Assembly: GCF_027912515.1 (NCBI RefSeq)
Contig: NZ_CP115464.1
Span: forward strand, 3,821,501-3,885,500
From: Brevundimonas sp. NIBR10
Lineage (GTDB): Bacteria; Pseudomonadota; Alphaproteobacteria; Caulobacterales; Caulobacteraceae
DNA: 64,000 nt
Direction of reading: 5' to 3'
Made by a program: the position numbers and the translations under genes. The notes under the pieces were generated by a model. It was not told where the DNA came from. It ran no database searches and saw only the letters and a list, made by a program, of their open reading frames with translations. Of this stretch, positions 1-64,000 are shown piece by piece (positions within the stretch are counted from its first letter, which is position 1; every line of letters begins with the position of its first letter).

Positions 1-965
1 TCGCGCAGGGAAGCCCCGACGACCTCGATCTTCTGGGCGTTGTCCTCGGCGACCAGGGCGTCGTAGTTCGGCTTGCCGGCGTCGTTTTCGGCGATCCATT
101 CGCGGGCGAAGGTGCCGTCCTGGATCTCGGTCAGGATCTGCTTCATCCGGGCCAGGGTCTCGTCATTGATGACGCGAGGGCCCGACTTGACCGAGCCCCA
201 CTTGGCGGTCTCGGAGATGAACTCGTTCATCTTGGTGATGCCGCCCTCGTAGAACAGATCGACGATCAGCTTCAGCTCGTGCAGGCATTCGAAATAGGCG
301 ATCTCGGGCTGGTAACCGGCCTCGACCAGGGTGTTGAATCCGCCCATGACCAGTTCCTTGGCGCCGCCGCACAGGACGGCCTGTTCGCCGAACAGATCGG
401 TCTCGGTCTCTTCGCGGAAGGTGGTTTCCAGCAGGCCACCGGTCGCGCCGCCGTTGCCCTTGGCATAGCCCATGGCGCGGTCGCGGGCCTTGCCGGTGAC
501 GTCCTTCTCGATGGCGAACAGCGAGGGGACGCCGGCGCCCTTCTGATACTCGCGACGGACCAGATCGCCCGGCCCCTTGGGCGCGACCAGGATCACGTCC
601 ATGTCCTCGCGCGGCGTGACGCGGCCGTAGATGATCGAGAATCCGTGAGCGAACAACAGGGCCGAGCCCTTCTTGGCGAACGGTTCGATCTGGGTCTTGT
701 AGACCTCGGCCTGGGCCATGTCGGGGGTCAGGATGGCGATGATGTCGGCGTCCTTGACCGCATCGGCGGGCTCGGCGGTGGCCAGGCCGTCGGCCTTGGC
801 GTTCTTCCAGCCCTTGCCGCCCTCGCGGACGCCGACGATGACGTCGTGGCCGCTATCCTTCAGGTTCTGGGCGTGGGCGCGGCCCTGCGAGCCATAGCCG
901 ATGATGGCGATCTTCTGGCCGGCGATGACGCCGGGACGGATGTCGTCGTTGGTGTAGATTTTCAT
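1..965 (-). CDS. ilvC: Ketol-acid reductoisomerase (partial, C-terminus off window)
   Basis: Second common step of valine, leucine and isoleucine synthesis: NADPH- and Mg-dependent isomeroreduction of acetolactate or acetohydroxybutyrate. The protein starts [20 protein letters not shown], followed by the Rossmann nucleotide-binding motif GYGSQG at residues 23-28. About 321 codons are visible; the window edge cuts it at [12 protein letters not shown], which in short class I enzymes (about 339 residues) lies roughly 18 residues from the end. The ATG is only 3 bases after the ilvD stop codon, so the two genes are surely co-transcribed as ilvD-ilvC and share the leader/attenuator upstream of ilvD. 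Identification is firm; only the end is missing. Confidence 0.97.
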
Positions 966-968
966 GGC

Positions 969-2732
969 TCAGGCTTCCTGGTGGGCTTTGGCTGCGGCCG
1001 GAACTTGAGCCGGCGGCGGGTTGGGAATGGTGACGGCGCCCTGCGAGGCCGAGGCGACGCTGGCGCGGTATTTGGCGAAGACGCCGTGGACGGGGGCCAT
1101 GGCGCGGGGACTGAAACCCGCACGGCGGGTGGCCAGATCGACGTCGACGTCGATGCGGCGGTTGGTGACGTCGATACGGATGCGGTCGCCATCGCGGACT
1201 AGGGCGATGGGTCCGCCGACTGCGGCCTCAGGGGAAACGTGCCCGGCGACGAAGCCGTAGCTGGCCCCCGAGAACCGGCCGTCGGTCAGCAGGGCGACGT
1301 TGTTGATCCCCCTGCCCTTCAGCGCGGCCGTGACCTGCAACATCTCGCGCATGCCGGGCCCGCCCTTGGGGCCTTCGTAGCGGATGATGATGACGTCCCC
1401 CTCGCCGACCGAGCCGTCCTGGACGGCATGGAAGGCGTCTTCTTCCGAATCGAAGACGCAGGCCGGGCCCTCGAAGACATCGACCTTGTGACCCGTCAGC
1501 TTGATGACCGCGCCTTCGGGGGCGACGTCGCCATAGATGACGGCATAGGAGCCGCGCTCCATGACCGGGGCGTCCATCGTGGTGACGACGATCTGGCCCG
1601 GCGCTTCCTCGGCCTCGGCAGCCTCGGCGAACAGGCTGCGGCCGGTGACGGTGGGGGCGTCCGTGATCTTGCCGGCTTCGGCCAGTCGCTGAGTGACCAG
1701 ACGCGTGCCACCCGAGGCATACAGGTGCGAGGCCAGAAACCGGCCGCCGGGCTTCAGGTCACAGATGACCGGGGCCTCGACGCAGGCCTGGTGGCAGTCC
1801 TCGACGCCGAAATCGACGCCCGCCTCGGCCGCGATGGCGGTCAGGTGCATGACGGCATTGGTCGATCCGCCCGAGGCCGAGACCGCGACGGCGGCGTTCT
1901 TCAGCGAGGCACGGGTGATGTATTTGCGGGCGTTGTCGCCGGCGAAGACACGCTCGACGATCAGGCGGCCACAACGTTCACCCTCGGCACCCTTGGCCGG
2001 ATCGACGGCCGGAACGTCATTGGCGCCCATCGGCGAGATGCCCATGACCGACAGGGCCATGGCCATGGTGTTGGCCGTGAACTGACCGCCACAGGCGCCG
2101 GCACCGGGGCAGACGGCGCTCTCGACCGTCTTCAGCCCCGCATCGTCCAGCTTGCCCGCGCCGTGGGCGCCGATGGCCTCGAACACCTCCTGGACCGAGA
2201 CCTCCTTGGTGGTGCCGTCGATCGCGGGCAGGACGCCCGGCATGATGGTGCCGCCGTAATAGACCAGGCCGGGGATATCCATTCGGGCCAGAGCCATGGC
2301 GGCGGCCGGAATGGTCTTGTCGCAGCCGACGATGCAGAGGACGCCGTCCAGCTGATGGCCCTCGACCGCCAGCTCGATCGAATCGGCGATGACCTCTCTG
2401 GAGATCAACGAGGCCTTCATGCCCGGCGTCCCCATGGAGATGCCGTCTGTGACCATGACCGTGTTGAAATCGACCGGCCATCCGCCCGCCGCGACGATGC
2501 CGGCTCGCACGTCATTGGCCAGCCGGTCCAGGTGCATGTTGCAGGGGGTGATGGTCGACCAGGTGTTGACGATGGCGATCATCGGCTTGTCGAAATCGGC
2601 GTCCGTCATGCCGGCGGCGCGCAGATAGGACCGCGCGGCGGCGCGGTTGGGGCCCTGGGTCACGACCGCACTGCGGCGATTGCCGTTCAGCGCGGTCTTG
2701 GGGTCGGCGGGTGAAGACGCTTCGGTGGTCAC
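969..2732 (-). CDS. ilvD: Dihydroxy-acid dehydratase
   Basis: Third common step of branched-chain amino-acid synthesis: dehydration of 2,3-dihydroxy acids to 2-keto acids by an iron-sulfur enzyme. I start it at a GTG (protein begins [11 protein letters not shown]), giving 587 residues, a normal length. The frame stays open further upstream to about 3017, but that part runs through a terminator hairpin and a leader ORF and has no homology. Candidate cluster ligands are Cys64 in TPCNMH, Cys137 in VGCDKT and a third in the [12 protein letters not shown] motif. The TPCNMH/VGCDKT pattern resembles the plant and mycobacterial [2Fe-2S] branch rather than the E. coli [4Fe-4S] branch. First full gene of the operon, 3 bases before ilvC. 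Regulation by attenuation is strongly suggested by the upstream sequence. Confidence 0.95.
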
Positions 2733-2780
2733 TGGAGGTCTGGTATCCGTATCGATCGGCGCGTGGCCGACCTGGGTAAG

Positions 2781-2808
2781 AAAAAACCCGCTTCCTTGCG
2801 GGAGCGGG
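2781..2808 (-). terminator. Intrinsic terminator between the leader peptide and ilvD
   Basis: CCCGCT and AGCGGG form a 6-bp GC-rich stem (2808-2803 with 2792-2787) around a 10-base interior that can add two more pairs. TTTTTT follows at once. The hairpin starts 31 bases after the leader stop codon and ends before ilvD, as expected for an attenuator rather than an end-of-operon terminator. Confidence 0.85.
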
Positions 2809-2866
2809 TGTGGGCGTATGATCCTGATTTGACTTGGGTTCAGGTCAGCTGCGTCCACACCGCTCC
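2781..2866 (-). promoter_or_regulatory. Attenuator upstream of ilvD: antiterminator and terminator arms
   Basis: Three arms are visible on the minus strand. Arm 2, GGAGCGGTGTGG (2866-2855), lies in leader codons 43-46. Arm 3, CCACACCCGCTCC (2813-2801), can pair with arm 2 over all 12 bases with one bulged C. Arm 3 also contains CCCGCT (2808-2803), the 5' half of a terminator stem with AGCGGG (2792-2787), followed directly by six T (2786-2781). Pairing 2:3 and the terminator are therefore mutually exclusive, the classic logic of ribosome-mediated attenuation. The ilvD start lies about 48 bases beyond the T-run. Pairings are read from the sequence; function is inferred. Confidence 0.85.
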
Positions 2867-2992
2867 GGAGAGCAGCACAAGGAGTACGCTGAGAATAAGG
2901 GTAGTGGCCCCGACGATCCGGGTGTCTGCACGAGCGACCGCAGCGGCCTGGGCCGCCCGGCGTCCGGGGTACTGGCGATGGGTTTGGGTCAC
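2840..2992 (-). CDS. Probable ilv leader peptide (50 aa)
   Basis: A GTG-initiated ORF of 50 codons with an AGGAG ribosome-binding site 6 bases upstream, ending in TGA. Residues 26-41 ([16 protein letters not shown]) contain eleven Ile/Val/Leu, and nine of the ten residues 32-41 are branched-chain. It ends 31 bases before the terminator hairpin, and its last codons form the antiterminator arm. This is what a control peptide for a branched-chain amino-acid operon should look like: stalling at residues 32-41 would leave arm 2 free and prevent termination. It is longer than the classical enterobacterial leaders. The alternative is a small single-span membrane protein, since residues 26-45 would also make a transmembrane helix; the two roles need not exclude each other. 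Confidence 0.75.
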
Positions 2993-3014
2993 GGCCCGCT
3001 CCTGATTTCCCCGG

Positions 3015-3044
3015 CATATAGCCTTAATCGGAGCCCCCGCACAA
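3015..3044 (-). promoter_or_regulatory. Candidate promoter of the ilv leader-ilvD-ilvC operon
   Basis: On the minus strand TTGTGC (3044-3039) and TATATG (3020-3015) are separated by 18 bases. Transcription would start near 3008, just upstream of the AGGAG site and the leader GTG at 2992. The -35 match is partial, so this is a moderate-confidence call supported by its position. Confidence 0.5.
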
Positions 3045-3052
3045 GAAGGTTA

Positions 3053-3067
3053 TGGAATAATATTCCA
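3053..3067. promoter_or_regulatory. 15-bp perfect palindrome upstream of the ilv promoter
   Basis: TGGAATAATATTCCA reads identically on both strands around a central A. It sits 8 bases upstream of the predicted -35 element of the ilv leader operon in otherwise GC-rich DNA, which suits a dimeric activator or an Lrp-like regulator. No regulator can be assigned from the sequence. Confidence 0.45.
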
Positions 3068-3204
3068 CACCAGCCCGGTATCGGAGCCAATCACCGCATG
3101 AACTCACCGAAAATGTCGCTCTCGGCGCAATGCGGATCGGGCCTGATCCAACCGGGCGGAACAATCTTTCAGCCAGACCGGGTTTCGAGGCATCTTCGCC
3201 GCCT

Positions 3205-3705
3205 TCAGCGATCGAAGCGCATGACCTGGGCCTGGGTGCCGGGTCGGAACAGGACGGTGCGGGTCACATCGCCCACCCGGACGTTGACCTGCATCTCCAT
3301 GTCGTCATGGACATCGGAGAAGAAGTCCTGATCGACGCGCACCTCGCTCACCGGGCCCGCCGCACGCTCACCGGCGAAGTCGATGCGGACGTTGTCGCCG
3401 GCCAGGGTCTCGCCTGTCAGATGCAGGGCGACGGTCACGCCATCGACGTCGATCCGGAAACGCTCGCCCAGATGGGCCTGGAGCGCGGCCAGGGCCTCGG
3501 GGTCATCCAGCGAGGGCTGTTCGTTCGGAGCCAGCACGGTCAGCGCGGGCTCGACGTCGTGGGCATAGAATCGGTGCGTGACCGCAACGACACCTGTGGC
3601 CGGATCGATCTCCACCACCGTCAGTCCCGAGTTGCCGCGATGTGCAGCGGCGGGGCTGGCCAGGACCAGAAACGTGGCGGCCAGCGCTGTCGCCAGCCGC
3701 ATCAT
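3205..3705 (-). CDS. Exported protein, DUF6702-like
   Basis: A 166-residue protein with a clear signal peptide (MMRLATALAATFLVLASPAAA) and no other membrane span. The mature part includes VTHRFYAHDVEPAL near the start and an acidic, beta-rich body, resembling the DUF6702 group of secreted proteins often found beside peptidase genes. No catalytic motif is visible. Its start codon overlaps the stop of the upstream M1 peptidase gene by 4 bases (ATGA), so it is translationally coupled to the peptidase and probably works with it in the periplasm or at the surface. The molecular function is unknown. Confidence 0.65.
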   Translation of the reverse strand: MMRLATALAATFLVLASPAAAHRGNSGLTVVEIDPATGVVAVTHRFYAHDVEPALTVLAPNEQPSLDDPEALAALQAHLGERFRIDVDGVTVALHLTGETLAGDNVRIDFAGERAAGPVSEVRVDQDFFSDVHDDMEMQVNVRVGDVTRTVLFRPGTQAQVMRFDR

Positions 3706-6110
3706 GGACGCGCCGCCGGTCTCGGCGCATCACGCACGGCCGTCGAGTCAGGGCTGACCTCGACGTCCGAGTCGCGCATGCGGTTCGGCGCGGGCGGCGG
3801 CGGGGCACCGAGGGTGAAGGTCTGTTCGTCGATCCGGCGCGGGAAATAGTTGTTCACCCGCACGGCGTCGGCGGTCTCCCACAGGGGATCCAGTTCGGCC
3901 GAGACCAGGGTCTTGTTCGACACATACTGCCAGATCACCGACTGGCTGTTGCGGCGCCAGACCTCAGCGGCGACCCGCACCGTTTCGGTCGTGCCGTCGT
4001 CCCAGGTCATCTTGACGATGACCGGCATGACCACGCCGCCGACATTGCGGAAGGTGAAGCGATAGATGTTGTCGGTAAAGCCTTGGGCCCGCCGGCGATC
4101 CTCGTCGGCCTTCTTGTCGGCCGAGGCCTGGTCCCGACGCGCCTGGGCGGTGACGGTGAACTGGTCGGTCGAGTTGTAGAAGTCGCGCACGGCCGGATCA
4201 CGCTCGATCACCGTCTCGATCCCGGCGTTGTTGGTGACGGTCGTTGGCGTCGGAGCCTGGGCGAAACGTTCGCGGGCGAGACGGGCGCGGACGTCCGGAT
4301 CGGTCGATTGCAGCTGGGCCCTGACCACGTTCTCCAGCGAGATGTCGACATGGTCGGTCGAATAGAACCAGCCGCGCCAGAACCAGTCCAGATCGACGCC
4401 CGAGCTCTCTTCCATCGTGCGGAAGAAGTCATAGGGCGTCGGCCGCTTGAAGGCCCAGCGCTGGGAATATTCACGGAAGGCCCGGTCGAACAGCTCGCGC
4501 CCCAGGACGGTCTCGCGCAGCACGACAAGGGCCGTCGCCGGCTTGCCATAGGCGTTGTTGCCGAACTGGAGCACCGAATCCGACTGGGTCATGATCGGCA
4601 CCTGATCCTGGCTGACCATGTATTCGACGATGTCGCGCGGTTCGCCTCGCGACGGGAAGTTCGGATCCCAGAGCTTCTGCGCGATGTATTGCAGGAAGCT
4701 GTTCAGCCCCTCGTCCATCCAGGTCCACTGACGTTCGTCGGAATTGATGACCATCGGGAAATAGATGTGGCCCACCTCATGGATGACGACGCCGATCAGG
4801 CCGTTCTTGGCGCGCTCGGTATAGGTCAGGCGGCCGTTGTCATCCCTGACCGGACGCGGGCCGTTGAAGGTGATCATCGGATATTCCATCCCGCCGACGG
4901 GGCCGTTGACCGACTGGGCCGTGGGATAGGGGTAGGGAATCGAGAACTGGTTGTAGACGTCGATCGTGTGGGCGATCGCCTTGGTCGAATAGGCGTCCCA
5001 CAGCGGGCGGGCCTCCTTCGGATAGAAGGACATGGCCATGACGACGGGTTGGGCGGGATTGTCCTGCTCGACACCCACTGCGTCCCAGATGAATTTGCGG
5101 CTGGACGCGAAGGCGAAGTCGCGCACGTCGTCGGCCTTGAAGTGCCAGGTCCGCGTCCCCGACCGGGCCGGGGCCGCCTCCGCCGCCGCGGCCTCTGCGG
5201 CCGTCACGATATAGACGGGCTCGTCGGCGGTCCGCGCCTGGTCCAGACGCTGGCGCTGCGCCGCCGTCAGGATCTCGGGGTTCTGGAGTGCGCCCGTCGA
5301 AGAGACCTGGTGATCCGTCGGCACGGTGATGCGGACATCATAGTCGCCGAACTCGAGCGTGAACTCGCCCGAGCCCAGGAACTGGGCGTTATGCCAGCCC
5401 TCATAGTCGGAATAGACCGCCAGTCGGGGGAACCATTGGGCCGCCAGGAAGATGCAGTTGCCGTCCTCGCCCGCCTTGGTGAAACACTCATAGCCGCTGC
5501 GTCCGCCAACGACGTTCGTCTCGGGCATGGGCAGGGTGAAATCCAGGGTGAAGCTGTAGGTCTCGCCGGTCTTCAGCGGCGTCGGCAGTTCCAGCCGCAG
5601 CATGGAGTCCACGATCGTGAACGGCACGTCCGCGCCGTCCGGGCCGGTGATCTTCAGGTCGTTGAAGCCGCCTTCCCAGTCCTGCATCCGCTGGACGCGC
5701 AGCACCTCGTTGACGCTGACCTCGGTCGCCGCCGTATAGGTCCGGGTCCGTTCGGCCAGGGAGTTGCGGCGATAGTTCTGCTGGTCCAGCAGCATCCAGA
5801 GATAGCCCAGGGCGTCGGGCGAATTGTTTGTATAGGTGACCACCTGCTTGCCGGTCAGGGTCCGGCCCGGCTCGTCCAGCGCTACGTCGATCGAATAGTC
5901 GACCTGCTGCTGCCAGTAGCGATGACCGGGCGCGCCCGAGGCGTTGCGATAGTCTGTGGGGGTCGGCCAGTCTTCGCCCTCGAACTGGCGGAACTTGTCC
6001 TCGAACGTGCCCTTGGACTGATCGACCGGGCCGACGCTGACCTGGGCCAGGGCCGGAGCGGCCAGAACCGCAGCGAATGCGAACATCGTCGCCAAGACAG
6101 CCAGACGCAT
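3702..6110 (-). CDS. Secreted M1-family zinc metallopeptidase
   Basis: An 802-residue exported peptidase with signal peptide MRLAVLATMFAFAAVLAAPALA. The zinc site HEVGH lies near residue 440, followed 18 residues later by the third ligand within WTWMDEGLN. A GGMEYPMITF segment upstream corresponds to the exopeptidase GxMEN-type motif of M1 enzymes. The N-terminal 300 residues are the usual beta domain. It probably trims peptides in the periplasm or at the surface. The gene heads a two-gene unit with the DUF6702-like protein, overlapping it by 4 bases. A TetR gene lies 116 bases upstream on the same strand, but there is no clear sign that it controls this gene. Confidence 0.85.
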   Translation of the reverse strand: MRLAVLATMFAFAAVLAAPALAQVSVGPVDQSKGTFEDKFRQFEGEDWPTPTDYRNASGAPGHRYWQQQVDYSIDVALDEPGRTLTGKQVVTYTNNSPDALGYLWMLLDQQNYRRNSLAERTRTYTAATEVSVNEVLRVQRMQDWEGGFNDLKITGPDGADVPFTIVDSMLRLELPTPLKTGETYSFTLDFTLPMPETNVVGGRSGYECFTKAGEDGNCIFLAAQWFPRLAVYSDYEGWHNAQFLGSGEFTLEFGDYDVRITVPTDHQVSSTGALQNPEILTAAQRQRLDQARTADEPVYIVTAAEAAAAEAAPARSGTRTWHFKADDVRDFAFASSRKFIWDAVGVEQDNPAQPVVMAMSFYPKEARPLWDAYSTKAIAHTIDVYNQFSIPYPYPTAQSVNGPVGGMEYPMITFNGPRPVRDDNGRLTYTERAKNGLIGVVIHEVGHIYFPMVINSDERQWTWMDEGLNSFLQYIAQKLWDPNFPSRGEPRDIVEYMVSQDQVPIMTQSDSVLQFGNNAYGKPATALVVLRETVLGRELFDRAFREYSQRWAFKRPTPYDFFRTMEESSGVDLDWFWRGWFYSTDHVDISLENVVRAQLQSTDPDVRARLARERFAQAPTPTTVTNNAGIETVIERDPAVRDFYNSTDQFTVTAQARRDQASADKKADEDRRRAQGFTDNIYRFTFRNVGGVVMPVIVKMTWDDGTTETVRVAAEVWRRNSQSVIWQYVSNKTLVSAELDPLWETADAVRVNNYFPRRIDEQTFTLGAPPPPAPNRMRDSDVEVSPDSTAVRDAPRPAARP

Positions 6111-6226
6111 ACCCTACCCCGTCACTCGAAAAACAGCCGGCGCGACCTTCGGGGATCGCATGCTGCAACGCAAGGCGGGTCAGGATTACAGCGACGTAAT
6201 GTCCGGAGGCGGATCGGCGCGCGCGC

Positions 6227-6796
6227 TCAGTTGTCGATGAAGTCCTGAAGCGTCGCCGCGAGGCGACGGTGCAGGCGATCGCACTGGTCGGGCGTTAGGT
6301 TGAACCCGCCGGAAATGTCGCGACTGACCGTCAGCCCCATGATGAGACCGGCCGTAAGGCGCGCCTTGATCTCGGCGTCCTCGCCTCCGACCCACTGGGT
6401 GAAGGGGGTCATGAAGTTGCACTCGGACTGTCGCTGGATCACATCCTGCGCCTTGGGCGAGGCGATCGAACGCAGCATCAGCAACAGCCAGCGCAGCTTG
6501 AACTCCTTGCGCGGGCCATAGATCACGTCGTGGGCCACCCGCTCGCCGAAGGTGGCGCGGTCGCCGGCCATCAGGGCCGAAGCATCACCGCAGTTCTCGA
6601 TGACTGACGAGAACAGCTCTTCCTTCGATCCGAAATAGCGCGATATCAGTGCCGGATCGACACCGACGTCACGCGCGATGTCGCGCATCCCGACCTGGTC
6701 GTAGCTCTCGGCCAGAAAACGCGCGTTCGCAGCCTCCAGAATGGCGGCGCGAGTCGTGGCCGCATTTCGCGGCCTGCTGCAAATATCGAAACCCAA
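6227..6796 (-). CDS. TetR-family transcriptional regulator
   Basis: A 189-residue regulator. Residues about 14-60 form the TetR helix-turn-helix (AILEAANARFLAESYDQVGMRDIARDVGVDPALISRYFGSK, quoted in parts: recognition helix around DPALISRYFGSKEEL). The C-terminal half is the ligand-binding and dimer domain. The start is TTG with GAGG 8 bases upstream. It is divergent from the RND efflux operon, the standard arrangement for a local repressor such as AcrR or TtgR. Two similar operator-like sites lie in the 169-bp gap. Repression of the pump, and probably of itself, is inferred from this layout. Confidence 0.88.
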   Translation of the reverse strand: MGFDICSRPRNAATTRAAILEAANARFLAESYDQVGMRDIARDVGVDPALISRYFGSKEELFSSVIENCGDASALMAGDRATFGERVAHDVIYGPRKEFKLRWLLLMLRSIASPKAQDVIQRQSECNFMTPFTQWVGGEDAEIKARLTAGLIMGLTVSRDISGGFNLTPDQCDRLHRRLAATLQDFIDN

Positions 6797-6834
6797 TGTG
6801 ATGTCCTCACATGCCCCACAGGGGTTATGGACAT

Positions 6835-6898
6835 GTCATCGCCTGTTGACAAGTGTTTCGCAGACAGACATTAGATAAGTCATCAGGTGTTGACCTGA
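6835..6898. promoter_or_regulatory. Paired operator-like sites between tetR-like gene and efflux operon
   Basis: GTCATCGCCTGTTGAC (6835-6850) and GTCATCAGGTGTTGAC (6879-6894) match at 13 of 16 positions, are 44 bp apart start to start (about four helical turns), and each has GTCA...TGAC dyad symmetry. The second overlaps a stronger palindrome, TCAGGT-GTTG-ACCTGA (6883-6898). A TTGACA at 6846-6851 could be a -35 element inside the first site. These are good candidates for the binding sites of the adjacent TetR protein. Confidence 0.55.
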
Positions 6899-6965
6899 GG
6901 TCGCCTCCTCCCCGATCCGCGCCTCGGTCGCCGCCTACATGCCCAATCCTGCCAGGAGTCCGCGG

Positions 6966-8180
6966 ATGCGCAGACTGAAGATCGTCGCTGTGTCCGCCAT
7001 GCTGGCGGCCGCCCTATACGGCTGTGCCAAGACCGAGGCGGCGGGTCCGCCCCCGCCCGCGCCCGTCACCGTGGCCAACCCCCTGAGTGAACGCATCGTC
7101 GACTGGGACGACTTCACCGGCCGGTTTGAGGCGACCCAGAGCGTGGACGTCCGTGCCCGCGTGGGCGGCTATGTTCAGGCCGTGCATTTCCGTGACGGCG
7201 ACTTCGTCCGTCGCGGCCAGTTGCTGTTCACCCTCGACCCCCGCCCGGCCCAGGCCCAGTTCGCCTCGGCCCAGGCTCAACTGGCCCAGGCCAATGCCCA
7301 GGTCGCCCTGGCCCGCACCAACCTGACCCGGTCCGAGGGTCTGCTGACCTCCCAGGCCGTGTCCCAGGCCGAGGTCGATACCAATCGCGCGGCCCTGCGC
7401 ACCGCCGAGGCCAATGTCGCAGCCGCCCGGGCCAATGTCCGCGCGCGTCAGTTGGACGTCGAGTTCACCCGCGTCACCGCCCCGGTGTCGGGCCGCGTCT
7501 CGGACCGCCGCATCGATCCTGGCAATCTGATCGGCGGCGGATCGTCGGCCGGGGACATCCTGACCACCATCGTCTCGTCCTCGCCGATCTATTTCGTCTT
7601 CGACGGCTCCGAAGCGACCCTGCTCAAATATCAGCGCCAGACCCGTGGCGGTGCCTCGGCTCCCGTCCGCGTCCGCCTTCAGGACGAGAGCGAGTTCGGC
7701 CACGCCGGCACGCTGGACTTCACCGACAACGCCATCGATTCCTCCTCGGGCTCGATCCGCCTGCGAGCGGTGATCCAGAACGCCGACGGCTTCCTGAAGC
7801 CCGGGATGTTCGGACAGGTCCGGGTCGCCGGGGCCGGTGCCTATGACGCCCTGCTGGTGCCCGATGCGGCGATCAGCGCGGGCGCCGACCAGCGCACGGT
7901 CTCGGTCGTCGCCGCCGACGGCACGGTCACGCCCCGCCCGGTCGTGCTGGGCCCGCTTGTGGACGGGCTGCGGGTCATCCGCTCGGGTATCACGGCCCAG
8001 GACCGGGTCATCATCAACGGCGGCTCGCGCGTCCAGCAACCGGGCCAGAAGGTGAAGGCCAACCCCGGCCGGATCACCCGCACCCCGACCGCAAACGCAG
8101 CGCCCGTAACCACCGCCCCCCCGGCCGCCACGGCGACCTCTGCCAGTGCCCTGTCGGGCTCCGTGGCCATCGGCGACTAA
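6966..8180 (+). CDS. RND efflux periplasmic adaptor lipoprotein (membrane fusion protein)
   Basis: A 404-residue adaptor that links an inner-membrane RND pump to an outer-membrane channel. I chose the ATG at 6966 because AGGAG lies 7 bases upstream and the product then starts with a lipoprotein signal (lipobox LYGC, Cys20). The lipoyl half-motifs flank an alpha-helical hairpin rich in Ala, Gln and Asn (about residues 75-150), followed by beta-barrel and membrane-proximal domains and an Ala/Thr-rich tail. It is the first gene of the tripartite operon, 3 bases before the pump gene, and divergent from the TetR gene. The family is that of AcrA/MexA; the substrate is not evident. Confidence 0.93.
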   Translation: MRRLKIVAVSAMLAAALYGCAKTEAAGPPPPAPVTVANPLSERIVDWDDFTGRFEATQSVDVRARVGGYVQAVHFRDGDFVRRGQLLFTLDPRPAQAQFASAQAQLAQANAQVALARTNLTRSEGLLTSQAVSQAEVDTNRAALRTAEANVAAARANVRARQLDVEFTRVTAPVSGRVSDRRIDPGNLIGGGSSAGDILTTIVSSSPIYFVFDGSEATLLKYQRQTRGGASAPVRVRLQDESEFGHAGTLDFTDNAIDSSSGSIRLRAVIQNADGFLKPGMFGQVRVAGAGAYDALLVPDAAISAGADQRTVSVVAADGTVTPRPVVLGPLVDGLRVIRSGITAQDRVIINGGSRVQQPGQKVKANPGRITRTPTANAAPVTTAPPAATATSASALSGSVAIGD

Positions 8181-8183
8181 GAC

Positions 8184-11100
8184 ATGAACATCTCTCGCTT
8201 CTTCATCGACCGGCCGATCTTTGCGGCCGTGCTGTCGGTGTTCATCACCATCATCGGCCTGGCCGCCTATCCGCTTCTGCCCCTGTCGCAGTATCCGGAG
8301 ATCGCGCCGCCGACGGTCACCGTGAACGCCGTCTTCCCCGGAGCCTCGGCCGAGACCCTGGCCGAAACCGTCGCCGCGCCGCTGGAACAGGAAATCAACG
8401 GCGTCGAGGGGATGCTGTACGTCACGTCGTCGTCGACGTCAGACGGCTCGGTGGCCATCACCGTGACCTTCCAGCCCGGCACCGACCTGGATACGGCCCA
8501 GGTGCTGGTCCAGAACCGCGTCGCCCTGGCCGAGCCCCGCCTGCCCGACCAGGTGCGACAGACCGGCGTAGTCGTCGCCAAGGCCTCTCAGGGATTCCTG
8601 ATGATCGCCTCGGTCACCTCTCCGGACAAGAGCCTGGGCAACGACTTCCTCGGCAACTACGCGAACTCCACCGTCCGTGACCGGTTGCTGCGCATCGAGG
8701 GTGTGGGTGGCGTCAACGTCTTCGGGGGCGGCAACTATTCGATGCGGGTCTGGATCGACCCTGCCAAGGCCGCCGCGCGCAATCTGTCCGCGACCGAAAT
8801 CGTCGCCGCCCTGCGCGCCCAGAACGTCCAGGCCGCCGCCGGCTCGATCGGCCAGCCGCCGTTCGCCACCAATGCCTCCGCCTTCCAGGAACCCATCCAG
8901 GTCCAGGGCCGCCTGAACACGCCGGAGGAATTCGGCCGCGTCGTGATCAAGACCAACGCCGACGGTGCCGTGACGCGCCTGTCCGACATCGGCCGCGTCG
9001 AGCTGGGGGCTCAGGACTACGGCATTCGCGGCTTCTTCGACGGCGAGCGCGGCGTGGGCGTCGCCATCGTCCAGCAGCCGGGTGCCAATGCCCTGGGCAC
9101 CGCCGAACGGGTTCAGGCAGAGCTCGCGGCCATCCGCAAGGACCTGCCGCCCGGTGCCGCGGTCGAGGTCGCCTACAACCCGACCGAGTTCGTCGCCGCC
9201 TCCGTCGAGTCGGTTCAGCACACCCTGGTCGAGGCGATCATCCTGGTCGTCATCGTGGTCATGGTCTTCCTGCAGACCTGGCGCGCCGCCATCATCCCGA
9301 TCGTCGCTATTCCCGTGGCCCTGGTCGCCACATTCGCGGTCCAGCTGGCGCTCGGCTATTCGCTGAACTCCCTGTCCCTGCTGGCCCTGATCCTGGCCGT
9401 GGGCATCGTCGTCGATGACGCCATCGTGGTGGTCGAGAACGTCGAGCGTCTGATCGGCGAAGGCCTGTCGCCCCGCGACGCCGCCTACAAGTCGATGGAG
9501 GAGGTCTCCGGTGCCCTGATCGCAATCGGCCTGGTGCTGGTCTCGGTGTTCATCCCGACCATGTTCGTGCCGGGCATCCCGGGCATCTTCTATCGCCAGT
9601 TCGCGGTCACCATCGCGGCAGCCTCGGTGGTCTCGCTTTTCGTGTCGTTGACCCTTTCACCGGCCATGGCGGCCCTGTTGCTGAAGCCCCACAACAAGGA
9701 CCATCTCAATCGCAAGCCCGGCCTGTGGGGTTCGATCGTCTGGTACGTCGGACTGGGTGGCCGCAGGTTCAACGAGGCCTTCGACTGGCTGTCCGATCAC
9801 TACGGCCGCCTTACGGCTCGCCTGATCCGCATGGTCGCCATCATTCTGGTCGTCTACGTCGGCCTGCTGGCGCTGACCGCGTGGCGACTGGTGGACACAC
9901 CGTCGGGCTTCATTCCCGAGCAGGACCAGGGCTATCTGATCGGCGTGGTGCAACTGCCGGCAGGCTCATCGCTGGACCGCACCGAGGCCGTCATGCTGCG
10001 CGCCAAGGACATCATCCAGTCCAAGGAGGGCGTCGACGGAACGGTCGCCTTCGCCGGCCTGGACGGTTCCAGCTTCGCCTTCGGGTCCAACGCCGCGACC
10101 ATCTTCGTGCGTCTGAATCCTTCCGAGGATCGCACGTCCAAGGAAACCAAGGCCGCGGCCCTGGCCGGGGCCATCACCCAGGCCACCGGCGGCATCGAGG
10201 AGGCCAACATCTTCGTCATCGCCCCACCGTCAGTCCAGGGTCTGGGTACCGGCAACGGCTTCAAGATGATGGTCCAGGACCGTTCCGGCGCAGGCTATCG
10301 CGCACTGGAAGGGGCCACCTTCGCCATGATGGGCGGCGCAGCCCAGAACCCGCAGCTCCAGCAGGTCTTCTCGACCTACAACACCGCCTCGCCGCGCATC
10401 GCTGCCGACGTCGATCGCGACAAGGCCCTGATGCTGGGCGTCCAGCCGTCCGAAGTGTTCTCGACGCTCGGGATCTATCTCGGCTCGTCCTACATCAATG
10501 ACTTCAACATGGCGGGCCGCACCTATCGCGTCACCGCCCAGGCGGAGCCAGCCTATCGCGACGACCTGGCCGACATCGCCAACCTGAAGGTCAAGTCGAC
10601 CTCGGGGTCCATGGTGCCCCTGGCCTCGATCGCCAACCTGCGCCAGGATTCCGGTCCGTCACGGATCGTGCGCTTCAACCTGTACCCGGCCGCCGAGCTT
10701 CAGGGACAGGGCGCGCCCGGCATCTCGTCGGGCACCGCCATTACCCAAATGGAGACCCTGGCGGCCTCGACCCTGCCACCCGGCTTCTCGTACGAATGGA
10801 CCGAACTGGCCTTCCAGGAGAAGCAGGCGTCGGGTGGCGCGACCCTGATCTTTGCCATGAGCGTGCTGCTGGTCTTCCTGGTGCTGGCCGCCCAGTACGA
10901 GGCCTTCACCCTGCCGCTGGCGGTCATCCTGATCGTGCCGCTGTGCGTGCTGGCCGCCATGCTGGGGGTCAACGCCCTGGGCCTCGACAACAACATCCTG
11001 GTTCAAGTCGGGCTGGTCGTGCTGGTGGCGCTGGCGGCCAAGAACGCCATCCTCATCGTGGAGTTTGCCAAACAGGCGGAAGAAGACGACGGCCTCAGCC

Positions 11101-11435
11101 GCTGGGACGCCGCCGTCGCCGCCGCCCGGACCCGTCTGCGGCCCATCCTGATGACCTCGTTCGCCTTCATCCTGGGCGTCCTGCCGCTGGTGCTGGCCGA
11201 GGGACCCGGCGCGGAGATGCGTCAGGCGCTGGGGGCCGCCGTGTTCTTCGGGATGCTGGGCGTCACCGTCTTTGGCCTGCTTTTCACGCCCGTCTTCTAT
11301 GTGATGTGCCGTGGCCTGGCCGCGCGCATCCCGCATGAGCCCAGGAAGACCCCGCCGGCGCCCACCACCGGGTACCACCACGAAGACCCTGACGCACCGC
11401 TGCCGGCCACCGGGCCACGCACGGGAGACCTGTAA
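8184..11435 (+). CDS. RND multidrug efflux pump, inner-membrane permease (HAE1 family)
   Basis: A 1083-residue proton-driven exporter of the AcrB/MexB type. The start MNISRFFIDRPIFAAVLSV is typical for HAE1 pumps (single N-terminal helix), with two large periplasmic porter regions and further helices at about 340-560 and 880-1050. The paired acidic motif of transmembrane helix 4 is present in GIVVDDAIVVVENVER. Length is normal, with a slightly long hydrophilic tail. It is flanked by its adaptor (3 bases upstream) and outer-membrane factor (start 2 bases after its stop), so all three form one operon. Drug range cannot be predicted. Confidence 0.96.
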   Translation: MNISRFFIDRPIFAAVLSVFITIIGLAAYPLLPLSQYPEIAPPTVTVNAVFPGASAETLAETVAAPLEQEINGVEGMLYVTSSSTSDGSVAITVTFQPGTDLDTAQVLVQNRVALAEPRLPDQVRQTGVVVAKASQGFLMIASVTSPDKSLGNDFLGNYANSTVRDRLLRIEGVGGVNVFGGGNYSMRVWIDPAKAAARNLSATEIVAALRAQNVQAAAGSIGQPPFATNASAFQEPIQVQGRLNTPEEFGRVVIKTNADGAVTRLSDIGRVELGAQDYGIRGFFDGERGVGVAIVQQPGANALGTAERVQAELAAIRKDLPPGAAVEVAYNPTEFVAASVESVQHTLVEAIILVVIVVMVFLQTWRAAIIPIVAIPVALVATFAVQLALGYSLNSLSLLALILAVGIVVDDAIVVVENVERLIGEGLSPRDAAYKSMEEVSGALIAIGLVLVSVFIPTMFVPGIPGIFYRQFAVTIAAASVVSLFVSLTLSPAMAALLLKPHNKDHLNRKPGLWGSIVWYVGLGGRRFNEAFDWLSDHYGRLTARLIRMVAIILVVYVGLLALTAWRLVDTPSGFIPEQDQGYLIGVVQLPAGSSLDRTEAVMLRAKDIIQSKEGVDGTVAFAGLDGSSFAFGSNAATIFVRLNPSEDRTSKETKAAALAGAITQATGGIEEANIFVIAPPSVQGLGTGNGFKMMVQDRSGAGYRALEGATFAMMGGAAQNPQLQQVFSTYNTASPRIAADVDRDKALMLGVQPSEVFSTLGIYLGSSYINDFNMAGRTYRVTAQAEPAYRDDLADIANLKVKSTSGSMVPLASIANLRQDSGPSRIVRFNLYPAAELQGQGAPGISSGTAITQMETLAASTLPPGFSYEWTELAFQEKQASGGATLIFAMSVLLVFLVLAAQYEAFTLPLAVILIVPLCVLAAMLGVNALGLDNNILVQVGLVVLVALAAKNAILIVEFAKQAEEDDGLSRWDAAVAAARTRLRPILMTSFAFILGVLPLVLAEGPGAEMRQALGAAVFFGMLGVTVFGLLFTPVFYVMCRGLAARIPHEPRKTPPAPTTGYHHEDPDAPLPATGPRTGDL

Positions 11436-11436
11436 G

Positions 11437-12861
11437 ATGACCCGCCTTCCTTCCTTCAAAGCCCTCCTGTCCGTGGGCGTCGCCGGCCTGACCCTGGCGG
11501 CGTGCGCGGTCGGGCCGAAGGCGCCTGACACCGTAATCCCCCCCGCCGCGTCGGGCGCCTTCATCAGCGCCCCGGGCTCGACCGCCGTCACCGCCGCCGA
11601 GGCGCGCGATGACTGGTGGCGGCTCTATGCCGATCCCGTGCTCGACGGCCTGATCGCCCAGGCCTTCGCCGAGAACAACCAGCTGGAGGCCGCCGAGGCC
11701 AATCTTCGCGCCGTCCGCGCCAGCCTATCCGAAGCCCGCGCCGGGCGTTTCCCGACCACCGGCCTCAGCGGCTCGGCGACCCGCAGCCAGGGTTCCGCCG
11801 CCACCAGCCCGACCGGCACCCAACTGCCCGAGGCCGACACCTATTCGGTGGGTCTGGATGCCTCCTACGAGATCGACCTGTTCGGCCGCGTGGGGTCCTC
11901 GATCCGCGCCGCCCGCGCCGATGCGGACGCGCAGGCCGCGGCCCTCGATGTCATCCGCGTCTCGGTCGCCGCCGAGACCGCGCGCGCCTATGCCGACGCC
12001 TGTTCGGCAAATGCCCAGATCGCGGTGGCAGAACGCACCCTGGCCCTGCAACAGAACACCGCCGACCTGACCCAGCGCCTGCTGGAAGGCGGGGCCGGCA
12101 CCGGTCTGGACACCGCCCGCGCCCAGGCGGCCCTGGCCCAGACCCGTGCCACCCTGCCCTCCCTGCGTGCAAGCCGTGACGGCGCCGTCTATCGCCTGGC
12201 CACCCTGACCGGCCGCACCCCGGTCGAGGCGTCGGAGGCCGCCCGGTCCTGCGCCCGGCCGCCGCAACTGACGCAGCCGATCCCGATCGGCGACGGCGCG
12301 GCCCTGCTGGCCCGGCGTCCCGATGTGCGTCAGGCGGAGCGCGCGCTCGCAGCTGCCGCCGCGCGGGTCAATGTCGCGACGGCGTCGCTCTATCCGACCA
12401 TCAGCCTGGGCGGCTCGTTCGGTTCGACGGCGCTGGACGCCGGCGAACTCGGCGACGACGAGAATTTCCGCTTCAGCTTCGGCCCGCTGATTTCCTGGTC
12501 CTTCCCCAACATCGCCGTGGCCCGCGCGCGGATCGCCCAGACCGGTGCCCTGACCGAGGCGGCGCTCGCCACCTTCGACCAGACGGTGCTGTCCGCGCTG
12601 CAGGAGACCGAGACGGCCCTGACCAACTATGCCAACGAACTGGACCGCCGCGCGGCCCTGACCGAGGCGCGAGATCAGGCGGCGACGGCCGCACGGCTGT
12701 CACGGCTGCGGTTCGACGCCGGTGCGGACAATTTCCTGACGGTGCTGGATTCGGAACGCACCCTGGCGGGAGCGGATGCCGCCCTGGCCCAGTCCGATGC
12801 CCTGGTCACCACCTACCAGATCGCCGTGTTCAAGGCCCTGGCGGGGGGTTGGGAGGCGTAA
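11437..12861 (+). CDS. Outer-membrane efflux lipoprotein (NodT/OprM family)
   Basis: A 474-residue outer-membrane factor. The N-terminus MTRLPSFKALLSVGVAGLTL leads into the lipobox LAAC (Cys23). Two internally similar halves of Ala/Gln-rich amphipathic helices follow, including the family motif SYEIDLFGR and the second-half motif LLARRPDVRQAERAL. It should trimerise into the TolC-like channel that docks with the adaptor and pump encoded just upstream. An in-frame extension upstream to 11311 lies within the pump gene and is not used. A palindromic repeat follows the stop codon. Confidence 0.94.
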   Translation: MTRLPSFKALLSVGVAGLTLAACAVGPKAPDTVIPPAASGAFISAPGSTAVTAAEARDDWWRLYADPVLDGLIAQAFAENNQLEAAEANLRAVRASLSEARAGRFPTTGLSGSATRSQGSAATSPTGTQLPEADTYSVGLDASYEIDLFGRVGSSIRAARADADAQAAALDVIRVSVAAETARAYADACSANAQIAVAERTLALQQNTADLTQRLLEGGAGTGLDTARAQAALAQTRATLPSLRASRDGAVYRLATLTGRTPVEASEAARSCARPPQLTQPIPIGDGAALLARRPDVRQAERALAAAAARVNVATASLYPTISLGGSFGSTALDAGELGDDENFRFSFGPLISWSFPNIAVARARIAQTGALTEAALATFDQTVLSALQETETALTNYANELDRRAALTEARDQAATAARLSRLRFDAGADNFLTVLDSERTLAGADAALAQSDALVTTYQIAVFKALAGGWEA

Positions 12862-12869
12862 GAGGGCAG

Positions 12870-13007
12870 ACCCTCTCCCTCCCCCTCGGGGGAGGGTGGT
12901 CGAAGCGCAGCGGAGACCGGGTGGGAAGGGCAAGGCAATACAGTGCCGTATCGCCTTGCCGCCCCCACCCGATCGCTGCGCGATCTGCCCTCCCCCGCCG
13001 GGGAGGG
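12870..13007. repeat. Palindromic intergenic repeat (nested hairpins)
   Basis: Begins with the hairpin CCCTCCCCCTCGGGGGAGGG (12877-12896) and ends with CCCTCCCCCGCCGGGGAGGG (12988-13007). Between them ACCGGGTGGG and CCCCCACCCG, and AAGGGCAAGGC and GCCTTGCCG, also pair, giving a long cruciform-like element. It lies between the converging efflux operon and the M16 peptidase gene. It has the structure of the REP/BIME-like intergenic units common in Caulobacterales. Confidence 0.75.
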
Positions 13008-13013
13008 AGAACA

Positions 13014-13046
13014 CAAAAAACGGCCGGTCTCGCGAGAGACCGGCCG
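13014..13046 (-). terminator. Rho-independent terminator of the M16 peptidase gene
   Basis: CGGCCGGTCTC-GCGA-GAGACCGGCCG (13021-13046) is a perfect 11-bp GC-rich stem. On the minus strand it is followed by a run of T (13020-13014). It lies 25 bases past the M16 stop codon. Confidence 0.88.
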
Positions 13047-13070
13047 CTTCTGTTTGTGACCTAATCGGAC

Positions 13071-15890
13071 CTACTGCGTGACAGGCACCCCGTTCGCGTC
13101 CACGACCTGCACCTGACCCAGGCCGAGCGCCTCGATCTTGGGCTTCATCGTGGCCACGTCGCCGACGATAACCCAGGTGGTGGGGCCGGAACCGACCACC
13201 GACCGGGCCGCAGCCGAAGCCGAGGCCGCCGTCGTGGCGTTCACGCCTGCGGCATAGCTGTCGAAATAGGTCTCGGGCCGGCCGTAGACGACCATGGTGG
13301 TCAGGTCGTTCATGACCGCGCCATTGGTCTCCCAATCGCCGGCCATGCCCTGGATCAGGTTGGCCTTGGTCGAGCTCAGCTCGGCCTCGGTCATGGGACG
13401 GTCGCCGACGATCTCGGTCAGCTCGCGCCGGACCTCGGCCGCGCTTTCGGCGGTCTTGTCGGACTGGACCTCGGCCGTGGCCGCGAACAGGCGCGGGCCG
13501 TTGCCCGCGCGGACGCCCGAGCGGGCCCCGTAGGACCAGCCCTTGTTCTCGCGCAGGTTCATGTTGATCCGGCTGGTGAAGGTACCGCCCAGCGCGGTGT
13601 TCAACGTGTCCAGCTGAGGCTCGGTGGCGGCGTCGAACGGCGCGGTCAGGCGACCGGCCATGATCGTCGCCTGGGGACCGGGCCGGTTGATCAGCAGGAC
13701 CTGCGGCGTGGCCGGAGCCGCCGCCACCTGAACTTCAGGCTTGGCCGGAACCGGCGTGGCCGGGGCCTTCCAGCCCGCCAAGGCGCGTTCGAGCTGCGGC
13801 TGCAGCTCGGCCATCTCGATGTCCCCCACGACCACCAGGGTGGCGTTGTCGGGGCGGAACCAGGTGGCGTGATAGGCCTCGGCATCGGCCGGGGTCAGGG
13901 TCGCGACCGAGGCCTCGGTGCCGTTCGTCGGACGACCGTACGGATTGTTCGGACCATAGACATTGGCGGCCAGAACCCGGTTGGCGATCGCGCCGGGCGT
14001 GCGGTTGGCCTGCTGGATGCCGGCGACCTGCTGGGCCTGGGCCCGGACGAAGTCGGCCTGGCGGAAGGCCGGGTTCTCGATCACGTCGGCGAACAGATCC
14101 AGCGAGGGGGCCAAGCGAGGCTCCAGCGCCGTCATGCTGACGGTAGTGTAGTCGGTCGCCGACCCGGCGCCGAGGGTGGCCCCCAGCAGTTGCAGCCGGT
14201 CCGAGATTTCCAGCGCGTCGAGGTCGTCGGTGCCGTTGGTCATGACGGCCGGAGCCAGGGCCGCGATGCCCGCCTTGTCCGCACCATCGGTCGCCGAGCC
14301 GGCGTTGACGATCAGGTTCATGGCCACGGTCGGCACGCCGGAGCGTGACGCCAGCACGACCTTCAGCCCGTTCGACAGGGTCGCCCGCTCGATGTCGGGG
14401 AAGTCGGCCGCCGGGGCCACACCCGCGTCAGGAACGCCGCCACTACGATCGACACCGGTCGCCGCCGCCGCATAGTCGGGGAAGGGCAGGACTTCCAGCG
14501 AATAGCTGCCGTCGGTCAGCCAGGCCCGGCCCACGCCGGTGATGTCGGCCGGACGCGCGGCCAGGATGCGGTTGTAGCTGGTTTTCCAGGCTCCGGGATC
14601 GCCGTGGAAGACCTGGCTCTCGGCCAGGATGTCGGACTTGCCGCCGAAGCCGCCGATCCGTTCGGTGCCGCGCACGAAGCCAGCGCCCACCGAGGTCCGG
14701 GCGCGTTCCAGCTCGTCGGCCGTCGGACCGTCACGCATCAGCTTGGCCATCTCCTCGTCGACGATGGCCTCGATCCGCGCCAGGTCGATGCCCGGCTTGG
14801 CGGTGACCATGACCAGGAACTGGCTGCCGATTTCGCTCTCGCTGTTGAAGGCGCCGACGTTGACGGCGATCTGCTCGTCGAACACCAGCCGCTTGTAGAG
14901 GCGCGAAGACCGGCCCGAGGTCAGGACCTGGCCCAGCAGACCCAGATAGTCGGCCTCGGCCGTCCCGGCCGGCGGGGTGTTCCACACCTTGTACAGGCGG
15001 GGCTGACCGACGCGGTCGTACATGGTCTCGCGCTGAACGCCGGTCATGCGGGAGATCATCTGGTTCGGGCGGGTGACCGGAGGTCCGGGCGGGATGTCGC
15101 CAAAGTATTGCTCGACCTTGGCGCGCGCCTGTTCGGGGGTGATGTCGCCGGCCAGCACGATCGTGGCGTTCGCCGCCCCGTAGTAGTCCCGGAACCAGGC
15201 CTTGACCGTATCCAGATCGGCCGCGTTCAGGTCGTCCATCGAGCCGATGACGGTGTGGCCATAGGGGTGATCGGCCGGATAGGTGGCGTTGGTGATCGCA
15301 TCCCACACCCGGCCATAGGGCTGGTTCTCGCCCCGGCGCTTCTCGTTCTGGACGACGCCGCGCTGTTCATCCAGCCGCTCCTGGGTGATCGCGCCTTGCA
15401 GGTGGCCCATCCGGTCGCTCTCCAGCCACAGGATGGAGTCCAGCGCCGAGGTCGGCACGTTCTGGAAATAGTTGGTGCGGTCGGAGTTGGTGGTGCCGTT
15501 CTGGTCGGTGGCGCCCAGCAGCTCGGTGGCCTTGAAGAAATCGTTGTTGAAATTCTCCGACCCGTTGAACATCAGGTGCTCGAACAGGTGGGCAAAGCCG
15601 GAGCGGCCGTTCGGCTCGTTCTTGGAACCGACGTGGTACCAGATGTTCACCGCCACGATCGGCGCCTTGTGGTCCTCATGGACGATCACGGTCAGGCCGT
15701 TGGGCAGGACGAATTTCGTGAAGGGAATGTCGATCGGCGGCAGGGGGGCCAGTTGCTCGCCGCGCTGGGCGACGGCGGCGGGTTCGGCGACGGCCGGCGC
15801 AGCAGGCTCGGACGCCAAGGCCGAAGTGGCGAACAGGACGGAGGCCGCGACGCCTCCCAGCAGTGCAAGGCGCAGACCGGTCGAACGCAT
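13071..15890 (-). CDS. M16-family (insulinase/pitrilysin-like) zinc metallopeptidase, exported
   Basis: A 939-residue peptidase with signal peptide MRSTGLRLALLGGVAASVLF... ending near ALASEP. The inverted zinc motif HxxEH is visible as HLFEHLMF near residue 95, within the first of two tandem M16 domain pairs; the second half (from about residue 500) is the inactive partner that closes the chamber. Full-length two-domain architecture with no truncation. It probably degrades peptides in the periplasm. It is transcribed alone, divergent from gltD, and ends at a strong terminator. A LexA-box-like sequence lies 76 bases upstream of its start codon. Confidence 0.9.
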   Translation of the reverse strand: MRSTGLRLALLGGVAASVLFATSALASEPAAPAVAEPAAVAQRGEQLAPLPPIDIPFTKFVLPNGLTVIVHEDHKAPIVAVNIWYHVGSKNEPNGRSGFAHLFEHLMFNGSENFNNDFFKATELLGATDQNGTTNSDRTNYFQNVPTSALDSILWLESDRMGHLQGAITQERLDEQRGVVQNEKRRGENQPYGRVWDAITNATYPADHPYGHTVIGSMDDLNAADLDTVKAWFRDYYGAANATIVLAGDITPEQARAKVEQYFGDIPPGPPVTRPNQMISRMTGVQRETMYDRVGQPRLYKVWNTPPAGTAEADYLGLLGQVLTSGRSSRLYKRLVFDEQIAVNVGAFNSESEIGSQFLVMVTAKPGIDLARIEAIVDEEMAKLMRDGPTADELERARTSVGAGFVRGTERIGGFGGKSDILAESQVFHGDPGAWKTSYNRILAARPADITGVGRAWLTDGSYSLEVLPFPDYAAAATGVDRSGGVPDAGVAPAADFPDIERATLSNGLKVVLASRSGVPTVAMNLIVNAGSATDGADKAGIAALAPAVMTNGTDDLDALEISDRLQLLGATLGAGSATDYTTVSMTALEPRLAPSLDLFADVIENPAFRQADFVRAQAQQVAGIQQANRTPGAIANRVLAANVYGPNNPYGRPTNGTEASVATLTPADAEAYHATWFRPDNATLVVVGDIEMAELQPQLERALAGWKAPATPVPAKPEVQVAAAPATPQVLLINRPGPQATIMAGRLTAPFDAATEPQLDTLNTALGGTFTSRINMNLRENKGWSYGARSGVRAGNGPRLFAATAEVQSDKTAESAAEVRRELTEIVGDRPMTEAELSSTKANLIQGMAGDWETNGAVMNDLTTMVVYGRPETYFDSYAAGVNATTAASASAAARSVVGSGPTTWVIVGDVATMKPKIEALGLGQVQVVDANGVPVTQ

Positions 15891-15965
15891 GAAATACCTC
15901 GGGGGATGATGTGGCGGCGCAGAGTCCGCACCGTTTGCGTAACGTCACAAACCGGCCCCGGAAAG

Positions 15966-15980
15966 GAACGTTTTCTGAAC
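15966..15980. promoter_or_regulatory. LexA-box-like motif between M16 peptidase and gltD
   Basis: GAAC-GTTTTCT-GAAC is an exact match to the alphaproteobacterial LexA pattern (GTTC-N7-GTTC on the other strand). It sits in the divergent gap 76 bases before the M16 start. With eight fixed bases, a chance match somewhere in 64 kb is expected, so the call rests on the intergenic position only. Confidence 0.3.
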
Positions 15981-16167
15981 TTTTGGTCATGTTCGAGCCG
16001 CAGGGTCCTGACAGCCGATGGACGGCGTTCCGGCGGGCCGGGTTCACCTCGGTCACTTCATGCACAAATGCCGCACTCGGCGACAAGATCATGTTGAAAG
16101 CCGTCTCCAGACCCCGATATCGCGGAAATCATTTGCCGAACGGGTCGGTTTTGGCTTTATGCGGCGT

Positions 16168-17610
16168 ATGCAGAACAAGGGACCATCAGGGCCGCAAGGC
16201 TTCGTCGTGCAACCACGCCGTCTTCCCAAGACGGAAGCGAGCCTGCGCGTGCAGGATTTCGGCGAGATCATCGTCAAACCGACTCCCGAGAATCTCAAGG
16301 TCCAGGCCGGGCGCTGCACCGACTGCGGCGTGCCCTTCTGCCAGAACGCCTGCCCGCTCCAGAACAACATCCCCGACTGGCTGGGCCTGTCGGCCGAAGA
16401 CGAGCTGCGCGAGGCCTGGCGCGTCGCGTCGGCCACCTCGACCATGCCCGAGATCTGCGGCCGCATCTGTCCGCAGGATCGGCTGTGCGAGGGCTCCTGC
16501 ACCCTGAACCAGTCCGGCTGGGAAGCCGTGACCATCGGCTCGGTCGAGGCCTTCATCGGCGACACCGCCTTCGACAACGGCTGGGTCGCGCCGATCCGCC
16601 CGCTGCATGAACGCGGCGAATCGGTCGCCATCGTCGGCGCCGGCCCCGCCGGCATGGCCGCCGCCGACCGGCTGCGCGAGCAAGGCTATCAGGTCACCAT
16701 CTACGACCGCCACGACCGCCCCGGCGGCCTGCTGACCTATGGCATCCCCGGCTTCAAGCTGGAGAAGCGGGTGGTCCAGCGCCGCACCGATCGCCTCGCT
16801 GACGGTGGCGTGACCTTCGTCCAGAACTGCAATGTCGGAACCGACGTCACCCTCGACGACCTGCGCGGCAAGCATGACGCCGTCCTGCTGGCCATGGGCG
16901 TCTATCAGGCGCGGGCCCTGTCGGCGCCCGGCGTCGGTCCCGGTTCGACCATCCGCGCGCTGGATTACCTGACGCATCAGAACCGCCGCGATCTGGGCGA
17001 TGCCGAAGGCACCGACTGGTACTCCGCCAAAGGCAAGAAGGTGGTGGTCATCGGCGGCGGCGACACCGCCATGGACTGCGTCCGCACCGCCATCCGCCAG
17101 GGCGCGACCTCCGTCGTCTGCCTGTACCGCCGCGACAAGGACAACATGCCGGGCTCGGCCCGCGAGGTTTCCAACGCCGAGGAAGAGGGCGTAGTGTTCG
17201 AATGGCTGGGCGCGCCCAAGGCCCTGATGTCGCGTGACGGCGCCACGACCTCGATCCGTGCCGCCCGCATGGCCCTGTCGGAGCCCGAACTGGGCAAGCG
17301 CCGCGAGATCATCGCCGTCCCCGGCGGCGACTTCGACCTTGAGGCCGACATGGTCATCGAGGCCCTGGGCTTCGAGCCCGAAGCCTTCGCCGACCATCAT
17401 GCAGAGCTCGAACTGACCGACTGGGGCACGGTGGTGACGCCGCAGCACCGCAATACCCAGGGCTATTCGACCAGCCTGCCGGGCGTCTTCGCGGCCGGCG
17501 ACGCTGTCCGCGGTGCCTCCCTCGTCGTCTGGGCCGTCCGCGACGGTCAGGACGCGGCGGCGGAGATCGATCGCTATCTCAAGGCCCAGGCCGCGAGTGT
17601 GGCGGCATGA
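16168..17610 (+). CDS. gltD: Glutamate synthase (NADPH) small subunit
   Basis: The beta subunit of GOGAT passes electrons from NADPH via FAD and iron-sulfur clusters to the large subunit. The N-terminal cluster cysteines are visible in CTDCGVPFCQNACPL and CGRICPQDRLCEGSC. The FAD site is GAGPAGMAAADRLREQG, and the NADPH-binding motif is GGGDTAMDCVRT. I start it at the ATG at 16168 (480 aa); an ATG at 16159 is equally possible and neither has a strong ribosome-binding site. Longer in-frame starts add unrelated sequence. It precedes gltB by 123 bases in the same direction, and amtB follows, forming an ammonium-assimilation operon. Confidence 0.94.
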   Translation: MQNKGPSGPQGFVVQPRRLPKTEASLRVQDFGEIIVKPTPENLKVQAGRCTDCGVPFCQNACPLQNNIPDWLGLSAEDELREAWRVASATSTMPEICGRICPQDRLCEGSCTLNQSGWEAVTIGSVEAFIGDTAFDNGWVAPIRPLHERGESVAIVGAGPAGMAAADRLREQGYQVTIYDRHDRPGGLLTYGIPGFKLEKRVVQRRTDRLADGGVTFVQNCNVGTDVTLDDLRGKHDAVLLAMGVYQARALSAPGVGPGSTIRALDYLTHQNRRDLGDAEGTDWYSAKGKKVVVIGGGDTAMDCVRTAIRQGATSVVCLYRRDKDNMPGSAREVSNAEEEGVVFEWLGAPKALMSRDGATTSIRAARMALSEPELGKRREIIAVPGGDFDLEADMVIEALGFEPEAFADHHAELELTDWGTVVTPQHRNTQGYSTSLPGVFAAGDAVRGASLVVWAVRDGQDAAAEIDRYLKAQAASVAA

Positions 17611-17733
17611 CCCACGCCCTCACCCTCCACGCCCCCATCCTTTCCTTCCGAAAACCCAAACCGGTAAATCGCCTCGCGCGACGGATTGGGGACCCGGCCC
17701 TTGCCGGGATGAACGGATTTGGAAGTGACTGAG

Positions 17734-22266
<4,533 letters not shown>

Positions 22267-22309
22267 TCCGGGTTCCACCCTTGTTTTCGCTCCCCCTGAA
22301 AGCACGACG

Positions 22310-23629
22310 ATGAACCCACGCCTGCTCGCGCTCGCCGCCCCGCTTGTCCTTGGCCTCACGGCGCTCGGAGGCTCGGCGTCGGCGCAGCCGGCGCTTCTGG
22401 CCCATCAGGCACCGCTCGTCATCGACAATGCGGCCACGGGCTGGATCCTGACCTCGACGGCGCTCGTCCTGCTGATGACCCTGCCCGGCCTGGCGCTGTT
22501 CTATGGCGGCATGGTGCGCAAGAAGAACATCATCGCCACCATCGCCCATTCGACCATCGCCCTGATCATCGTCACGGTGCTGTGGTTCGTCGCGGGCTAC
22601 AGCCTGTCCTTCGGCACGGGTCCTGATGCGACCAACCCCTTCATTGGCGGCGTCCAGGCCCTGTTCCTGGACGGGGTGACCATCGACACGGCCCACAGCC
22701 TGGCCCCCGGCCTGCCCGAGTTCCTGTGGGTCGCCTATCAGCTGACCTTCGCCATCATCACCCCGGCCCTGATCGCCGGAGCCTTCGCCGAGCGGATGAA
22801 GTTCTCGGCGTCCTTGCTCTTCTTCGGACTGTGGCACCTGATCGTCTATGCGCCGATCTGCCATCAGGTCTGGGGCGGCGGCTATCTGGGCTCACTCGGC
22901 GTGCTCGACTTCGCCGGCGGTGCCGTGGTCCACGTCAATGCGGGCGTCGCAGGCCTCGTCTGCGCCATCGTGCTCGGCCCCCGCTACGGCTTCGGGCGAG
23001 ACAATATGGCACCCGCCAACCTGGCCTTCACCGCCATCGGAACGGGCCTGCTGTTCGTCGGCTGGCTGGGCTTCAATGCGGGCAGCGCCTGGGCCGCCGA
23101 CGGCATCGCCTCGGTCGCCGCGCTCAACACCATCCTCGCCCCCGCCGCCGCCGCGCTCGGCTGGATGGTCGTCGAGTGGATCCAGCACAAGCGCCCGACC
23201 CTGCTGGGCCTGTTGTCCGGCATCGTCGCCGGCCTGGTCGCGATCACCCCCGCCGCCGGACTGGTCGATCCCAAGGGGGCCTTCATCATCGGCCTGATTG
23301 GCGGACCCGTCTGCTATCTCGGGGCGACCTGGCTGAAGCACACGCTGAAATACGACGACAGCCTCGACGCCTGGGGCATCCACGGCGTCGGCGGCATCGT
23401 CGGCGCCCTGCTGACCGGGGTCTTCGCCAATGCCGCGATCAACGGCGTCGCCGACGGGGCCACGATCGTGAAACAGGCCATCGGCCTGGTCGCCGTCATC
23501 GCCTGGAGCGCCATCGGCACCTTCGTGGTCCTGATGATCTGCAAGTTTACGACCGGCCTGCGCGTCACCAAGGAGAGCGAGATCGAAGGCCTCGACTACT
23601 CCCAGCACGGCGAGACGATGCACTCGTAA
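22310..23629 (+). CDS. amtB: Ammonium transporter, Amt family
   Basis: A 439-residue ammonium channel with a cleavable signal peptide (to about residue 26, ASAQP), then about 11 transmembrane helices and the family signatures ALFYGGMVRKKN and WGIHGVGGIVGALLTG. It begins 43 bases after gltB, so uptake and assimilation of ammonium are probably co-expressed. I start it at the ATG at 22310 because the signal peptide follows directly; a longer in-frame start overlaps gltB. Normally amtB is paired with glnK, but no PII gene is seen on either side. Regulation by nitrogen status is likely but no site was recognised. Confidence 0.95.
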   Translation: MNPRLLALAAPLVLGLTALGGSASAQPALLAHQAPLVIDNAATGWILTSTALVLLMTLPGLALFYGGMVRKKNIIATIAHSTIALIIVTVLWFVAGYSLSFGTGPDATNPFIGGVQALFLDGVTIDTAHSLAPGLPEFLWVAYQLTFAIITPALIAGAFAERMKFSASLLFFGLWHLIVYAPICHQVWGGGYLGSLGVLDFAGGAVVHVNAGVAGLVCAIVLGPRYGFGRDNMAPANLAFTAIGTGLLFVGWLGFNAGSAWAADGIASVAALNTILAPAAAALGWMVVEWIQHKRPTLLGLLSGIVAGLVAITPAAGLVDPKGAFIIGLIGGPVCYLGATWLKHTLKYDDSLDAWGIHGVGGIVGALLTGVFANAAINGVADGATIVKQAIGLVAVIAWSAIGTFVVLMICKFTTGLRVTKESEIEGLDYSQHGETMHS

Positions 23630-23707
23630 GGCTCAACCTTACCGTTCTGTAACTTGCCGCCCGCCCTTCGCGGTGACAAGGATACTTGACTAGCGAAGGG
23701 GCTCGCC

Positions 23708-24589
23708 ATGCTGTCGATCAAGAATCTCGTCCACGTCTACGGCAACGGTACGCGGGCGCTCGATGACGTGTCGCTGGAGATCCCGACCGGGATGTTCGGC
23801 CTGCTCGGTCCGAACGGCGCGGGCAAGTCGACCCTGATGCGCTCGATCGCGACGCTCCAGACCCCGACCTCGGGTTCGATCGACTTCGACGGCATCGACG
23901 TGATCAAGGAGCCCGAGAAGCTGCGCCGTACCCTTGGCTATCTGCCCCAGGATTTCGGTGTCTATCCGCGCGTCTCGGCCTACGACATGCTGGATCATAT
24001 GGCGGTGCTCAAGGGCATCGCCGGCGCAAAGGACCGGAAGCAGACCGTCGAATCCCTGCTCCAGCAGACCAATCTCTGGTCCGTGCGCAAGAAGGCCCTG
24101 GCCGGATTCTCGGGCGGGATGCGCCAGCGGTTCGGTATCGCCCAGGCCCTGATCGGCAATCCGAAACTGATCATCGTCGACGAGCCCACGGCGGGCCTCG
24201 ATCCAGAGGAGCGCAACCGCTTCCTCAACCTGCTGGCCGAGATCGCCGATAACGTCGTCATCATCCTGTCGACCCACATCGTCGAGGACGTGGCTGACCT
24301 GTGCCCGCGCATGGCGGTCCTGGCGGGCGGCAAGATCCAGCTTCAGGGCGCCCCGATCGACCTGCTGAAATCCATGGAAGGCCGCGTCTGGAAGAAGACC
24401 ATCGACAAGGCCGATCTCGACGAGGCCAAGGCAAAATACGAGGTCATCTCCACCCGCCTGTTCGCCGGCCGCACCGTGATCCACGTCCTGTCCGATCGCC
24501 GCCCGGGTGAAGGCTTCGACCCGGTCTCGGGCGGGCTGGAGGACGTCTATTTCTCGACCCTGAGCGCCTCGCGCAAAGTCGCGGCGTAA
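23708..24589 (+). CDS. ABC transporter ATP-binding protein
   Basis: A 293-residue ATPase with Walker A GPNGAGKST near residue 37, Q-loop YLPQDFG, signature FSGGMRQR, Walker B LIIVDEPTAGLDP and H-loop STHIVED. The last 70 residues are a C-terminal extension ending DVYFSTL, as in ABC-2-type exporters. It lies 4 bases upstream of a permease fused to an aminopeptidase and clearly forms a transporter with it. Exporter rather than importer: there is no binding protein, and the permease is of the ABC-2/GldA-GldG-like kind. The substrate is unknown. Confidence 0.93.
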   Translation: MLSIKNLVHVYGNGTRALDDVSLEIPTGMFGLLGPNGAGKSTLMRSIATLQTPTSGSIDFDGIDVIKEPEKLRRTLGYLPQDFGVYPRVSAYDMLDHMAVLKGIAGAKDRKQTVESLLQQTNLWSVRKKALAGFSGGMRQRFGIAQALIGNPKLIIVDEPTAGLDPEERNRFLNLLAEIADNVVIILSTHIVEDVADLCPRMAVLAGGKIQLQGAPIDLLKSMEGRVWKKTIDKADLDEAKAKYEVISTRLFAGRTVIHVLSDRRPGEGFDPVSGGLEDVYFSTLSASRKVAA

Positions 24590-24593
24590 GACG

Positions 24594-27500
24594 ATGTTCC
24601 TCAAGGTCGCCGCCTTCGAATTCCGCTACCAGCTGCGCCAGCCGGCCTTCTGGGTCATCGCCATCCTGTTCGCCCTGCTGGGTTTCGGCATCGTCGCCGC
24701 GCCCGGCAATGTGTCGCTCGGATCGGGCGGCAATGTCCTGAAAAACTCGCCGTTCAGTCTGGCGATCATGAACCTGACGATGTCGACCTTCTTCATGCTG
24801 GCGACCACGGCCATCGTGGCGAACGTGGTGGTGCGCGACGTCCAGTCGGGCTTCGGGCCGATGATCCAGTCGAGCCGGCTGTCGAAATTCGACTATCTGT
24901 ACGGTCGGTTCGCGGGGGCTTTCGCCGCCGTCGCGCTGTGCTTTCTGGCCCCGTCGATCGGCGTGCTGGCCGGGACCCTGGCCCCATGGGTCGATCGCGA
25001 GACGATCGGTGCCTTCCGACCGTTCGACTATGTCTACGCCTATCTGTTCCTGGGCCTGCCCGGCGTCTTCCTGACCTCGGCGCTGTTCTTCGCCCTGGCC
25101 ACGGTGACGCGCTCGATGATGGCGACCTATGTCGGGGTCGTAGCGGTGTTCATCGTCTACCTGGCGGCGACCGGCGTGCTGGGCTCGAAGCCCGAGTTCG
25201 AGACGGCCCTGGCCTGGGCCGAGCCCTTCGGTGCCGGTGCCTATTCCCTGGCGACCAAATACTGGACGGCGGCCGAACGGAACGGCGTCAACGCCCCCCT
25301 CGTCGGCGTCCTGCTGTGGAACCGGGTGATCTTCACCGCCGTCGGCCTGGGCGTCCTCGCCGCCGCCTGGGCGCTTTATCGCCCGTCCGTGCGCGGGGCC
25401 AAGGCGTCGAAGATCGACAAGCTGCGTGTCATGGAAGCCAAGGCCCCGGTCGCAGCGCCGCCAGCCGGCCCCCTGCCCGCGCCCGTCTATGGCCTGAAAA
25501 GCGCCTGGGCCCAGCTGAGCTCGCGCACGGCGTTCGAGATGGCCCTGGTATTCAAGAGCCCGGCCTTCGCCGTCCTGATCGTTCTGGGCTTCGCCTTCGC
25601 CGTGACCACGCTTCTGTTCACGGGCGAGATCTACGGCGCGCCCACACTGCTGGTCACCCGCATCGTGATCCAGGGGCTGCAGGGTGCCTTCGGCCTGATC
25701 GCGATCATCGTCTCGATCTACTATGCAGGGGAACTCGTCTGGCGGGACCGCGAGCGCAAGGTTCACGAGATCGTGGACGCCTCCTCCACCCCGGACTGGA
25801 CCTTCCTGCTGCCCAAGACCCTGGCGCTCGTGCTGGTCCTGGTCTCGATCCTGATCGCCGGGGTGATCGCCGGCGTCTCGGTCCAGCTGTTCAAGGGCTA
25901 CACCGACCTCGAGCTCGGCAAATACCTGTTGTGGTACGTCCTGCCCGAGGCGCTCAGCTATGCGACCCTGGCGGTGCTGGCGATCTTCATCCAGTCGCTG
26001 TCGCCCAACAAGTTCGTCGGCTGGGCCATCATGGTGGTCTATCTGATCTCGACCATCGTGGCCCGCAGCCTGGGCTTCGACCATGTGCTGTACCGCTACG
26101 GCGCTGGCATCAGCGTCCCTCTGTCGGACATGAACGGCCTGGGCGATTTCCGCAGCTTCGCCAACGTCACCGACGCCTACTGGACGGCCGGTGCCGTGAT
26201 CCTGCTGGTCGTCGCCTATGGCCTCTGGCGGCGTGGGGTCGAGACCCGGCTCATGCCCCGCCTGAAGCGGTTCCCGGCGCGGCTCAAGGGGCCGGCCGGC
26301 ATCGTCGGCAGCGTCGCCCTGGCGGCCTTCATCGGCCTGGGTGCCTTCATCTTCGTCAACACCAATGTCTGGAACGAGTATCGCAGCCAGGACGCGCAGG
26401 AGAAGCAGCAGGCGAACTACGAAAAGACCCTGCTCCGGTTCGAGACCACGCCCCAGCCGTCGATCGTCGACGTCAAGCTGAACCTCGACCTGCATCCCCA
26501 CGCCCCCCGACTGGAGACGCGCGGGACCTATGTGATCGAGAACCGTACCGGCGCGCCGCTGTCGGAAATGCACATGCGCTGGAACGATGACCTCGACATC
26601 AGAGCGCTGACCGTCCAGGGCGCGCGCATGGTCCGCGAATGGCCCGAGTTCGCCTATCGCATCTACCGCTTCGACACCCCGATGGTGCCGGGCGAGCGTC
26701 GCACCGTCGCCTTCGACACCGTTCTGGAACAGCGCGGCTTCAAGGTCAGCGGCAACACCACCCGCCTGGCCGACAACGGCACCTTCGTCTCCAACGCCGA
26801 GTTCGCCCCCCTGATCGGCATGGACCGGTCGCAGGGCCTGCTCCAGGACCGGGCCAAGCGCCGCAAATACGGCCTGCCGCCCGAACTCCGTCCGGCCAAG
26901 CTGGAGGATCTTTCCGCCACCGGTCGCAACTACATCGGTGCCGACTGGGTCACCGCCGACGTCACCGTCACCACCGACGCCGATCAGACGCCGCTGGCTC
27001 CCGGCTATCAGCAATCCGACGTGACGAAGGATGGTCGGCGCACCGTCCGCTTCGTGACCGAGGCGCCGGTTCTCTATTTCCTGTCGGTGCAATCCGCCCG
27101 CTACGAGATCGCGCGCCAGATGCACAACGGCGTCGAGATGGTCGTCTATCATGCGCCCGGCCACGACCGGAACGTGCCCCGGATGATGCAGGCCCTGGCG
27201 ACCAGTCTGGATTACTTCCAGGCCAACTTCTCGCCGTATCAGTTCCGCCAGGCCCGGATCAGCGAGTTCCCCTATGGGTCCTACGCCCAGTCGATGCCCA
27301 ACACCTTCGCCTGGTCCGAGAACCTGGGCTTCATCACCGATCTCAGTGATCCGACCAAGATCGACTACGTCACCTACATCGGCGCGCACGAGTTCGCGCA
27401 CCAGTGGTGGGCGCACCAGATCGTCGGGGCGAATATGCAGGGCATGACCCTGCTGAGCGAAACCCTGGCCCAGTATTCGGCCATGATGGTGATGGAAAAG

Positions 27501-28172
27501 ACCTATGGCCCCGACAAGATCCGGCGCTTCCTGAAGTTCGAGCTGGACAACTATCTGCGCTCGCGCGGCACCGAGATCATCGAGGAACTGCCGCTGCTGC
27601 GGGTCGAAAACCAGCAGTACATCCACTACCGCAAGGGCGCGATGGTCATGTATCTGCTGCGTGACCAGATCGGCGAGGCGGCGGTCAACCGGGCCCTGCA
27701 CAACCTGGTCACCCGCTATGCCTTCAAGGGCGCGCCCTACGCCCGATCGACCGACCTGATCGCCGCCCTGCGCGCCGAGGCTCCCGCCGACAAACAGGCC
27801 CTGATCACCGACCTGTTCGAGAAGATCACCCTTTATGACGTCAAGACCACCGCAACGGCGGTCCGTCAGCGCGCGGACGGCAAGTGGGAAACCACGATCA
27901 CCGTCAACGCCCGAAAACTCTATGCCGACGGCAAGGGGGTCGAGACCGAGGCCCCGCTGAACGAGACCTTCGACATCGGGGTGTTCTCGGCCGAGCCGGG
28001 CAAAGGGGCCTTCGACCGCACCAACGTCCTGGCCTTCGAGCGCCGTCCCCTGCGATCGGGCACCCAGACCTTCCGTCTGGTCACCGCCACCCGCCCGACC
28101 TGGGCCGGCGTTGATCCCTACAACAAATGGATCGACCGCAACTCCGACGACAATCTGAAAAAGGTGGATTGA
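24594..28172 (+). CDS. ABC-2-type permease fused to an M1-family aminopeptidase
   Basis: A 1192-residue fusion. Residues 1 to about 590 hold two sets of about six transmembrane helices (for example RQPAFWVIAILFALLGFG near the start and GIVGSVALAAFIGLGAFIF near 565-585). The rest is a periplasmic M1 peptidase domain with the zinc motif HEFAHQWW near residue 932, the third ligand 18 residues later in LSETLAQ, and an upstream SENLGF segment resembling the exopeptidase motif. The ABC ATPase gene ends 4 bases before it. Coupling suggests that an exported peptide or membrane peptide is processed as it leaves, but this is inference. The reading frame is intact, so the fusion is real. Confidence 0.9.
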   Translation: MFLKVAAFEFRYQLRQPAFWVIAILFALLGFGIVAAPGNVSLGSGGNVLKNSPFSLAIMNLTMSTFFMLATTAIVANVVVRDVQSGFGPMIQSSRLSKFDYLYGRFAGAFAAVALCFLAPSIGVLAGTLAPWVDRETIGAFRPFDYVYAYLFLGLPGVFLTSALFFALATVTRSMMATYVGVVAVFIVYLAATGVLGSKPEFETALAWAEPFGAGAYSLATKYWTAAERNGVNAPLVGVLLWNRVIFTAVGLGVLAAAWALYRPSVRGAKASKIDKLRVMEAKAPVAAPPAGPLPAPVYGLKSAWAQLSSRTAFEMALVFKSPAFAVLIVLGFAFAVTTLLFTGEIYGAPTLLVTRIVIQGLQGAFGLIAIIVSIYYAGELVWRDRERKVHEIVDASSTPDWTFLLPKTLALVLVLVSILIAGVIAGVSVQLFKGYTDLELGKYLLWYVLPEALSYATLAVLAIFIQSLSPNKFVGWAIMVVYLISTIVARSLGFDHVLYRYGAGISVPLSDMNGLGDFRSFANVTDAYWTAGAVILLVVAYGLWRRGVETRLMPRLKRFPARLKGPAGIVGSVALAAFIGLGAFIFVNTNVWNEYRSQDAQEKQQANYEKTLLRFETTPQPSIVDVKLNLDLHPHAPRLETRGTYVIENRTGAPLSEMHMRWNDDLDIRALTVQGARMVREWPEFAYRIYRFDTPMVPGERRTVAFDTVLEQRGFKVSGNTTRLADNGTFVSNAEFAPLIGMDRSQGLLQDRAKRRKYGLPPELRPAKLEDLSATGRNYIGADWVTADVTVTTDADQTPLAPGYQQSDVTKDGRRTVRFVTEAPVLYFLSVQSARYEIARQMHNGVEMVVYHAPGHDRNVPRMMQALATSLDYFQANFSPYQFRQARISEFPYGSYAQSMPNTFAWSENLGFITDLSDPTKIDYVTYIGAHEFAHQWWAHQIVGANMQGMTLLSETLAQYSAMMVMEKTYGPDKIRRFLKFELDNYLRSRGTEIIEELPLLRVENQQYIHYRKGAMVMYLLRDQIGEAAVNRALHNLVTRYAFKGAPYARSTDLIAALRAEAPADKQALITDLFEKITLYDVKTTATAVRQRADGKWETTITVNARKLYADGKGVETEAPLNETFDIGVFSAEPGKGAFDRTNVLAFERRPLRSGTQTFRLVTATRPTWAGVDPYNKWIDRNSDDNLKKVD

Positions 28173-28178
28173 TCTGTT

Positions 28179-28333
28179 CTTCCCCCGCTTGCGGGGGAAG
28201 TGGCCCGTCGAGCGCTGAGCGATCCAGGGTCGATGGGGGAAGTCTAGCGCTATCGCCCTGCGGGACACGCCCCCATCGTCGCTGCCTTCGCTTCGCTCAG
28301 GGACGCGACACTTCCCCCGCTGCGCGGGAGAAG
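28179..28333. repeat. Palindromic intergenic repeat
   Basis: Starts with the perfect hairpin CTTCCCCCGC-TT-GCGGGGGAAG (28179-28200) and ends with CTTCCCCCGCTGCGCGGGAGAAG (28311-28333). In between, GATGGGGGAAG and GCCCCCATCG form another pair of arms. The whole 155 bp fills the gap between the convergent permease-peptidase and malate synthase genes. It is a REP/BIME-like unit; the outer hairpins may also end transcription from both sides. Confidence 0.75.
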
Positions 28334-28338
28334 AAGAC

Positions 28339-30441
28339 TCAGCCCGCCTTCACACGCCGCCGGAACGCGTGCAGCAGCGGCTCGGTGTATCCGTTGGGCT
28401 GCTCCACCCCTTCGAAAACCAGGGCTCGCGCCGCCTGATAGGCCAGCCCGTCCGTGTTCGACGCCATCGGCCGGTACAGCGGATCGCCTGCGTTCTGACC
28501 GTCCACCTTGGCCGCCATCCGCAGGAAGGCGGCGTCGACCTGTTCGGGCGTGCAGACCCCGTGCAGCAGCCAGTTGGCGATATGCTGAGACGAGATCCGC
28601 AGCGTTGCCCGGTCTTCCATCAGGCCGATGTCGTGAATGTCCGGCACCTTGGAACACCCCACGCCCTGGTCGATCCAGCGCACGACATAGCCGAGGATGC
28701 CCTGGGCATTGTTGTCCAGTTCGTCGGCGATGTCCTGTTCCGACCAGTTCTGGCCGACCGCCAGCGGCGGCGTCAGCAGGTCAGTCAGGCCGGGGATCGG
28801 CCGCGTCGCGACCTCCTTCTGGACCGCGAACACATCGACCGCGTGGTAGTGCAGGGCATGCAGGGTCGCCGCCGTCGGGCTGGGCGTCCAGGCGGTGTTG
28901 GCCCCGGTCCGGGGGTGGCCGATCTTCTGCTCCAGCATGTCGGCCATCCGGTCGGGCGCCGCCCACATGCCCTTGCCGATCTGGGCCCGGCCGGACAGAC
29001 CGCAGGCCAGTCCGATGCCGACGTTGCGGGCTTCATAGGCCGCGATCCAGGCCGAGCCCTTGACCTGGGCCTTGCGGATCATCGGCCCGGCCTGCATGGC
29101 CGTGTGAATCTCGTCGCCGGTGCGGTCCAGGAAGCCGGTGTTGATGAAGACGATCCGGTCCTTCACCGCATGGATACAGGCGGCCAGGTTGGCGGATGTC
29201 CGCCGCTCCTCGTCCATCACCCCGACCTTGATCGTGTGCCGCGCCAGCCCCAGCAGATCCTCGACCGCGTCGAACAGCCGGTTCGTGAAGGCGCATTCCT
29301 CTGGCCCGTGCATCTTGGGCTTGACGATATAGACCGAGCCCGCAGCCGAGTTCACGAACCCGCCCTGACGCCTCAGGTCGTACATCGCGATCAGCGACGT
29401 CACGATGGCGTCGAGGATCCCTTCCGGTGCCTCCGACCCGTCCGCCAGCATCACCGCCGGATTGGTCATCAGATGGCCCACGTTCCTCACGAACAGCAGG
29501 GACCGTCCCTTCAGGACCACCTCGCCGCCGTCCGGCCCGGTCAGCACCCGATCCGGCTCCAGCGTCCGGGTCAAAGTCTGGCCGCCCTTCTGGAACGAGG
29601 CCGACAGGTCACCCTTCATCAGCCCCAGCCAGTTCCGGTAAGCCTCGACCTTGTCCGCCGCATCCACCGCCGCGACCGAGTCCTCGAGGTCGCAGATCGT
29701 CGACAGGGCCGATTCCAGAACGACGTCGCTGATCCCCGCCGGATCGGTCCGCCCGATCGGATGGTCGGCATCGAACACCACCTCGACACGAAGGCCGTTA
29801 TGCCGGAACACCCGCGATCGATCGGTCTTGCCGACATACTGGCCGGAATCCCGGATCGCGATGCCTTGATGCACGTCCGTCAGATCGGCCCACGACCCCT
29901 GCTCAAGCGGAACCGCCTCATCCAGGAACGCCTTGGCCCGCGCCACGACCTTCGCCCCGCGCGCCGCATCATAAGGCCCCGAGACCGGTGCCTCGCCGAG
30001 CGCATCGGTGCCGTACAGCGCGTCGTACAGACTCCCCCACCGCGCATTGGCGGCGTTCAACAGGAACCGCGCGTTCAGGATCGGCACCACCAGTTGCGGC
30101 CCGGCCAGGGTCGCCAGTTCGGGATCGACATTCTCGGTCGTGATCGCAAACGGTGCCGGCTCATCGACCAGATAGCCGATCTCCCTGAGGTACGCCTCGG
30201 TCGCCACGGGATCATTCGCCTGCCCCCGACGCCCGCGATACCAGTCGTCGATCCGGGCCTGCAAAGCATCGCGCTTTGCCAGCAGGGCCCGGTTCTCCGG
30301 CGCGAACCGGCCGAACACATCCGCCACCCCGGTCCAGAAACCCTCCGCTGCGATCCCAAGCCCGGGCAGCACCTCGCTCTCGACGAAGGCGGCGAGTTCC
30401 GGCGCGACGCCCAGTCCGGCGCGGTCGAGATAGTCGGTCAT
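28339..30441 (-). CDS. glcB: Malate synthase G
   Basis: A 700-residue single-chain malate synthase that condenses glyoxylate with acetyl-CoA to malate in the glyoxylate bypass. Length and domain order fit the G isoform: an N-terminal alpha clasp, a TIM barrel split by an inserted beta domain (about 130-300), and a C-terminal helical plug. Recognisable pieces are [37 protein letters not shown] (in part) and [18 protein letters not shown] near the active site. It is transcribed alone; no isocitrate lyase gene is adjacent. The ATG has GGGA 7 bases upstream. Confidence 0.96.
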
Positions 30442-30535
30442 GTGGATGTCCCAGAGACGGTGCGGAGCGTCCCTGTAACATTCCGTGATGACGTGGGGGA
30501 AGTCGAGGATTTTCCCGCTAGCCCCCGTCGCGTCG

Positions 30536-30970
30536 CTACTTTGCGGCGGCTCCGCTCAGCACGGTGTCGCAGTCGCGCCCCGAATACAGGCCGTTCAGAT
30601 AGTACCAGCGTTGCCGCGCGATGACCCTCTCGGCTTCGCGGCGCTCGGCTTCGCGCCGGGCCATCGCGCCCATGGCATTGCCCAGCAGCCCCAGGCCGGG
30701 CACGGCGCGTCCGGCCCCCGACATCAGCGCCCCCTGCACCGCGACACTGGTCGCCGCGTTGATCGCCTGTTCCGACGAGAAGACGCCGCCCTCGGGTGCC
30801 CCACCCAGGGTGCCGGCCAGTTCGTTGGCGTTCTGTACGATCTGCTGGCAGGTCAGATTGGTGTCCCCGACCTGGATGATCGCGCCCTGCTGCGCCACTG
30901 CCGGCGAGACGCCACCGACCAGAGTCACCGCCGCAGCCACGCCCGCCGCCCACTTCCGAGCCAAAGTCAT
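30536..30970 (-). CDS. Exported small protein of unknown function
   Basis: A 144-residue protein starting at an ATG preceded by GGGAGG. Signal peptide [20 protein letters not shown]... cleaved near AVAQ. The mature protein has two cysteines (TCQQI and GRDCDTV) that may form a disulfide, a glycine/alanine-rich central segment that could insert in a membrane ([19 protein letters not shown]), and a charged [11 protein letters not shown] helix. I recognise no family. It is divergent from the DUF1345 gene and lies 95 bases upstream of malate synthase on the same strand. Confidence 0.7.
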
Positions 30971-31099
30971 GTCATCCTCCCGGGTCGCGCCCATCGCGAC
31001 CGGTCTGAATCTAGACTGCGCCCCTGTTCGACGGCACTGACGATGCCTGACCGAGGTCGGGGCTGGCGTTTCCGCGATTGCGCGTTCACCCTTTCGGGG

Positions 31100-31774
31100 A
31101 TGACCATCCCGCTCCGCATCCTGCGCCTTCACTGGGTTCTGCTGCTCGCCCTGGGGGTGGCCGTTGCGGTGGGGATCCTGACGCCGGGGCACTGGCGCTG
31201 GCTCACCCGCGCGGCAGCCGGATGGGACGCCGGGGTCGCCCTCTATCTCATGATCACGCTCGTCAGGGTGGCCCGGACGGGATCGACGGACGGGATCCGC
31301 CGTCGCGCCGCCGAACTGGACGACGCCGGTTCCGCCGTCCTGCCCCTCAGCCTGTTGGCAGCCATCGCCAGCATCGCCATCGTGGTCGGAGAGGCCGCGA
31401 CGGCCCCGGAATCCCGTGCCGCCTCGACCGCCGCCCTGGTCCTGGCCACGGTCGCCCTGTCGTGGTGTTTCATCCACCTGATCTTCGCCCAGCACTATGC
31501 GCACGGCTTCTACGGCCCCGGCGAAACGACGGCTGACGACACCTCGCAGAGCCGGCGCGGCGGCCTGATCTTTCCGGGCGAGGACGACCCCGACTACTGG
31601 GACTTCATCCATTTCGCCCTGATTATCGGCGTGGCGTGTCAGACGGCAGACGTTCAGATCGCCGACCGTCGATTGCGCCGCATCGCCTCGATCCACAGCG
31701 TCACGGCCTTCGTCTTCAACACCGTGATCCTGGCCCTGGGCGTCAATTTCGCCGTCAGCCTGTTGGGGAGCTGA
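31100..31774 (+). CDS. DUF1345-family inner-membrane protein
   Basis: A 224-residue polytopic membrane protein with about five helices (LLLALGVAVAVGIL, AGVALYLMITLV, VLPLSLLAAIASIAIVV, AALVLATVALSWCFIHLIF, VFNTVILALGVNFAVSLL). The conserved WCFIHLIFAQHYAHGFY and PDYWDFIHFALIIGVACQTADVQI segments are characteristic of DUF1345. Function unknown. I prefer the ATG at 31100; an in-frame ATG at 31043 would add 19 residues. It ends 3 bases before the end of the converging RTX protease gene. Confidence 0.85.
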   Translation: MTIPLRILRLHWVLLLALGVAVAVGILTPGHWRWLTRAAAGWDAGVALYLMITLVRVARTGSTDGIRRRAAELDDAGSAVLPLSLLAAIASIAIVVGEAATAPESRAASTAALVLATVALSWCFIHLIFAQHYAHGFYGPGETTADDTSQSRRGGLIFPGEDDPDYWDFIHFALIIGVACQTADVQIADRRLRRIASIHSVTAFVFNTVILALGVNFAVSLLGS

Positions 31775-31777
31775 GGC

Positions 31778-34168
31778 CTATAGATACCAGTCCTGGCCGT
31801 GGAAGCCGCGTGCGCCCTCAAGGTCCAGCATGAACCGGCCGGTGTGCGGCGACAGGTCGAAGGCCATGTCGGTGTCGAACAGGTCGATCTCGTCGGCTCC
31901 CGGCAGGGTCTGGGGGCCGGTGTCCTTGACCGCCGGTTCCTCGCCGATCGCCCCGGTCGCCCACAGGATGTCGGACGCCACCAGCGTCGTGTTGGCCAGG
32001 CCGATGACCATGTCGGTCGATCCGTTTCCGCCCAGATCGACGAACAGGAACGACCCACCTTGCAGATAGGCGATGCCGAAGGTGTCGGCCGCCCCGGTCC
32101 GCACCAGCCGCAGGTCCAGCCTGTCGGTCCCGGACACGAAGCCGAAGATGCCGTCCGTCGCCGCCGCCGTCGAATCCGAGGCCGCCACATAGACGAAGGT
32201 ATCCGCCCCCGCGTCGCCGAACATCGCGTCCGCCCCACCACCGCCGGTGATCGTGTCGTTGCCCGCTCCGCCTGCGATCGGATCGGCCAGGCTGGTCCCG
32301 ATCAGGGTGTCGGCGACGCCTGAGCCCACCATGTAGATGCCGAACCCGCCCGAATAGATGAAGTCGGTCCCGTTGATCGCCCGTCCCGCCGCCGTGGTCA
32401 GGAAACTACCGCTCGCCGTCTCGGCATAGACGAAGCTGGAGCCATTGTCGGTCCTCAGGATCGAGATCGAGGTCGCACCGATCAGGTTGAGATCGATCCG
32501 GTCCTCGCCCGTGACGAAGTCGTACAGGTTGTCGAAGCCTGTCACCTGGTTGGAATCGCCCTGGGACACATAACGGAACACATCCCGCCCGGCCCCGCCC
32601 GCGATGGCGTCGGCCCCGCCGCCGCCGGTGATGGTATCGGCCCCGTCATTGCCCAGCAGGGGATCGGGGCGAGACGAGCCGACGATGGTGTCGGCATCGG
32701 CCGAGCCGATGATGAAGGCGCCGATGGCTCCGTTGAAGATGAAGTCGTTCGAGTTCACCGCGCCGTTGACATAGGCTTGGAAGGCACCGCCCGGGGTTTC
32801 GGCAAAGACCACCGACACGCCGCCGGCCAGCCGGCCCACGCTGACGCTGGTCGGGTTCAGCGCCGTCAGGTCGATCCGGTCCGTCCCGGTCACGAAGTCG
32901 GTGATCGTATCCTGGAGCGCCGCCGTCGAGTTGCCCGTCGCCAGATAGCGGAAGGTGTCGGCCCCCGCCCCGCCGGTCATCGTGTCGGCGCCGGCGCCGC
33001 CGGTGATGATGTTGTTCGCGGCATTGCCGATGATGGTGTCGGCGCCCGCGCCGCCGATCGCGTTCTCGATCGTCACGCCGACCGCGATGGAGACGTTGCC
33101 GACCAGGCCCCCGACGTTCGAGAAGGCCCCGGCCCTCAGGTCGATGATCGCGTTCTGGGCATAGCCCGAAAAGTCGAAGGTGTCGGTCCCACCGGCATCC
33201 CAGACGGCGAAGACCACGGCCTGGGCCGCCGAGGTGACGCTGTACCAGCCACGGTCTGCAGTCGAGTTGAAGCCGTAGACGGTGTCGCCGGTCCGCGTCG
33301 TCATGTTGGCGCCGTACAGGCGCTGGACCGCGACGATGTCGTCCATCATCGGCGCGGCCGGATAGATGCGTGTGCCGTTCTGGACGAAGTTCGCGCCCGT
33401 GTTGGTCTCGTCGAAATAGCTCATCAGGGTGTACTGATAGCTGTCCTCGAAATAGGTCGCGTGGGCCGTATAGGTCGGCTGGTTCTCACCGGCGTTGTAT
33501 TCGGCCGGGTGGTCGATCCCCAGGGTATGGCCGATCTCGTGGACCATGGTCAGCAGCCCGTACTCGAACAGGGTGCCGGACTGGTTGTTCGTGTCCGTCG
33601 AATTGAACCACAGGTCGCCGGATGTCGACGAGGCCCCGCGAGGCCCCGGGAAGAAGGCGAAGGCGGCAGCGCCTGCCGCTCCGGCGGAATAGTTGCCGAA
33701 CAGCATGGTCGCGGCACCGGAATAGGCGCCCTCGCCCGATGTGCCGGTTCCCACACGCGTGAAGGTGATGTTGGCGACGTCCGACCAGCTCTGCAGCGCC
33801 AGCAGGGTGAAGGCGATCTGGGCCTCGGTGAAGCGGGTGAAGCCGGTGGTGCCGTCAGGCATGGTCGTCGGCGCCGCGTCACGGAAGGCGAAGGTGACGG
33901 TCGTCGCCGTGCCCAGGGTTCCGCCGCCCGCCGATTCCCAGCTGACATTGGTCCGCGTCAGCTGGTTACCCGCCGCCGTGGTGGTCAGCGAGGGTCGGCC
34001 GTTGGGGCCGGTACCGCCGCGCTGGTCGGCGTTGAGCAGGCTGAACATCCCCTCGAAGTCCGCATGCATGGCCGGGCCGTAGCCACCATCCGCACCGCCG
34101 TCACCGTCGAACGGCACGAATCGCGATGAACCGACGCCTTGCAGGCCCTGAGCGCAGATGATGCACAT
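31778..34168 (-). CDS. Serralysin-like (M10B) RTX metalloprotease
   Basis: A 796-residue secreted protease. The extended zinc motif HEIGHTLGIDHP is near residue 209 and the Met-turn is in LMSYFDE. The C-terminal half contains three blocks of glycine-rich calcium-binding RTX nonapeptides (such as GGAGADTMTGGAGADTFRY) separated by repeated beta modules (TDFVTGTDRIDL-like). There is no Sec signal, so export by a type I system through a C-terminal signal is expected. The start ATG follows GGGGG with 8-9 bases spacing; the N-terminus MCIICAQGLQG is unusually cysteine-rich. No type I transporter genes are in the window, so its exporter must be elsewhere. It is divergent from tldD. Confidence 0.92.
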   Translation of the reverse strand: MCIICAQGLQGVGSSRFVPFDGDGGADGGYGPAMHADFEGMFSLLNADQRGGTGPNGRPSLTTTAAGNQLTRTNVSWESAGGGTLGTATTVTFAFRDAAPTTMPDGTTGFTRFTEAQIAFTLLALQSWSDVANITFTRVGTGTSGEGAYSGAATMLFGNYSAGAAGAAAFAFFPGPRGASSTSGDLWFNSTDTNNQSGTLFEYGLLTMVHEIGHTLGIDHPAEYNAGENQPTYTAHATYFEDSYQYTLMSYFDETNTGANFVQNGTRIYPAAPMMDDIVAVQRLYGANMTTRTGDTVYGFNSTADRGWYSVTSAAQAVVFAVWDAGGTDTFDFSGYAQNAIIDLRAGAFSNVGGLVGNVSIAVGVTIENAIGGAGADTIIGNAANNIITGGAGADTMTGGAGADTFRYLATGNSTAALQDTITDFVTGTDRIDLTALNPTSVSVGRLAGGVSVVFAETPGGAFQAYVNGAVNSNDFIFNGAIGAFIIGSADADTIVGSSRPDPLLGNDGADTITGGGGADAIAGGAGRDVFRYVSQGDSNQVTGFDNLYDFVTGEDRIDLNLIGATSISILRTDNGSSFVYAETASGSFLTTAAGRAINGTDFIYSGGFGIYMVGSGVADTLIGTSLADPIAGGAGNDTITGGGGADAMFGDAGADTFVYVAASDSTAAATDGIFGFVSGTDRLDLRLVRTGAADTFGIAYLQGGSFLFVDLGGNGSTDMVIGLANTTLVASDILWATGAIGEEPAVKDTGPQTLPGADEIDLFDTDMAFDLSPHTGRFMLDLEGARGFHGQDWYL

Positions 34169-34282
34169 GATTTCATTCCCCCTATTGCCGTTATTCGACG
34201 CCACATTACAGCGTGATGCAAGAGCCCATATTTTGCTGCAGGTGCGTAACCCCTTGCCATCGTTGAACTTAGCGAGCGCGCC

Positions 34283-34311
34283 GTGACGCGGCGCAACAAA
34301 CACCCTATCTA
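34283..34311 (+). promoter_or_regulatory. Candidate tldD promoter giving a leaderless transcript
   Basis: GTGACG (34283-34288) and TATCTA (34306-34311) are 17 bases apart. A start 6-7 bases downstream would fall on or next to the tldD ATG at 34318. The -10 element lies inside the palindrome ACCCTA-TC-TAGGGT (34302-34315), a possible operator. The -35 match is weak. Confidence 0.4.
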
Positions 34312-34317
34312 GGGTTC

Positions 34318-35748
34318 ATGACCATCGCCGTTGCCCAGCCGCCCATCCTCGACACCGCCGGCGTCGACCCTTCCGAAGCCCTGTCGATCCTTCAAGGCGC
34401 GCTTCACGGAGCCGACGACGGGGAGCTGTTCCTCGAACGATCCGAATCCGAATCCCTGGTCTTCGACGACGGCCGGCTGAAATCCGCCGCCTATGATGCC
34501 TCGGAAGGGTTCGGCCTGCGGGTCGTGGCGGGCGAGACCGCCGGATACGCCCACGCCAACGAGATATCGGCCGCCGCCATGCGCCGCGCCGCCGACAGCG
34601 CCTCCCTCGCCAAGGCCGGCCACGCGGGCGTCTCCGCCGAAGGGCCGCGAGCGACCAACCAGAAACTCTACGACGCCGTCGACCCCCTCGCCTCCCCCGC
34701 CTTCTCGGACAAGATCGCCCTGTTGTCGGAGATCGATGCCTGGGCCCGCGCCCGCGATCCGCGCGTGGTCCAGGTCTCGGCCTCCATCGTCGGCGAACGT
34801 CGCCAGATCGAGATCCTGAGGGCCGACGGCCTGACGGTGCGCGACCTCCGACCCCTGGTCCGGCTGAACGTCTCGGTCACGGTCGAGCGTGACGGCCGCC
34901 GCGAAAGCGCCTCCTCCGGCGCCGGCGGCCGCGCCGGGTTCGAGACCTGGATCGCGCCGGACCGCTGGCAGGGTCAGGTGGACGAGGCCCTGCGCCAGGC
35001 CCTGGTCAATCTCGACGCCGTCGACTGCCCGGCCGGAGAGATGGACGTGGTTCTGGGCGCCGGCTGGCCCGGCGTCCTGTTGCACGAGGCCATCGGCCAC
35101 GGCTTCGAGGGCGATTTCCACAGGAAGGGCTCGTCGGTCTTCACCGGCATGATGGGCAAGCGGGTCGCCGCCCCCGGCGTCACCGTCGTCGACGACGGCT
35201 CGATCGCCGGCCGGCGCGGCTCCCTGTCGGTCGATGACGAGGGCACCCCGACGTCGCGCACCGTCCTGATCGAGGACGGCATCATGGTCGGGCTGATGAA
35301 CGATCGGTTGAGCGCCCGTCAGCTGGGTCAGCGCGCCACCGGCAACGGTCGCCGCCAGTCCTTCGCCCACGTCCCCATGCCGCGAATGACCAATACCTTC
35401 ATGGAGGGCGGCCGGGACAAGCAGGCCGACATGATCGCCTCGACCAAGCGAGGTCTCTATGCCGCCAACTTCGGCGGCGGCCAGGTCGACATCACCAACG
35501 GCAAATTCGTCTTCCAGTGCACCGAGGCCTATCTGATCGAGGACGGCAGGATCACCGCCCCGGTGCGCGGGGCCACCCTGATCGGCGACGGGGCCACGGC
35601 ATTACAGAACGTCACCATGATCGGCGACGACTTCGCCTTCGATCCCGGCGTCGGGGTCTGCGGCAAGGCAGGCCAGGGCGTTCCCGTCGGCATCGGCCAG
35701 CCCTCGCTCAAGATCGGCGGCCTGACGGTCGGCGGCACCGCCGTCTGA
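34318..35748 (+). CDS. tldD: Metalloprotease TldD
   Basis: A 476-residue subunit of the TldD/TldE peptidase, which degrades unfolded peptides and matures some modified peptides. The zinc motif HEAIGHGFEGD (HExxxH) starts at residue 256, followed by the conserved KGSSVFTGMMGKRV and, near the end, GGGQVDITNGKFVFQCTEAYLIEDG. Length and motifs are those of TldD, the catalytic subunit, rather than TldE/PmbA. The partner gene is not in this window. The ATG has no well-placed ribosome-binding site, fitting a leaderless transcript. Confidence 0.95.
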   Translation: MTIAVAQPPILDTAGVDPSEALSILQGALHGADDGELFLERSESESLVFDDGRLKSAAYDASEGFGLRVVAGETAGYAHANEISAAAMRRAADSASLAKAGHAGVSAEGPRATNQKLYDAVDPLASPAFSDKIALLSEIDAWARARDPRVVQVSASIVGERRQIEILRADGLTVRDLRPLVRLNVSVTVERDGRRESASSGAGGRAGFETWIAPDRWQGQVDEALRQALVNLDAVDCPAGEMDVVLGAGWPGVLLHEAIGHGFEGDFHRKGSSVFTGMMGKRVAAPGVTVVDDGSIAGRRGSLSVDDEGTPTSRTVLIEDGIMVGLMNDRLSARQLGQRATGNGRRQSFAHVPMPRMTNTFMEGGRDKQADMIASTKRGLYAANFGGGQVDITNGKFVFQCTEAYLIEDGRITAPVRGATLIGDGATALQNVTMIGDDFAFDPGVGVCGKAGQGVPVGIGQPSLKIGGLTVGGTAV

Positions 35749-35864
35749 GTTCGGGCGACGCGGATCGGTCAGGAACCGCCGCCCCGTCGCCGCATTGTGA
35801 TGGCGCAGGCGTTGACGACAGGGCGGACAAACGGGCTCATCGAGCTCTCATCGGAGGCGGCGTC

Positions 35865-36458
35865 ATGTCCCATCCCCTTCTCGACCGGCTCAGTGAGCTG
35901 AAGGTTCGCTGGTGGATCGCGGGCGGCGTCGCTGTCCTGGCACTGACTCTGGGCGGCTTTGCCCTGACCAACCGGGGCGCGGCCGACGCAGAAAGCGCCA
36001 CCGGCCCGGCCCTCAACATCGCGGTCGTCCCCCCGGTCGAGCGCGAGGTCCAGCCCGGCGACGTCATGGATGTCGGGGCCCTGAACAACGGCTTCGACGG
36101 CCGGATGCCGGAGCCCGTGCCGTCCGAACAGCCCGACTTCTACGCCGAACAGCCTGCCTATGTGGAAGACGACTGGCGCGCCGAGGATCGCGAGGCCCCC
36201 CGGTACAATGACCGGGCCTATGACGACCGGGCGCGATACGCCGAACCGGCCCCGCGCCAGGAAGAACGCCGCGACGACTACCAGCCCCGACCCCTGGCCT
36301 TCGGTTTCGACGCCCCCCGCCCCGACTGGCGCGCCGAACGCGAGGCCCGTCGCGCCGACATGGAGGCCCGGATGGAAGCCCGCGCCCGCGATGACGCCGA
36401 CCGCCGCGTCTATTCCTCGTCGGGTGGCCGCCTGTCGCGCGACAGCGAGTTCTACTGA
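35865..36458 (+). CDS. Single-span membrane protein with charged repeats, unknown function
   Basis: A 197-residue protein starting at an ATG with GGAGG 7 bases upstream. Residues about 16-36 (WWIAGGVAVLALTLGGFAL) form one transmembrane helix after a short cytoplasmic N-terminus. The rest should be periplasmic and is low in complexity, rich in Arg, Asp, Glu, Tyr and Pro (for example PRYNDRAYDDRARYAEP), with a probable helical REARRADMEARMEARARDDADRR stretch. It looks disordered or coiled-coil. It lies 116 bases after tldD on the same strand and overlaps the end of the converging TraB-like gene by 7 bases. Family not recognised. Confidence 0.7.
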   Translation: MSHPLLDRLSELKVRWWIAGGVAVLALTLGGFALTNRGAADAESATGPALNIAVVPPVEREVQPGDVMDVGALNNGFDGRMPEPVPSEQPDFYAEQPAYVEDDWRAEDREAPRYNDRAYDDRARYAEPAPRQEERRDDYQPRPLAFGFDAPRPDWRAEREARRADMEARMEARARDDADRRVYSSSGGRLSRDSEFY

Positions 36459-37417
36459 ACCCCGTCAGACTTCCACACCGGCCCGATCACCTCCAGCCCC
36501 TGGGCCTCCAGCTGGTCCAGCACCCCACCCGGCTCGGCGAGAATGCGCAGGGGTGCCACCGCCAGGGTGACGCCGGGCTCGCCAAGGACAGCCGTCGTGG
36601 CCTGGGCCCACTGGGTCCGCAACACGGGCGCGATCTCCGGATCGCCCGACGGCCAGCAGACGTTCAGCGCCTTGTCCAGTGGCGTGGCCAGCACTTCGGG
36701 CACCCGCAGCGACCGCCACGCCTCGATGCGCGCAGCGGCCCCCGCAGGTCCCGCCTCTGCCGCCGCGATCGCCGCCTCGATACAGGGCAGATAGATCTGG
36801 GGCGGCTGGGTGATCAGGTTGTCGATCAGCTCATCGCCGCGCACGACCCCCACCGGCTTGCCGTCGACATCGGCCTCTCGCGCCGCACGCCGCACCGCAT
36901 CGGTCGCGCCTCGTCCCCGTCGATCAAGCCCCGCCTTTTCCAGCAGGTCGAACCCCAGGGCGACGAAGCTCTGGGTGCGCCACCGGTCGCCGCGCTCGCC
37001 CGCCATCACCGTCTCCAGCCGCGCCTGCAGTTCGGGCGACAGATAGTCGGCGCTGGTCGTGCCATTGGGCAGGTTGGCGATGGTCCGCATCCGCCAGACC
37101 AGCCGCAGCAGGTCGCTGATCGAGGCCTCGGCCTGGACCGGATAGAGGATCCGCTGCGACCGCGCCGTCGCCGCTTCCAGCGCCTCGGGCCGCCAGTCGA
37201 AGTCGCGCGGCACCCCGCCGATGGCTCCGACGAGGATGACGGTAGATCCGCCCTGCTCGACCTGCCAGATCGGCGACCCCGCCCGGCGGGCGGTGACGAC
37301 GACATCATCGACCGTCGTGGCCTCAGGTTCCGGAACATCCTGAGCAAAAGCCGCAGTCTGCAACGCCAGAGCGCTCAGAACAGCAACGGAGACCTTAAGC
37401 CAGCCCGATGTCTTCAT
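36452..37417 (-). CDS. TraB/GumN-family exported protein
   Basis: A 321-residue protein with signal peptide MKTSGWLKVSVAVLSALALQ... cleaved near AFAQ. The segment SPIWQVEQGGSTVILVGAIGGVP matches the N-terminal signature of the TraB/GumN group, and RGDELIDNLITQPPQIYLP lies where the family's second conserved region falls. The GxxH-type histidine of TraB proteases is replaced here (GAIGG), so peptidase activity is doubtful. Monocistronic and divergent from a TonB receptor gene. A TTG two codons upstream is an alternative start. Confidence 0.72.
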   Translation of the reverse strand: MKTSGWLKVSVAVLSALALQTAAFAQDVPEPEATTVDDVVVTARRAGSPIWQVEQGGSTVILVGAIGGVPRDFDWRPEALEAATARSQRILYPVQAEASISDLLRLVWRMRTIANLPNGTTSADYLSPELQARLETVMAGERGDRWRTQSFVALGFDLLEKAGLDRRGRGATDAVRRAAREADVDGKPVGVVRGDELIDNLITQPPQIYLPCIEAAIAAAEAGPAGAAARIEAWRSLRVPEVLATPLDKALNVCWPSGDPEIAPVLRTQWAQATTAVLGEPGVTLAVAPLRILAEPGGVLDQLEAQGLEVIGPVWKSDGVQ

Positions 37418-37561
37418 GACCAAATAAAGGCGGATGATTACAGAACATCCACCTTACTCCCTCTAATATGTCCGAGATTTAATCCACCTGTCCGTCTTGT
37501 AACTGGAGACGTCGCCCCTGTCCCGGCAAACCTCGGCGTGTAACGAGGGGAACCCCAGGCG

Positions 37562-39637
37562 ATGACCAAGACCATTCTTCTGGCCGGAACGGCCATACTG
37601 TTCAGCGCCGGCGCGGCCTTCGCCGAGCCCGACCCGAAGCCCCAGGTCGCCGAGGCCCCCGTGCCGACCGGCCCGACCCAAAGCGCGCCTCTGGTGGACG
37701 CGAACCAGCGCGGCGTGCTGGTCTTCACCCCCGACTTCTTCGCCGCCCAGCGCCCGAATACGGCGCTCGACATGGTCAACCGGGTGCCCGGATTCTCGGT
37801 CGAGGACGGATCGGGCAGCCGGGGATTTGAAGGCGCGGTCGGCAACGTCCTGATCAACAACGCCCGCCCGGCGTCGAAGTCGGACACCGGCTCCAACGTA
37901 CTGTCGCGCACCACCGCCGCCCAGGTCGAGCGGATCGAGCTGATCCGCGGCGGTGCGCCCGGCATCGACATGCAGGGCTATTCGGTGATCGCCAACGTGA
38001 TCCTGAAGACCCAGAACAGCCACCAGTCGATCTTCTCCATCGACGGGGTCTTCTTCGACGGCGGGCGCGACATCTTTGGTGCCCGCTATCAGTATACGGC
38101 CAAGGTCGGCGAACGGTCGTGGGGCGTTACCCTGGCCGACGGCATGGGGATGAGCGATTCCAACGGCCCGGGCCGCAGCATCCGCCGCAATGCCTCCGGC
38201 GTCATCATCCGCGACGAGACCTTCCGCAACGACCAGGGCGGCGGCGGCCAGGCCATTCGCGGCAACTATTCCGGCCCCCTGTTCGGCGGCAAGATCGACG
38301 CCACCTCGCGCCTCGGCGTCAACGACTACGAGAGCTGGCAGGAACTGCGCTCCGCGACCTCGTTCCGCCGCAGCGAATACCAGGACGACGAGACCAACGG
38401 CGAGTTGGGCCTGACCTGGACGCGTCCGCTCAACCCGCGCTGGACCCTGGAAATGCGGGCGATCCACGAGTTCGAGCAGTCCGAGGACGTCTCCACCTCG
38501 AACACCCGCATCAACGGCGTCGACGATCCGGTGCAGGTCTTCGCGTCCGAGGGTGACGAGTCGGAATCCATCGTCCGCGCCCTGCTGCGCAACGAACGCT
38601 CGCCGACCCTCACGTTCGAGGGCGGTGCCGAACTGGCCTACAACATGCTGGACGTCACCCAGGCCTTCTCTATCGGCGGAACCAACGTCCCCCTGCCCTC
38701 GGCCTCGGTCAAGGTCGAGGAAACGCGCGGCGAGGCCTTCGGCAAGGGCACCTGGCGCGTACGGCCGAACCTGACGCTCGAGGCCGGCCTGCGCCTCGAA
38801 GGCTCGACCATCAGCCAGTCCGGCGACGCCAATCAGGAAAAGTCCTTCTTCTTCGCCAAACCGCGCTTCTTGGCCACCTGGACCCCCATGCCCAATAACC
38901 AGCTGCGCTTCCGCTTCGAGCGCGAACTGGGCCAGCTCGACTTCGGCGATTTCGCGGCCTCGGCCGAGCTCAGCGACGGCACGGTGTTCGGCGGCAATGT
39001 CGATCTGGAGCCGGAACAGCGCTGGATCTCTGAACTGGCCTATGAGCGCCGCTTCTGGGGCGAAGGGATCGTCGCGATCGGCTATCGCCATGACGAGATC
39101 ATCGACGTGATCGACCGCCTGCCCCTGCCCGGCGGCCTGTCGGCGACCGGCAACATCGGCGACGGGACCCTGGATCAACTGTCGCTCAATGTGGTGATCC
39201 CCCTCGACAAGCTGAAGATCCCGGGCGGCCGCTTCACCTTCCGCAACGACTGGAACAAGACCAGCGTCACCGACCCGACCACCGGCGAGGAACGGCCGAT
39301 CTCGGGCGTCCGCGCCAGCCAGGCCAACGTCGCCTTCCAGCAGGACATCACCAGCTGGAAGATCCAGTACGGCATCGCCTGGCTGCCTCGCCTGCACCAG
39401 GCCAGCTATGACCCGGACCAGACCAACTCGTTCCGCGGGGCCAACTATTTCGAGAGCTTCATCGAATACAAGCCGACGCCGACCCTGTCGCTGCGCGCCC
39501 AGCTGAACATCTGGAACGACTTCACGACCCACCGCGAGGTCTATGCCAGCCGCAACCCGCGCACCCTCGCTTTCACCGAAGACCGCGAGATCGACCCCAA
39601 CACCTTCGTGTCGCTGCGGTTGAGGAAGACGTTCTAG
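37562..39637 (+). CDS. TonB-dependent outer-membrane receptor
   Basis: A 691-residue receptor with signal peptide MTKTILLAGTAILFSAGAAFA. The plug domain is seen at about residues 50-150 (NTALDMVNRVPGFSVEDGSGSRGFEGAVGNVLINNARP in part, and VERIELIRGGAPGIDMQGYSVIANVILK). The barrel covers the rest and ends in a C-terminal aromatic residue (SLRLRKTF) for outer-membrane insertion. The TonB box is not obvious. The substrate is unknown; there is no adjacent transporter or regulator. A TraB-like gene is divergent from it. Confidence 0.9.
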   Translation: MTKTILLAGTAILFSAGAAFAEPDPKPQVAEAPVPTGPTQSAPLVDANQRGVLVFTPDFFAAQRPNTALDMVNRVPGFSVEDGSGSRGFEGAVGNVLINNARPASKSDTGSNVLSRTTAAQVERIELIRGGAPGIDMQGYSVIANVILKTQNSHQSIFSIDGVFFDGGRDIFGARYQYTAKVGERSWGVTLADGMGMSDSNGPGRSIRRNASGVIIRDETFRNDQGGGGQAIRGNYSGPLFGGKIDATSRLGVNDYESWQELRSATSFRRSEYQDDETNGELGLTWTRPLNPRWTLEMRAIHEFEQSEDVSTSNTRINGVDDPVQVFASEGDESESIVRALLRNERSPTLTFEGGAELAYNMLDVTQAFSIGGTNVPLPSASVKVEETRGEAFGKGTWRVRPNLTLEAGLRLEGSTISQSGDANQEKSFFFAKPRFLATWTPMPNNQLRFRFERELGQLDFGDFAASAELSDGTVFGGNVDLEPEQRWISELAYERRFWGEGIVAIGYRHDEIIDVIDRLPLPGGLSATGNIGDGTLDQLSLNVVIPLDKLKIPGGRFTFRNDWNKTSVTDPTTGEERPISGVRASQANVAFQQDITSWKIQYGIAWLPRLHQASYDPDQTNSFRGANYFESFIEYKPTPTLSLRAQLNIWNDFTTHREVYASRNPRTLAFTEDREIDPNTFVSLRLRKTF

Positions 39638-39638
39638 A

Positions 39639-39732
39639 GGCCGTCGCGAGCGAAGAGCCGAATTGTCATCCCGGCCGTAGCAAAGCCAAGAGCCGCGTTG
39701 TCATCCCGGCCGTAGCGAAGCGAAGAGCCGGG
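39639..39732. repeat. Tandem 36-bp intergenic repeat
   Basis: Two nearly identical units of about 36 bp (39662-39697 and 39698-39732) share TTGTCATCCCGGCCGTAGC followed by RAAGCSAAGAGCCG, after a shorter degenerate copy (39639-39661). The last unit is itself palindromic at its edges (TCCCGGC...GCCGGGA). It begins just after the TonB receptor stop codon. This is the start of a 627-bp stretch (39638-40264) without a protein gene. Confidence 0.8.
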
Positions 39733-39754
39733 ACGTCGACCCAGCACATCCACA

Positions 39755-39789
39755 TCTCCCGGAAATCGCGCCAGCGATTGTCCGGGAGA
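39755..39789. repeat. Strong intergenic hairpin
   Basis: TCTCCCGGA-AATCGC-GCCA-GCGATT-G-TCCGGGAGA gives a 15-bp stem with one bulge and a 4-base loop. No T-run follows on either strand, so it is more likely part of a dispersed repeat than an intrinsic terminator. From here to about 39970 I see no gene or further structure. Confidence 0.6.
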
Positions 39790-39970
39790 AAACATGGTCG
39801 CTCCTTTGCCGTCTCCTGGGCGGCACTTCGCGTCTGAAGGGATCAGTCTGAAAGGGGCCGCGCTGCCGCGATGAGCAATCATCCCCAGCACACCCCACGA
39901 CCGCCTCGTGACGGCTCTGTGCCGCGCGAATGCACACTGCGCTGAACCGACGATGTGGGGGAAGTTGGCC

Positions 39971-40005
39971 GGTCCCTTCAAACGCTTGCAGCGTCTGAAG
40001 GGACC
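39971..40005 (-). repeat. Hairpin immediately 3' of tRNA-Ala
   Basis: GGTCCCTTC...GAAGGGACC with an inner ACGCT-TGC-AGCGT pair forms a long stem 2 bases past the tRNA 3' end. It may help end or process the tRNA transcript, but there is no T-run after it. Confidence 0.55.
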
Positions 40006-40007
40006 GA

Positions 40008-40083
<76 letters not shown>

Positions 40084-40140
40084 GAACCTGGGACATACCG
40101 TCCTGGGTCGGATCGTCGGGTGTCCCCGGCGAGGCGGCGA

Positions 40141-40169
40141 TACCTATGTCAGGGCGATTTCTCGATCAA
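40141..40169 (-). promoter_or_regulatory. Candidate tRNA-Ala promoter
   Basis: On the minus strand TTGATC (40169-40164) and TAGGTA (40146-40141) are separated by 17 bases, about 58 bases upstream of the tRNA 5' end, leaving room for a short leader to be removed by RNase P. Confidence 0.5.
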
Positions 40170-40209
40170 CCCCGCCGAGGCAGTTTATTTTCGCTTGATC
40201 GAGATGCCG

Positions 40210-40239
40210 CTTGAGACCGGTTTTTCAACCGGCCTCAAG
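40210..40239 (-). repeat. Hairpin downstream of the TIGR02300-like gene
   Basis: CTTGAG-A-CCGGTT-TTTC-AACCGG-C-CTCAAG forms a 12-bp stem with one internal mismatch, 25 bases after the stop codon of the zinc-ribbon gene on the minus strand. It may act as a transcript end, but lacks a T-run. Confidence 0.5.
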
Positions 40240-40264
40240 TCTCGCGACCGCGCGCTGCGGCCTC

Positions 40265-40723
40265 CTACAGATCGTCGTCCTTGCCGCCCTTGGCGAGGTC
40301 TTCGTCGAAGGCGTCGTCGTCCTCGTCCTCGATGAAGGGGACGGAATCGTCGTCGTCGTCGGCCAGGACGTCGTCGTCGCCGTCGGTCGAGCCCATGCCG
40401 GCCTCTTCGGACGGATCGGCGACCGCGTCATCCTCGTCGTCGGGGGTCAGGATCGGCTCGTGGCCTTCCTGATCGATTTCGGGGGTGACGACTTCCTCTT
40501 CCTCGTCCTCGTCGCCGTCGGCCTTCTTGTCGACGACCTGATCTTCGGCGTCGTCAGCGGCGTAACCGCCGGGACGACCGCGGCGGCTACGCAGCTTGAT
40601 CGCCTCTTCGGGATCGAACTCGGTGTCGCACTTCGGGCAGTGGGCGGGGCGACGCGAAAGGTCGTAGAATTTGGCCTGGCAGTTCGGACAGACCTGCTTG
40701 GCGCCAAGTTGGGGATCGGCCAC
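40265..40723 (-). CDS. TIGR02300-like zinc-ribbon protein with acidic tail
   Basis: A 152-residue protein starting at a GTG ([16 protein letters not shown]), chosen because family members begin MAxPELGxKRxCP; an in-frame GTG at 40774 would add 17 unrelated residues. Two CxxC pairs (CPNC and CPKC, about residues 12-34) make a zinc ribbon around [15 protein letters not shown]. From about residue 70 the chain is almost entirely Asp and Glu, likely disordered. The family is conserved in alphaproteobacteria but has no known function. It is divergent from aroA. Confidence 0.82.
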
Positions 40724-40852
40724 GGATGGGAGCCTTTGAACTGTGGGGGGGATTTCGGTCGCGTCCCTTGCCACTGTGGGAGGCCGCTGTCAAAAGCCCA
40801 GTTCCTCGGCGGCCCCGTTCGTCATGCCCCCAAAGCCCGACGGAGCAGCGCG

Positions 40853-42175
40853 TTGACCTCCGCTTCCCTTCTGACCGCCCGCCCCGCAGCCGCCCTGAAG
40901 GGCTCCGTGCGCGCGCCCGGTGACAAGTCGATCTCTCACCGGTCGATGATCCTGGGCGCGATGGCGAGCGGCGTCACCGAGATCGAGGGCCTGCTGGAGG
41001 GGGACGATATCCTGGCCACGGCCCGCGCGGCCGAAGCTTTCGGCGCAACGGTCGAGCGGCTGGGCGAAGGGCGGTGGCGCGTGACCGGACAGGGCGGCTT
41101 GCAGACCCCGTCCGGCGTCATCGACTGCGGCAACGCCGGCACAGGGGTGCGGCTGCTGATGGGTGCGGCGGCGGGCTATTCGATCACCACCACCTTCGAC
41201 GGCGACGCGTCCCTGCGCAAACGGCCGATGAAGCGGGTCACGGGACCGCTGGCGTCGATGGGCGCGCGCTTCGCCTGGAACGCCGACGAGGACCGGTTGC
41301 CCGTGACGGTGACGGGCGGGACCCTCACTGCGATCGACTTCGTCCAGTCCGTGGCCTCGGCCCAGGTCAAGTCGGCGATCCTGCTGGCCGGGCTGAACGC
41401 GATGGGCGTGACCACCGTCACCGAGCCCGAGAAGTCGCGCGACCACACCGAGCGTATGCTGCGGGCCTTTGGCGCGACCGTCGATGTCGAGGAAGACGGC
41501 AAGGGCTGGGTCGTTCGGCTCACCGGAGGCCAGGCCCTGACCGGGACCACCGTATCCGTGCCGGGTGACCCCTCGTCGGCAGCCTTTCCGCTGGCGGCGG
41601 GACTGATCGTGCCGGGCTCTGAAGTGACGGTGGAGGGGGTCATGCTGAACCCGCTGCGTACTGGCCTGTTCGACACCTGGATCGAGATGGGCGCCGACCT
41701 GACCATCACAAACCGCCGCGTCTCGGGTGGCGAGGACGTCGGCGACATCACCGCCCGCCACTCGGCGCTGAAGGGCGTGGTCGTGCCGGAGGCGCGCGCC
41801 GCCTCCATGATCGACGAATACCCCATCCTGGCCGCCACCGCCGCCTTCGCCGAGGGGCGGACGGTCATGCGCGGCGTGGGCGAGATGCGGGTCAAGGAAA
41901 GCGACCGCATCACCCTGATGGTCAACGGCCTGCGCGCCTGTGGCGTCGCGGTCGAGGAAGAGGCCGAGGGCTTCATCGTGACCGGCGGCCCGGTCGCGGG
42001 CGGCGCGACCGTCGCCACGGCCCACGACCACCGTATCGCCATGAGCCATCTGGTGCTTGGTCTGGCGGCTCAGGCCCCGGTCTCGGTTCTTGATCCCGAA
42101 ATGATCGCCACCAGTTTCCCGGGCTTCGTCGAGACGATGCGGGGTCTGGGCGGAGACGTGACGGAGGCCGGGTGA
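40853..42175 (+). CDS. aroA: 3-phosphoshikimate 1-carboxyvinyltransferase (EPSP synthase)
   Basis: Sixth shikimate-pathway step: transfer of the enolpyruvyl group from PEP to shikimate-3-phosphate. I start it at TTG with GGAG 7 bases upstream, giving 440 residues. The two-domain inside-out barrel shows the substrate motifs [11 protein letters not shown] near residue 22, [14 protein letters not shown] near 85, and [17 protein letters not shown] near 235. The latter resembles class II enzymes such as CP4, but the residue that is Ala in glyphosate-tolerant class II enzymes is Gly here (NAGT), so tolerance is not expected. It heads a cluster in which ridA starts 4 bases before its stop codon ends. 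Confidence 0.95.
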
Positions 42176-42558
42176 CCCGCCGCCTGATAACGTCCGGGTC
42201 CACCTTCGAGGCCGAGATCGGCTACTCGCGGGCGGTGGTGGACGGCGGCTGGGTCTTCGTGTCGGGCACGACCGGCTTCGACTATGCCGACATGACGATT
42301 TCGGACGATGTGGCGGCCCAGGCTGACCAGACGCTGAGGAACATCGGTGCGGCCCTGACCGAAGCGGGTGCGTCATTCACTGACGTCGTCCGGGTCCGCT
42401 ACATCCTGCCTGATGCGGCCGACTTTCCCGCCTGCTGGCCCGCCCTTCGCGCGGCCTTCGGTGACGTCCGCCCCGCCGCCACCATGATCCAGGCCGGCCT
42501 CGCCGACCCGCGCATGAAGATCGAGATCGAGGTCACGGCGCGGATCAGGGCGGATTGA
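42172..42558 (+). CDS. RidA-family protein (imine/enamine deaminase)
   Basis: A 128-residue member of the YjgF/YER057c/UK114 family, which hydrolyses reactive enamine and imine intermediates. Family features: the start [28 protein letters not shown], and the central [10 protein letters not shown] containing the conserved Arg that binds the substrate carboxylate; the C-terminal [23 protein letters not shown] is also typical. Its start overlaps the aroA stop (GTGA). A toxin gene follows 4 bases after its stop. Confidence 0.9.
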
Positions 42559-42562
42559 CACA

Positions 42563-42889
42563 ATGTCGCCTATAGACGACAATCGGTCTATCAACGTCGA
42601 ACTCTCACCTCGTTTTGTCGCGTGGCGAGACGGCCTGCGTGATCGGTTGGCCGTGGCGAAGATCGCCTCACGGATCTTGGGGCTCAAGCGCGGCCATTGG
42701 GGAGACGTGAAGCCGGTTGGAGGCGGTGTAAGCGAGTTGAGAATCCATTCCGGCCCCGGCTATCGCATCTACTTGACCCGTCGTGGCGCGGACTGGATCG
42801 TTTTGCTGTGCGGCGGCGACAAGGACAGTCAGGCCCGTGACATTGCAGCGGCAAAATCCATGGCCTCGGAGTTTAGAGATGCCGATTGA
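42563..42889 (+). CDS. higB: HigB/RelE-like toxin of a type II toxin-antitoxin pair
   Basis: A 108-residue protein of the TIGR02683 kind (HigB-like mRNA interferase). The core ELSPRFVAWRDGLRDRLAVAKIASRI, GHWGDVKPVGGGVSELRIHSGPGYRIYLTRRG and LCGGDKDSQARDIAAAKSMASEF is highly typical. It should cleave mRNA at the ribosome. The toxin precedes the antitoxin, which overlaps it by 11 bases. The DNA here is visibly less GC-rich and uses rarer codons than the neighbouring housekeeping genes, suggesting acquisition. It lies 4 bases after ridA and inside the aroA-cmk-rpsA cluster. Confidence 0.87.
   Translation: MSPIDDNRSINVELSPRFVAWRDGLRDRLAVAKIASRILGLKRGHWGDVKPVGGGVSELRIHSGPGYRIYLTRRGADWIVLLCGGDKDSQARDIAAAKSMASEFRDAD
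42572..42591. promoter_or_regulatory. Inverted repeat at the start of higB (possible autoregulatory operator)
   Basis: ATAGAC-GACAATCG-GTCTAT is a 6-bp dyad with an 8-base spacer, lying in codons 4-10 of higB, in the N-terminal extension before the conserved toxin fold. Antitoxins of this type bind such palindromes near their promoters. Confidence 0.4.
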
Positions 42890-43187
42890 AACCATCCCTT
42901 TCGACGCCGCCGACTGGCTCGAGACGCCAGAAATGGTTGAGGCGTTTCTGATCGAGTCATTTGAAAGCGCTTTTGAGCTCGATGACCCCGGCATGATTTC
43001 CGAGGCCCTCGGCGTCGTCGCCCGCGCCAGGGGCATGACCAGGATGGCCGAGGATGCGAACCTGTCCCGTACGGCCCTTTATCGCGCGCTCAGCGATCAG
43101 GGACGGCCCGAACTGGCGACCATCTTCAAGGTGATGCAGGCCCTGGGTCTGCGACTCGCCCCCGTGCGGGTGGACACCGCCGCCTGA
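42879..43187 (+). CDS. higA: HigA-like antitoxin with XRE-type DNA-binding domain
   Basis: A 102-residue antidote of the TIGR02684 kind. The helix-turn-helix spans about residues 47-95 (ALGVVARARGMTRMAEDANLSRTALYRALSDQG, in part; then RPELATIFKVMQALGLRL). The N-terminal DAADWLETPEMVEAFLIESFES region is the likely toxin-binding part. I start it at the ATG at 42879 (GGAG 7 bases upstream), which overlaps higB by 11 bases. Its stop TGA shares one base with the cmk start codon. It probably neutralises HigB and represses the operon. Confidence 0.87.
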   Translation: MPIETIPFDAADWLETPEMVEAFLIESFESAFELDDPGMISEALGVVARARGMTRMAEDANLSRTALYRALSDQGRPELATIFKVMQALGLRLAPVRVDTAA

Positions 43188-43831
43188 TGGATTTCGTGAT
43201 CGCTGTCGATGGACCCGCCGCGTCGGGCAAGGGGACCGTCGCCGCGCGACTGGCGCGGACCTATGAGCTACCGTTCCTGGATACGGGCCTGCTGTACCGT
43301 GCCGTCGGCATGGGGGTGCTCGATGCCCATGGCGACCTTGACGACCCGAACGCGGCCGAAGGCGTGGCGCGAGCGCTGGACGCGGCAGGTCTTTCGGACG
43401 ACGCCCGCCTGACCACCGGCGAGGCCGGCGAGGCAGCCAGCCGGATCGCAGGCTATCCGGGTGTCCGCGCGGCCCTGCTGGACCTGCAACAGGCCTTTGC
43501 CCATCAGCCGGGCGGCGCGGTCCTGGACGGCCGCGACATCGGCACGGTGATCGCGCCGGCTGCTCCGGCCAAACTGTTCGTCACCGCGACACCCGAGACC
43601 CGCGCCACCCGTCGCTGGAAACAGCTGACGGCCAAGGGCGACGACATCTCCTATGAGGCGATGCTGGCCGATATCCTCAAGCGCGACGAGCGGGACGCCG
43701 GGCGGGGCGCGGCCCCCATGGTCCAGGCCGATGACGCGGTCTTGCTGGACACGACCGATATGGATATAGAGGCCGCCTTCGATGCGGCCCGCCGTATCGT
43801 CGAGGCGGCGCGCGTCCGACACGGCTTCTAG
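43187..43831 (+). CDS. cmk: Cytidylate kinase
   Basis: A 214-residue CMP/dCMP kinase. The P-loop GPAASGKGTVAARLA is at residues 9-23, followed by LPFLDTGLLYRAVG and the GRDIGTVIAPAAPAKLFVTA nucleotide-binding segment; the lid region RDERDAGRGAAPM and the C-terminal VLLDTTDMDIE are typical. The ATG overlaps the antitoxin stop codon by one base (TGATG), so its translation may depend on that of the antitoxin. In related genomes it commonly sits between aroA and rpsA. Confidence 0.95.
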   Translation: MDFVIAVDGPAASGKGTVAARLARTYELPFLDTGLLYRAVGMGVLDAHGDLDDPNAAEGVARALDAAGLSDDARLTTGEAGEAASRIAGYPGVRAALLDLQQAFAHQPGGAVLDGRDIGTVIAPAAPAKLFVTATPETRATRRWKQLTAKGDDISYEAMLADILKRDERDAGRGAAPMVQADDAVLLDTTDMDIEAAFDAARRIVEAARVRHGF

Positions 43832-43998
43832 GCCCGTCAGGCAAATCCAACGCTCCCATCCTCGGCTTCCGCGGGCGTTCTGCTTCATCTGTTTCGGGTG
43901 AGACTCGCGTCGATGCGACTTGATTTCCAACTTCTCCTTTACCTCGCGCGGGGCCATCCGGTCACGCGCCATAGCCCTTTCGGAAACGCCACAGCTTC

Positions 43999-45702
43999 AT
44001 GTCTGATACCCTCAACCCCACCCGCGACGATTTCTCGGCGCTGCTTGACGAACAACTGCAAGGCCGCGATCTCGGCGAAGGCCAGGTCGTTCACGGCCGC
44101 GTCGTCGGCATCGAAAAAGACATCATCATCATCGACGTCGGTCTGAAGACCGAAGGCCGTATCCCGGCCCGCGAGTTCGGCATCGGCGAAGGCTCGGTGA
44201 TCCCCAAGGTCGGCGACGACGTTGAAGTCTATCTCGAGCGCGTCGAGAACGCCCTGGGTGAGGCCGTCATCAGCCGCGACAAGGCCCGTCGCGAAGAAGC
44301 CTGGACCCGTCTGGAAGTCGTGTTCGCCGAGGGCGTGCCGGTCAACGGTGCCATCGTCGGTCGCGTCAAGGGCGGCTTCACCGTCGACCTGGGCGGTGCC
44401 TCGGCCTTCCTGCCGGGTTCGCAAGTGGACATCCGCCCCGTGCGCGACGTCGGCCCGCTGATGGGCAAGGAACAGCCGTTCCAGATCCTGAAGATGGACC
44501 GCCCGCGCGGCAACATCGTCGTCTCGCGTCGCGCGATCCTGGAAGAAGCCCGCGCCGAACAGCGCACGGAGCTGGTCGGCCAGCTGCAAGAGGGTGAAGT
44601 CCGCGACGGCGTCGTCAAGAACATCACCGACTACGGCGCGTTCGTGGACCTGGGCGGCATCGACGGCCTGCTGCACGTCACCGACATGAGCTGGAAGCGC
44701 GTCTCGCACCCCTCGCAGGTGCTGGCCGTCGGCGACACCGTCAAGGTCCAGATCGTCAAGATCAACCCCGACACCCAGCGCATCAGCCTCGGCATGAAGC
44801 AGCTGCAGTCCGATCCGTGGGACGGCGTCGAAGCCAAATATCCCCCCGGTGCCAAATACACGGGCCGCATCACCAACATCACCGACTACGGCGCATTCGT
44901 TGAGCTGGAAGCCGGCGTTGAAGGCCTGGTGCACGTCTCGGAAATGTCCTGGACCAAGAAGAACGTCCACCCGGGCAAGATCGTCTCGACCTCGCAGGAA
45001 GTCGACGTCGTGGTTCTGGATGTCGACGCCTCCAAGCGCCGCATCTCGCTGGGCCTCAAGCAGGCCCAGGACAACCCGTGGGATGCGTTCGTCGCCGCCA
45101 ACCCGATCGGCTCGACCGTCGAGGGCGAAGTCAAGAACGCCACCGAGTTCGGCCTGTTCATCGGCCTGGACAACGACATCGACGGCATGGTCCACCTGTC
45201 CGACCTGGACTGGAACGTCTCCGGCGAAGAAGCCATCCAGCGTTACCGCAAGGGCGAGATGGTCAAGGCCAAGGTCCTGGACGTCGACGTCGAGAAGGAA
45301 CGCGTCTCGCTCGGCATCAAGCAGCTGGGCGGCGATCCGATCGCCGAGGGCGACACCTATCGCAAGGGCCAGACGGTCACCGTGACCGTCACCTCGATCG
45401 AGTCGGGCGGCATCGAAGTCAAGTTCGGCGAGGATGACGCGCCGGTCACCAGCTTCGTGCGCAAGTCGGACCTGAGCCGCGACCGCAACGAGCAGCGCAC
45501 CGAGCGTTTCGCCGTCGGCGACCGCGTCGATGCCCAGATCACCGCCGTGGACAAGGCCTCGCGCCGCATCTCGGTGTCGATCAAGGCGCTGGAAATGAAG
45601 GACGAGGCCGAGGCCATCGAACAGTTCGGATCGTCCGATTCGGGCGCTTCGCTGGGCGACATCCTGGGCGCCGCCCTGCGCGAGAAAGCCAAGCAGGACT
45701 GA
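43999..45702 (+). CDS. rpsA: 30S ribosomal protein S1
   Basis: A 567-residue S1 with six S1/OB-fold domains visible as repeated motifs (for example GVVKNITDYGAFVDLGGIDGLLHVTDMSW and GRITNITDYGAFVELEAGVEGLVHVSEMSW, in part) separated by RISLGMKQL-type linkers. It anchors mRNA on the ribosome, especially mRNAs without a strong Shine-Dalgarno sequence. Its own ATG lacks a purine-rich site (CGCCACAGCTTC precedes it), consistent with known S1 autoregulation. The 167-bp gap after cmk is pyrimidine-rich and may hold its promoter. A strong terminator follows. Confidence 0.97.
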   Translation: MSDTLNPTRDDFSALLDEQLQGRDLGEGQVVHGRVVGIEKDIIIIDVGLKTEGRIPAREFGIGEGSVIPKVGDDVEVYLERVENALGEAVISRDKARREEAWTRLEVVFAEGVPVNGAIVGRVKGGFTVDLGGASAFLPGSQVDIRPVRDVGPLMGKEQPFQILKMDRPRGNIVVSRRAILEEARAEQRTELVGQLQEGEVRDGVVKNITDYGAFVDLGGIDGLLHVTDMSWKRVSHPSQVLAVGDTVKVQIVKINPDTQRISLGMKQLQSDPWDGVEAKYPPGAKYTGRITNITDYGAFVELEAGVEGLVHVSEMSWTKKNVHPGKIVSTSQEVDVVVLDVDASKRRISLGLKQAQDNPWDAFVAANPIGSTVEGEVKNATEFGLFIGLDNDIDGMVHLSDLDWNVSGEEAIQRYRKGEMVKAKVLDVDVEKERVSLGIKQLGGDPIAEGDTYRKGQTVTVTVTSIESGGIEVKFGEDDAPVTSFVRKSDLSRDRNEQRTERFAVGDRVDAQITAVDKASRRISVSIKALEMKDEAEAIEQFGSSDSGASLGDILGAALREKAKQD

Positions 45703-45773
45703 ATTGTCGTAGAGCCTACGTTCGGCTCGCGGAGCCTCACGACTTGAGGCTCGCTACGATGAGATGAGACAGA

Positions 45774-45808
45774 GGGCGGCCGGAGCGATCCGGCCGCCCT
45801 TTTTCTTT
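45774..45808 (+). terminator. Rho-independent terminator after rpsA
   Basis: GGGCGGCCGGA-GCGA-TCCGGCCGCCC (45774-45799) is a perfect 11-bp stem followed by TTTTTCTTT, 71 bases past the rpsA stop codon. Confidence 0.92.
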
Positions 45809-45979
45809 GCCGCCGAAAAATTTCCACTGTGTACGGTGGGTGACATTCACCATCTTTGGAACCTTATGTGACCTTTCCGGGCTTTTTCGCGCGCCCGGCG
45901 AAGGTTAGGGTGTTTTCGTGGGCGCAGGGGACGGCGACCACACACGCTCCTGGAGGGCTGGCAAGGTGAGGTCCTGCGC

Positions 45980-46270
45980 ATGATCAAGTCAGAGTTGATC
46001 GAAAAGCTGGCGGCTGAGAATACGCACCTGACCCATGCCGAGGTCGAGCGCGTGGTCAATATCGTGCTGGGCCGGATGACCGACGCCATGTCCGAAGGCG
46101 GACGGGTTGAGCTGCGCGGCTTCGGTGCCTTTTCCGTGCGCTCGCGTCCGGCGCGTGCCGGGCGTAACCCCCGCACCGGCGAGACGGTCGATGTCCCGGC
46201 CAAGTCCGTGCCCTTCTTCAAGAGCGGCAAGGAGCTGCGCGAGCGGCTGAACGCCTCGGGCGACGCCTGA
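45980..46270 (+). CDS. ihfB: Integration host factor subunit beta
   Basis: A 96-residue HU/IHF DNA-bending protein. Typical start [17 protein letters not shown], and the DNA-intercalating arm [21 protein letters not shown] containing the conserved RNPxT. The [14 protein letters not shown] helix and [15 protein letters not shown] are IHF-beta-like rather than HU. It pairs with IHF-alpha encoded elsewhere. The ATG has GAGG 8 bases upstream. It follows the rpsA terminator, as in many proteobacteria. Confidence 0.95.
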
Positions 46271-46355
46271 TTGCAGGGACGGCCCAGGTCTTTGGGTTGA
46301 ACGGCAGGGCGAACTGGCTTTCAGTGAGCCCATCACTCACCCAAGGGCATAGAGA

Positions 46356-46775
46356 ATGAGCCTCGTCTCCGAGTTTCGCGAGTTCGCGATCAAGGGCAAT
46401 GTCGTCGATCTGGCCGTCGGGGTCATCATCGGCGCGGCGTTCAACGGCATCGTCAAGAGCTTGGTCGATCAGGTCGTCATGCCGCCGATCGGCCTGCTGA
46501 CCGGCGGCATCGACTTCTCCAAGCTGGAATGGGTGCTGCGGCCCGAGAACGGGGCGACCGAGGAGATCGAGAAGGTCTCGGTCATGTACGGTGCCTTCCT
46601 GAACACGGTGATCCAGTTCGCCATCGTCGCCTTCGTGGTCTTCATGATCGTCAAGGGCATCAACAAGCTGCGTCGCCAGGAGGCCGAGGCCCCCGCCGCC
46701 CCGGCCGCGCCCACGGCGACCGAGGCCCTGCTGATGGAAATCCGGGACGAGCTGAAGGCCCGGCCTCAGGTCTGA
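46356..46775 (+). CDS. mscL: Large-conductance mechanosensitive channel
   Basis: A 139-residue channel that opens under membrane tension to release solutes during hypo-osmotic shock. The start SLVSEFREFAIKGNVVDLAVGVIIGAAFN holds the amphipathic S1 and the pore-lining TM1 (glycine/alanine-rich). TM2 is TVIQFAIVAFVVFMIVKGIN, followed by the cytoplasmic charged helix. Its end overlaps the converging acetyltransferase gene by 10 bases. Confidence 0.96.
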   Translation: MSLVSEFREFAIKGNVVDLAVGVIIGAAFNGIVKSLVDQVVMPPIGLLTGGIDFSKLEWVLRPENGATEEIEKVSVMYGAFLNTVIQFAIVAFVVFMIVKGINKLRRQEAEAPAAPAAPTATEALLMEIRDELKARPQV

Positions 46776-47899
46776 CGGACAGGGACTGGCGTCCGTTCGC
46801 CGCGCTTTTTCCGCACCGGCACGGGTCGCTGGCAGAAGGCGTGGTCGGCGTCGAACGGCGTCGGCGACCAGGCGTGATGGTCGGGTCCGCCCGCGTTGAA
46901 CCGCACATGGCTGTGACCCCAGCCGCCTTCGCGCCGCGCGCCGGTCGCCCAGGGCCCCAGACGGCGCAACAGGTCCTCGCCCAGAACCTGTAGCCTGACC
47001 TTGGCGGCACCCAGGGCCCGGCCCTCGGCCATCAGGGCCTGCATCAGGGCGGGAATCGCCTTGGCGTCGCCTTCCAGGGCGACGAGGTCCAGGATTTCCA
47101 GGATTGCAGGCTCGATCGGATTGGCCTTGGCCATCAGGGCCATCGCATAGCCGGTGATGACGCCGTCGCGCCGGAAGGCGACCATCACCGGCGGGGTCTT
47201 CTGATCCGGATCGGCCATGCGCCAGCGCAGGATCTCGGGGCTGCGGTCGGCGATCAGCCGGCCCTCGGCCCTCAACGCCTCCCAGAAGGCCGCATAGTCG
47301 GAGCGGTCACCGAGATCGGTGACCGGCGAGACCTGCGACGGCAGGCGGGGCGTGCGCGGCGAGCCCAGGCGGCGGTGCATGAACCGCTCACGATAGGGGT
47401 CGGTCAGGTGTGGCGCGCGCTTGACCGCCTCGCGCAGGATACGTCCGTGCAGACAGTCGATCGGATCGATGATCCAGGACAGTTTCAGGTCATGGGTGCG
47501 CGGCGGCCAGGCGACCATGTCGTGGCGGCCATAGAGGGGTGCCGAACGGCTGTTGGCGTTGAAGGTGTAGGCGGCGAAGACGTGGGGCTGTCGATTGAAC
47601 ACCTTCAGCAGGTGACGGCTGGCCCCGCGCGCGCTGGGCGGCACGATGATCGAAAAGCCGGTCGCGCCGTGGAACAGGACGTCATCCTTCCAGAAGCGCT
47701 GGATCAGATTGCCGACGAAGGCCACCGGCGCATTCGCCGCATCCGTCACGACCCACCCCGTCGGGGCATCGATATCGGCGCGGGCCGGGTTGGCGTCGAG
47801 CCAGGCCCAGCCGGCCTTTGAACGCTCCGGCCACCAGACGGACCGGTGCAGGGCGTTGACGGCGTCGATGTCGGCGGGGGCGAAGGGTCGGGTCGTCAT
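46766..47899 (-). CDS. GNAT-like acyltransferase, function unknown
   Basis: A 377-residue cytosolic protein. The N-terminal MTTRPFAPADIDAVNALHRSVWWPERS and the segment GATGFSIIVPPSARGASRHLLKVF resemble the first strands and the acetyl-CoA-binding loop of a GNAT fold. The second half (about 205-330; GVITGYAMALMAKANPIEPAILEILDLVALEGD in part) looks like a second GNAT-like domain. The substrate is unknown. Transcribed alone, towards mscL, and divergent from the imuA operon. Confidence 0.6.
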   Translation of the reverse strand: MTTRPFAPADIDAVNALHRSVWWPERSKAGWAWLDANPARADIDAPTGWVVTDAANAPVAFVGNLIQRFWKDDVLFHGATGFSIIVPPSARGASRHLLKVFNRQPHVFAAYTFNANSRSAPLYGRHDMVAWPPRTHDLKLSWIIDPIDCLHGRILREAVKRAPHLTDPYRERFMHRRLGSPRTPRLPSQVSPVTDLGDRSDYAAFWEALRAEGRLIADRSPEILRWRMADPDQKTPPVMVAFRRDGVITGYAMALMAKANPIEPAILEILDLVALEGDAKAIPALMQALMAEGRALGAAKVRLQVLGEDLLRRLGPWATGARREGGWGHSHVRFNAGGPDHHAWSPTPFDADHAFCQRPVPVRKKRGERTPVPVRQT

Positions 47900-48028
47900 G
47901 GGGGATCCATTTCCTGTCCTGGGACAGGGCGGGGGTTCAGGCGGGTGTCACTGCATCGATCGGACCAGAACATCGCGACACGTAAAGGTTGAATTCTGAT
48001 TTCCGGCAGGAAGCGGAGCGATTCAGGT

Positions 48029-48061
48029 TTGACTCTGCGGCGACCGGAACAAATAATGAAC
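48029..48061 (+). promoter_or_regulatory. SOS promoter of imuA-imuB-dnaE2 with LexA box
   Basis: TTGACT (48029-48034) and AATAAT (48052-48057) are 17 bases apart. The LexA box GAAC-AAATAAT-GAAC (48047-48061) overlaps the -10 element, so LexA would block RNA polymerase directly. It lies 17 bases before the imuA ATG. The pattern GTTC-N7-GTTC is the established alphaproteobacterial LexA site and imu operons are classic targets. Confidence 0.9.
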
Positions 48062-48078
48062 ATTCAGGTTTCGAGCCC

Positions 48079-48744
48079 ATGATGACCGTTCCGTCCCTCG
48101 CCCCGGATGTCGCCTGCCCGCCCCATTGCGAGGGACTGGAAGAGGTGTGCGCGGCGGGCGTGCGGGACATGGCGGGGGCCCTGGCCTTTGCCCTGGTGCG
48201 ATTGCCGCACGCGGATCGAAGGCCTGTCTTGATGGCGCTGGGGCGGACGTGGCGGAGCGAGCATGGCCGGCCTTACGGGCCCGGATTGTCGAGCGTCGGG
48301 ACAGGCAACAGGGCGTCCGGCCTGATCGTCGCCCATGTCGCCGGCGAGGCCGAGGGGCTGTGGGTCATGGAACAGGCACTGCGATCGGGTGCGGTCTCGG
48401 CCGTCCTGGCCACAGTGGAAGACGCGACCCTGGCCCAGACGCGGCGGCTGGAGTTCGCGGCCCGCGACGGGGCCTCGGCCGGTATCCTGCTGCGGCGGAC
48501 GCAAGGGGGATTGAGCGCGGCCCGGCGGCGGTGGCGGATCACAACTCTGGCGAGTTTCGGGGCGACCCATGACGCCCGCGCGCCGGGCGGGTTTCGTCTC
48601 GATGCGGAACTGACCCGCAGCCGCCAGGAACGGCCGGGCGTCTGGCGACTGGAGCAGGATGATGAGACGTATCGTCTCCGTCTGGCTGATCGACTGGCCG
48701 GTGACGGTCTGGGCGAACGGGGCCGGACGGGTCTCGCCGCCTGA
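48079..48744 (+). CDS. imuA: SOS mutagenesis protein ImuA
   Basis: A 221-residue RecA-like protein without full Walker motifs that assists ImuB and DnaE2 in damage-induced mutagenesis. I start it at 48079 (MMTVPSLAPDV) because the in-frame extension upstream would place the LexA box and promoter inside the gene. Recognisable ImuA features are GALAFALVRLP, GLWVMEQALRSGAVSAVLATV and TRRLEFAARDGASAGILLR. It is the first gene of the operon; its 3' end overlaps imuB by 83 bases. Confidence 0.88.
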   Translation: MMTVPSLAPDVACPPHCEGLEEVCAAGVRDMAGALAFALVRLPHADRRPVLMALGRTWRSEHGRPYGPGLSSVGTGNRASGLIVAHVAGEAEGLWVMEQALRSGAVSAVLATVEDATLAQTRRLEFAARDGASAGILLRRTQGGLSAARRRWRITTLASFGATHDARAPGGFRLDAELTRSRQERPGVWRLEQDDETYRLRLADRLAGDGLGERGRTGLAA

Positions 48745-50287
48745 GCCCCCTGTCGGAACTCACGAGGGCCCACCCTTCGCCCTGATCGGACGCACCAGCC
48801 GGGGCGCGGTGATCCATGCCCTGAACGCGGCGGCGCGCGCGGCCGGCCTGTCGCGCGGCCAGACCCAGGCCGACGCCCGCGCCATCCTGCCCGCGCTGGA
48901 ATGCCGTCCGGCCGACCCCGACGCCGACGAACGGGCGCTGCGGGCCCTGGCCGTCTGGGCCGAGCGGTGGTCGCCCTCGGTCACGGTCGATGCCTCGCCG
49001 GACGGGCTGGAGGGCCTGTTCATGGACGTGACCGGGGCGGCGCACCTGTTCGGCGGCGAAACGGGGCTGCTGGAGCAGGTCGAGCGCCGCATGGGCCAGG
49101 CCGGGGTCCGGGCCCGTGCCGCCATCGCCCCCACGCCCGGCGCGGCCTGGGCCGTGGCGCGCCATGGTCCGGCCGCCCGCGCGGCGCGGGTGGTCGCCGA
49201 CGCCGCCTTGCGCGACGTCCTGTCCGGACTGCCGGTCGAGGCCCTGCGCATCGACGCCGCGACCCTGAAACAGGCCCGGCGGTTCGGCCTGTACCGGATC
49301 GGAGATCTCTATCCGATGCCCCGGGCCGGACTGGCGCGGCGGTTCCGCGAGGTCGACGGCGCAGGTCTGGTGCGACGTCTGGATCAGGCCCTGGGTCTGG
49401 CGGCCGAGGCGATGGAGCCGACCCGGCCGCCCCCCCGCTATCGCGCCTGGGAGGCCTATGCCGAGCCCCTGGGCGACACCGGGGGTGTCGAGGGGCGGGC
49501 TCCGGGCCTGATGGCCGATCTGGCGGCGGCGCTGGAGAAGGACGGCCAGGGCGCGCGGGCCCTGACCCTGACCGGGTTCCGCACCGACGGCCAGACGCGG
49601 GGCCTGTCGATCCGGTTGGGAACGCCCGGCCGCGACGCCGGAATATGGATGCGGCTGTTCCGCGAGCGGGGCTTCGAACGGATCGACCTGGGCTTCGGCA
49701 TCGACGCCCTGATGCTGAGCGCCGACATGACCGAGCCCATGACGGCACGCCAGATCTCCACCGAGGACGAGGCCGCCGCCCGCCACGCCGAAAGCCTGGC
49801 CGCCCTGATCGACCGGCTGTCGGCCCGACTGGGCGAGGCCTCGATCCAGGTCGCCGAGCCGGGCGGCTCCTGGCTGCCCGAGCGGGCGGAACGCTGGCGA
49901 CCGGCGCTGGGGGCGCGCCGGGCCCCTGCGCTCGCCGACGGCTGGGATCGTCGCGCCCGTCCCCTCCTGATGCTCGACCCGCCCGAGCCGATCGAGGTGG
50001 TCGCCGAATTGCCGGATCGGCCCCCGGCCCAGTTCACCTGGCGTCGCGTCGCGCGGCGGGTCACCCGCGCAGACGGCCCCGAACGCCTATCGCCCGAATG
50101 GTGGCGAACGCCTGCGGACAGCGCCGGGCCGCTGGAGCGCCGGCCGCGCACTCGCGACTACTACCGGATCGAGGACGACCAAGGGCTGCGTTACTGGCTG
50201 TTCCGCGAGGGTCTGTATGGCCGCGAATACGCCGGTTCGGCCGAGGAGCGCGCCCCCTCATGGTGGATGCACGGGATGTTCCCGTGA
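48662..50287 (+). CDS. imuB: ImuB, Y-family DNA polymerase-like translesion factor
   Basis: A 541-residue Y-polymerase homologue that acts as the hub of the DnaE2 mutasome, probably contacting the beta clamp. The start MRRIVSVWLIDWPVTVWA is typical (ATGATG at 48659-48664, GGAG just upstream). The catalytic acidic residues of true Y polymerases are replaced (GLEGLFMDVTGAAHLFGGE where SxDE is expected), as known for ImuB. The C-terminal third carries the ImuB-specific region ending in DYYRIEDDQGLRYWLFREG. It overlaps imuA by 83 bases and dnaE2 by 1 (TGATG). Confidence 0.92.
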   Translation: MRRIVSVWLIDWPVTVWANGAGRVSPPEPPVGTHEGPPFALIGRTSRGAVIHALNAAARAAGLSRGQTQADARAILPALECRPADPDADERALRALAVWAERWSPSVTVDASPDGLEGLFMDVTGAAHLFGGETGLLEQVERRMGQAGVRARAAIAPTPGAAWAVARHGPAARAARVVADAALRDVLSGLPVEALRIDAATLKQARRFGLYRIGDLYPMPRAGLARRFREVDGAGLVRRLDQALGLAAEAMEPTRPPPRYRAWEAYAEPLGDTGGVEGRAPGLMADLAAALEKDGQGARALTLTGFRTDGQTRGLSIRLGTPGRDAGIWMRLFRERGFERIDLGFGIDALMLSADMTEPMTARQISTEDEAAARHAESLAALIDRLSARLGEASIQVAEPGGSWLPERAERWRPALGARRAPALADGWDRRARPLLMLDPPEPIEVVAELPDRPPAQFTWRRVARRVTRADGPERLSPEWWRTPADSAGPLERRPRTRDYYRIEDDQGLRYWLFREGLYGREYAGSAEERAPSWWMHGMFP

Positions 50288-53200
50288 TGGCCTGGTCCGG
50301 CGACTACGCCGAGCTCGGTGCCATGACCAACTTCAGCTTTCTGGAGGGGGCGTCGCATCCCGGCGAGATCATGTTCCAGGCGAAATCCCTGGGGCTGGCG
50401 GCGGTGGGGGTGGCGGACCGCAACACCCTGGCCGGGATGGTGCGGGCCCTGATGGGGAGCGAGGACGCGGACATCCCTCTGGTGGTCGGGTGTCGGCTGG
50501 GGTTCCTGGATGGGAGCGAACTGATCGTCTTCCCGCGCGACCGGGCCGCCTATGGCCGGCTGTGCCGCCTGCTGACCCTGGGCAAGAGCGAGATTCTGTC
50601 GGACCCGACCGCCCCCACGACGAACGTGGTCGCCCTGCGGCCCGACACGCCGTCGGCCACCGACACCCCCGAGCGCATCACCAAGGGCGAGACCCGGCTG
50701 ACCTTCGACCAGGCGGTGGCTCATGGCGAGGGCATGATCGCCCTGGCCGTGGCCCCGATCGATCCGGATGCGGCCTTCGAGGCGCGGCTGAAGACATGGC
50801 GCGAGGCCTGGCCCGACACCCTGTACCTGGCTGCCCAACCCCTGTGGCGTGGTGACGACCGGGCGCGGCTGAACCGGCTGGCGGCCATGGCGATCCGGAC
50901 GGCTGCGCCGATGATCGCCACCAATGCGGTGATGTACCACCACCCCGACCGCCGCCCCTTGCAGGACGTCCTGACCTGTATCCGCGAGGGCACCACCATC
51001 GACGCGGCGGGCCTGAGGCTTCAGGCCAATGCCGAGCGGTTCCTGAAGCCCACGCAGGAGATGGCCCGTCTGTTCAAGGGCCACGAGGCGGCGCTGGAGC
51101 GGACGATGGAGGTGGTACGGGCGTGCCGGTTCTCCCTGCGCGAACTCAGCTACGACTATCCGGACGAACCCGTGCCGCCGGGCTGGTCGCCTCAGCGGTG
51201 GCTGATCCGGCTGACCTGTCTGGGGGCCCGCGAGAAATGGCCTCGCGCCAGGGGGCCGGTTTCAACCCATGTCGTGCGGACCATCAGGAAGGAACTGCGG
51301 CTGGTGCGCCAGCTGAAGTACGCCCCCTATTTCCTGACCGTCCACGACATCGTCGCCTGGGCCAGGGATCCGGAGCGCGACATCCTGTGTCAGGGGCGGG
51401 GGTCGGCGGCCAACTCGGTGATCTGCTTCTGTCTGAAGATCACCAATGTCGATCCGACCAGCCAGAACATGCTGATCGAGCGGTTCATCTCGGCCGACCG
51501 GTCCGAACCGCCCGACATCGACGTCGATTTCGAGCACGAGCGGCGCGAGGAGGTGATGCAGTACGTCTATCGCCGCTATGGCCGCGACCGGGCCGGGATC
51601 GTGGCGACCATCATCCACTATCGGCCGCGCTCGGCGATCCGCGATGTGGGCAAGGCCCTGGGCCTGACCGAGGACGTCACGGCGCGGCTGGCCGACACCG
51701 TGTGGGGCTCCTACGGGTCCGAGGTAAAGGACCGGGACGTGGACCGGGCCGGGTTCCGGCGCGACGACCCGCGGTTCCAGATGGCGCTCGACCTGACCGC
51801 CGAACTGATCAAATTCCCGCGCCACCTGTCCCAGCACGTCGGCGGCTATGTGCTGAGCCAGGGTCCGCTGTGCGAGATCGTGCCGATCGGCAACGCGGCC
51901 ATGGCGGACCGCACCTTCATCGAATGGGACAAGGACGACATCGATCATCTGAAGCTGATGAAGGTCGATGTGCTGGCACTGGGGATGCTGACGGCGCTGA
52001 AGCGGGCGTTCGACATGATCGCCGTCGATTACCGGCGGCCGCTGGACCTGCATTCGGTGCCGAGAGAGCGGGGCAAGGTCTATCGAATGCTGTGCAAGGG
52101 CGACTCCCTGGGCGTCTTCCAGGTCGAGAGCCGGGCCCAGATGGCCATGCTGCCGCGTCTGAGGCCCGAGGTCTTCTATGACCTGGTGGTCCAGGTCGCG
52201 ATCGTCCGGCCCGGCCCGATCCAGGGCGACATGGTCCATCCCTATCTGAAGCGCCGGGCCGAGCGGCGGGCTGCGAAGGCGGCGGGGGTTCCCTTCGTCA
52301 TCGACTATCCCAGACCGGCACCCGAACACGGCCCGCCGGACGAGCTGAAGCTGGTCCTCGACAAGACCCTGGGCGTGCCCCTGTTTCAGGAGCAGGCGAT
52401 GAAGATCGCCATGGACGCGGCGACCTTCTCGCCCAGCGAGGCCAACGGCCTGCGCCGGGCCATGGCGACCTTCCGGCACATGGGGACCATCGGCCATTAC
52501 GAGACCATCTTCGTCGGCCGGATGATCGCGCGGGGGTATGACCCGACCTTCGCCCAGAGATGCTTCGACCAGATCAAGGGGTTCGGCGAGTACGGCTTCC
52601 CGGAAAGCCACGCCTGTTCCTTCGCCCATCTGGTCTACCTCTCGGCCTGGGTGAAATGCCTGTATCCCGAGGTGTTCGCGGCCTGTCTGCTGAACAGCCA
52701 GCCGATGGGCTTCTATGCCCCGGCCCAGATCGTGCGCGACGCGGTGGAGCACGGCGTCGAGGTGCGGCACCCGGACGTCAACGCCAGCGACTGGGACTGC
52801 AGCCTGGAGCGGCGGCGAAAGGGGCGGCGGCGCGCCCTGCGGCTGGGCCTGAGGTCCATCGACGGCTTCCGGCGGGACTGGGCCGAGCGGATCATGCTGG
52901 TTCGGGCCGAGGCACCCTTCAACGATCTGGAGGACCTGCGGCTGCGGGCGAAGCTGCCACCGGCGGCCCTGGATCGGCTGGCGGAGGCGGACGCCTTCGG
53001 GTCGCTGAAGCTGTCGCGGCGGCAGGGGATGTGGGCGGCGAAAGGGGCACCACCGGCGTCCTCGGCCCCCCTGTTCGAGGCCATGGGGCTGGACGAGGCG
53101 GACGGCCGCCCGCCCGAGGCCCTGCCGAAACTGACCGCCGGCGAGGAGGTGGTCGGCGACTACCAGACCATCCGCCTGTCGCTGAAGGGCCACCCCGTCG

Positions 53201-53649
53201 CCTTCCTGCGCGAGCGTCTGGCCCAGGCGGGGGCGATGACGGCGCTGGACTATCAGGCGGCGCGCGAGAACCGGCGGGTGGCGGTCGGCGGGGTCGTGCT
53301 GGTGCGCCAGCGGCCGGGGTCGGCCAAGGGGGTGGTGTTCCTGACGCTGGAGGACGAGACGGGGGTCGCCAACCTGGTCGTCTGGCCCGACGTGTTTGAG
53401 CGGCTTCGGCCCATCGCCATGGGCGCTCGCATGATCCTGGCACGGGGCCGGGTCCAGCGGGCCGAGGGGGTGACCCATCTGGTGGTCGAGGACCTGATCG
53501 ACTGGACCCCGATGCTGGGTCAGCTGTCGATGAGCCAGACGCCGGGATCGGGCCATGCGCCGTCGGGGGCGGGTACGGGTACGGGCACCGGTCGCGGTCG
53601 GCACCCGCGCGACGTCCGCATCCTGCCCGGATCGCGGGATTTCCACTGA
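50287..53649 (+). CDS. dnaE2: Error-prone DNA polymerase III alpha-type subunit (ImuC/DnaE2)
   Basis: About 1120 residues; the translesion polymerase of SOS mutagenesis. It has an N-terminal PHP domain (YAELGAMTNFSFLEGASHPGEI), palm with catalytic PPDIDVDF followed by HERREEVMQYVYRRYGRDRAG, helix-hairpin-helix region, and a C-terminal OB fold (VAVGGVVLVRQRPGSAKGVVFLTLEDETG in part). The chosen ATG overlaps the imuB stop (TGATG); an ATG at 50260 would add 9 residues and cannot be excluded. Last gene of the LexA-controlled cassette. Confidence 0.95.
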   Translation: MAWSGDYAELGAMTNFSFLEGASHPGEIMFQAKSLGLAAVGVADRNTLAGMVRALMGSEDADIPLVVGCRLGFLDGSELIVFPRDRAAYGRLCRLLTLGKSEILSDPTAPTTNVVALRPDTPSATDTPERITKGETRLTFDQAVAHGEGMIALAVAPIDPDAAFEARLKTWREAWPDTLYLAAQPLWRGDDRARLNRLAAMAIRTAAPMIATNAVMYHHPDRRPLQDVLTCIREGTTIDAAGLRLQANAERFLKPTQEMARLFKGHEAALERTMEVVRACRFSLRELSYDYPDEPVPPGWSPQRWLIRLTCLGAREKWPRARGPVSTHVVRTIRKELRLVRQLKYAPYFLTVHDIVAWARDPERDILCQGRGSAANSVICFCLKITNVDPTSQNMLIERFISADRSEPPDIDVDFEHERREEVMQYVYRRYGRDRAGIVATIIHYRPRSAIRDVGKALGLTEDVTARLADTVWGSYGSEVKDRDVDRAGFRRDDPRFQMALDLTAELIKFPRHLSQHVGGYVLSQGPLCEIVPIGNAAMADRTFIEWDKDDIDHLKLMKVDVLALGMLTALKRAFDMIAVDYRRPLDLHSVPRERGKVYRMLCKGDSLGVFQVESRAQMAMLPRLRPEVFYDLVVQVAIVRPGPIQGDMVHPYLKRRAERRAAKAAGVPFVIDYPRPAPEHGPPDELKLVLDKTLGVPLFQEQAMKIAMDAATFSPSEANGLRRAMATFRHMGTIGHYETIFVGRMIARGYDPTFAQRCFDQIKGFGEYGFPESHACSFAHLVYLSAWVKCLYPEVFAACLLNSQPMGFYAPAQIVRDAVEHGVEVRHPDVNASDWDCSLERRRKGRRRALRLGLRSIDGFRRDWAERIMLVRAEAPFNDLEDLRLRAKLPPAALDRLAEADAFGSLKLSRRQGMWAAKGAPPASSAPLFEAMGLDEADGRPPEALPKLTAGEEVVGDYQTIRLSLKGHPVAFLRERLAQAGAMTALDYQAARENRRVAVGGVVLVRQRPGSAKGVVFLTLEDETGVANLVVWPDVFERLRPIAMGARMILARGRVQRAEGVTHLVVEDLIDWTPMLGQLSMSQTPGSGHAPSGAGTGTGTGRGRHPRDVRILPGSRDFH

Positions 53650-53774
53650 TCCAGAGGGATTGAGACACCGGGGTTACGCTTTCGATTCATCCTTAAGACT
53701 TGTCGGGCCTTTGCGGCCGTGCTGGTTATGCGCTCAAAGCGCGCCGGGCTGGCGCTGCATGAGGGAGTGAGCGT

Positions 53775-55580
53775 TTGAGCACGACGGATATGGGGGGGCT
53801 TTCGCCTCGCAAGACCTTTCTGGGACACCCCCGGGGTCTGGTGATCCTGTTCTTCACCGAGATGTGGGAGCGTTTCTCCTTCTACGGCATGCGGGCCATG
53901 CTGACGGTCTATCTGATCCAGCATTTCCTGTTCGGCCCCGAGGAGGCGCAAGGCATCTACGCCGCCTACGCGGCCCTGGTCTATCTGATGCCCGTCGTCG
54001 GCGGGCTGATCGCCGACAAGTATCTGGGATCGCGCAAGGCCGTGATCATCGGTGCCGTGCTGCTGGTGCTCGGTCACTTCACCATGGCCTTCGAGGGGAC
54101 CGGCGGTCGCGAGCGGATCACCATCGGCGACACGACCTATGCGATCGAGGTCGATGGCCGGAATCAGGACCGCAAGCTGTTCGCGGTCAACGGCGCCGAG
54201 CGTGTCGAGATCGAGGTCACGCCCGAGGGCGTCAAGCGCATCGGCGCCCCGGACACCCGCACGGCACCCGCGCAGGTCGAGCCCGGCGGTGCCCCCGGCG
54301 CGCCCGTCGCGCCGGTGACGGCAGTCGAAACCCCCGCCGGCGGCTTCCCGGCCTTCACCCCCGTCGGCGGCTATTCGCTGGAGACGACGCGCGACACCCA
54401 AGTCGGCGAACCCCTGCTGTTCCTGGCCCTGTCGCTGATCATCGTCGGCGTGGGCTTCCTGAAGGCCAATATCTCGACGGTCGTGGGCGCGCTCTATGAA
54501 GAGAACGATCCCCGTCGCGACGGCGGCTTCACCATCTTCTATGTCGGCATCAATCTGGGCTCGTTCCTGGCCACGATCGCCTGTTCCTATCTCGGTTACA
54601 CCTACGGCTGGGCCTACGGGTTCGGCCTGGCGGGACTGGGGATGCTGGCGGGTCTGTTGACCTTCATCCTGGGTCAGCCCTGGCTCGAGGGCCGGGGCGC
54701 GCCGCCCAACCCGGAGAAGCTCGCGGGCACCAAGGTGCTGGGCGTTCCGCTGGAGGTCGTGTTCTGGATCGGTGGCCTGGTCGCCGTCTTCCCGACCTGG
54801 CTGCTGATCCGCCGGCACGAGATTATCGAAGCAGTCCTGCCCTGGGCTGCCGGTGCCATCTTCGTCGCGGTCGTCGGCTATACGATCACCCGGCTGAAGG
54901 GCACCGACCGCTCCCGCATGCTGGTGGCCCAGGTGCTGATCTTCTTCTCGGTCCTGTTCTGGGCCCTGTTCGAACAGGCCGGATCGTCGCTCAGCCTGTT
55001 CGCCGACCAGTCCACGGCCATGCCGTCCTGGTTCAACGTCGGCTATACCCAGTCCTTCAACCCCGGCATCATCATCCTGCTGGGGCCGCTGGTAGCCGGC
55101 CTCTGGGTCGCCCTGGGCAAGCGCGGTCTGGAGCCGTCCACCCCGGTGAAGTTCGCGACGGCGCTGGCGCTGGTGGGTTCGGGCTTCCTGCTGCTGGCAT
55201 GGGCGTCCCTGAACGCGGCCAACGTCGACTTCCGCGTGCCGCTGATGTTCCTGTTCCTGACCTACTTCCTGCATACGGTCGGTGAACTGTTCCTCTCGCC
55301 GGTCGGTCTGTCGATGGTGACCAAACTGTCGGTGGAACGGGTCGTGGGCCTGATGATGGGGGTCTGGTTCCTGTCCAGCTCGGTGGCGCACATCGCCGCC
55401 GGCGTCATCGCCAAGGCCACGGCGACGGCGACCGTGGCCGGGGTCGTCACCGATCCCGCCCTGGCGCTGCAGACCTATGCGTCCCTGTACAACACCATCG
55501 GCTGGGTGGGCGTGGGCGTGGGGGTTCTGCTGCTGGCGATCTCGCCCGTCCTCAAGAAGGGCATGGCCGGCGTCAACTGA
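53775..55580 (+). CDS. POT/PTR-family proton-dependent peptide transporter with large periplasmic insert
   Basis: A 601-residue importer of di- and tripeptides. The PTR2 signature EMWERFSFYGMRAMLTVYL (ExxERF-type) is in helix 1, and FTIFYVGINLGSFLATIACSYLG forms the second signature. Between helix 3 (ending near residue 106) and helix 4 (from about 211) lies an extra hydrophilic segment of about 100 residues, with GDTTYAIEVDGRN, a Pro/Ala-rich linker and VGGYSLETTRD; by topology it faces the periplasm. Start is TTG with GGGAG upstream. Monocistronic, with a terminator after it. Confidence 0.9.
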   Translation: MSTTDMGGLSPRKTFLGHPRGLVILFFTEMWERFSFYGMRAMLTVYLIQHFLFGPEEAQGIYAAYAALVYLMPVVGGLIADKYLGSRKAVIIGAVLLVLGHFTMAFEGTGGRERITIGDTTYAIEVDGRNQDRKLFAVNGAERVEIEVTPEGVKRIGAPDTRTAPAQVEPGGAPGAPVAPVTAVETPAGGFPAFTPVGGYSLETTRDTQVGEPLLFLALSLIIVGVGFLKANISTVVGALYEENDPRRDGGFTIFYVGINLGSFLATIACSYLGYTYGWAYGFGLAGLGMLAGLLTFILGQPWLEGRGAPPNPEKLAGTKVLGVPLEVVFWIGGLVAVFPTWLLIRRHEIIEAVLPWAAGAIFVAVVGYTITRLKGTDRSRMLVAQVLIFFSVLFWALFEQAGSSLSLFADQSTAMPSWFNVGYTQSFNPGIIILLGPLVAGLWVALGKRGLEPSTPVKFATALALVGSGFLLLAWASLNAANVDFRVPLMFLFLTYFLHTVGELFLSPVGLSMVTKLSVERVVGLMMGVWFLSSSVAHIAAGVIAKATATATVAGVVTDPALALQTYASLYNTIGWVGVGVGVLLLAISPVLKKGMAGVN

Positions 55581-55610
55581 CCCCGACGCGGAAAAACGTC
55601 AGACGGATGA

Positions 55611-55641
55611 AGGGCGGCGGTCGCGAGACCGCCGCCCTTTC
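55611..55641 (+). terminator. Rho-independent terminator after the peptide transporter
   Basis: AGGGCGGCGGTC-GCGA-GACCGCCGCCCT (55611-55638) is a perfect 12-bp stem followed by TT, 30 bases after the stop codon. The T-run is short. Confidence 0.8.
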
Positions 55642-55837
55642 TCGTGGCCCATGCCTTTAAAAAAAGTCCGGAATCCTTCCGTGGAACGGGCGGCGCGATG
55701 TCAAAGACCCAGAGGCCCGGCAATATACCCGCTGTCGGGACCAAGCTGGGAAGCTTGGGCCGAGAACCCCCCAATCCCTTCCAGGAAAGGGCATTGGTCG
55801 CCCGCAGTGGCGAACCTGGAGCCTTCCGGACAGCCGG

Positions 55838-56164
55838 CTACGGCGTCGTTCCGGCCGCGCGGATTTCCTCGATGTCGTCGGCTGTTTCCTGATCCAGGCC
55901 GGCGACCTCATTGCGCGCGCCGTCGGTGGCCAGGATCAGTTCGTCGAGCTTGGCCTGAAGGGCGGCGGTGTCGCGATTCTGGCCGCGCTGAATGACCAGG
56001 GTCATGGCGACGGCGATCAGGGTGGCCACGGCGTGGAGATCGAAACTCTCCGGCTCGATCCACCGCCAGATGACGGCGAAGATCAGCAGGACCAGGAGAC
56101 TGGCGGGATGGCCCAGGGCCGCCACGACGGCGGTCATGGCACGGTGCAGGGAATGATTGCGCAT
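55838..56164 (-). CDS. Low-affinity iron permease-like small membrane protein
   Basis: A 108-residue protein with two transmembrane helices (HPASLLVLLIFAVIW and LHAVATLIAVAMTLVIQ) followed by the hallmark QRGQNRDTAALQAKLDELI and an acidic C-terminal tail (QETADDIEEIRA). This matches the family annotated as low-affinity iron permease, whose iron role in bacteria is not well proven. Start at ATG 56164 is uncertain: GAGG abuts the ATG, and a second Met lies nine codons later. Same strand as rlmJ, 55 bases downstream of it. Confidence 0.78.
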   Translation of the reverse strand: MRNHSLHRAMTAVVAALGHPASLLVLLIFAVIWRWIEPESFDLHAVATLIAVAMTLVIQRGQNRDTAALQAKLDELILATDGARNEVAGLDQETADDIEEIRAAGTTP

Positions 56165-56219
56165 CCTCGTCAGCGCGCGGCCCGGATCGTGGTTCCGGCT
56201 CGCCGACCCTGACCGACCG

Positions 56220-57032
56220 TCACAGCCGCCAGACCTCCCCCCTGCCCCCCGCGTCGCCCAGGGCCGTGGCGACCCAGGTGCAGATTTCGGCCCCGACCGC
56301 ATCGGTGCCTGCGGGTGGGTTGACCACCACCATGGCACAGCCGTTCATCTTCATCGGGTCGGTCAGGGGCCGCAGCCGCGCCTCGGCAACCAGCACCGGC
56401 CCTGCCCCGTCCAGCCGCCTCAGGAAGCCGTCGAAAGTCTCCAGGTCCTTGAGCGGGGTCCAGATGGCCACGGTCGCACCGGGGTCGGCACGGACCAGGG
56501 CCACGGCGGTCTCGGCCGCCCTCAGATAGTCGTCGGCACGCTCGAACGGGGGATCGATCAGGATCAGGGGCGCATCCGCATCCGCCGCCGCCGCGATGAC
56601 CGCCCCATAGCCGTCGGCCGTCGCGCTGTCCGCCTCCGGAAAGGGAGCCAGGGCGTCGGCCAGCAGGGCCTGAACCGCCTCCACCATCTCGAACCCCAGA
56701 TAGCGATCGTCGCCGGCCAGGGCCCGCGCGATCAGAACCGGCGAGCCGGGATACCAGCGCACATCGCCGTCGGGGTTCAAGGCCTGTACCTCGGCCGCCA
56801 GGACCTGGAGCGACGCCGGCAGGTCCGTCGCCGTCATCAGCCGTGCGACCCCGGCCTCGGCCTCGCGCGAGCGGGTCGCGTCGCCGTGCAGGTCATAAAG
56901 GCCCGCCCCCGCATGGGTATCCAGCACCGCCACCGGCCCCGAGGCCTGCCGCCCCTTCACCAGCCACAGCACCAGGGCGTGCTTGACCAGATCGGCGAAA
57001 TTCCCGGCGTGGAAGCTGTGGCGATAGTTCAT
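56220..57032 (-). CDS. rlmJ: 23S rRNA (adenine(2030)-N6)-methyltransferase RlmJ
   Basis: A 270-residue S-adenosylmethionine-dependent enzyme that methylates A2030 in 23S rRNA. The start MNYRHSFHAGNFADLVKHALV and the SAM-binding DTHAGAGLYDL are typical of RlmJ, and the catalytic motif LIDPPFE (DPPF type, N6-adenine methyltransferase) is near residue 157. Full length. Divergent from a TonB receptor gene. Confidence 0.93.
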   Translation of the reverse strand: MNYRHSFHAGNFADLVKHALVLWLVKGRQASGPVAVLDTHAGAGLYDLHGDATRSREAEAGVARLMTATDLPASLQVLAAEVQALNPDGDVRWYPGSPVLIARALAGDDRYLGFEMVEAVQALLADALAPFPEADSATADGYGAVIAAAADADAPLILIDPPFERADDYLRAAETAVALVRADPGATVAIWTPLKDLETFDGFLRRLDGAGPVLVAEARLRPLTDPMKMNGCAMVVVNPPAGTDAVGAEICTWVATALGDAGGRGEVWRL

Positions 57033-57106
57033 GGCCGCTCGTCCCGCGTCGGACGGCGCGCGTCAAGCGCGTCCGCCGGCCCATCCGGAAAACTGCAAAC
57101 GCGCTT

Positions 57107-57127
57107 CAGTAAAACTCTACTGTACAG
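57107..57127. promoter_or_regulatory. Overlapping inverted repeats upstream of a TonB receptor
   Basis: CAGTA-AAACTC-TACTG (57107-57122) overlaps the perfect 8-bp palindrome CTGTACAG (57120-57127), in an AT-richer part of the gap before the receptor at 57183. Possible operator; no regulator is adjacent. Confidence 0.35.
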
Positions 57128-57182
57128 ATAGGTTTTTAATGACACCCTGATCTCGCCGCATTTCGCGAACGCAGGAACCGTC

Positions 57183-59624
57183 ATGTCTACATCCCTCCCC
57201 GCCCTTCGGACCGGCCTTCTGGCCGCGGTGTCGACGGTCGCGATCTGCTACGCCGCGCCCGCGCTGGCCGATGTCGCCGCGCCTGAATCCGCGCCGACCG
57301 CGCCCGTCGCCGAACTCACCCCGCCGGAGGACGCGCCCCAGTCCACGCTTGACCCCGGCTTCGCCTCGCTCGGCGACATCGTCGTCACTTCGCGGCGGCG
57401 CGAGGAACGGGCCCAGGACGTGCCGATCGCCCTGACCGTCATCAACGAAGAACTGCTGAACCGCACCGGGGCCTACAACGTCGGCCAGGTCACCCAGCTG
57501 GCCCCCAGCGTCCAACTGCTCAGCCCCAATGCCAGAAACACCGCCATCACCATCCGGGGCCTGGGGGCCAGTTACGGCCTGGCCAACGATGGGCTGGAAC
57601 AGGGCGTCGGGATCTATATCGATCAGGTCTATTACAGCCGCCCGGCCACGGCGACGCTGGACTTCGTCGACATCGACCGGATCGAGATCCTGCGCGGGCC
57701 GCAGGGGACGCTTTTCGGCAAGAACACCACCGCCGGTGCCCTGAACATCACCACCCGCGCGCCCTCCTTCACCCCCGATGCCCAGGGCGAAGTCACCATC
57801 GGCGACTACGGCTTCCTCCAGGCCAAGGCCTCGATCTCCGGTCCCCTGATCGACGACAAACTGGCCGCGCGCCTGTCCTTCGTCTCGACGCGGCGCGACG
57901 GCTTCCTAGACAACGTCACGGTCGGCCGCGAGCAGAATTCGCAGGATTCCATCAGCCTGCGCGGCTCGCTGCTGTTTCAGGCCACCGACAACCTGACCGT
58001 TCGCCTGTTCGGCGACTATTCGGACCAGACGCCGGATTGCTGCACCCAGCTGTATGTGCGGGTCGGGGATACGTCCAAGCCGGTGAACCTGCGTTTCCCG
58101 GCCCTGGCCGCCGGGCTGGGCTATGTGCCCGGCAGCACCAATCCCTATGACCGTATCGCCGACGTCGATGGGGCGATCGGTGCCGACCAGATCCAGCGCG
58201 GATTCTCCGCCATCGTCGATTACGACTTCGGCTGGGCCACCCTGACCTCGATCTCGGCGTGGCGGGCGTGGGATTGGCGGCCGGCCAACGACCGCGACTA
58301 CACCGCGCTCGACATCACGCGACAGTCGGCCAATCCGTCGGATCAGGACCAGTGGAGCCAGGAGTTCCGCCTGTCCTCAACTGGCTCGAATCGTATCGAC
58401 TGGACCGTCGGTGCCTATGCCTTCCATCAGGCGGTGGAGACCCACGGCGTCACCGAATACGGCCGCAACGCCTCCTACTGGCTGACCACGGTGAGCGTGG
58501 GCGGCGTGCCCGTCCCCGGCACCAACCCCGGTCTGCTCGATGGCTACACCGTGTTCAACGACAGCCGCATCGAGACGGACTCGCTCGCCGTCTTCGGCCA
58601 GTTCACCTGGAACATCACCGACCGGCTGCACCTGACGCCGGGCCTGCGCTACACCCACGAGGAAAAGAGCGGCGTCTATGCCTCGACCGTCAGCGGCGGC
58701 GGCCCGGGCACGGCCGCCGACCTGACACGGCGCCTCGGCGTCGCCCGGCCCCAGAGCTATGCCGCCGACATCTCGGACGGCGACCTGTCGGGCCAGGTGT
58801 CGCTGGCCTATGACGTCTCCGACGACGTCCTGGTCTACGGAAGCTATGCGCGGGGCTTCAAGTCGGGCGGCATCAACATGGCCGGCATCCCCAACCTGCC
58901 GAACGGCAGCCCGTCCCTGACCAACGCGACCGTCGAGCCCGAGGCGGTGACGACCTGGGAGCTGGGTCTCAAGACCCAGCTGTTCGACAAGCGGCTGACC
59001 GCCAACCTCGCCGCCTATCGCACCGACGTGGAGGACTATCAGGCCAACGTCGTCGACACCGGCCCCGGGGCCCTGCGCGGATACCTGGCCAACGCCGACA
59101 AGGTCGAGATCCAGGGCATCGAACTGGACGCCTTCGCCCGGCCGGCGGCCTGGATCGATCTCTACGGCAACGTCTCATGGACCGATGCCAGCTACGCCGA
59201 CTTCACCAACGGGCCCTGCCCGCTGGAACGGATCGGCACCAGCACCATCGCCTGCGACCTGTCGGGCAAGGAGCTTCCCGGCGTATCCCCTTGGGCCGGG
59301 TCGATCGGCGGAGAGGTCCACGCCGACACGAGGGCCCTCGGCCAATCCGGCGAGGCCTATTTCGGTGCCGACGCCAGCTATCGCTCGACCTACAACGCCG
59401 ACGCCTCGGTCTCCCGATACACCGAGATCGAGGGGTACAGCCTCGTCAACCTGCGCGCCGGCTTCCGGTCAGAAGCCGGCTGGGAGGCATTCGTCTTCGT
59501 CAAGAACGCGCTGGACGAGGACTATCTGCAACTGCTGACGGTCCAGGCCGGCAACTCGGGCCTCGTGCTCGGGACCCCGGGCGATCCCCGCACCGTGGGG
59601 CTGACCATCAGAGCGCGGTACTGA
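57183..59624 (+). CDS. TonB-dependent outer-membrane receptor
   Basis: An 813-residue receptor. Signal peptide MSTSLPALRTGLLAAVSTVA... cleaved near ALADV. A TonB box plus plug start is visible in GDIVVTSRRREERAQDVPIAL, with plug motifs TIRGLGASYG, VYYSRPATATLDF and DRIEILRGPQGTLFGKNTTAGALN. The barrel carries typical signatures (YGSYARGFKSGGIN, VTTWELGLKTQLF) and ends in aromatic LTIRARY. The sequence is like the large caulobacterial receptor family for plant-derived or aromatic compounds, but the substrate cannot be read. No partner genes nearby. Confidence 0.94.
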   Translation: MSTSLPALRTGLLAAVSTVAICYAAPALADVAAPESAPTAPVAELTPPEDAPQSTLDPGFASLGDIVVTSRRREERAQDVPIALTVINEELLNRTGAYNVGQVTQLAPSVQLLSPNARNTAITIRGLGASYGLANDGLEQGVGIYIDQVYYSRPATATLDFVDIDRIEILRGPQGTLFGKNTTAGALNITTRAPSFTPDAQGEVTIGDYGFLQAKASISGPLIDDKLAARLSFVSTRRDGFLDNVTVGREQNSQDSISLRGSLLFQATDNLTVRLFGDYSDQTPDCCTQLYVRVGDTSKPVNLRFPALAAGLGYVPGSTNPYDRIADVDGAIGADQIQRGFSAIVDYDFGWATLTSISAWRAWDWRPANDRDYTALDITRQSANPSDQDQWSQEFRLSSTGSNRIDWTVGAYAFHQAVETHGVTEYGRNASYWLTTVSVGGVPVPGTNPGLLDGYTVFNDSRIETDSLAVFGQFTWNITDRLHLTPGLRYTHEEKSGVYASTVSGGGPGTAADLTRRLGVARPQSYAADISDGDLSGQVSLAYDVSDDVLVYGSYARGFKSGGINMAGIPNLPNGSPSLTNATVEPEAVTTWELGLKTQLFDKRLTANLAAYRTDVEDYQANVVDTGPGALRGYLANADKVEIQGIELDAFARPAAWIDLYGNVSWTDASYADFTNGPCPLERIGTSTIACDLSGKELPGVSPWAGSIGGEVHADTRALGQSGEAYFGADASYRSTYNADASVSRYTEIEGYSLVNLRAGFRSEAGWEAFVFVKNALDEDYLQLLTVQAGNSGLVLGTPGDPRTVGLTIRARY

Positions 59625-59630
59625 AGGCTT

Positions 59631-59813
59631 CTCCTCCCCGTGCCGAAGGAATGGGGAGGTGGCGCGGCCCTCCTTCAGGGCCGTGACGGAGGGGGCGACA
59701 CGCTATCGAAAGTGAGGGCTTTCAAGCCCCTACAGGACAGACCGAGTTGCCCCCTCCGTCATGGCTCGAAGGCGAGCCGCGCCACCTCCCCATCGCTGCG
59801 CGACGGGGAGGAG
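59631..59813. repeat. Long inverted repeat overlapping the end of the Rrf2 gene
   Basis: Arms of about 65 bp flank a 50-bp loop. The best match is ATGGGGAGGTGGCGCGGC (59651-59668) with its exact complement at 59776-59793; CTCCTCCCCGT (59631-) pairs with ACGGGGAGGAG (to 59813), and TGACGGAGGGGGC with GCCCCCTCCGTCA. The right arm encodes the last 17 codons of the Rrf2 gene. It resembles the palindromic units at 12.9 and 28.2 kb in design, not in sequence. Confidence 0.85.
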
Positions 59814-60220
59814 AGCGTTCCCACCAGATCCGCCAGCGTCCGACGTTCCAGCACCTCCGCCAACGCATCCCGCCCCTCCAGCAGCACGAACCGAATCCGG
59901 CACGTCTCCACATCCGCGCAATCCTCGCACGCTTCGAACCGCGTCCGTGACGCGCACGGCGCGAGCGCTAGCGGCCCATCCGTCGCGCGGATGATGTCGG
60001 CGACCGAAATCTGATCCGCCGGCCGCGACAGGGCATAGCCGCCGGATCGCCCCCGCAGCGACACCAGCAACCCGTCCAGCTTCAACCGCAACAGGATGGA
60101 CTCCAGATACTTCCTCGGAGCCGACGCGGCCGTTGCGACCTCCAGGATCGAGGCGTGGCCATCTCGCTCGGCCAGCACCATCATCGCCCGCATGGCGTAT
60201 CGGGCGGTGTCCGACAGCAC
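59759..60220 (-). CDS. Rrf2-family regulator with iron-sulfur-type cysteines
   Basis: A 153-residue winged-helix regulator (GTG start, 4 bases after tdh). The helix-turn-helix covers about residues 1-65 (YAMRAMMVLAERDG, APRKYLESILLRLK, SLRGRSGGYAL). Cys89, 98, 101 and 107 in PCASRTRFEACEDCADVETC could bind an Fe-S cluster, as in IscR-type relatives. The last 17 residues (SSPSRSDGEVARLAFEP region) are encoded by the right arm of a palindromic repeat, so the C-terminus is a lineage-specific addition. As third gene of kbl-tdh-rrf2 it may sense redox or iron state and regulate threonine breakdown, but the target is unproven. Confidence 0.88.
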   Translation of the reverse strand: MLSDTARYAMRAMMVLAERDGHASILEVATAASAPRKYLESILLRLKLDGLLVSLRGRSGGYALSRPADQISVADIIRATDGPLALAPCASRTRFEACEDCADVETCRIRFVLLEGRDALAEVLERRTLADLVGTLSSPSRSDGEVARLAFEP

Positions 60221-60224
60221 GGCG

Positions 60225-61277
60225 TCAGGCGGCCTTCTGCCAGTCCAGCACGACCTTGCCCGACTGACCCGACTTCATCGCCGCGAACCCCTCGCGGTAC
60301 TGGTCGTACGCCAGCCGATGCGTGATCAGCGGTTCGAGGTCGAGGCCCGCCTTCAGCAGACCCAGCATCTTCCTCCAGGTCGTGAACATCTCGCGCCCAT
60401 AGACGCCCTTGATGGTCAGGGCCTTCAGGATGATGGCACCCCAGTCGGTCTCCATGGGTTTGGACGGAATGCCCAGCATGGCCAGGCCGCCGCCCATGAT
60501 CAGGGTGTCGACGCACTGTTTGAACGCGATCGGCGATCCCGACATCTCCAGCGCCACGTCGAACCCGACCTTGAGGCCCAGCTCCTTCATCACGTCGCGC
60601 AGATCCTCGCGCGATGTGTTCACGGTCCGCACGCCCGGCGCGACCTTCAAAGCCAGTTCCAGCCGATAGTCGTTGATGTCGGTCAGGACGACGGTGCGGG
60701 CACCGGCATGCCGCGCCACGGCGGCCGCCATGATGCCGATCGGCCCCGCGCCGGTGACCAGCACGTCCTCGCCCAGCAGGTCGAATTGCTGCGCCGTGTG
60801 AACCGCATTGCCGAACGGATCGAGCATGGAGGCCACCTCGTCCGACACGTCGTCGGGCAGTTCAATGACGTTGAACGCCGGCGCGACCACGAACTCGGCA
60901 AAGGCCCCCTGGCGGTTCACCCCGATGCCGCGCGTATGCGGATCCAGATGGAAATGCCCGGCCCGTGCGGCCTCGGAGTTCAGGTCGATGACATGGCCCT
61001 CGGCCGAGACCCGCTGGCCGATCTTCAGCGGCCGATGCACGTCTGACCCGACAGCGACGATCTCGCCACTGAACTCATGGCCCGTGATCATCGGCGTTGG
61101 CACATTCTTCTGGGACCACTCGTCCCAGTTCCAGATGTGGATGTCGGTGCCGCAGACGGCGGTGCGATGCACCCGGATCAGCACGTCCTCAGGCCCCGCC
61201 ACCGGGATCGGCGCATCGATCAGCTCCAGCCCCTCGACGGGACCGGTCTTGGCCAGGGCCTTCATGGTTTGCGTCAT
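60225..61277 (-). CDS. tdh: L-threonine 3-dehydrogenase
   Basis: A 350-residue NAD-dependent medium-chain dehydrogenase oxidising threonine to 2-amino-3-ketobutyrate. Catalytic zinc region: Cys42 in AVCGTDIHIWNWDEWS and GHEFSGE near residue 65. The NAD fold is TGAGPIGIMAAAVARHAGA. Where canonical Tdh has the four-cysteine structural zinc loop (CGHCRNC...C), this protein has GHVIDLNSEAARAGHFHLDP with no cysteine. Despite that, GIGVNRQGAFAEFV and DPFGNAVHTA match Tdh well. It overlaps kbl by one base (TGATG) and precedes the Rrf2 gene by 4 bases. Confidence 0.93.
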   Translation of the reverse strand: MTQTMKALAKTGPVEGLELIDAPIPVAGPEDVLIRVHRTAVCGTDIHIWNWDEWSQKNVPTPMITGHEFSGEIVAVGSDVHRPLKIGQRVSAEGHVIDLNSEAARAGHFHLDPHTRGIGVNRQGAFAEFVVAPAFNVIELPDDVSDEVASMLDPFGNAVHTAQQFDLLGEDVLVTGAGPIGIMAAAVARHAGARTVVLTDINDYRLELALKVAPGVRTVNTSREDLRDVMKELGLKVGFDVALEMSGSPIAFKQCVDTLIMGGGLAMLGIPSKPMETDWGAIILKALTIKGVYGREMFTTWRKMLGLLKAGLDLEPLITHRLAYDQYREGFAAMKSGQSGKVVLDWQKAA

Positions 61278-62467
61278 CAGATTACTCCCAACTCTTTACC
61301 GGCCTGTTTGAACGCCGCGACCGTCTGATCGATGTGGTCGAAGGTATGCGCCGCCGACATCTGCGTCCGGATCCTTGCAGCCCCCCTCGGCACGACCGGG
61401 AACGAGAAGCCGATCACATAGACCCCCAGTTCCAGCATCCGCGCCGCCAGATCCTGGGCCAGCTTGGCGTCGCCCAGCATCACCGGAATGATCGGATGCT
61501 CGCCGGGCAGCAGGTCGAAACCCGCCTCCGTCATCGCCGCCCGGTACCGCTGGGCATTGGCGGTCAGCTGCCCCCGCAACGCATCGCCCTCCGCCCCCTG
61601 CGCGATGCGGATCGCCTCCATCGAGGCCCCGCAGACGGCCGGTGCCAGGGCGTTGGAGAACAGATAGGGCCGCGCCCGCTGCTTCAGCAGTTGCACCACA
61701 GCGGATGTCGCGCAGATGAACCCGCCCATGGCCCCGCCCAGCGCCTTGCCGAACGTCCCGGTCAGGAAGTCGATCTCGACCCCATGATGCGCGAACGACC
61801 CCCGACCCTGCGGCCCCAGGAATCCCGTCGCATGGCAATCGTCGACCATGATCAGGGCGTCGTACCGGTCGGCCAGGGCCCGGATGTCCTTCAGCTTGGC
61901 GATATAGCCGTCCATCGAAAACGCGCCGTCGGTGGCGATGACGATGTCGCGCGCGCCGGCGGCCCGCGCCGCCTTCAGCTGGGTCTCCAGATCGTCCATG
62001 TCGGAGGTGGCGAACCGGTACCGCTTGGCCTTGCACAGCCGCACCCCGTCGATGATCGAGGCGTGGTTCAGGCTGTCGGAGACGATGGCGTCGGCCTCGC
62101 CGAACAGGGGCTCGAACAGCCCGCCGTTGGCGTCAAACGCGGCGGCGAACAGGATAGCGTCCTCGAACCCCAGATAGGCCGCGACCTGGGCCTCCAGTTC
62201 CTTGTGGATGTCCTGGGTGCCGCAGATGAACCGCACCGAAGCCGTGCCCGCCCCGCGCCGCGCCGTCGCCGCCCGCGCAGCCTCGACGATCCGGTCGTCG
62301 CCGGCCAGCCCCAGATAGTTGTTGGCGCAGAAGTTCAGGACCTTGCGTCCGCCGACCTCGATCACCGGACCCTGCCGGCTGGCGATCACCCGCTCGGGCT
62401 TGGTCAGACCCTGGCTGTCGATGTCGGCCAGTTCGGTGGAAACGCGATCATGAAAGGCGGTCGGCAT
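61277..62467 (-). CDS. kbl: 2-amino-3-ketobutyrate CoA ligase (glycine C-acetyltransferase)
   Basis: A 396-residue PLP enzyme that splits 2-amino-3-ketobutyrate with CoA into glycine and acetyl-CoA, consuming the product of Tdh. The PLP-binding lysine is in LTGTFGKALGGAMGGF near residue 244, and DDCHATGFLGPQGRG carries the conserved Asp-His pair. N-terminal FCANNYLGLAGDDRI is typical of alpha-oxoamine synthases. First gene of the kbl-tdh-rrf2 operon. Confidence 0.96.
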   Translation of the reverse strand: MPTAFHDRVSTELADIDSQGLTKPERVIASRQGPVIEVGGRKVLNFCANNYLGLAGDDRIVEAARAATARRGAGTASVRFICGTQDIHKELEAQVAAYLGFEDAILFAAAFDANGGLFEPLFGEADAIVSDSLNHASIIDGVRLCKAKRYRFATSDMDDLETQLKAARAAGARDIVIATDGAFSMDGYIAKLKDIRALADRYDALIMVDDCHATGFLGPQGRGSFAHHGVEIDFLTGTFGKALGGAMGGFICATSAVVQLLKQRARPYLFSNALAPAVCGASMEAIRIAQGAEGDALRGQLTANAQRYRAAMTEAGFDLLPGEHPIIPVMLGDAKLAQDLAARMLELGVYVIGFSFPVVPRGAARIRTQMSAAHTFDHIDQTVAAFKQAGKELGVI

Positions 62468-62546
62468 GGGGCCTCGGGCGATGGCTTGCGGAGGCTCTGC
62501 GGGTTACGCCGTTTTCAACGACGACGCCAGACGTCGCCGGCTCGCC

Positions 62547-63173
62547 CTAGCCACCGGCCCCATCCGACGCTGTCGCGCGGAACGGTCGCACGCGGATGCG
62601 CCCCCCACACGGCGCAAACGCCTGGGCCAGGGTCACCACGGACGTATCGCCAGGTGCAGCCACCCGTACCGTCGCCGCATCGGGGCAGGCCCGCTCGCCG
62701 ATCGCCTCATTGGGCACGACCGACCAGGCGATGTCGAAATAGGCCTTGGCCTGGGGCGCGAGCGTCACCGGCGTCGGCTCGGTGGCCCCGCCGAAATAGT
62801 TGCCCGGCTGCTGCTCTGCCCGGATCTCGGTCAGCGACCGCCCCTGCCCATCCAGCAGGGTGACGGTCGGATAGCCGTCCAGGCTGCACGGCTGAGCTCC
62901 GACATTCTGTGCCGCCAGCACCGCCACACGATTGCCCGCCCCCGCATCCCCGCCCTCGGCCGACAGCCTCAGCTGCCGGCTCCGGCATGCAGAAGCCCGT
63001 GGGCCGGTCTCGGAGGTCGTACCGTCCGGCACCGACATTGGCCGGGTCGGAGCCTGTGGCTCGGCTGCGGGCGCTTGAGCGACATGGATCGCAGCCGCCG
63101 GGTCTTGGTCACAGGCGCTCAGGTTGAGGGCGGCAGCGAGACCGACGAGGGTCATGGCTTCAATCGGACGCAT
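62547..63173 (-). CDS. DUF4232-like lipoprotein
   Basis: A 208-residue protein with lipoprotein signal MRPIEAMTLVGLAAALNLSAC (lipobox LSAC, Cys21), a Pro/Ala-rich linker, and a beta-rich domain with paired cysteines (ASACRSRQLRLS, AQPCSLDGYPTVTLLDGQG, GERACPDAATV, APCGGRIRV). The NVGAQPCSLDGYPTVTLLD motif is the signature of DUF4232 proteins of unknown function. Located between trhO and kbl on the same strand, with 79-bp and 42-bp gaps; co-transcription with trhO is possible. Confidence 0.75.
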   Translation of the reverse strand: MRPIEAMTLVGLAAALNLSACDQDPAAAIHVAQAPAAEPQAPTRPMSVPDGTTSETGPRASACRSRQLRLSAEGGDAGAGNRVAVLAAQNVGAQPCSLDGYPTVTLLDGQGRSLTEIRAEQQPGNYFGGATEPTPVTLAPQAKAYFDIAWSVVPNEAIGERACPDAATVRVAAPGDTSVVTLAQAFAPCGGRIRVRPFRATASDGAGG

Positions 63174-63215
63174 GGTTTCTTCCGGGCGGCTGGCCCGACT
63201 TAACGTCGTCCGCCG

Positions 63216-64000
63216 TCAAAGGGTCCGCCTGGGCGGCTGTCGCGCCGCCTCGCCGATGTGGGCCGCGCCGCGCCGGTCGGCGATCTCCATCTGGCGGCGG
63301 CGTTCGGCATAGCTAGCCTGCTGCTCCGGCGTCCGGTCGTCGAAACAGCGGTCGCAGCAGACCCCCTCGACGAAGCGCGACGAGGCCTGGCCCGCAGGAC
63401 TGACCGGCATCCGGCAACCGCGACAGAGCACGTGGTCGCCGACCGCGAGGCCGTGCCCGACCGAGACCCGCTCGTCGAAGACGAAGCATTCGCCGTGCCA
63501 CAGGCTCTGGGCCTCCGGTACCGTCTCAAGATAGCGCAGAATGCCGCCGTGCAGGTGGCGCACGTCGTCCACGCCATCCGCCTTCAGCAGGGCGCTGGCC
63601 TTCTCGCAGCGGATACCGCCCGTGCAGTACATGGCCACCCGGGTCGGTTTTCGCTCGGCGATCAGCGCCCGGCCCTCGGCCTCGAACCAGGCCGGAAAGT
63701 CACGGAAACCTGACGTGTTCGGCTGGACAGCGTGGGCGAAGGCCCCGATCTCTCCCTCGTAGGCGTTTCGGGTGTCGATCACCAGCGTGTCGGGATCGGC
63801 GATCAGGGCGTTCCAGTCCTCGGCGGCGACATAGGTGCCCGCCCCATTGGCCGGATCGATGTCCGGCCGACCCATGGTGACGATCTCGGCCTTCAGCCGC
63901 ACCTTCAGCCGATGAAAGGGCATGAGGTCCGCCCGGGCGTACTTGATCTCCGGCGCGGCGAGTCCCGGCTGGGCCCGGATCAGTTCCAGCACGGCCCCAA
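63216..64000 (-). CDS. trhO: tRNA uridine-34 hydroxylase TrhO (rhodanese-like, N-terminus off window)
   Basis: The visible 261 codons run to the window edge without a start that fits the family, so the first 60-80 residues are missing. The rhodanese domain shows IDTRNAYEGEIGAFAHAVQPNT and the active-site loop YCTGGIRCEKASA with the catalytic Cys, then LHGGILRYLE. The C-terminal zinc-binding cysteines follow (VLCRGCRMPVSP and GVCCDRCFD). TrhO makes 5-hydroxyuridine at the wobble position of some tRNAs using oxygen. A GTG near 63992 is internal by comparison with the family. Confidence 0.92.
   Translation of the reverse strand, partial: GAVLELIRAQPGLAAPEIKYARADLMPFHRLKVRLKAEIVTMGRPDIDPANGAGTYVAAEDWNALIADPDTLVIDTRNAYEGEIGAFAHAVQPNTSGFRDFPAWFEAEGRALIAERKPTRVAMYCTGGIRCEKASALLKADGVDDVRHLHGGILRYLETVPEAQSLWHGECFVFDERVSVGHGLAVGDHVLCRGCRMPVSPAGQASSRFVEGVCCDRCFDDRTPEQQASYAERRRQMEIADRRGAAHIGEAARQPPRRTL

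Follow-up and report, generated by a model that had tools for sequence, protein, structure and literature searches.

The question raised by this locus is whether the short reading frame and the hairpins in front of ilvD in Brevundimonas sp. NIBR10 form a switch for the synthesis of branched-chain amino acids, or whether they serve some other purpose. A first-pass annotation of the window, that is the whole 64-kb stretch of DNA that was analysed, had proposed a ribosome-mediated attenuator at this place, and the anatomy, the conservation, the competing pairings and the rare control codons described below all support the proposal. Judging from sequence comparison, we are highly confident that the element controls an ilvD-ilvC-ilvB-ilvN-leuC-leuD-leuB operon as a ribosome-mediated transcription attenuator, the operon being very probably switched on when Leu, Val or Ile is short, by means of a leader and competing hairpins. 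The principle is a textbook one; the conserved version found here appears to be undescribed. On this reading, Brevundimonas, and probably many other Caulobacterales too, would control the synthesis of branched-chain amino acids by a switch coupled to translation, one which has no entry in Rfam.

Table 1. Features of the ilvD upstream region and adjoining genes (window positions)
Feature	Position	Strand	Remark
ilvC (ketol-acid reductoisomerase)	1..965	-	PF07991, PF01450; extends beyond window start
ilvD (dihydroxy-acid dehydratase)	969..2732	-	587 aa, GTG start; PF00920 and PF24877
Predicted intrinsic terminator, stem ACCCGCU..AGCGGGU	2781..2809	-	UUUUUU tail, T-run 2786-2781
Segment 3, CCACACCCGCTCC	2801..2813	-	predicted partner of segment 2 or of the terminator 3' arm
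Inner hairpin	2819..2847	-	encloses leader stop codon; would extend the antiterminator
Leader peptide ORF	2840..2992	-	50 codons, GTG at 2992, TGA 2842-2840; homologous leaders in Brevundimonas
Segment 2, GGAGCGGTGTGG	2855..2866	-	within leader codons 43-46
1:2 hairpin CUGCUC / GAGCGG	2860..2875	-	segment 1 overlaps final two Leu codons
Control codons 32-39, CTT ATT CTC AGC GTA CTC CTT GTG	2876..2899	-	assigned by branched-chain occupancy by position and rare-codon preference
Shine-Dalgarno AGGAG	2999..3003	-	6 nt upstream of leader GTG; read directly
Candidate -10 TATATG	3015..3020	-	18 nt past -35; read directly and from alignment of 23 loci
Candidate -35 TTGTGC	3039..3044	-	TTGYR in -75..-35 of leader start
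Palindrome TGGAATA-A-TATTCCA, candidate operator	3053..3067	.	perfect 7+7, just upstream of -35; read directly

Direct reading of the sequence (Table 1) confirmed the coordinates first given for a 50-codon leader with a ribosome-binding site and the nine branched-chain residues among the ten of codons 32-41; the terminator stem likewise begins on the 31st base past the leader stop (2809), and both the 12-base segment 2 and the overlap of segment 3 with the 5' arm of the terminator were borne out. The reading frame, predicted to be translated, lies with its ribosome-binding site between the putative promoter and the first gene and carries a cluster of cognate codons for the amino acids of the operon; with it are found a hairpin at which termination is predicted, an antiterminator overlapping that hairpin and a 1:2 anti-antiterminator, as looked for in an attenuator. 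A generic sigma-70 scan found no promoter here, and the attenuator promoter fits no generic consensus. Between -75 and -35 relative to the leader start, 83 of 85 loci have a TTGYR motif, against 15% in shuffles, and the candidate -35 is one which we take to resemble Caulobacter housekeeping promoters; the promoter and the transcription start of the attenuator RNA, the latter near 3008, are assigned putatively. As for the genes under control, ilvD and ilvC had been named and both are included, but the operon is larger: the full gene order was read in loci L183 and L185, with ilvB as the third gene (TIGR00118 match) and with TPP-enzyme, ACT, aconitase, aconitase-C and isopropylmalate-dehydrogenase domains in the five genes after ilvC. 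The gene content ilvDCBN-leuCDB matches the pathways of Leu, Ile and Val together, and the seven genes from ilvD to leuB are presumably co-transcribed.

In the mechanism which we propose, the 50-codon leader would be translated by a ribosome trailing RNA polymerase. Under a shortage of charged Leu-, Val- or Ile-tRNA, the ribosome would stall at control codons 32-39 and cover segment 1, so that segment 2 would be free to pair with segment 3; this pairing, extended by the hairpin around the stop codon, would block the terminator and let the operon be transcribed. When all three amino acids are ample, the ribosome would reach the stop codon and the 1:2 hairpin would form behind it, whereupon segments 3 and 4 would make the terminator and leave a short RNA of ~228 nt ending near 2781. 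The positions of the ribosome, the response to amino acids and the working of the switch in vivo are what we infer from the parts.

Such an arrangement is rarely found by chance. A detector that looks for a leader ORF having 7 or more branched-chain codons out of 10, followed by an intrinsic terminator, fired in 1 of 466 tiles covering both strands of the 64-kb window, precisely at the attenuator before ilvD, and the 106-nt RNA from leader to terminator has a folding z of -3.58; a simple terminator scan is weak evidence alone, with 1 found against 0.7 expected in shuffles. Folded as a switch model, the RNA of the window adopts 2:3 when the ribosome is stalled and 3:4 when it is at the stop codon. 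Before segment 4 is made, 2:3 is dominant in 82 of 85 loci, and in none of the 85 with the ribosome at the stop; with a stalled ribosome and segment 4 already made, the equilibrium favours 2:3 over 3:4 in no more than 50/85. Where simple models expect the terminator, 2:3 wins in 55/85 loci without a ribosome and in 28/85 when the ribosome stalls at the final Leu codon, and the favoured state of the ribosome-free window RNA varies with the chosen 5' end.

The pairings were then considered in 82 distinct sequences, one of them from another genus. The 1:2, inner and terminator helices together have 95.0% of their cells paired, the 1:2 hairpin 97.3% and the inner hairpin 91.2%, and in these three helices two-sided change is seen in 74 cells, where shuffles give 20.4. 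The top pair of the 1:2 hairpin covaries (C-G 37, U-A 33, U-G 10, unpaired 2), as does the outermost pair of the terminator (C-G 48, A-U 33, unpaired 1), and the pair at the base of the inner hairpin occurs as C-G 58, U-G 17 and U-A 7. For the antiterminator, 86.5% of cells are paired against 33-49% in slid controls, but its pairs with two-sided change number 4, where shuffles give 3.3 and 184 of 500 shuffles get as far as 4. Its outer half changes register between groups, so that, with the register fixed, three of the four pairs there are each open in 31-36 of the 82 sequences; and when the peptide is kept and its codons are shuffled synonymously, the native 2:3 pairing ranks in the top 5% at no more than 33 of 84 loci (mean z -1.65). 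Covariation supports the predicted 1:2 and terminator hairpins, chiefly by one pair each, and the antiterminator less. Two rows were dropped from alignment A1: L008, which is the same stretch as L005, and L024, which is masked.

Conservation of the leader frame and the pairings in relatives had been suggested as a check on the attenuator; on being run, it found both kept, and covariation with them. The RNA model matches 86 of 131 Brevundimonas genomes, all among the 88 which have this ilvD, and in the remaining two of these the upstream DNA is masked or truncated, respectively; one of the 86 loci with homologous leader and terminator is partly masked. Each matching Brevundimonas genome has one strong match, and hence extra strong copies of the attenuator in the same genomes were rejected. 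Five weaker second matches have E from 6e-5 to 0.009, one of them in G212; in four (L117-L120) the longest ORFs include neither an ilv nor a leu gene, and further second matches in the genus have E of 0.01-0.07 (one in G183). By the same inspection of longest ORFs, only L121 (ilvD) and L135 (ilvC operon) are relevant among the 20 loci L121-L140. Beyond the genus, a similar leader and terminator stand upstream of 40 of 47 distant ilvD genes as against 0 of 630 control stretches, the 47 being 50 loci minus L266, which is Brevundimonas, and L231 and L245, whose upstream DNA is too short; leader lengths at these loci are upper bounds (farthest start within 75 codons), and minus-strand matches of the RNA model within the same stretches are left uncounted. 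Four of the seven misses still match the RNA model (L225, L230, L251 and L259; E 1e-14 to 0.0025), while the remaining three, from Dyella (L263, L268, L269), have no such match. In the sister genus, leader and terminator precede 14 of 14 ilvC operons, and an order-wide search matched 65 of 200 genomes, where the main matching places fetched as a check lie ahead of ilvD or ilvC in 11 of 11 cases.

Several other explanations of the region have to be weighed. That the leader peptide also acts in trans, over and above attenuation, is, in our view, unlikely: a leader this long, its N-terminus partly conserved, is consistent with it, and PMC7298713 offers a precedent in peTrpL of Sinorhizobium meliloti, a leader peptide reported active in trans, but the N-terminal sequences are very divergent between families and no target is proposed. 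We give still less credit to the view that amino-acid control is exerted mainly by a DNA operator upstream of the promoter, with a vestigial attenuator in this strain. The perfect palindrome of the window does lie where palindromes peak in relatives, since in 40 of 84 loci the best one falls in the -75 bin, counted from the leader start, and 6 or 7 of 7 matches are reached in 58% of the 84 loci against 14% of shuffles; however, it is less conserved than the attenuator, one narrow pattern being found in 30/85 loci only, and the window attenuator is intact, with 118 bits against the RNA model, every part present and correct switching in the fold model.

Very unlikely, too, and a little more so, is that the ORF of 50 amino acids encodes a small membrane protein with a function of its own, transcribed together with ilvD, the hairpin being a partial terminator that sets stoichiometry. 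The peptide indeed has a basic N-terminus followed by a single hydrophobic stretch, and its N-terminal half shows weak in-frame purifying selection (dN/dS 0.50 over 299 pairs of 58 leaders), with no comparable signal in the two shifted frames. Nor is its length, once thought unusual for a leader, exceptional in the genus: 50 codons is the usual length in Brevundimonas, counted in 59 of 85 leaders by a start rule slightly biased towards ~50 codons and in 57 by a rule without length term, which gives the same start in 81/85 (85 of 87 loci kept, 84 distinct; L114, partly masked, and L121, its start unresolved by the rule, left out). Against a protein stand the C-terminal codons, where synonymous and non-synonymous change are equally low (pS 0.018, pN 0.017), a constraint at the RNA level; the same codons build both the 1:2 and the 2:3 pairings, the branched-chain codons are specifically rare ones, and among 131 genomes the RNA element occurs only where this ilvD is present. 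On this constraint and this distribution a stand-alone small membrane protein was rejected. A small-molecule riboswitch or T-box-like RNA governing the terminator in place of translation is hardly credible, for although the leader RNA is structured and has a terminator, its alternative pairings sit where a frame carrying cognate codons ends, and no Rfam family reaches threshold, two sub-threshold matches being all that the search gave (19.1 bits vs 46 and 13.2 vs 50; E 0.8 and 3.8); a known RNA family was rejected on this ground.

The attenuator, as the preferred reading, can be compared with related ones. Tarleton, Malakooti and Ely are said to have described a leader attenuator of Caulobacter crescentus ilvBN (ilvIH) in 1994, and Vitreschak et al. 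in 2004 reportedly predicted branched-chain attenuators before alpha-proteobacterial ilvB by comparative genomics. The first-pass annotation held such control to be established in enterobacteria, which is right but too narrow, as leaders are reported in C. crescentus (PMC4117421) and Staphylococcus aureus (PMC5794164). The ilvBN leader attenuator of the former shares bacterial family, pathway, branched-chain codons, intrinsic terminator and proposed stalling with ours (PMC4117421), but stands before ilvB whereas the Brevundimonas leader stands before ilvD, and the ilvB class behind it mostly scores ~770-830 bits against ~670-690 for Brevundimonas ilvB. In a scan of 600 nt upstream of ilvB in other genera (at least 6 of 10 branched-chain codons), 7 of 30 loci have a branched-chain leader, with a terminator of GGCCC type and not of CCCGCTCC type, and no branched-chain leader was detected at the other 23. 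The attenuator of S. aureus also lies before ilvD of an ilv-leu operon and is accompanied by a DNA-binding regulator (CodY), as may hold for Brevundimonas too, but it belongs to a Firmicute and has a 26-aa Ile/Leu leader (PMC5794164). The attenuators of Vitreschak et al. 2004, a work which PMC1273637 cites for an ilvB leader peptide, concern the same pathway and bacterial class, and those considered here are reported for ilvB/ilvIH and not for ilvD-led ilv-leu operons. The enterobacterial ilvGMEDA, ilvBN and leu attenuators named in PMC1183508 serve the same pathways; that paper reports synonymous codon bias in leaders with the caveat that rare codons are not always those chosen, unlike in Brevundimonas, where almost every control codon is one that the downstream gene seldom uses.

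The codon choice in question is extreme. At least 7 branched-chain residues occur in some 10 consecutive codons of all 85 leaders, and L, I and V are all present within the last 20 codons of 82. CTT, CTC, ATT or GTA make up 527 of the 569 Leu, Ile and Val control codons, where 31.5 would be expected from each genome's ilvD, i.e. a rare share of 93% against 5.5%, and other codons of that stretch are not shifted in this way. It is quite possible, if short of probable, that strong selection acts on which synonyms serve as control codons in an undescribed and widely shared attenuator family, which in that reading includes Brevundimonas, the sister genus, other Caulobacterales families, Sphingomonadales and relatives of Lysobacter. 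If codon rarity sets sensitivity, the leader would be a three-channel sensor tuned codon by codon. One tRNA normally reads both ATT and ATC, and thus the choice of ATT would need a cause other than the selective charging of isoacceptors; slow wobble decoding is one candidate. The old idea that leaders pick the codons most sensitive to starvation in decoding can, because the choice is so extreme, be tested directly with a few synonymous mutants.

A smaller observation concerns the Leu codons at -11 and -10, which form segment 1: CTG accounts for 56 of 149 there as against 8 of 329 at the control positions, and these two codons, required for the hairpin, partly escape the rare-codon rule.

The ilvD gene in the window is preceded by a leader frame with a late run of Leu, Ile and Val control codons, a 1:2 hairpin, an antiterminator (2:3) and a terminator (3:4), and the very probable mechanism is that of classical attenuators. 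The first-pass annotation had already read the leader with its ribosome-binding site, a segment 2 able to pair with a stretch overlapping the 5' arm of the terminator, and the terminator behind the leader, and all three were recovered at the places collected in the table. Absent from that annotation was the hairpin made by the last two Leu codons with segment 2, which is the classical 1:2 hairpin. The 106 nt spanning the parts from leader end to terminator fold at -40.6 kcal/mol (z = -3.58). When the window was scanned as 466 half-overlapping 545-nt tiles on both strands, a leader with at least 7 branched-chain codons in 10 and a terminator behind it occurred in a single tile, namely that of the ilvD element; a generic terminator scan by itself (1 found, 0.7 expected) is unconvincing on its own.

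Parts of the attenuator preceding ilvD, in window coordinates
Feature	Position	Strand	Remark
Candidate -35, TTGTGC	3044-3039	minus	predicted from sequence
Candidate -10, TATATG	3020-3015	minus	predicted from sequence
Ribosome-binding site, AGGAG	3003-2999	minus	
Leader ORF, 50 codons	GTG at 2992, stop at 2840	minus	
1:2 hairpin, CUGCUC(UCCG)GAGCGG	2875-2860	minus	last two Leu codons + segment 2
Segment 2, 12 nt	2866-2855	minus	leader codons 43-46
Hairpin around leader stop codon	2847-2819	minus	prolongs antiterminator
Partner of segment 2	2813-2801	minus	overlaps terminator 5' arm
Intrinsic terminator	stem from 2809; six T at 2786-2781	minus	
ilvD start	2732	minus	

Of 131 Brevundimonas genomes, 86 have the element according to a covariance model built from 22 sequences, and all 86 are among the 88 that have an orthologous ilvD. 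The two remaining ilvD genomes are G127, whose upstream region is masked, and G228, where the ilvD match runs from contig base 1; no element match was found by this model in the 43 genomes without orthologous ilvD. The leader frame and its Leu/Val/Ile codons, on whose conservation in relatives the first-pass annotation had staked its reading, are indeed kept: every one of the 85 leaders whose start could be assigned has at least 7 branched-chain residues in some 10 consecutive codons, and 82 of them have L, I and V together within the last 20 codons. These leaders start with GTG (68), TTG (13) or ATG (4) and have 44-55 codons, with exactly 50 in 59 of the 85 under a start rule that mildly favoured lengths near 50; without the length term 81 starts are unchanged and 57 leaders have 50 codons. 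As for the 43 of 131 genomes that miss the orthologous ilvD, it is also missing in the ten Brevundimonas genomes for which no strong ilvB match was listed, and the whole branched-chain pathway has perhaps been lost in part of the genus, perhaps with auxotrophy.

Pairing was examined in 82 distinct sequences, with covariation cells counting sequences rather than events. The alignment was fitted to the structure of 1:2, inner and terminator stems, so its figures lean towards that structure: 95.0% standard pairs versus 31-45% in slid controls, 74 cells changed on both sides versus 20.4 +/- 8.8 in shuffles (0 of 500 as high), and four pairs changing on both sides, where shuffles give 2.3 (four or more in 12 of 500). 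The clearest compensations are one pair in each outer helix, at the top of 1:2 (C-G 37, U-A 33, U-G 10) and at the base of the terminator (C-G 48, A-U 33), and the same two appear in an independent MAFFT alignment of 22 sequences. The antiterminator has 86.5% standard pairs versus 33-49% in slid controls and 25 both-side-changed cells versus 12.3 in shuffles, but its covarying pairs are no more than in shuffles (4 versus 3.3; 184 of 500 reach 4), and the register of its outer half shifts from subgroup to subgroup. Compared with synonymous recodings of the leader peptide, 2:3 pairs better on average (mean z -1.65) but is among the best 5% in only 33 of 84 cases. Of the covariation in both pairings to which the first-pass annotation had looked, that of the terminator is supported, mainly through one pair, and that of the antiterminator is supported less. 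Among 299 pairs from 58 leaders of 50 codons, pS (0.018) and pN (0.017) are equally low in the C-terminal codons, as expected if the RNA and not the peptide is selected there, and the N-terminal 29 codons give a dN/dS of 0.50, a weak protein-type selection whose signal is gone in the two other frames.

Energy calculations with a stalled ribosome, its footprint assumed to span 15 nt beginning with the A-site codon, predict for the window RNA that stalling at codon 36 would leave 2:3 formed and joined to the stop-codon hairpin, whether or not segment 4 has yet been made, and that a ribosome at the stop codon would permit only 3:4. Applied to 85 loci with segments placed by simple rules, the model has 2:3 dominant in 82 before segment 4 is made and in none with the ribosome at the stop. 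Once segment 4 is present, 2:3 would win at equilibrium in 50 of 85 under a stalled ribosome. It would also win in 55 without a ribosome and in 28 when the ribosome stalls at the last Leu codon, two states in which a simple attenuation model expects the terminator; for the window without a ribosome, the predicted state varies with the 5' end cut chosen. Given these contrary equilibrium counts, some members of the genus would need a kinetic switch, unless the energy model is too coarse.

Beyond the genus, an ilvD protein search of named genomes gave at least 583 matching stretches, and the best 80 loci, many of them from metagenome bins, include Brevundimonas, Hyphomonadaceae, Terricaulis, Marinicaulis, Maricaulis, Parvularcula, Robiginitomaculum, Citromicrobium, Novosphingopyxis, Luteimonas, Dyella, Lysobacter and others. 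Of 50 loci taken, 47 lie outside Brevundimonas and have enough upstream sequence, and a leader with at least 7 branched-chain codons in 10 plus a terminator precedes ilvD in 40 of the 47 and occurs in none of 630 further stretches drawn from these loci. The RNA model matches four of the seven loci missed by the leader scan; the other three, from Dyella, have neither leader with terminator nor model match. At E <= 0.001 the RNA model hits 65 of 200 genomes from across the order, six of them Brevundimonas; in two of the 65, G005 and G056, no ilv or leu gene was found among the longest ORFs at the matching loci. Among 15 other places in the order, 11 main ones precede ilvD (6) or ilvC (5) by sequence reading, one being checked by Pfam. 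The other four, in the Caulobacterales family f4, are second copies that match the RNA model too. Two of them are followed by threonine-dehydratase-like genes (L324, L325; PF00291) and two by genes for aspartate kinase-homoserine dehydrogenase (L322, identified by Pfam, and L323, from its sequence), which raises the possibility that the element has spread along the threonine/isoleucine branch.

In the sister genus g14, a branched-chain leader with terminator lies upstream of ilvC in all 14 genomes examined. The first gene behind this attenuator, before ilvC, is a stand-alone IlvD C-terminal domain (PF24877), matched in 15 of 15 genomes (loci L300-L313, L135/L189) with open frames of 186-234 aa; for G124, 578 was reported, but reading of the DNA gives 198 aa. 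No match to the N-domain PF00920 was found beside it on that strand in the 15 genomes, and the opposite strand has, close by, a complete ilvD of another type. The stand-alone gene could be a relic that selection has retained, or it could be a regulator.

The control codons, taken at positions -20 to -12 from the leader stop in 84 distinct leaders, show a strong synonymous preference: 320 of 329 Leu codons are CTC or CTT and 8 are CTG, 101 of 109 Ile codons are ATT, and 106 of 131 Val codons are GTA. The ilvD frames of the same loci have CTG at 84%, ATC at 95% and GTA at 0.6%. The set CTT/CTC/ATT/GTA, chosen after the first counts and hence descriptive, makes up 527 of 569 control codons in these related genomes versus 31.5 predicted from each genome's own ilvD. 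Local base composition was rejected as the cause, since the other codons of the stretch end in G or C in 179 of 187 cases (96% versus 89% expected). The 40 distant leaders have the same preference (GTA 36% versus 3.7%, ATT 78% versus 28%, CTC and CTT 78% versus 30%). At positions -11 and -10, within hairpin segment 1, CTG is back (56 of 149). Codon bias in E. coli leaders is reported in PMC1183508 and put down there to selective charging of isoacceptors, with the warning that a rare codon need not be a sensitive one. In the window genome, tRNAs for Leu GAG, CAG, TAG and CAA and for Val TAC, GAC and CAC were detected once each; tRNA-Ile GAT was absent from the tRNAs found. ATT and ATC normally share one tRNA, and isoacceptor choice would therefore not account for the preference for ATT.

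Among described systems the ilvBN leader of C. crescentus (PMC4117421) comes closest. It precedes an ilvB class different from that of Brevundimonas; loci of the C. crescentus type have a terminator of another type wherever a leader was detected (7 of 30 scanned). A Staphylococcus ilvD leader is also known (PMC5794164). No Rfam family matches the element at its threshold, and none of the matches listed for open-licence papers appears, by titles and abstract starts, to describe it. The element is therefore taken to be an apparently undescribed instance of a known attenuator type.

The claim that the leader covers ilvD and ilvC fits the spacing, ilvC following ilvD after 3 bp, and the predicted unit is longer. 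On the single contig of 4,006,378 bases, ilvB follows ilvC after 23 bp, ilvN overlaps ilvB by 4 bp, leuC follows after 5 bp, leuD overlaps leuC by 8 bp and leuB overlaps leuD by 4 bp; about 155 bp further lies an ammonium-transporter-like gene, named by sequence alone. Pfam gives TPP-enzyme, ACT, aconitase, aconitase C-terminal and isopropylmalate/isocitrate dehydrogenase domains for the genes past ilvC. In the three other Brevundimonas genomes examined, leuA was located behind ilvN by its motif. The spacing suggests that ilvD to leuB would form a single transcript. The mixed Leu/Val/Ile codons of the leader agree with its position ahead of genes that serve all three branched-chain amino acids.

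A DUF6702 gene (3205-3705, minus strand) stands upstream of the operon and is itself preceded, also on the minus strand, by a long metallopeptidase-like ORF (3702-6110, by sequence reading). In six of 24 Brevundimonas loci (L014-L017, L021, L023), one from a single-contig genome, the contig stops 560-830 nt upstream of ilvD, and sequence further upstream may be repeated or difficult to assemble. A perfect palindrome, TGGAATAATATTCCA, lies at 3053-3067, upstream of the -35; it may serve as an operator bound by a regulator of the Lrp or LysR type. In relatives, palindromes with an A/T centre (TGGAA..TTCCA or GCAAA..TTTGC) are most frequent at this distance, and a similar one also precedes the leader in G124 of the sister genus.
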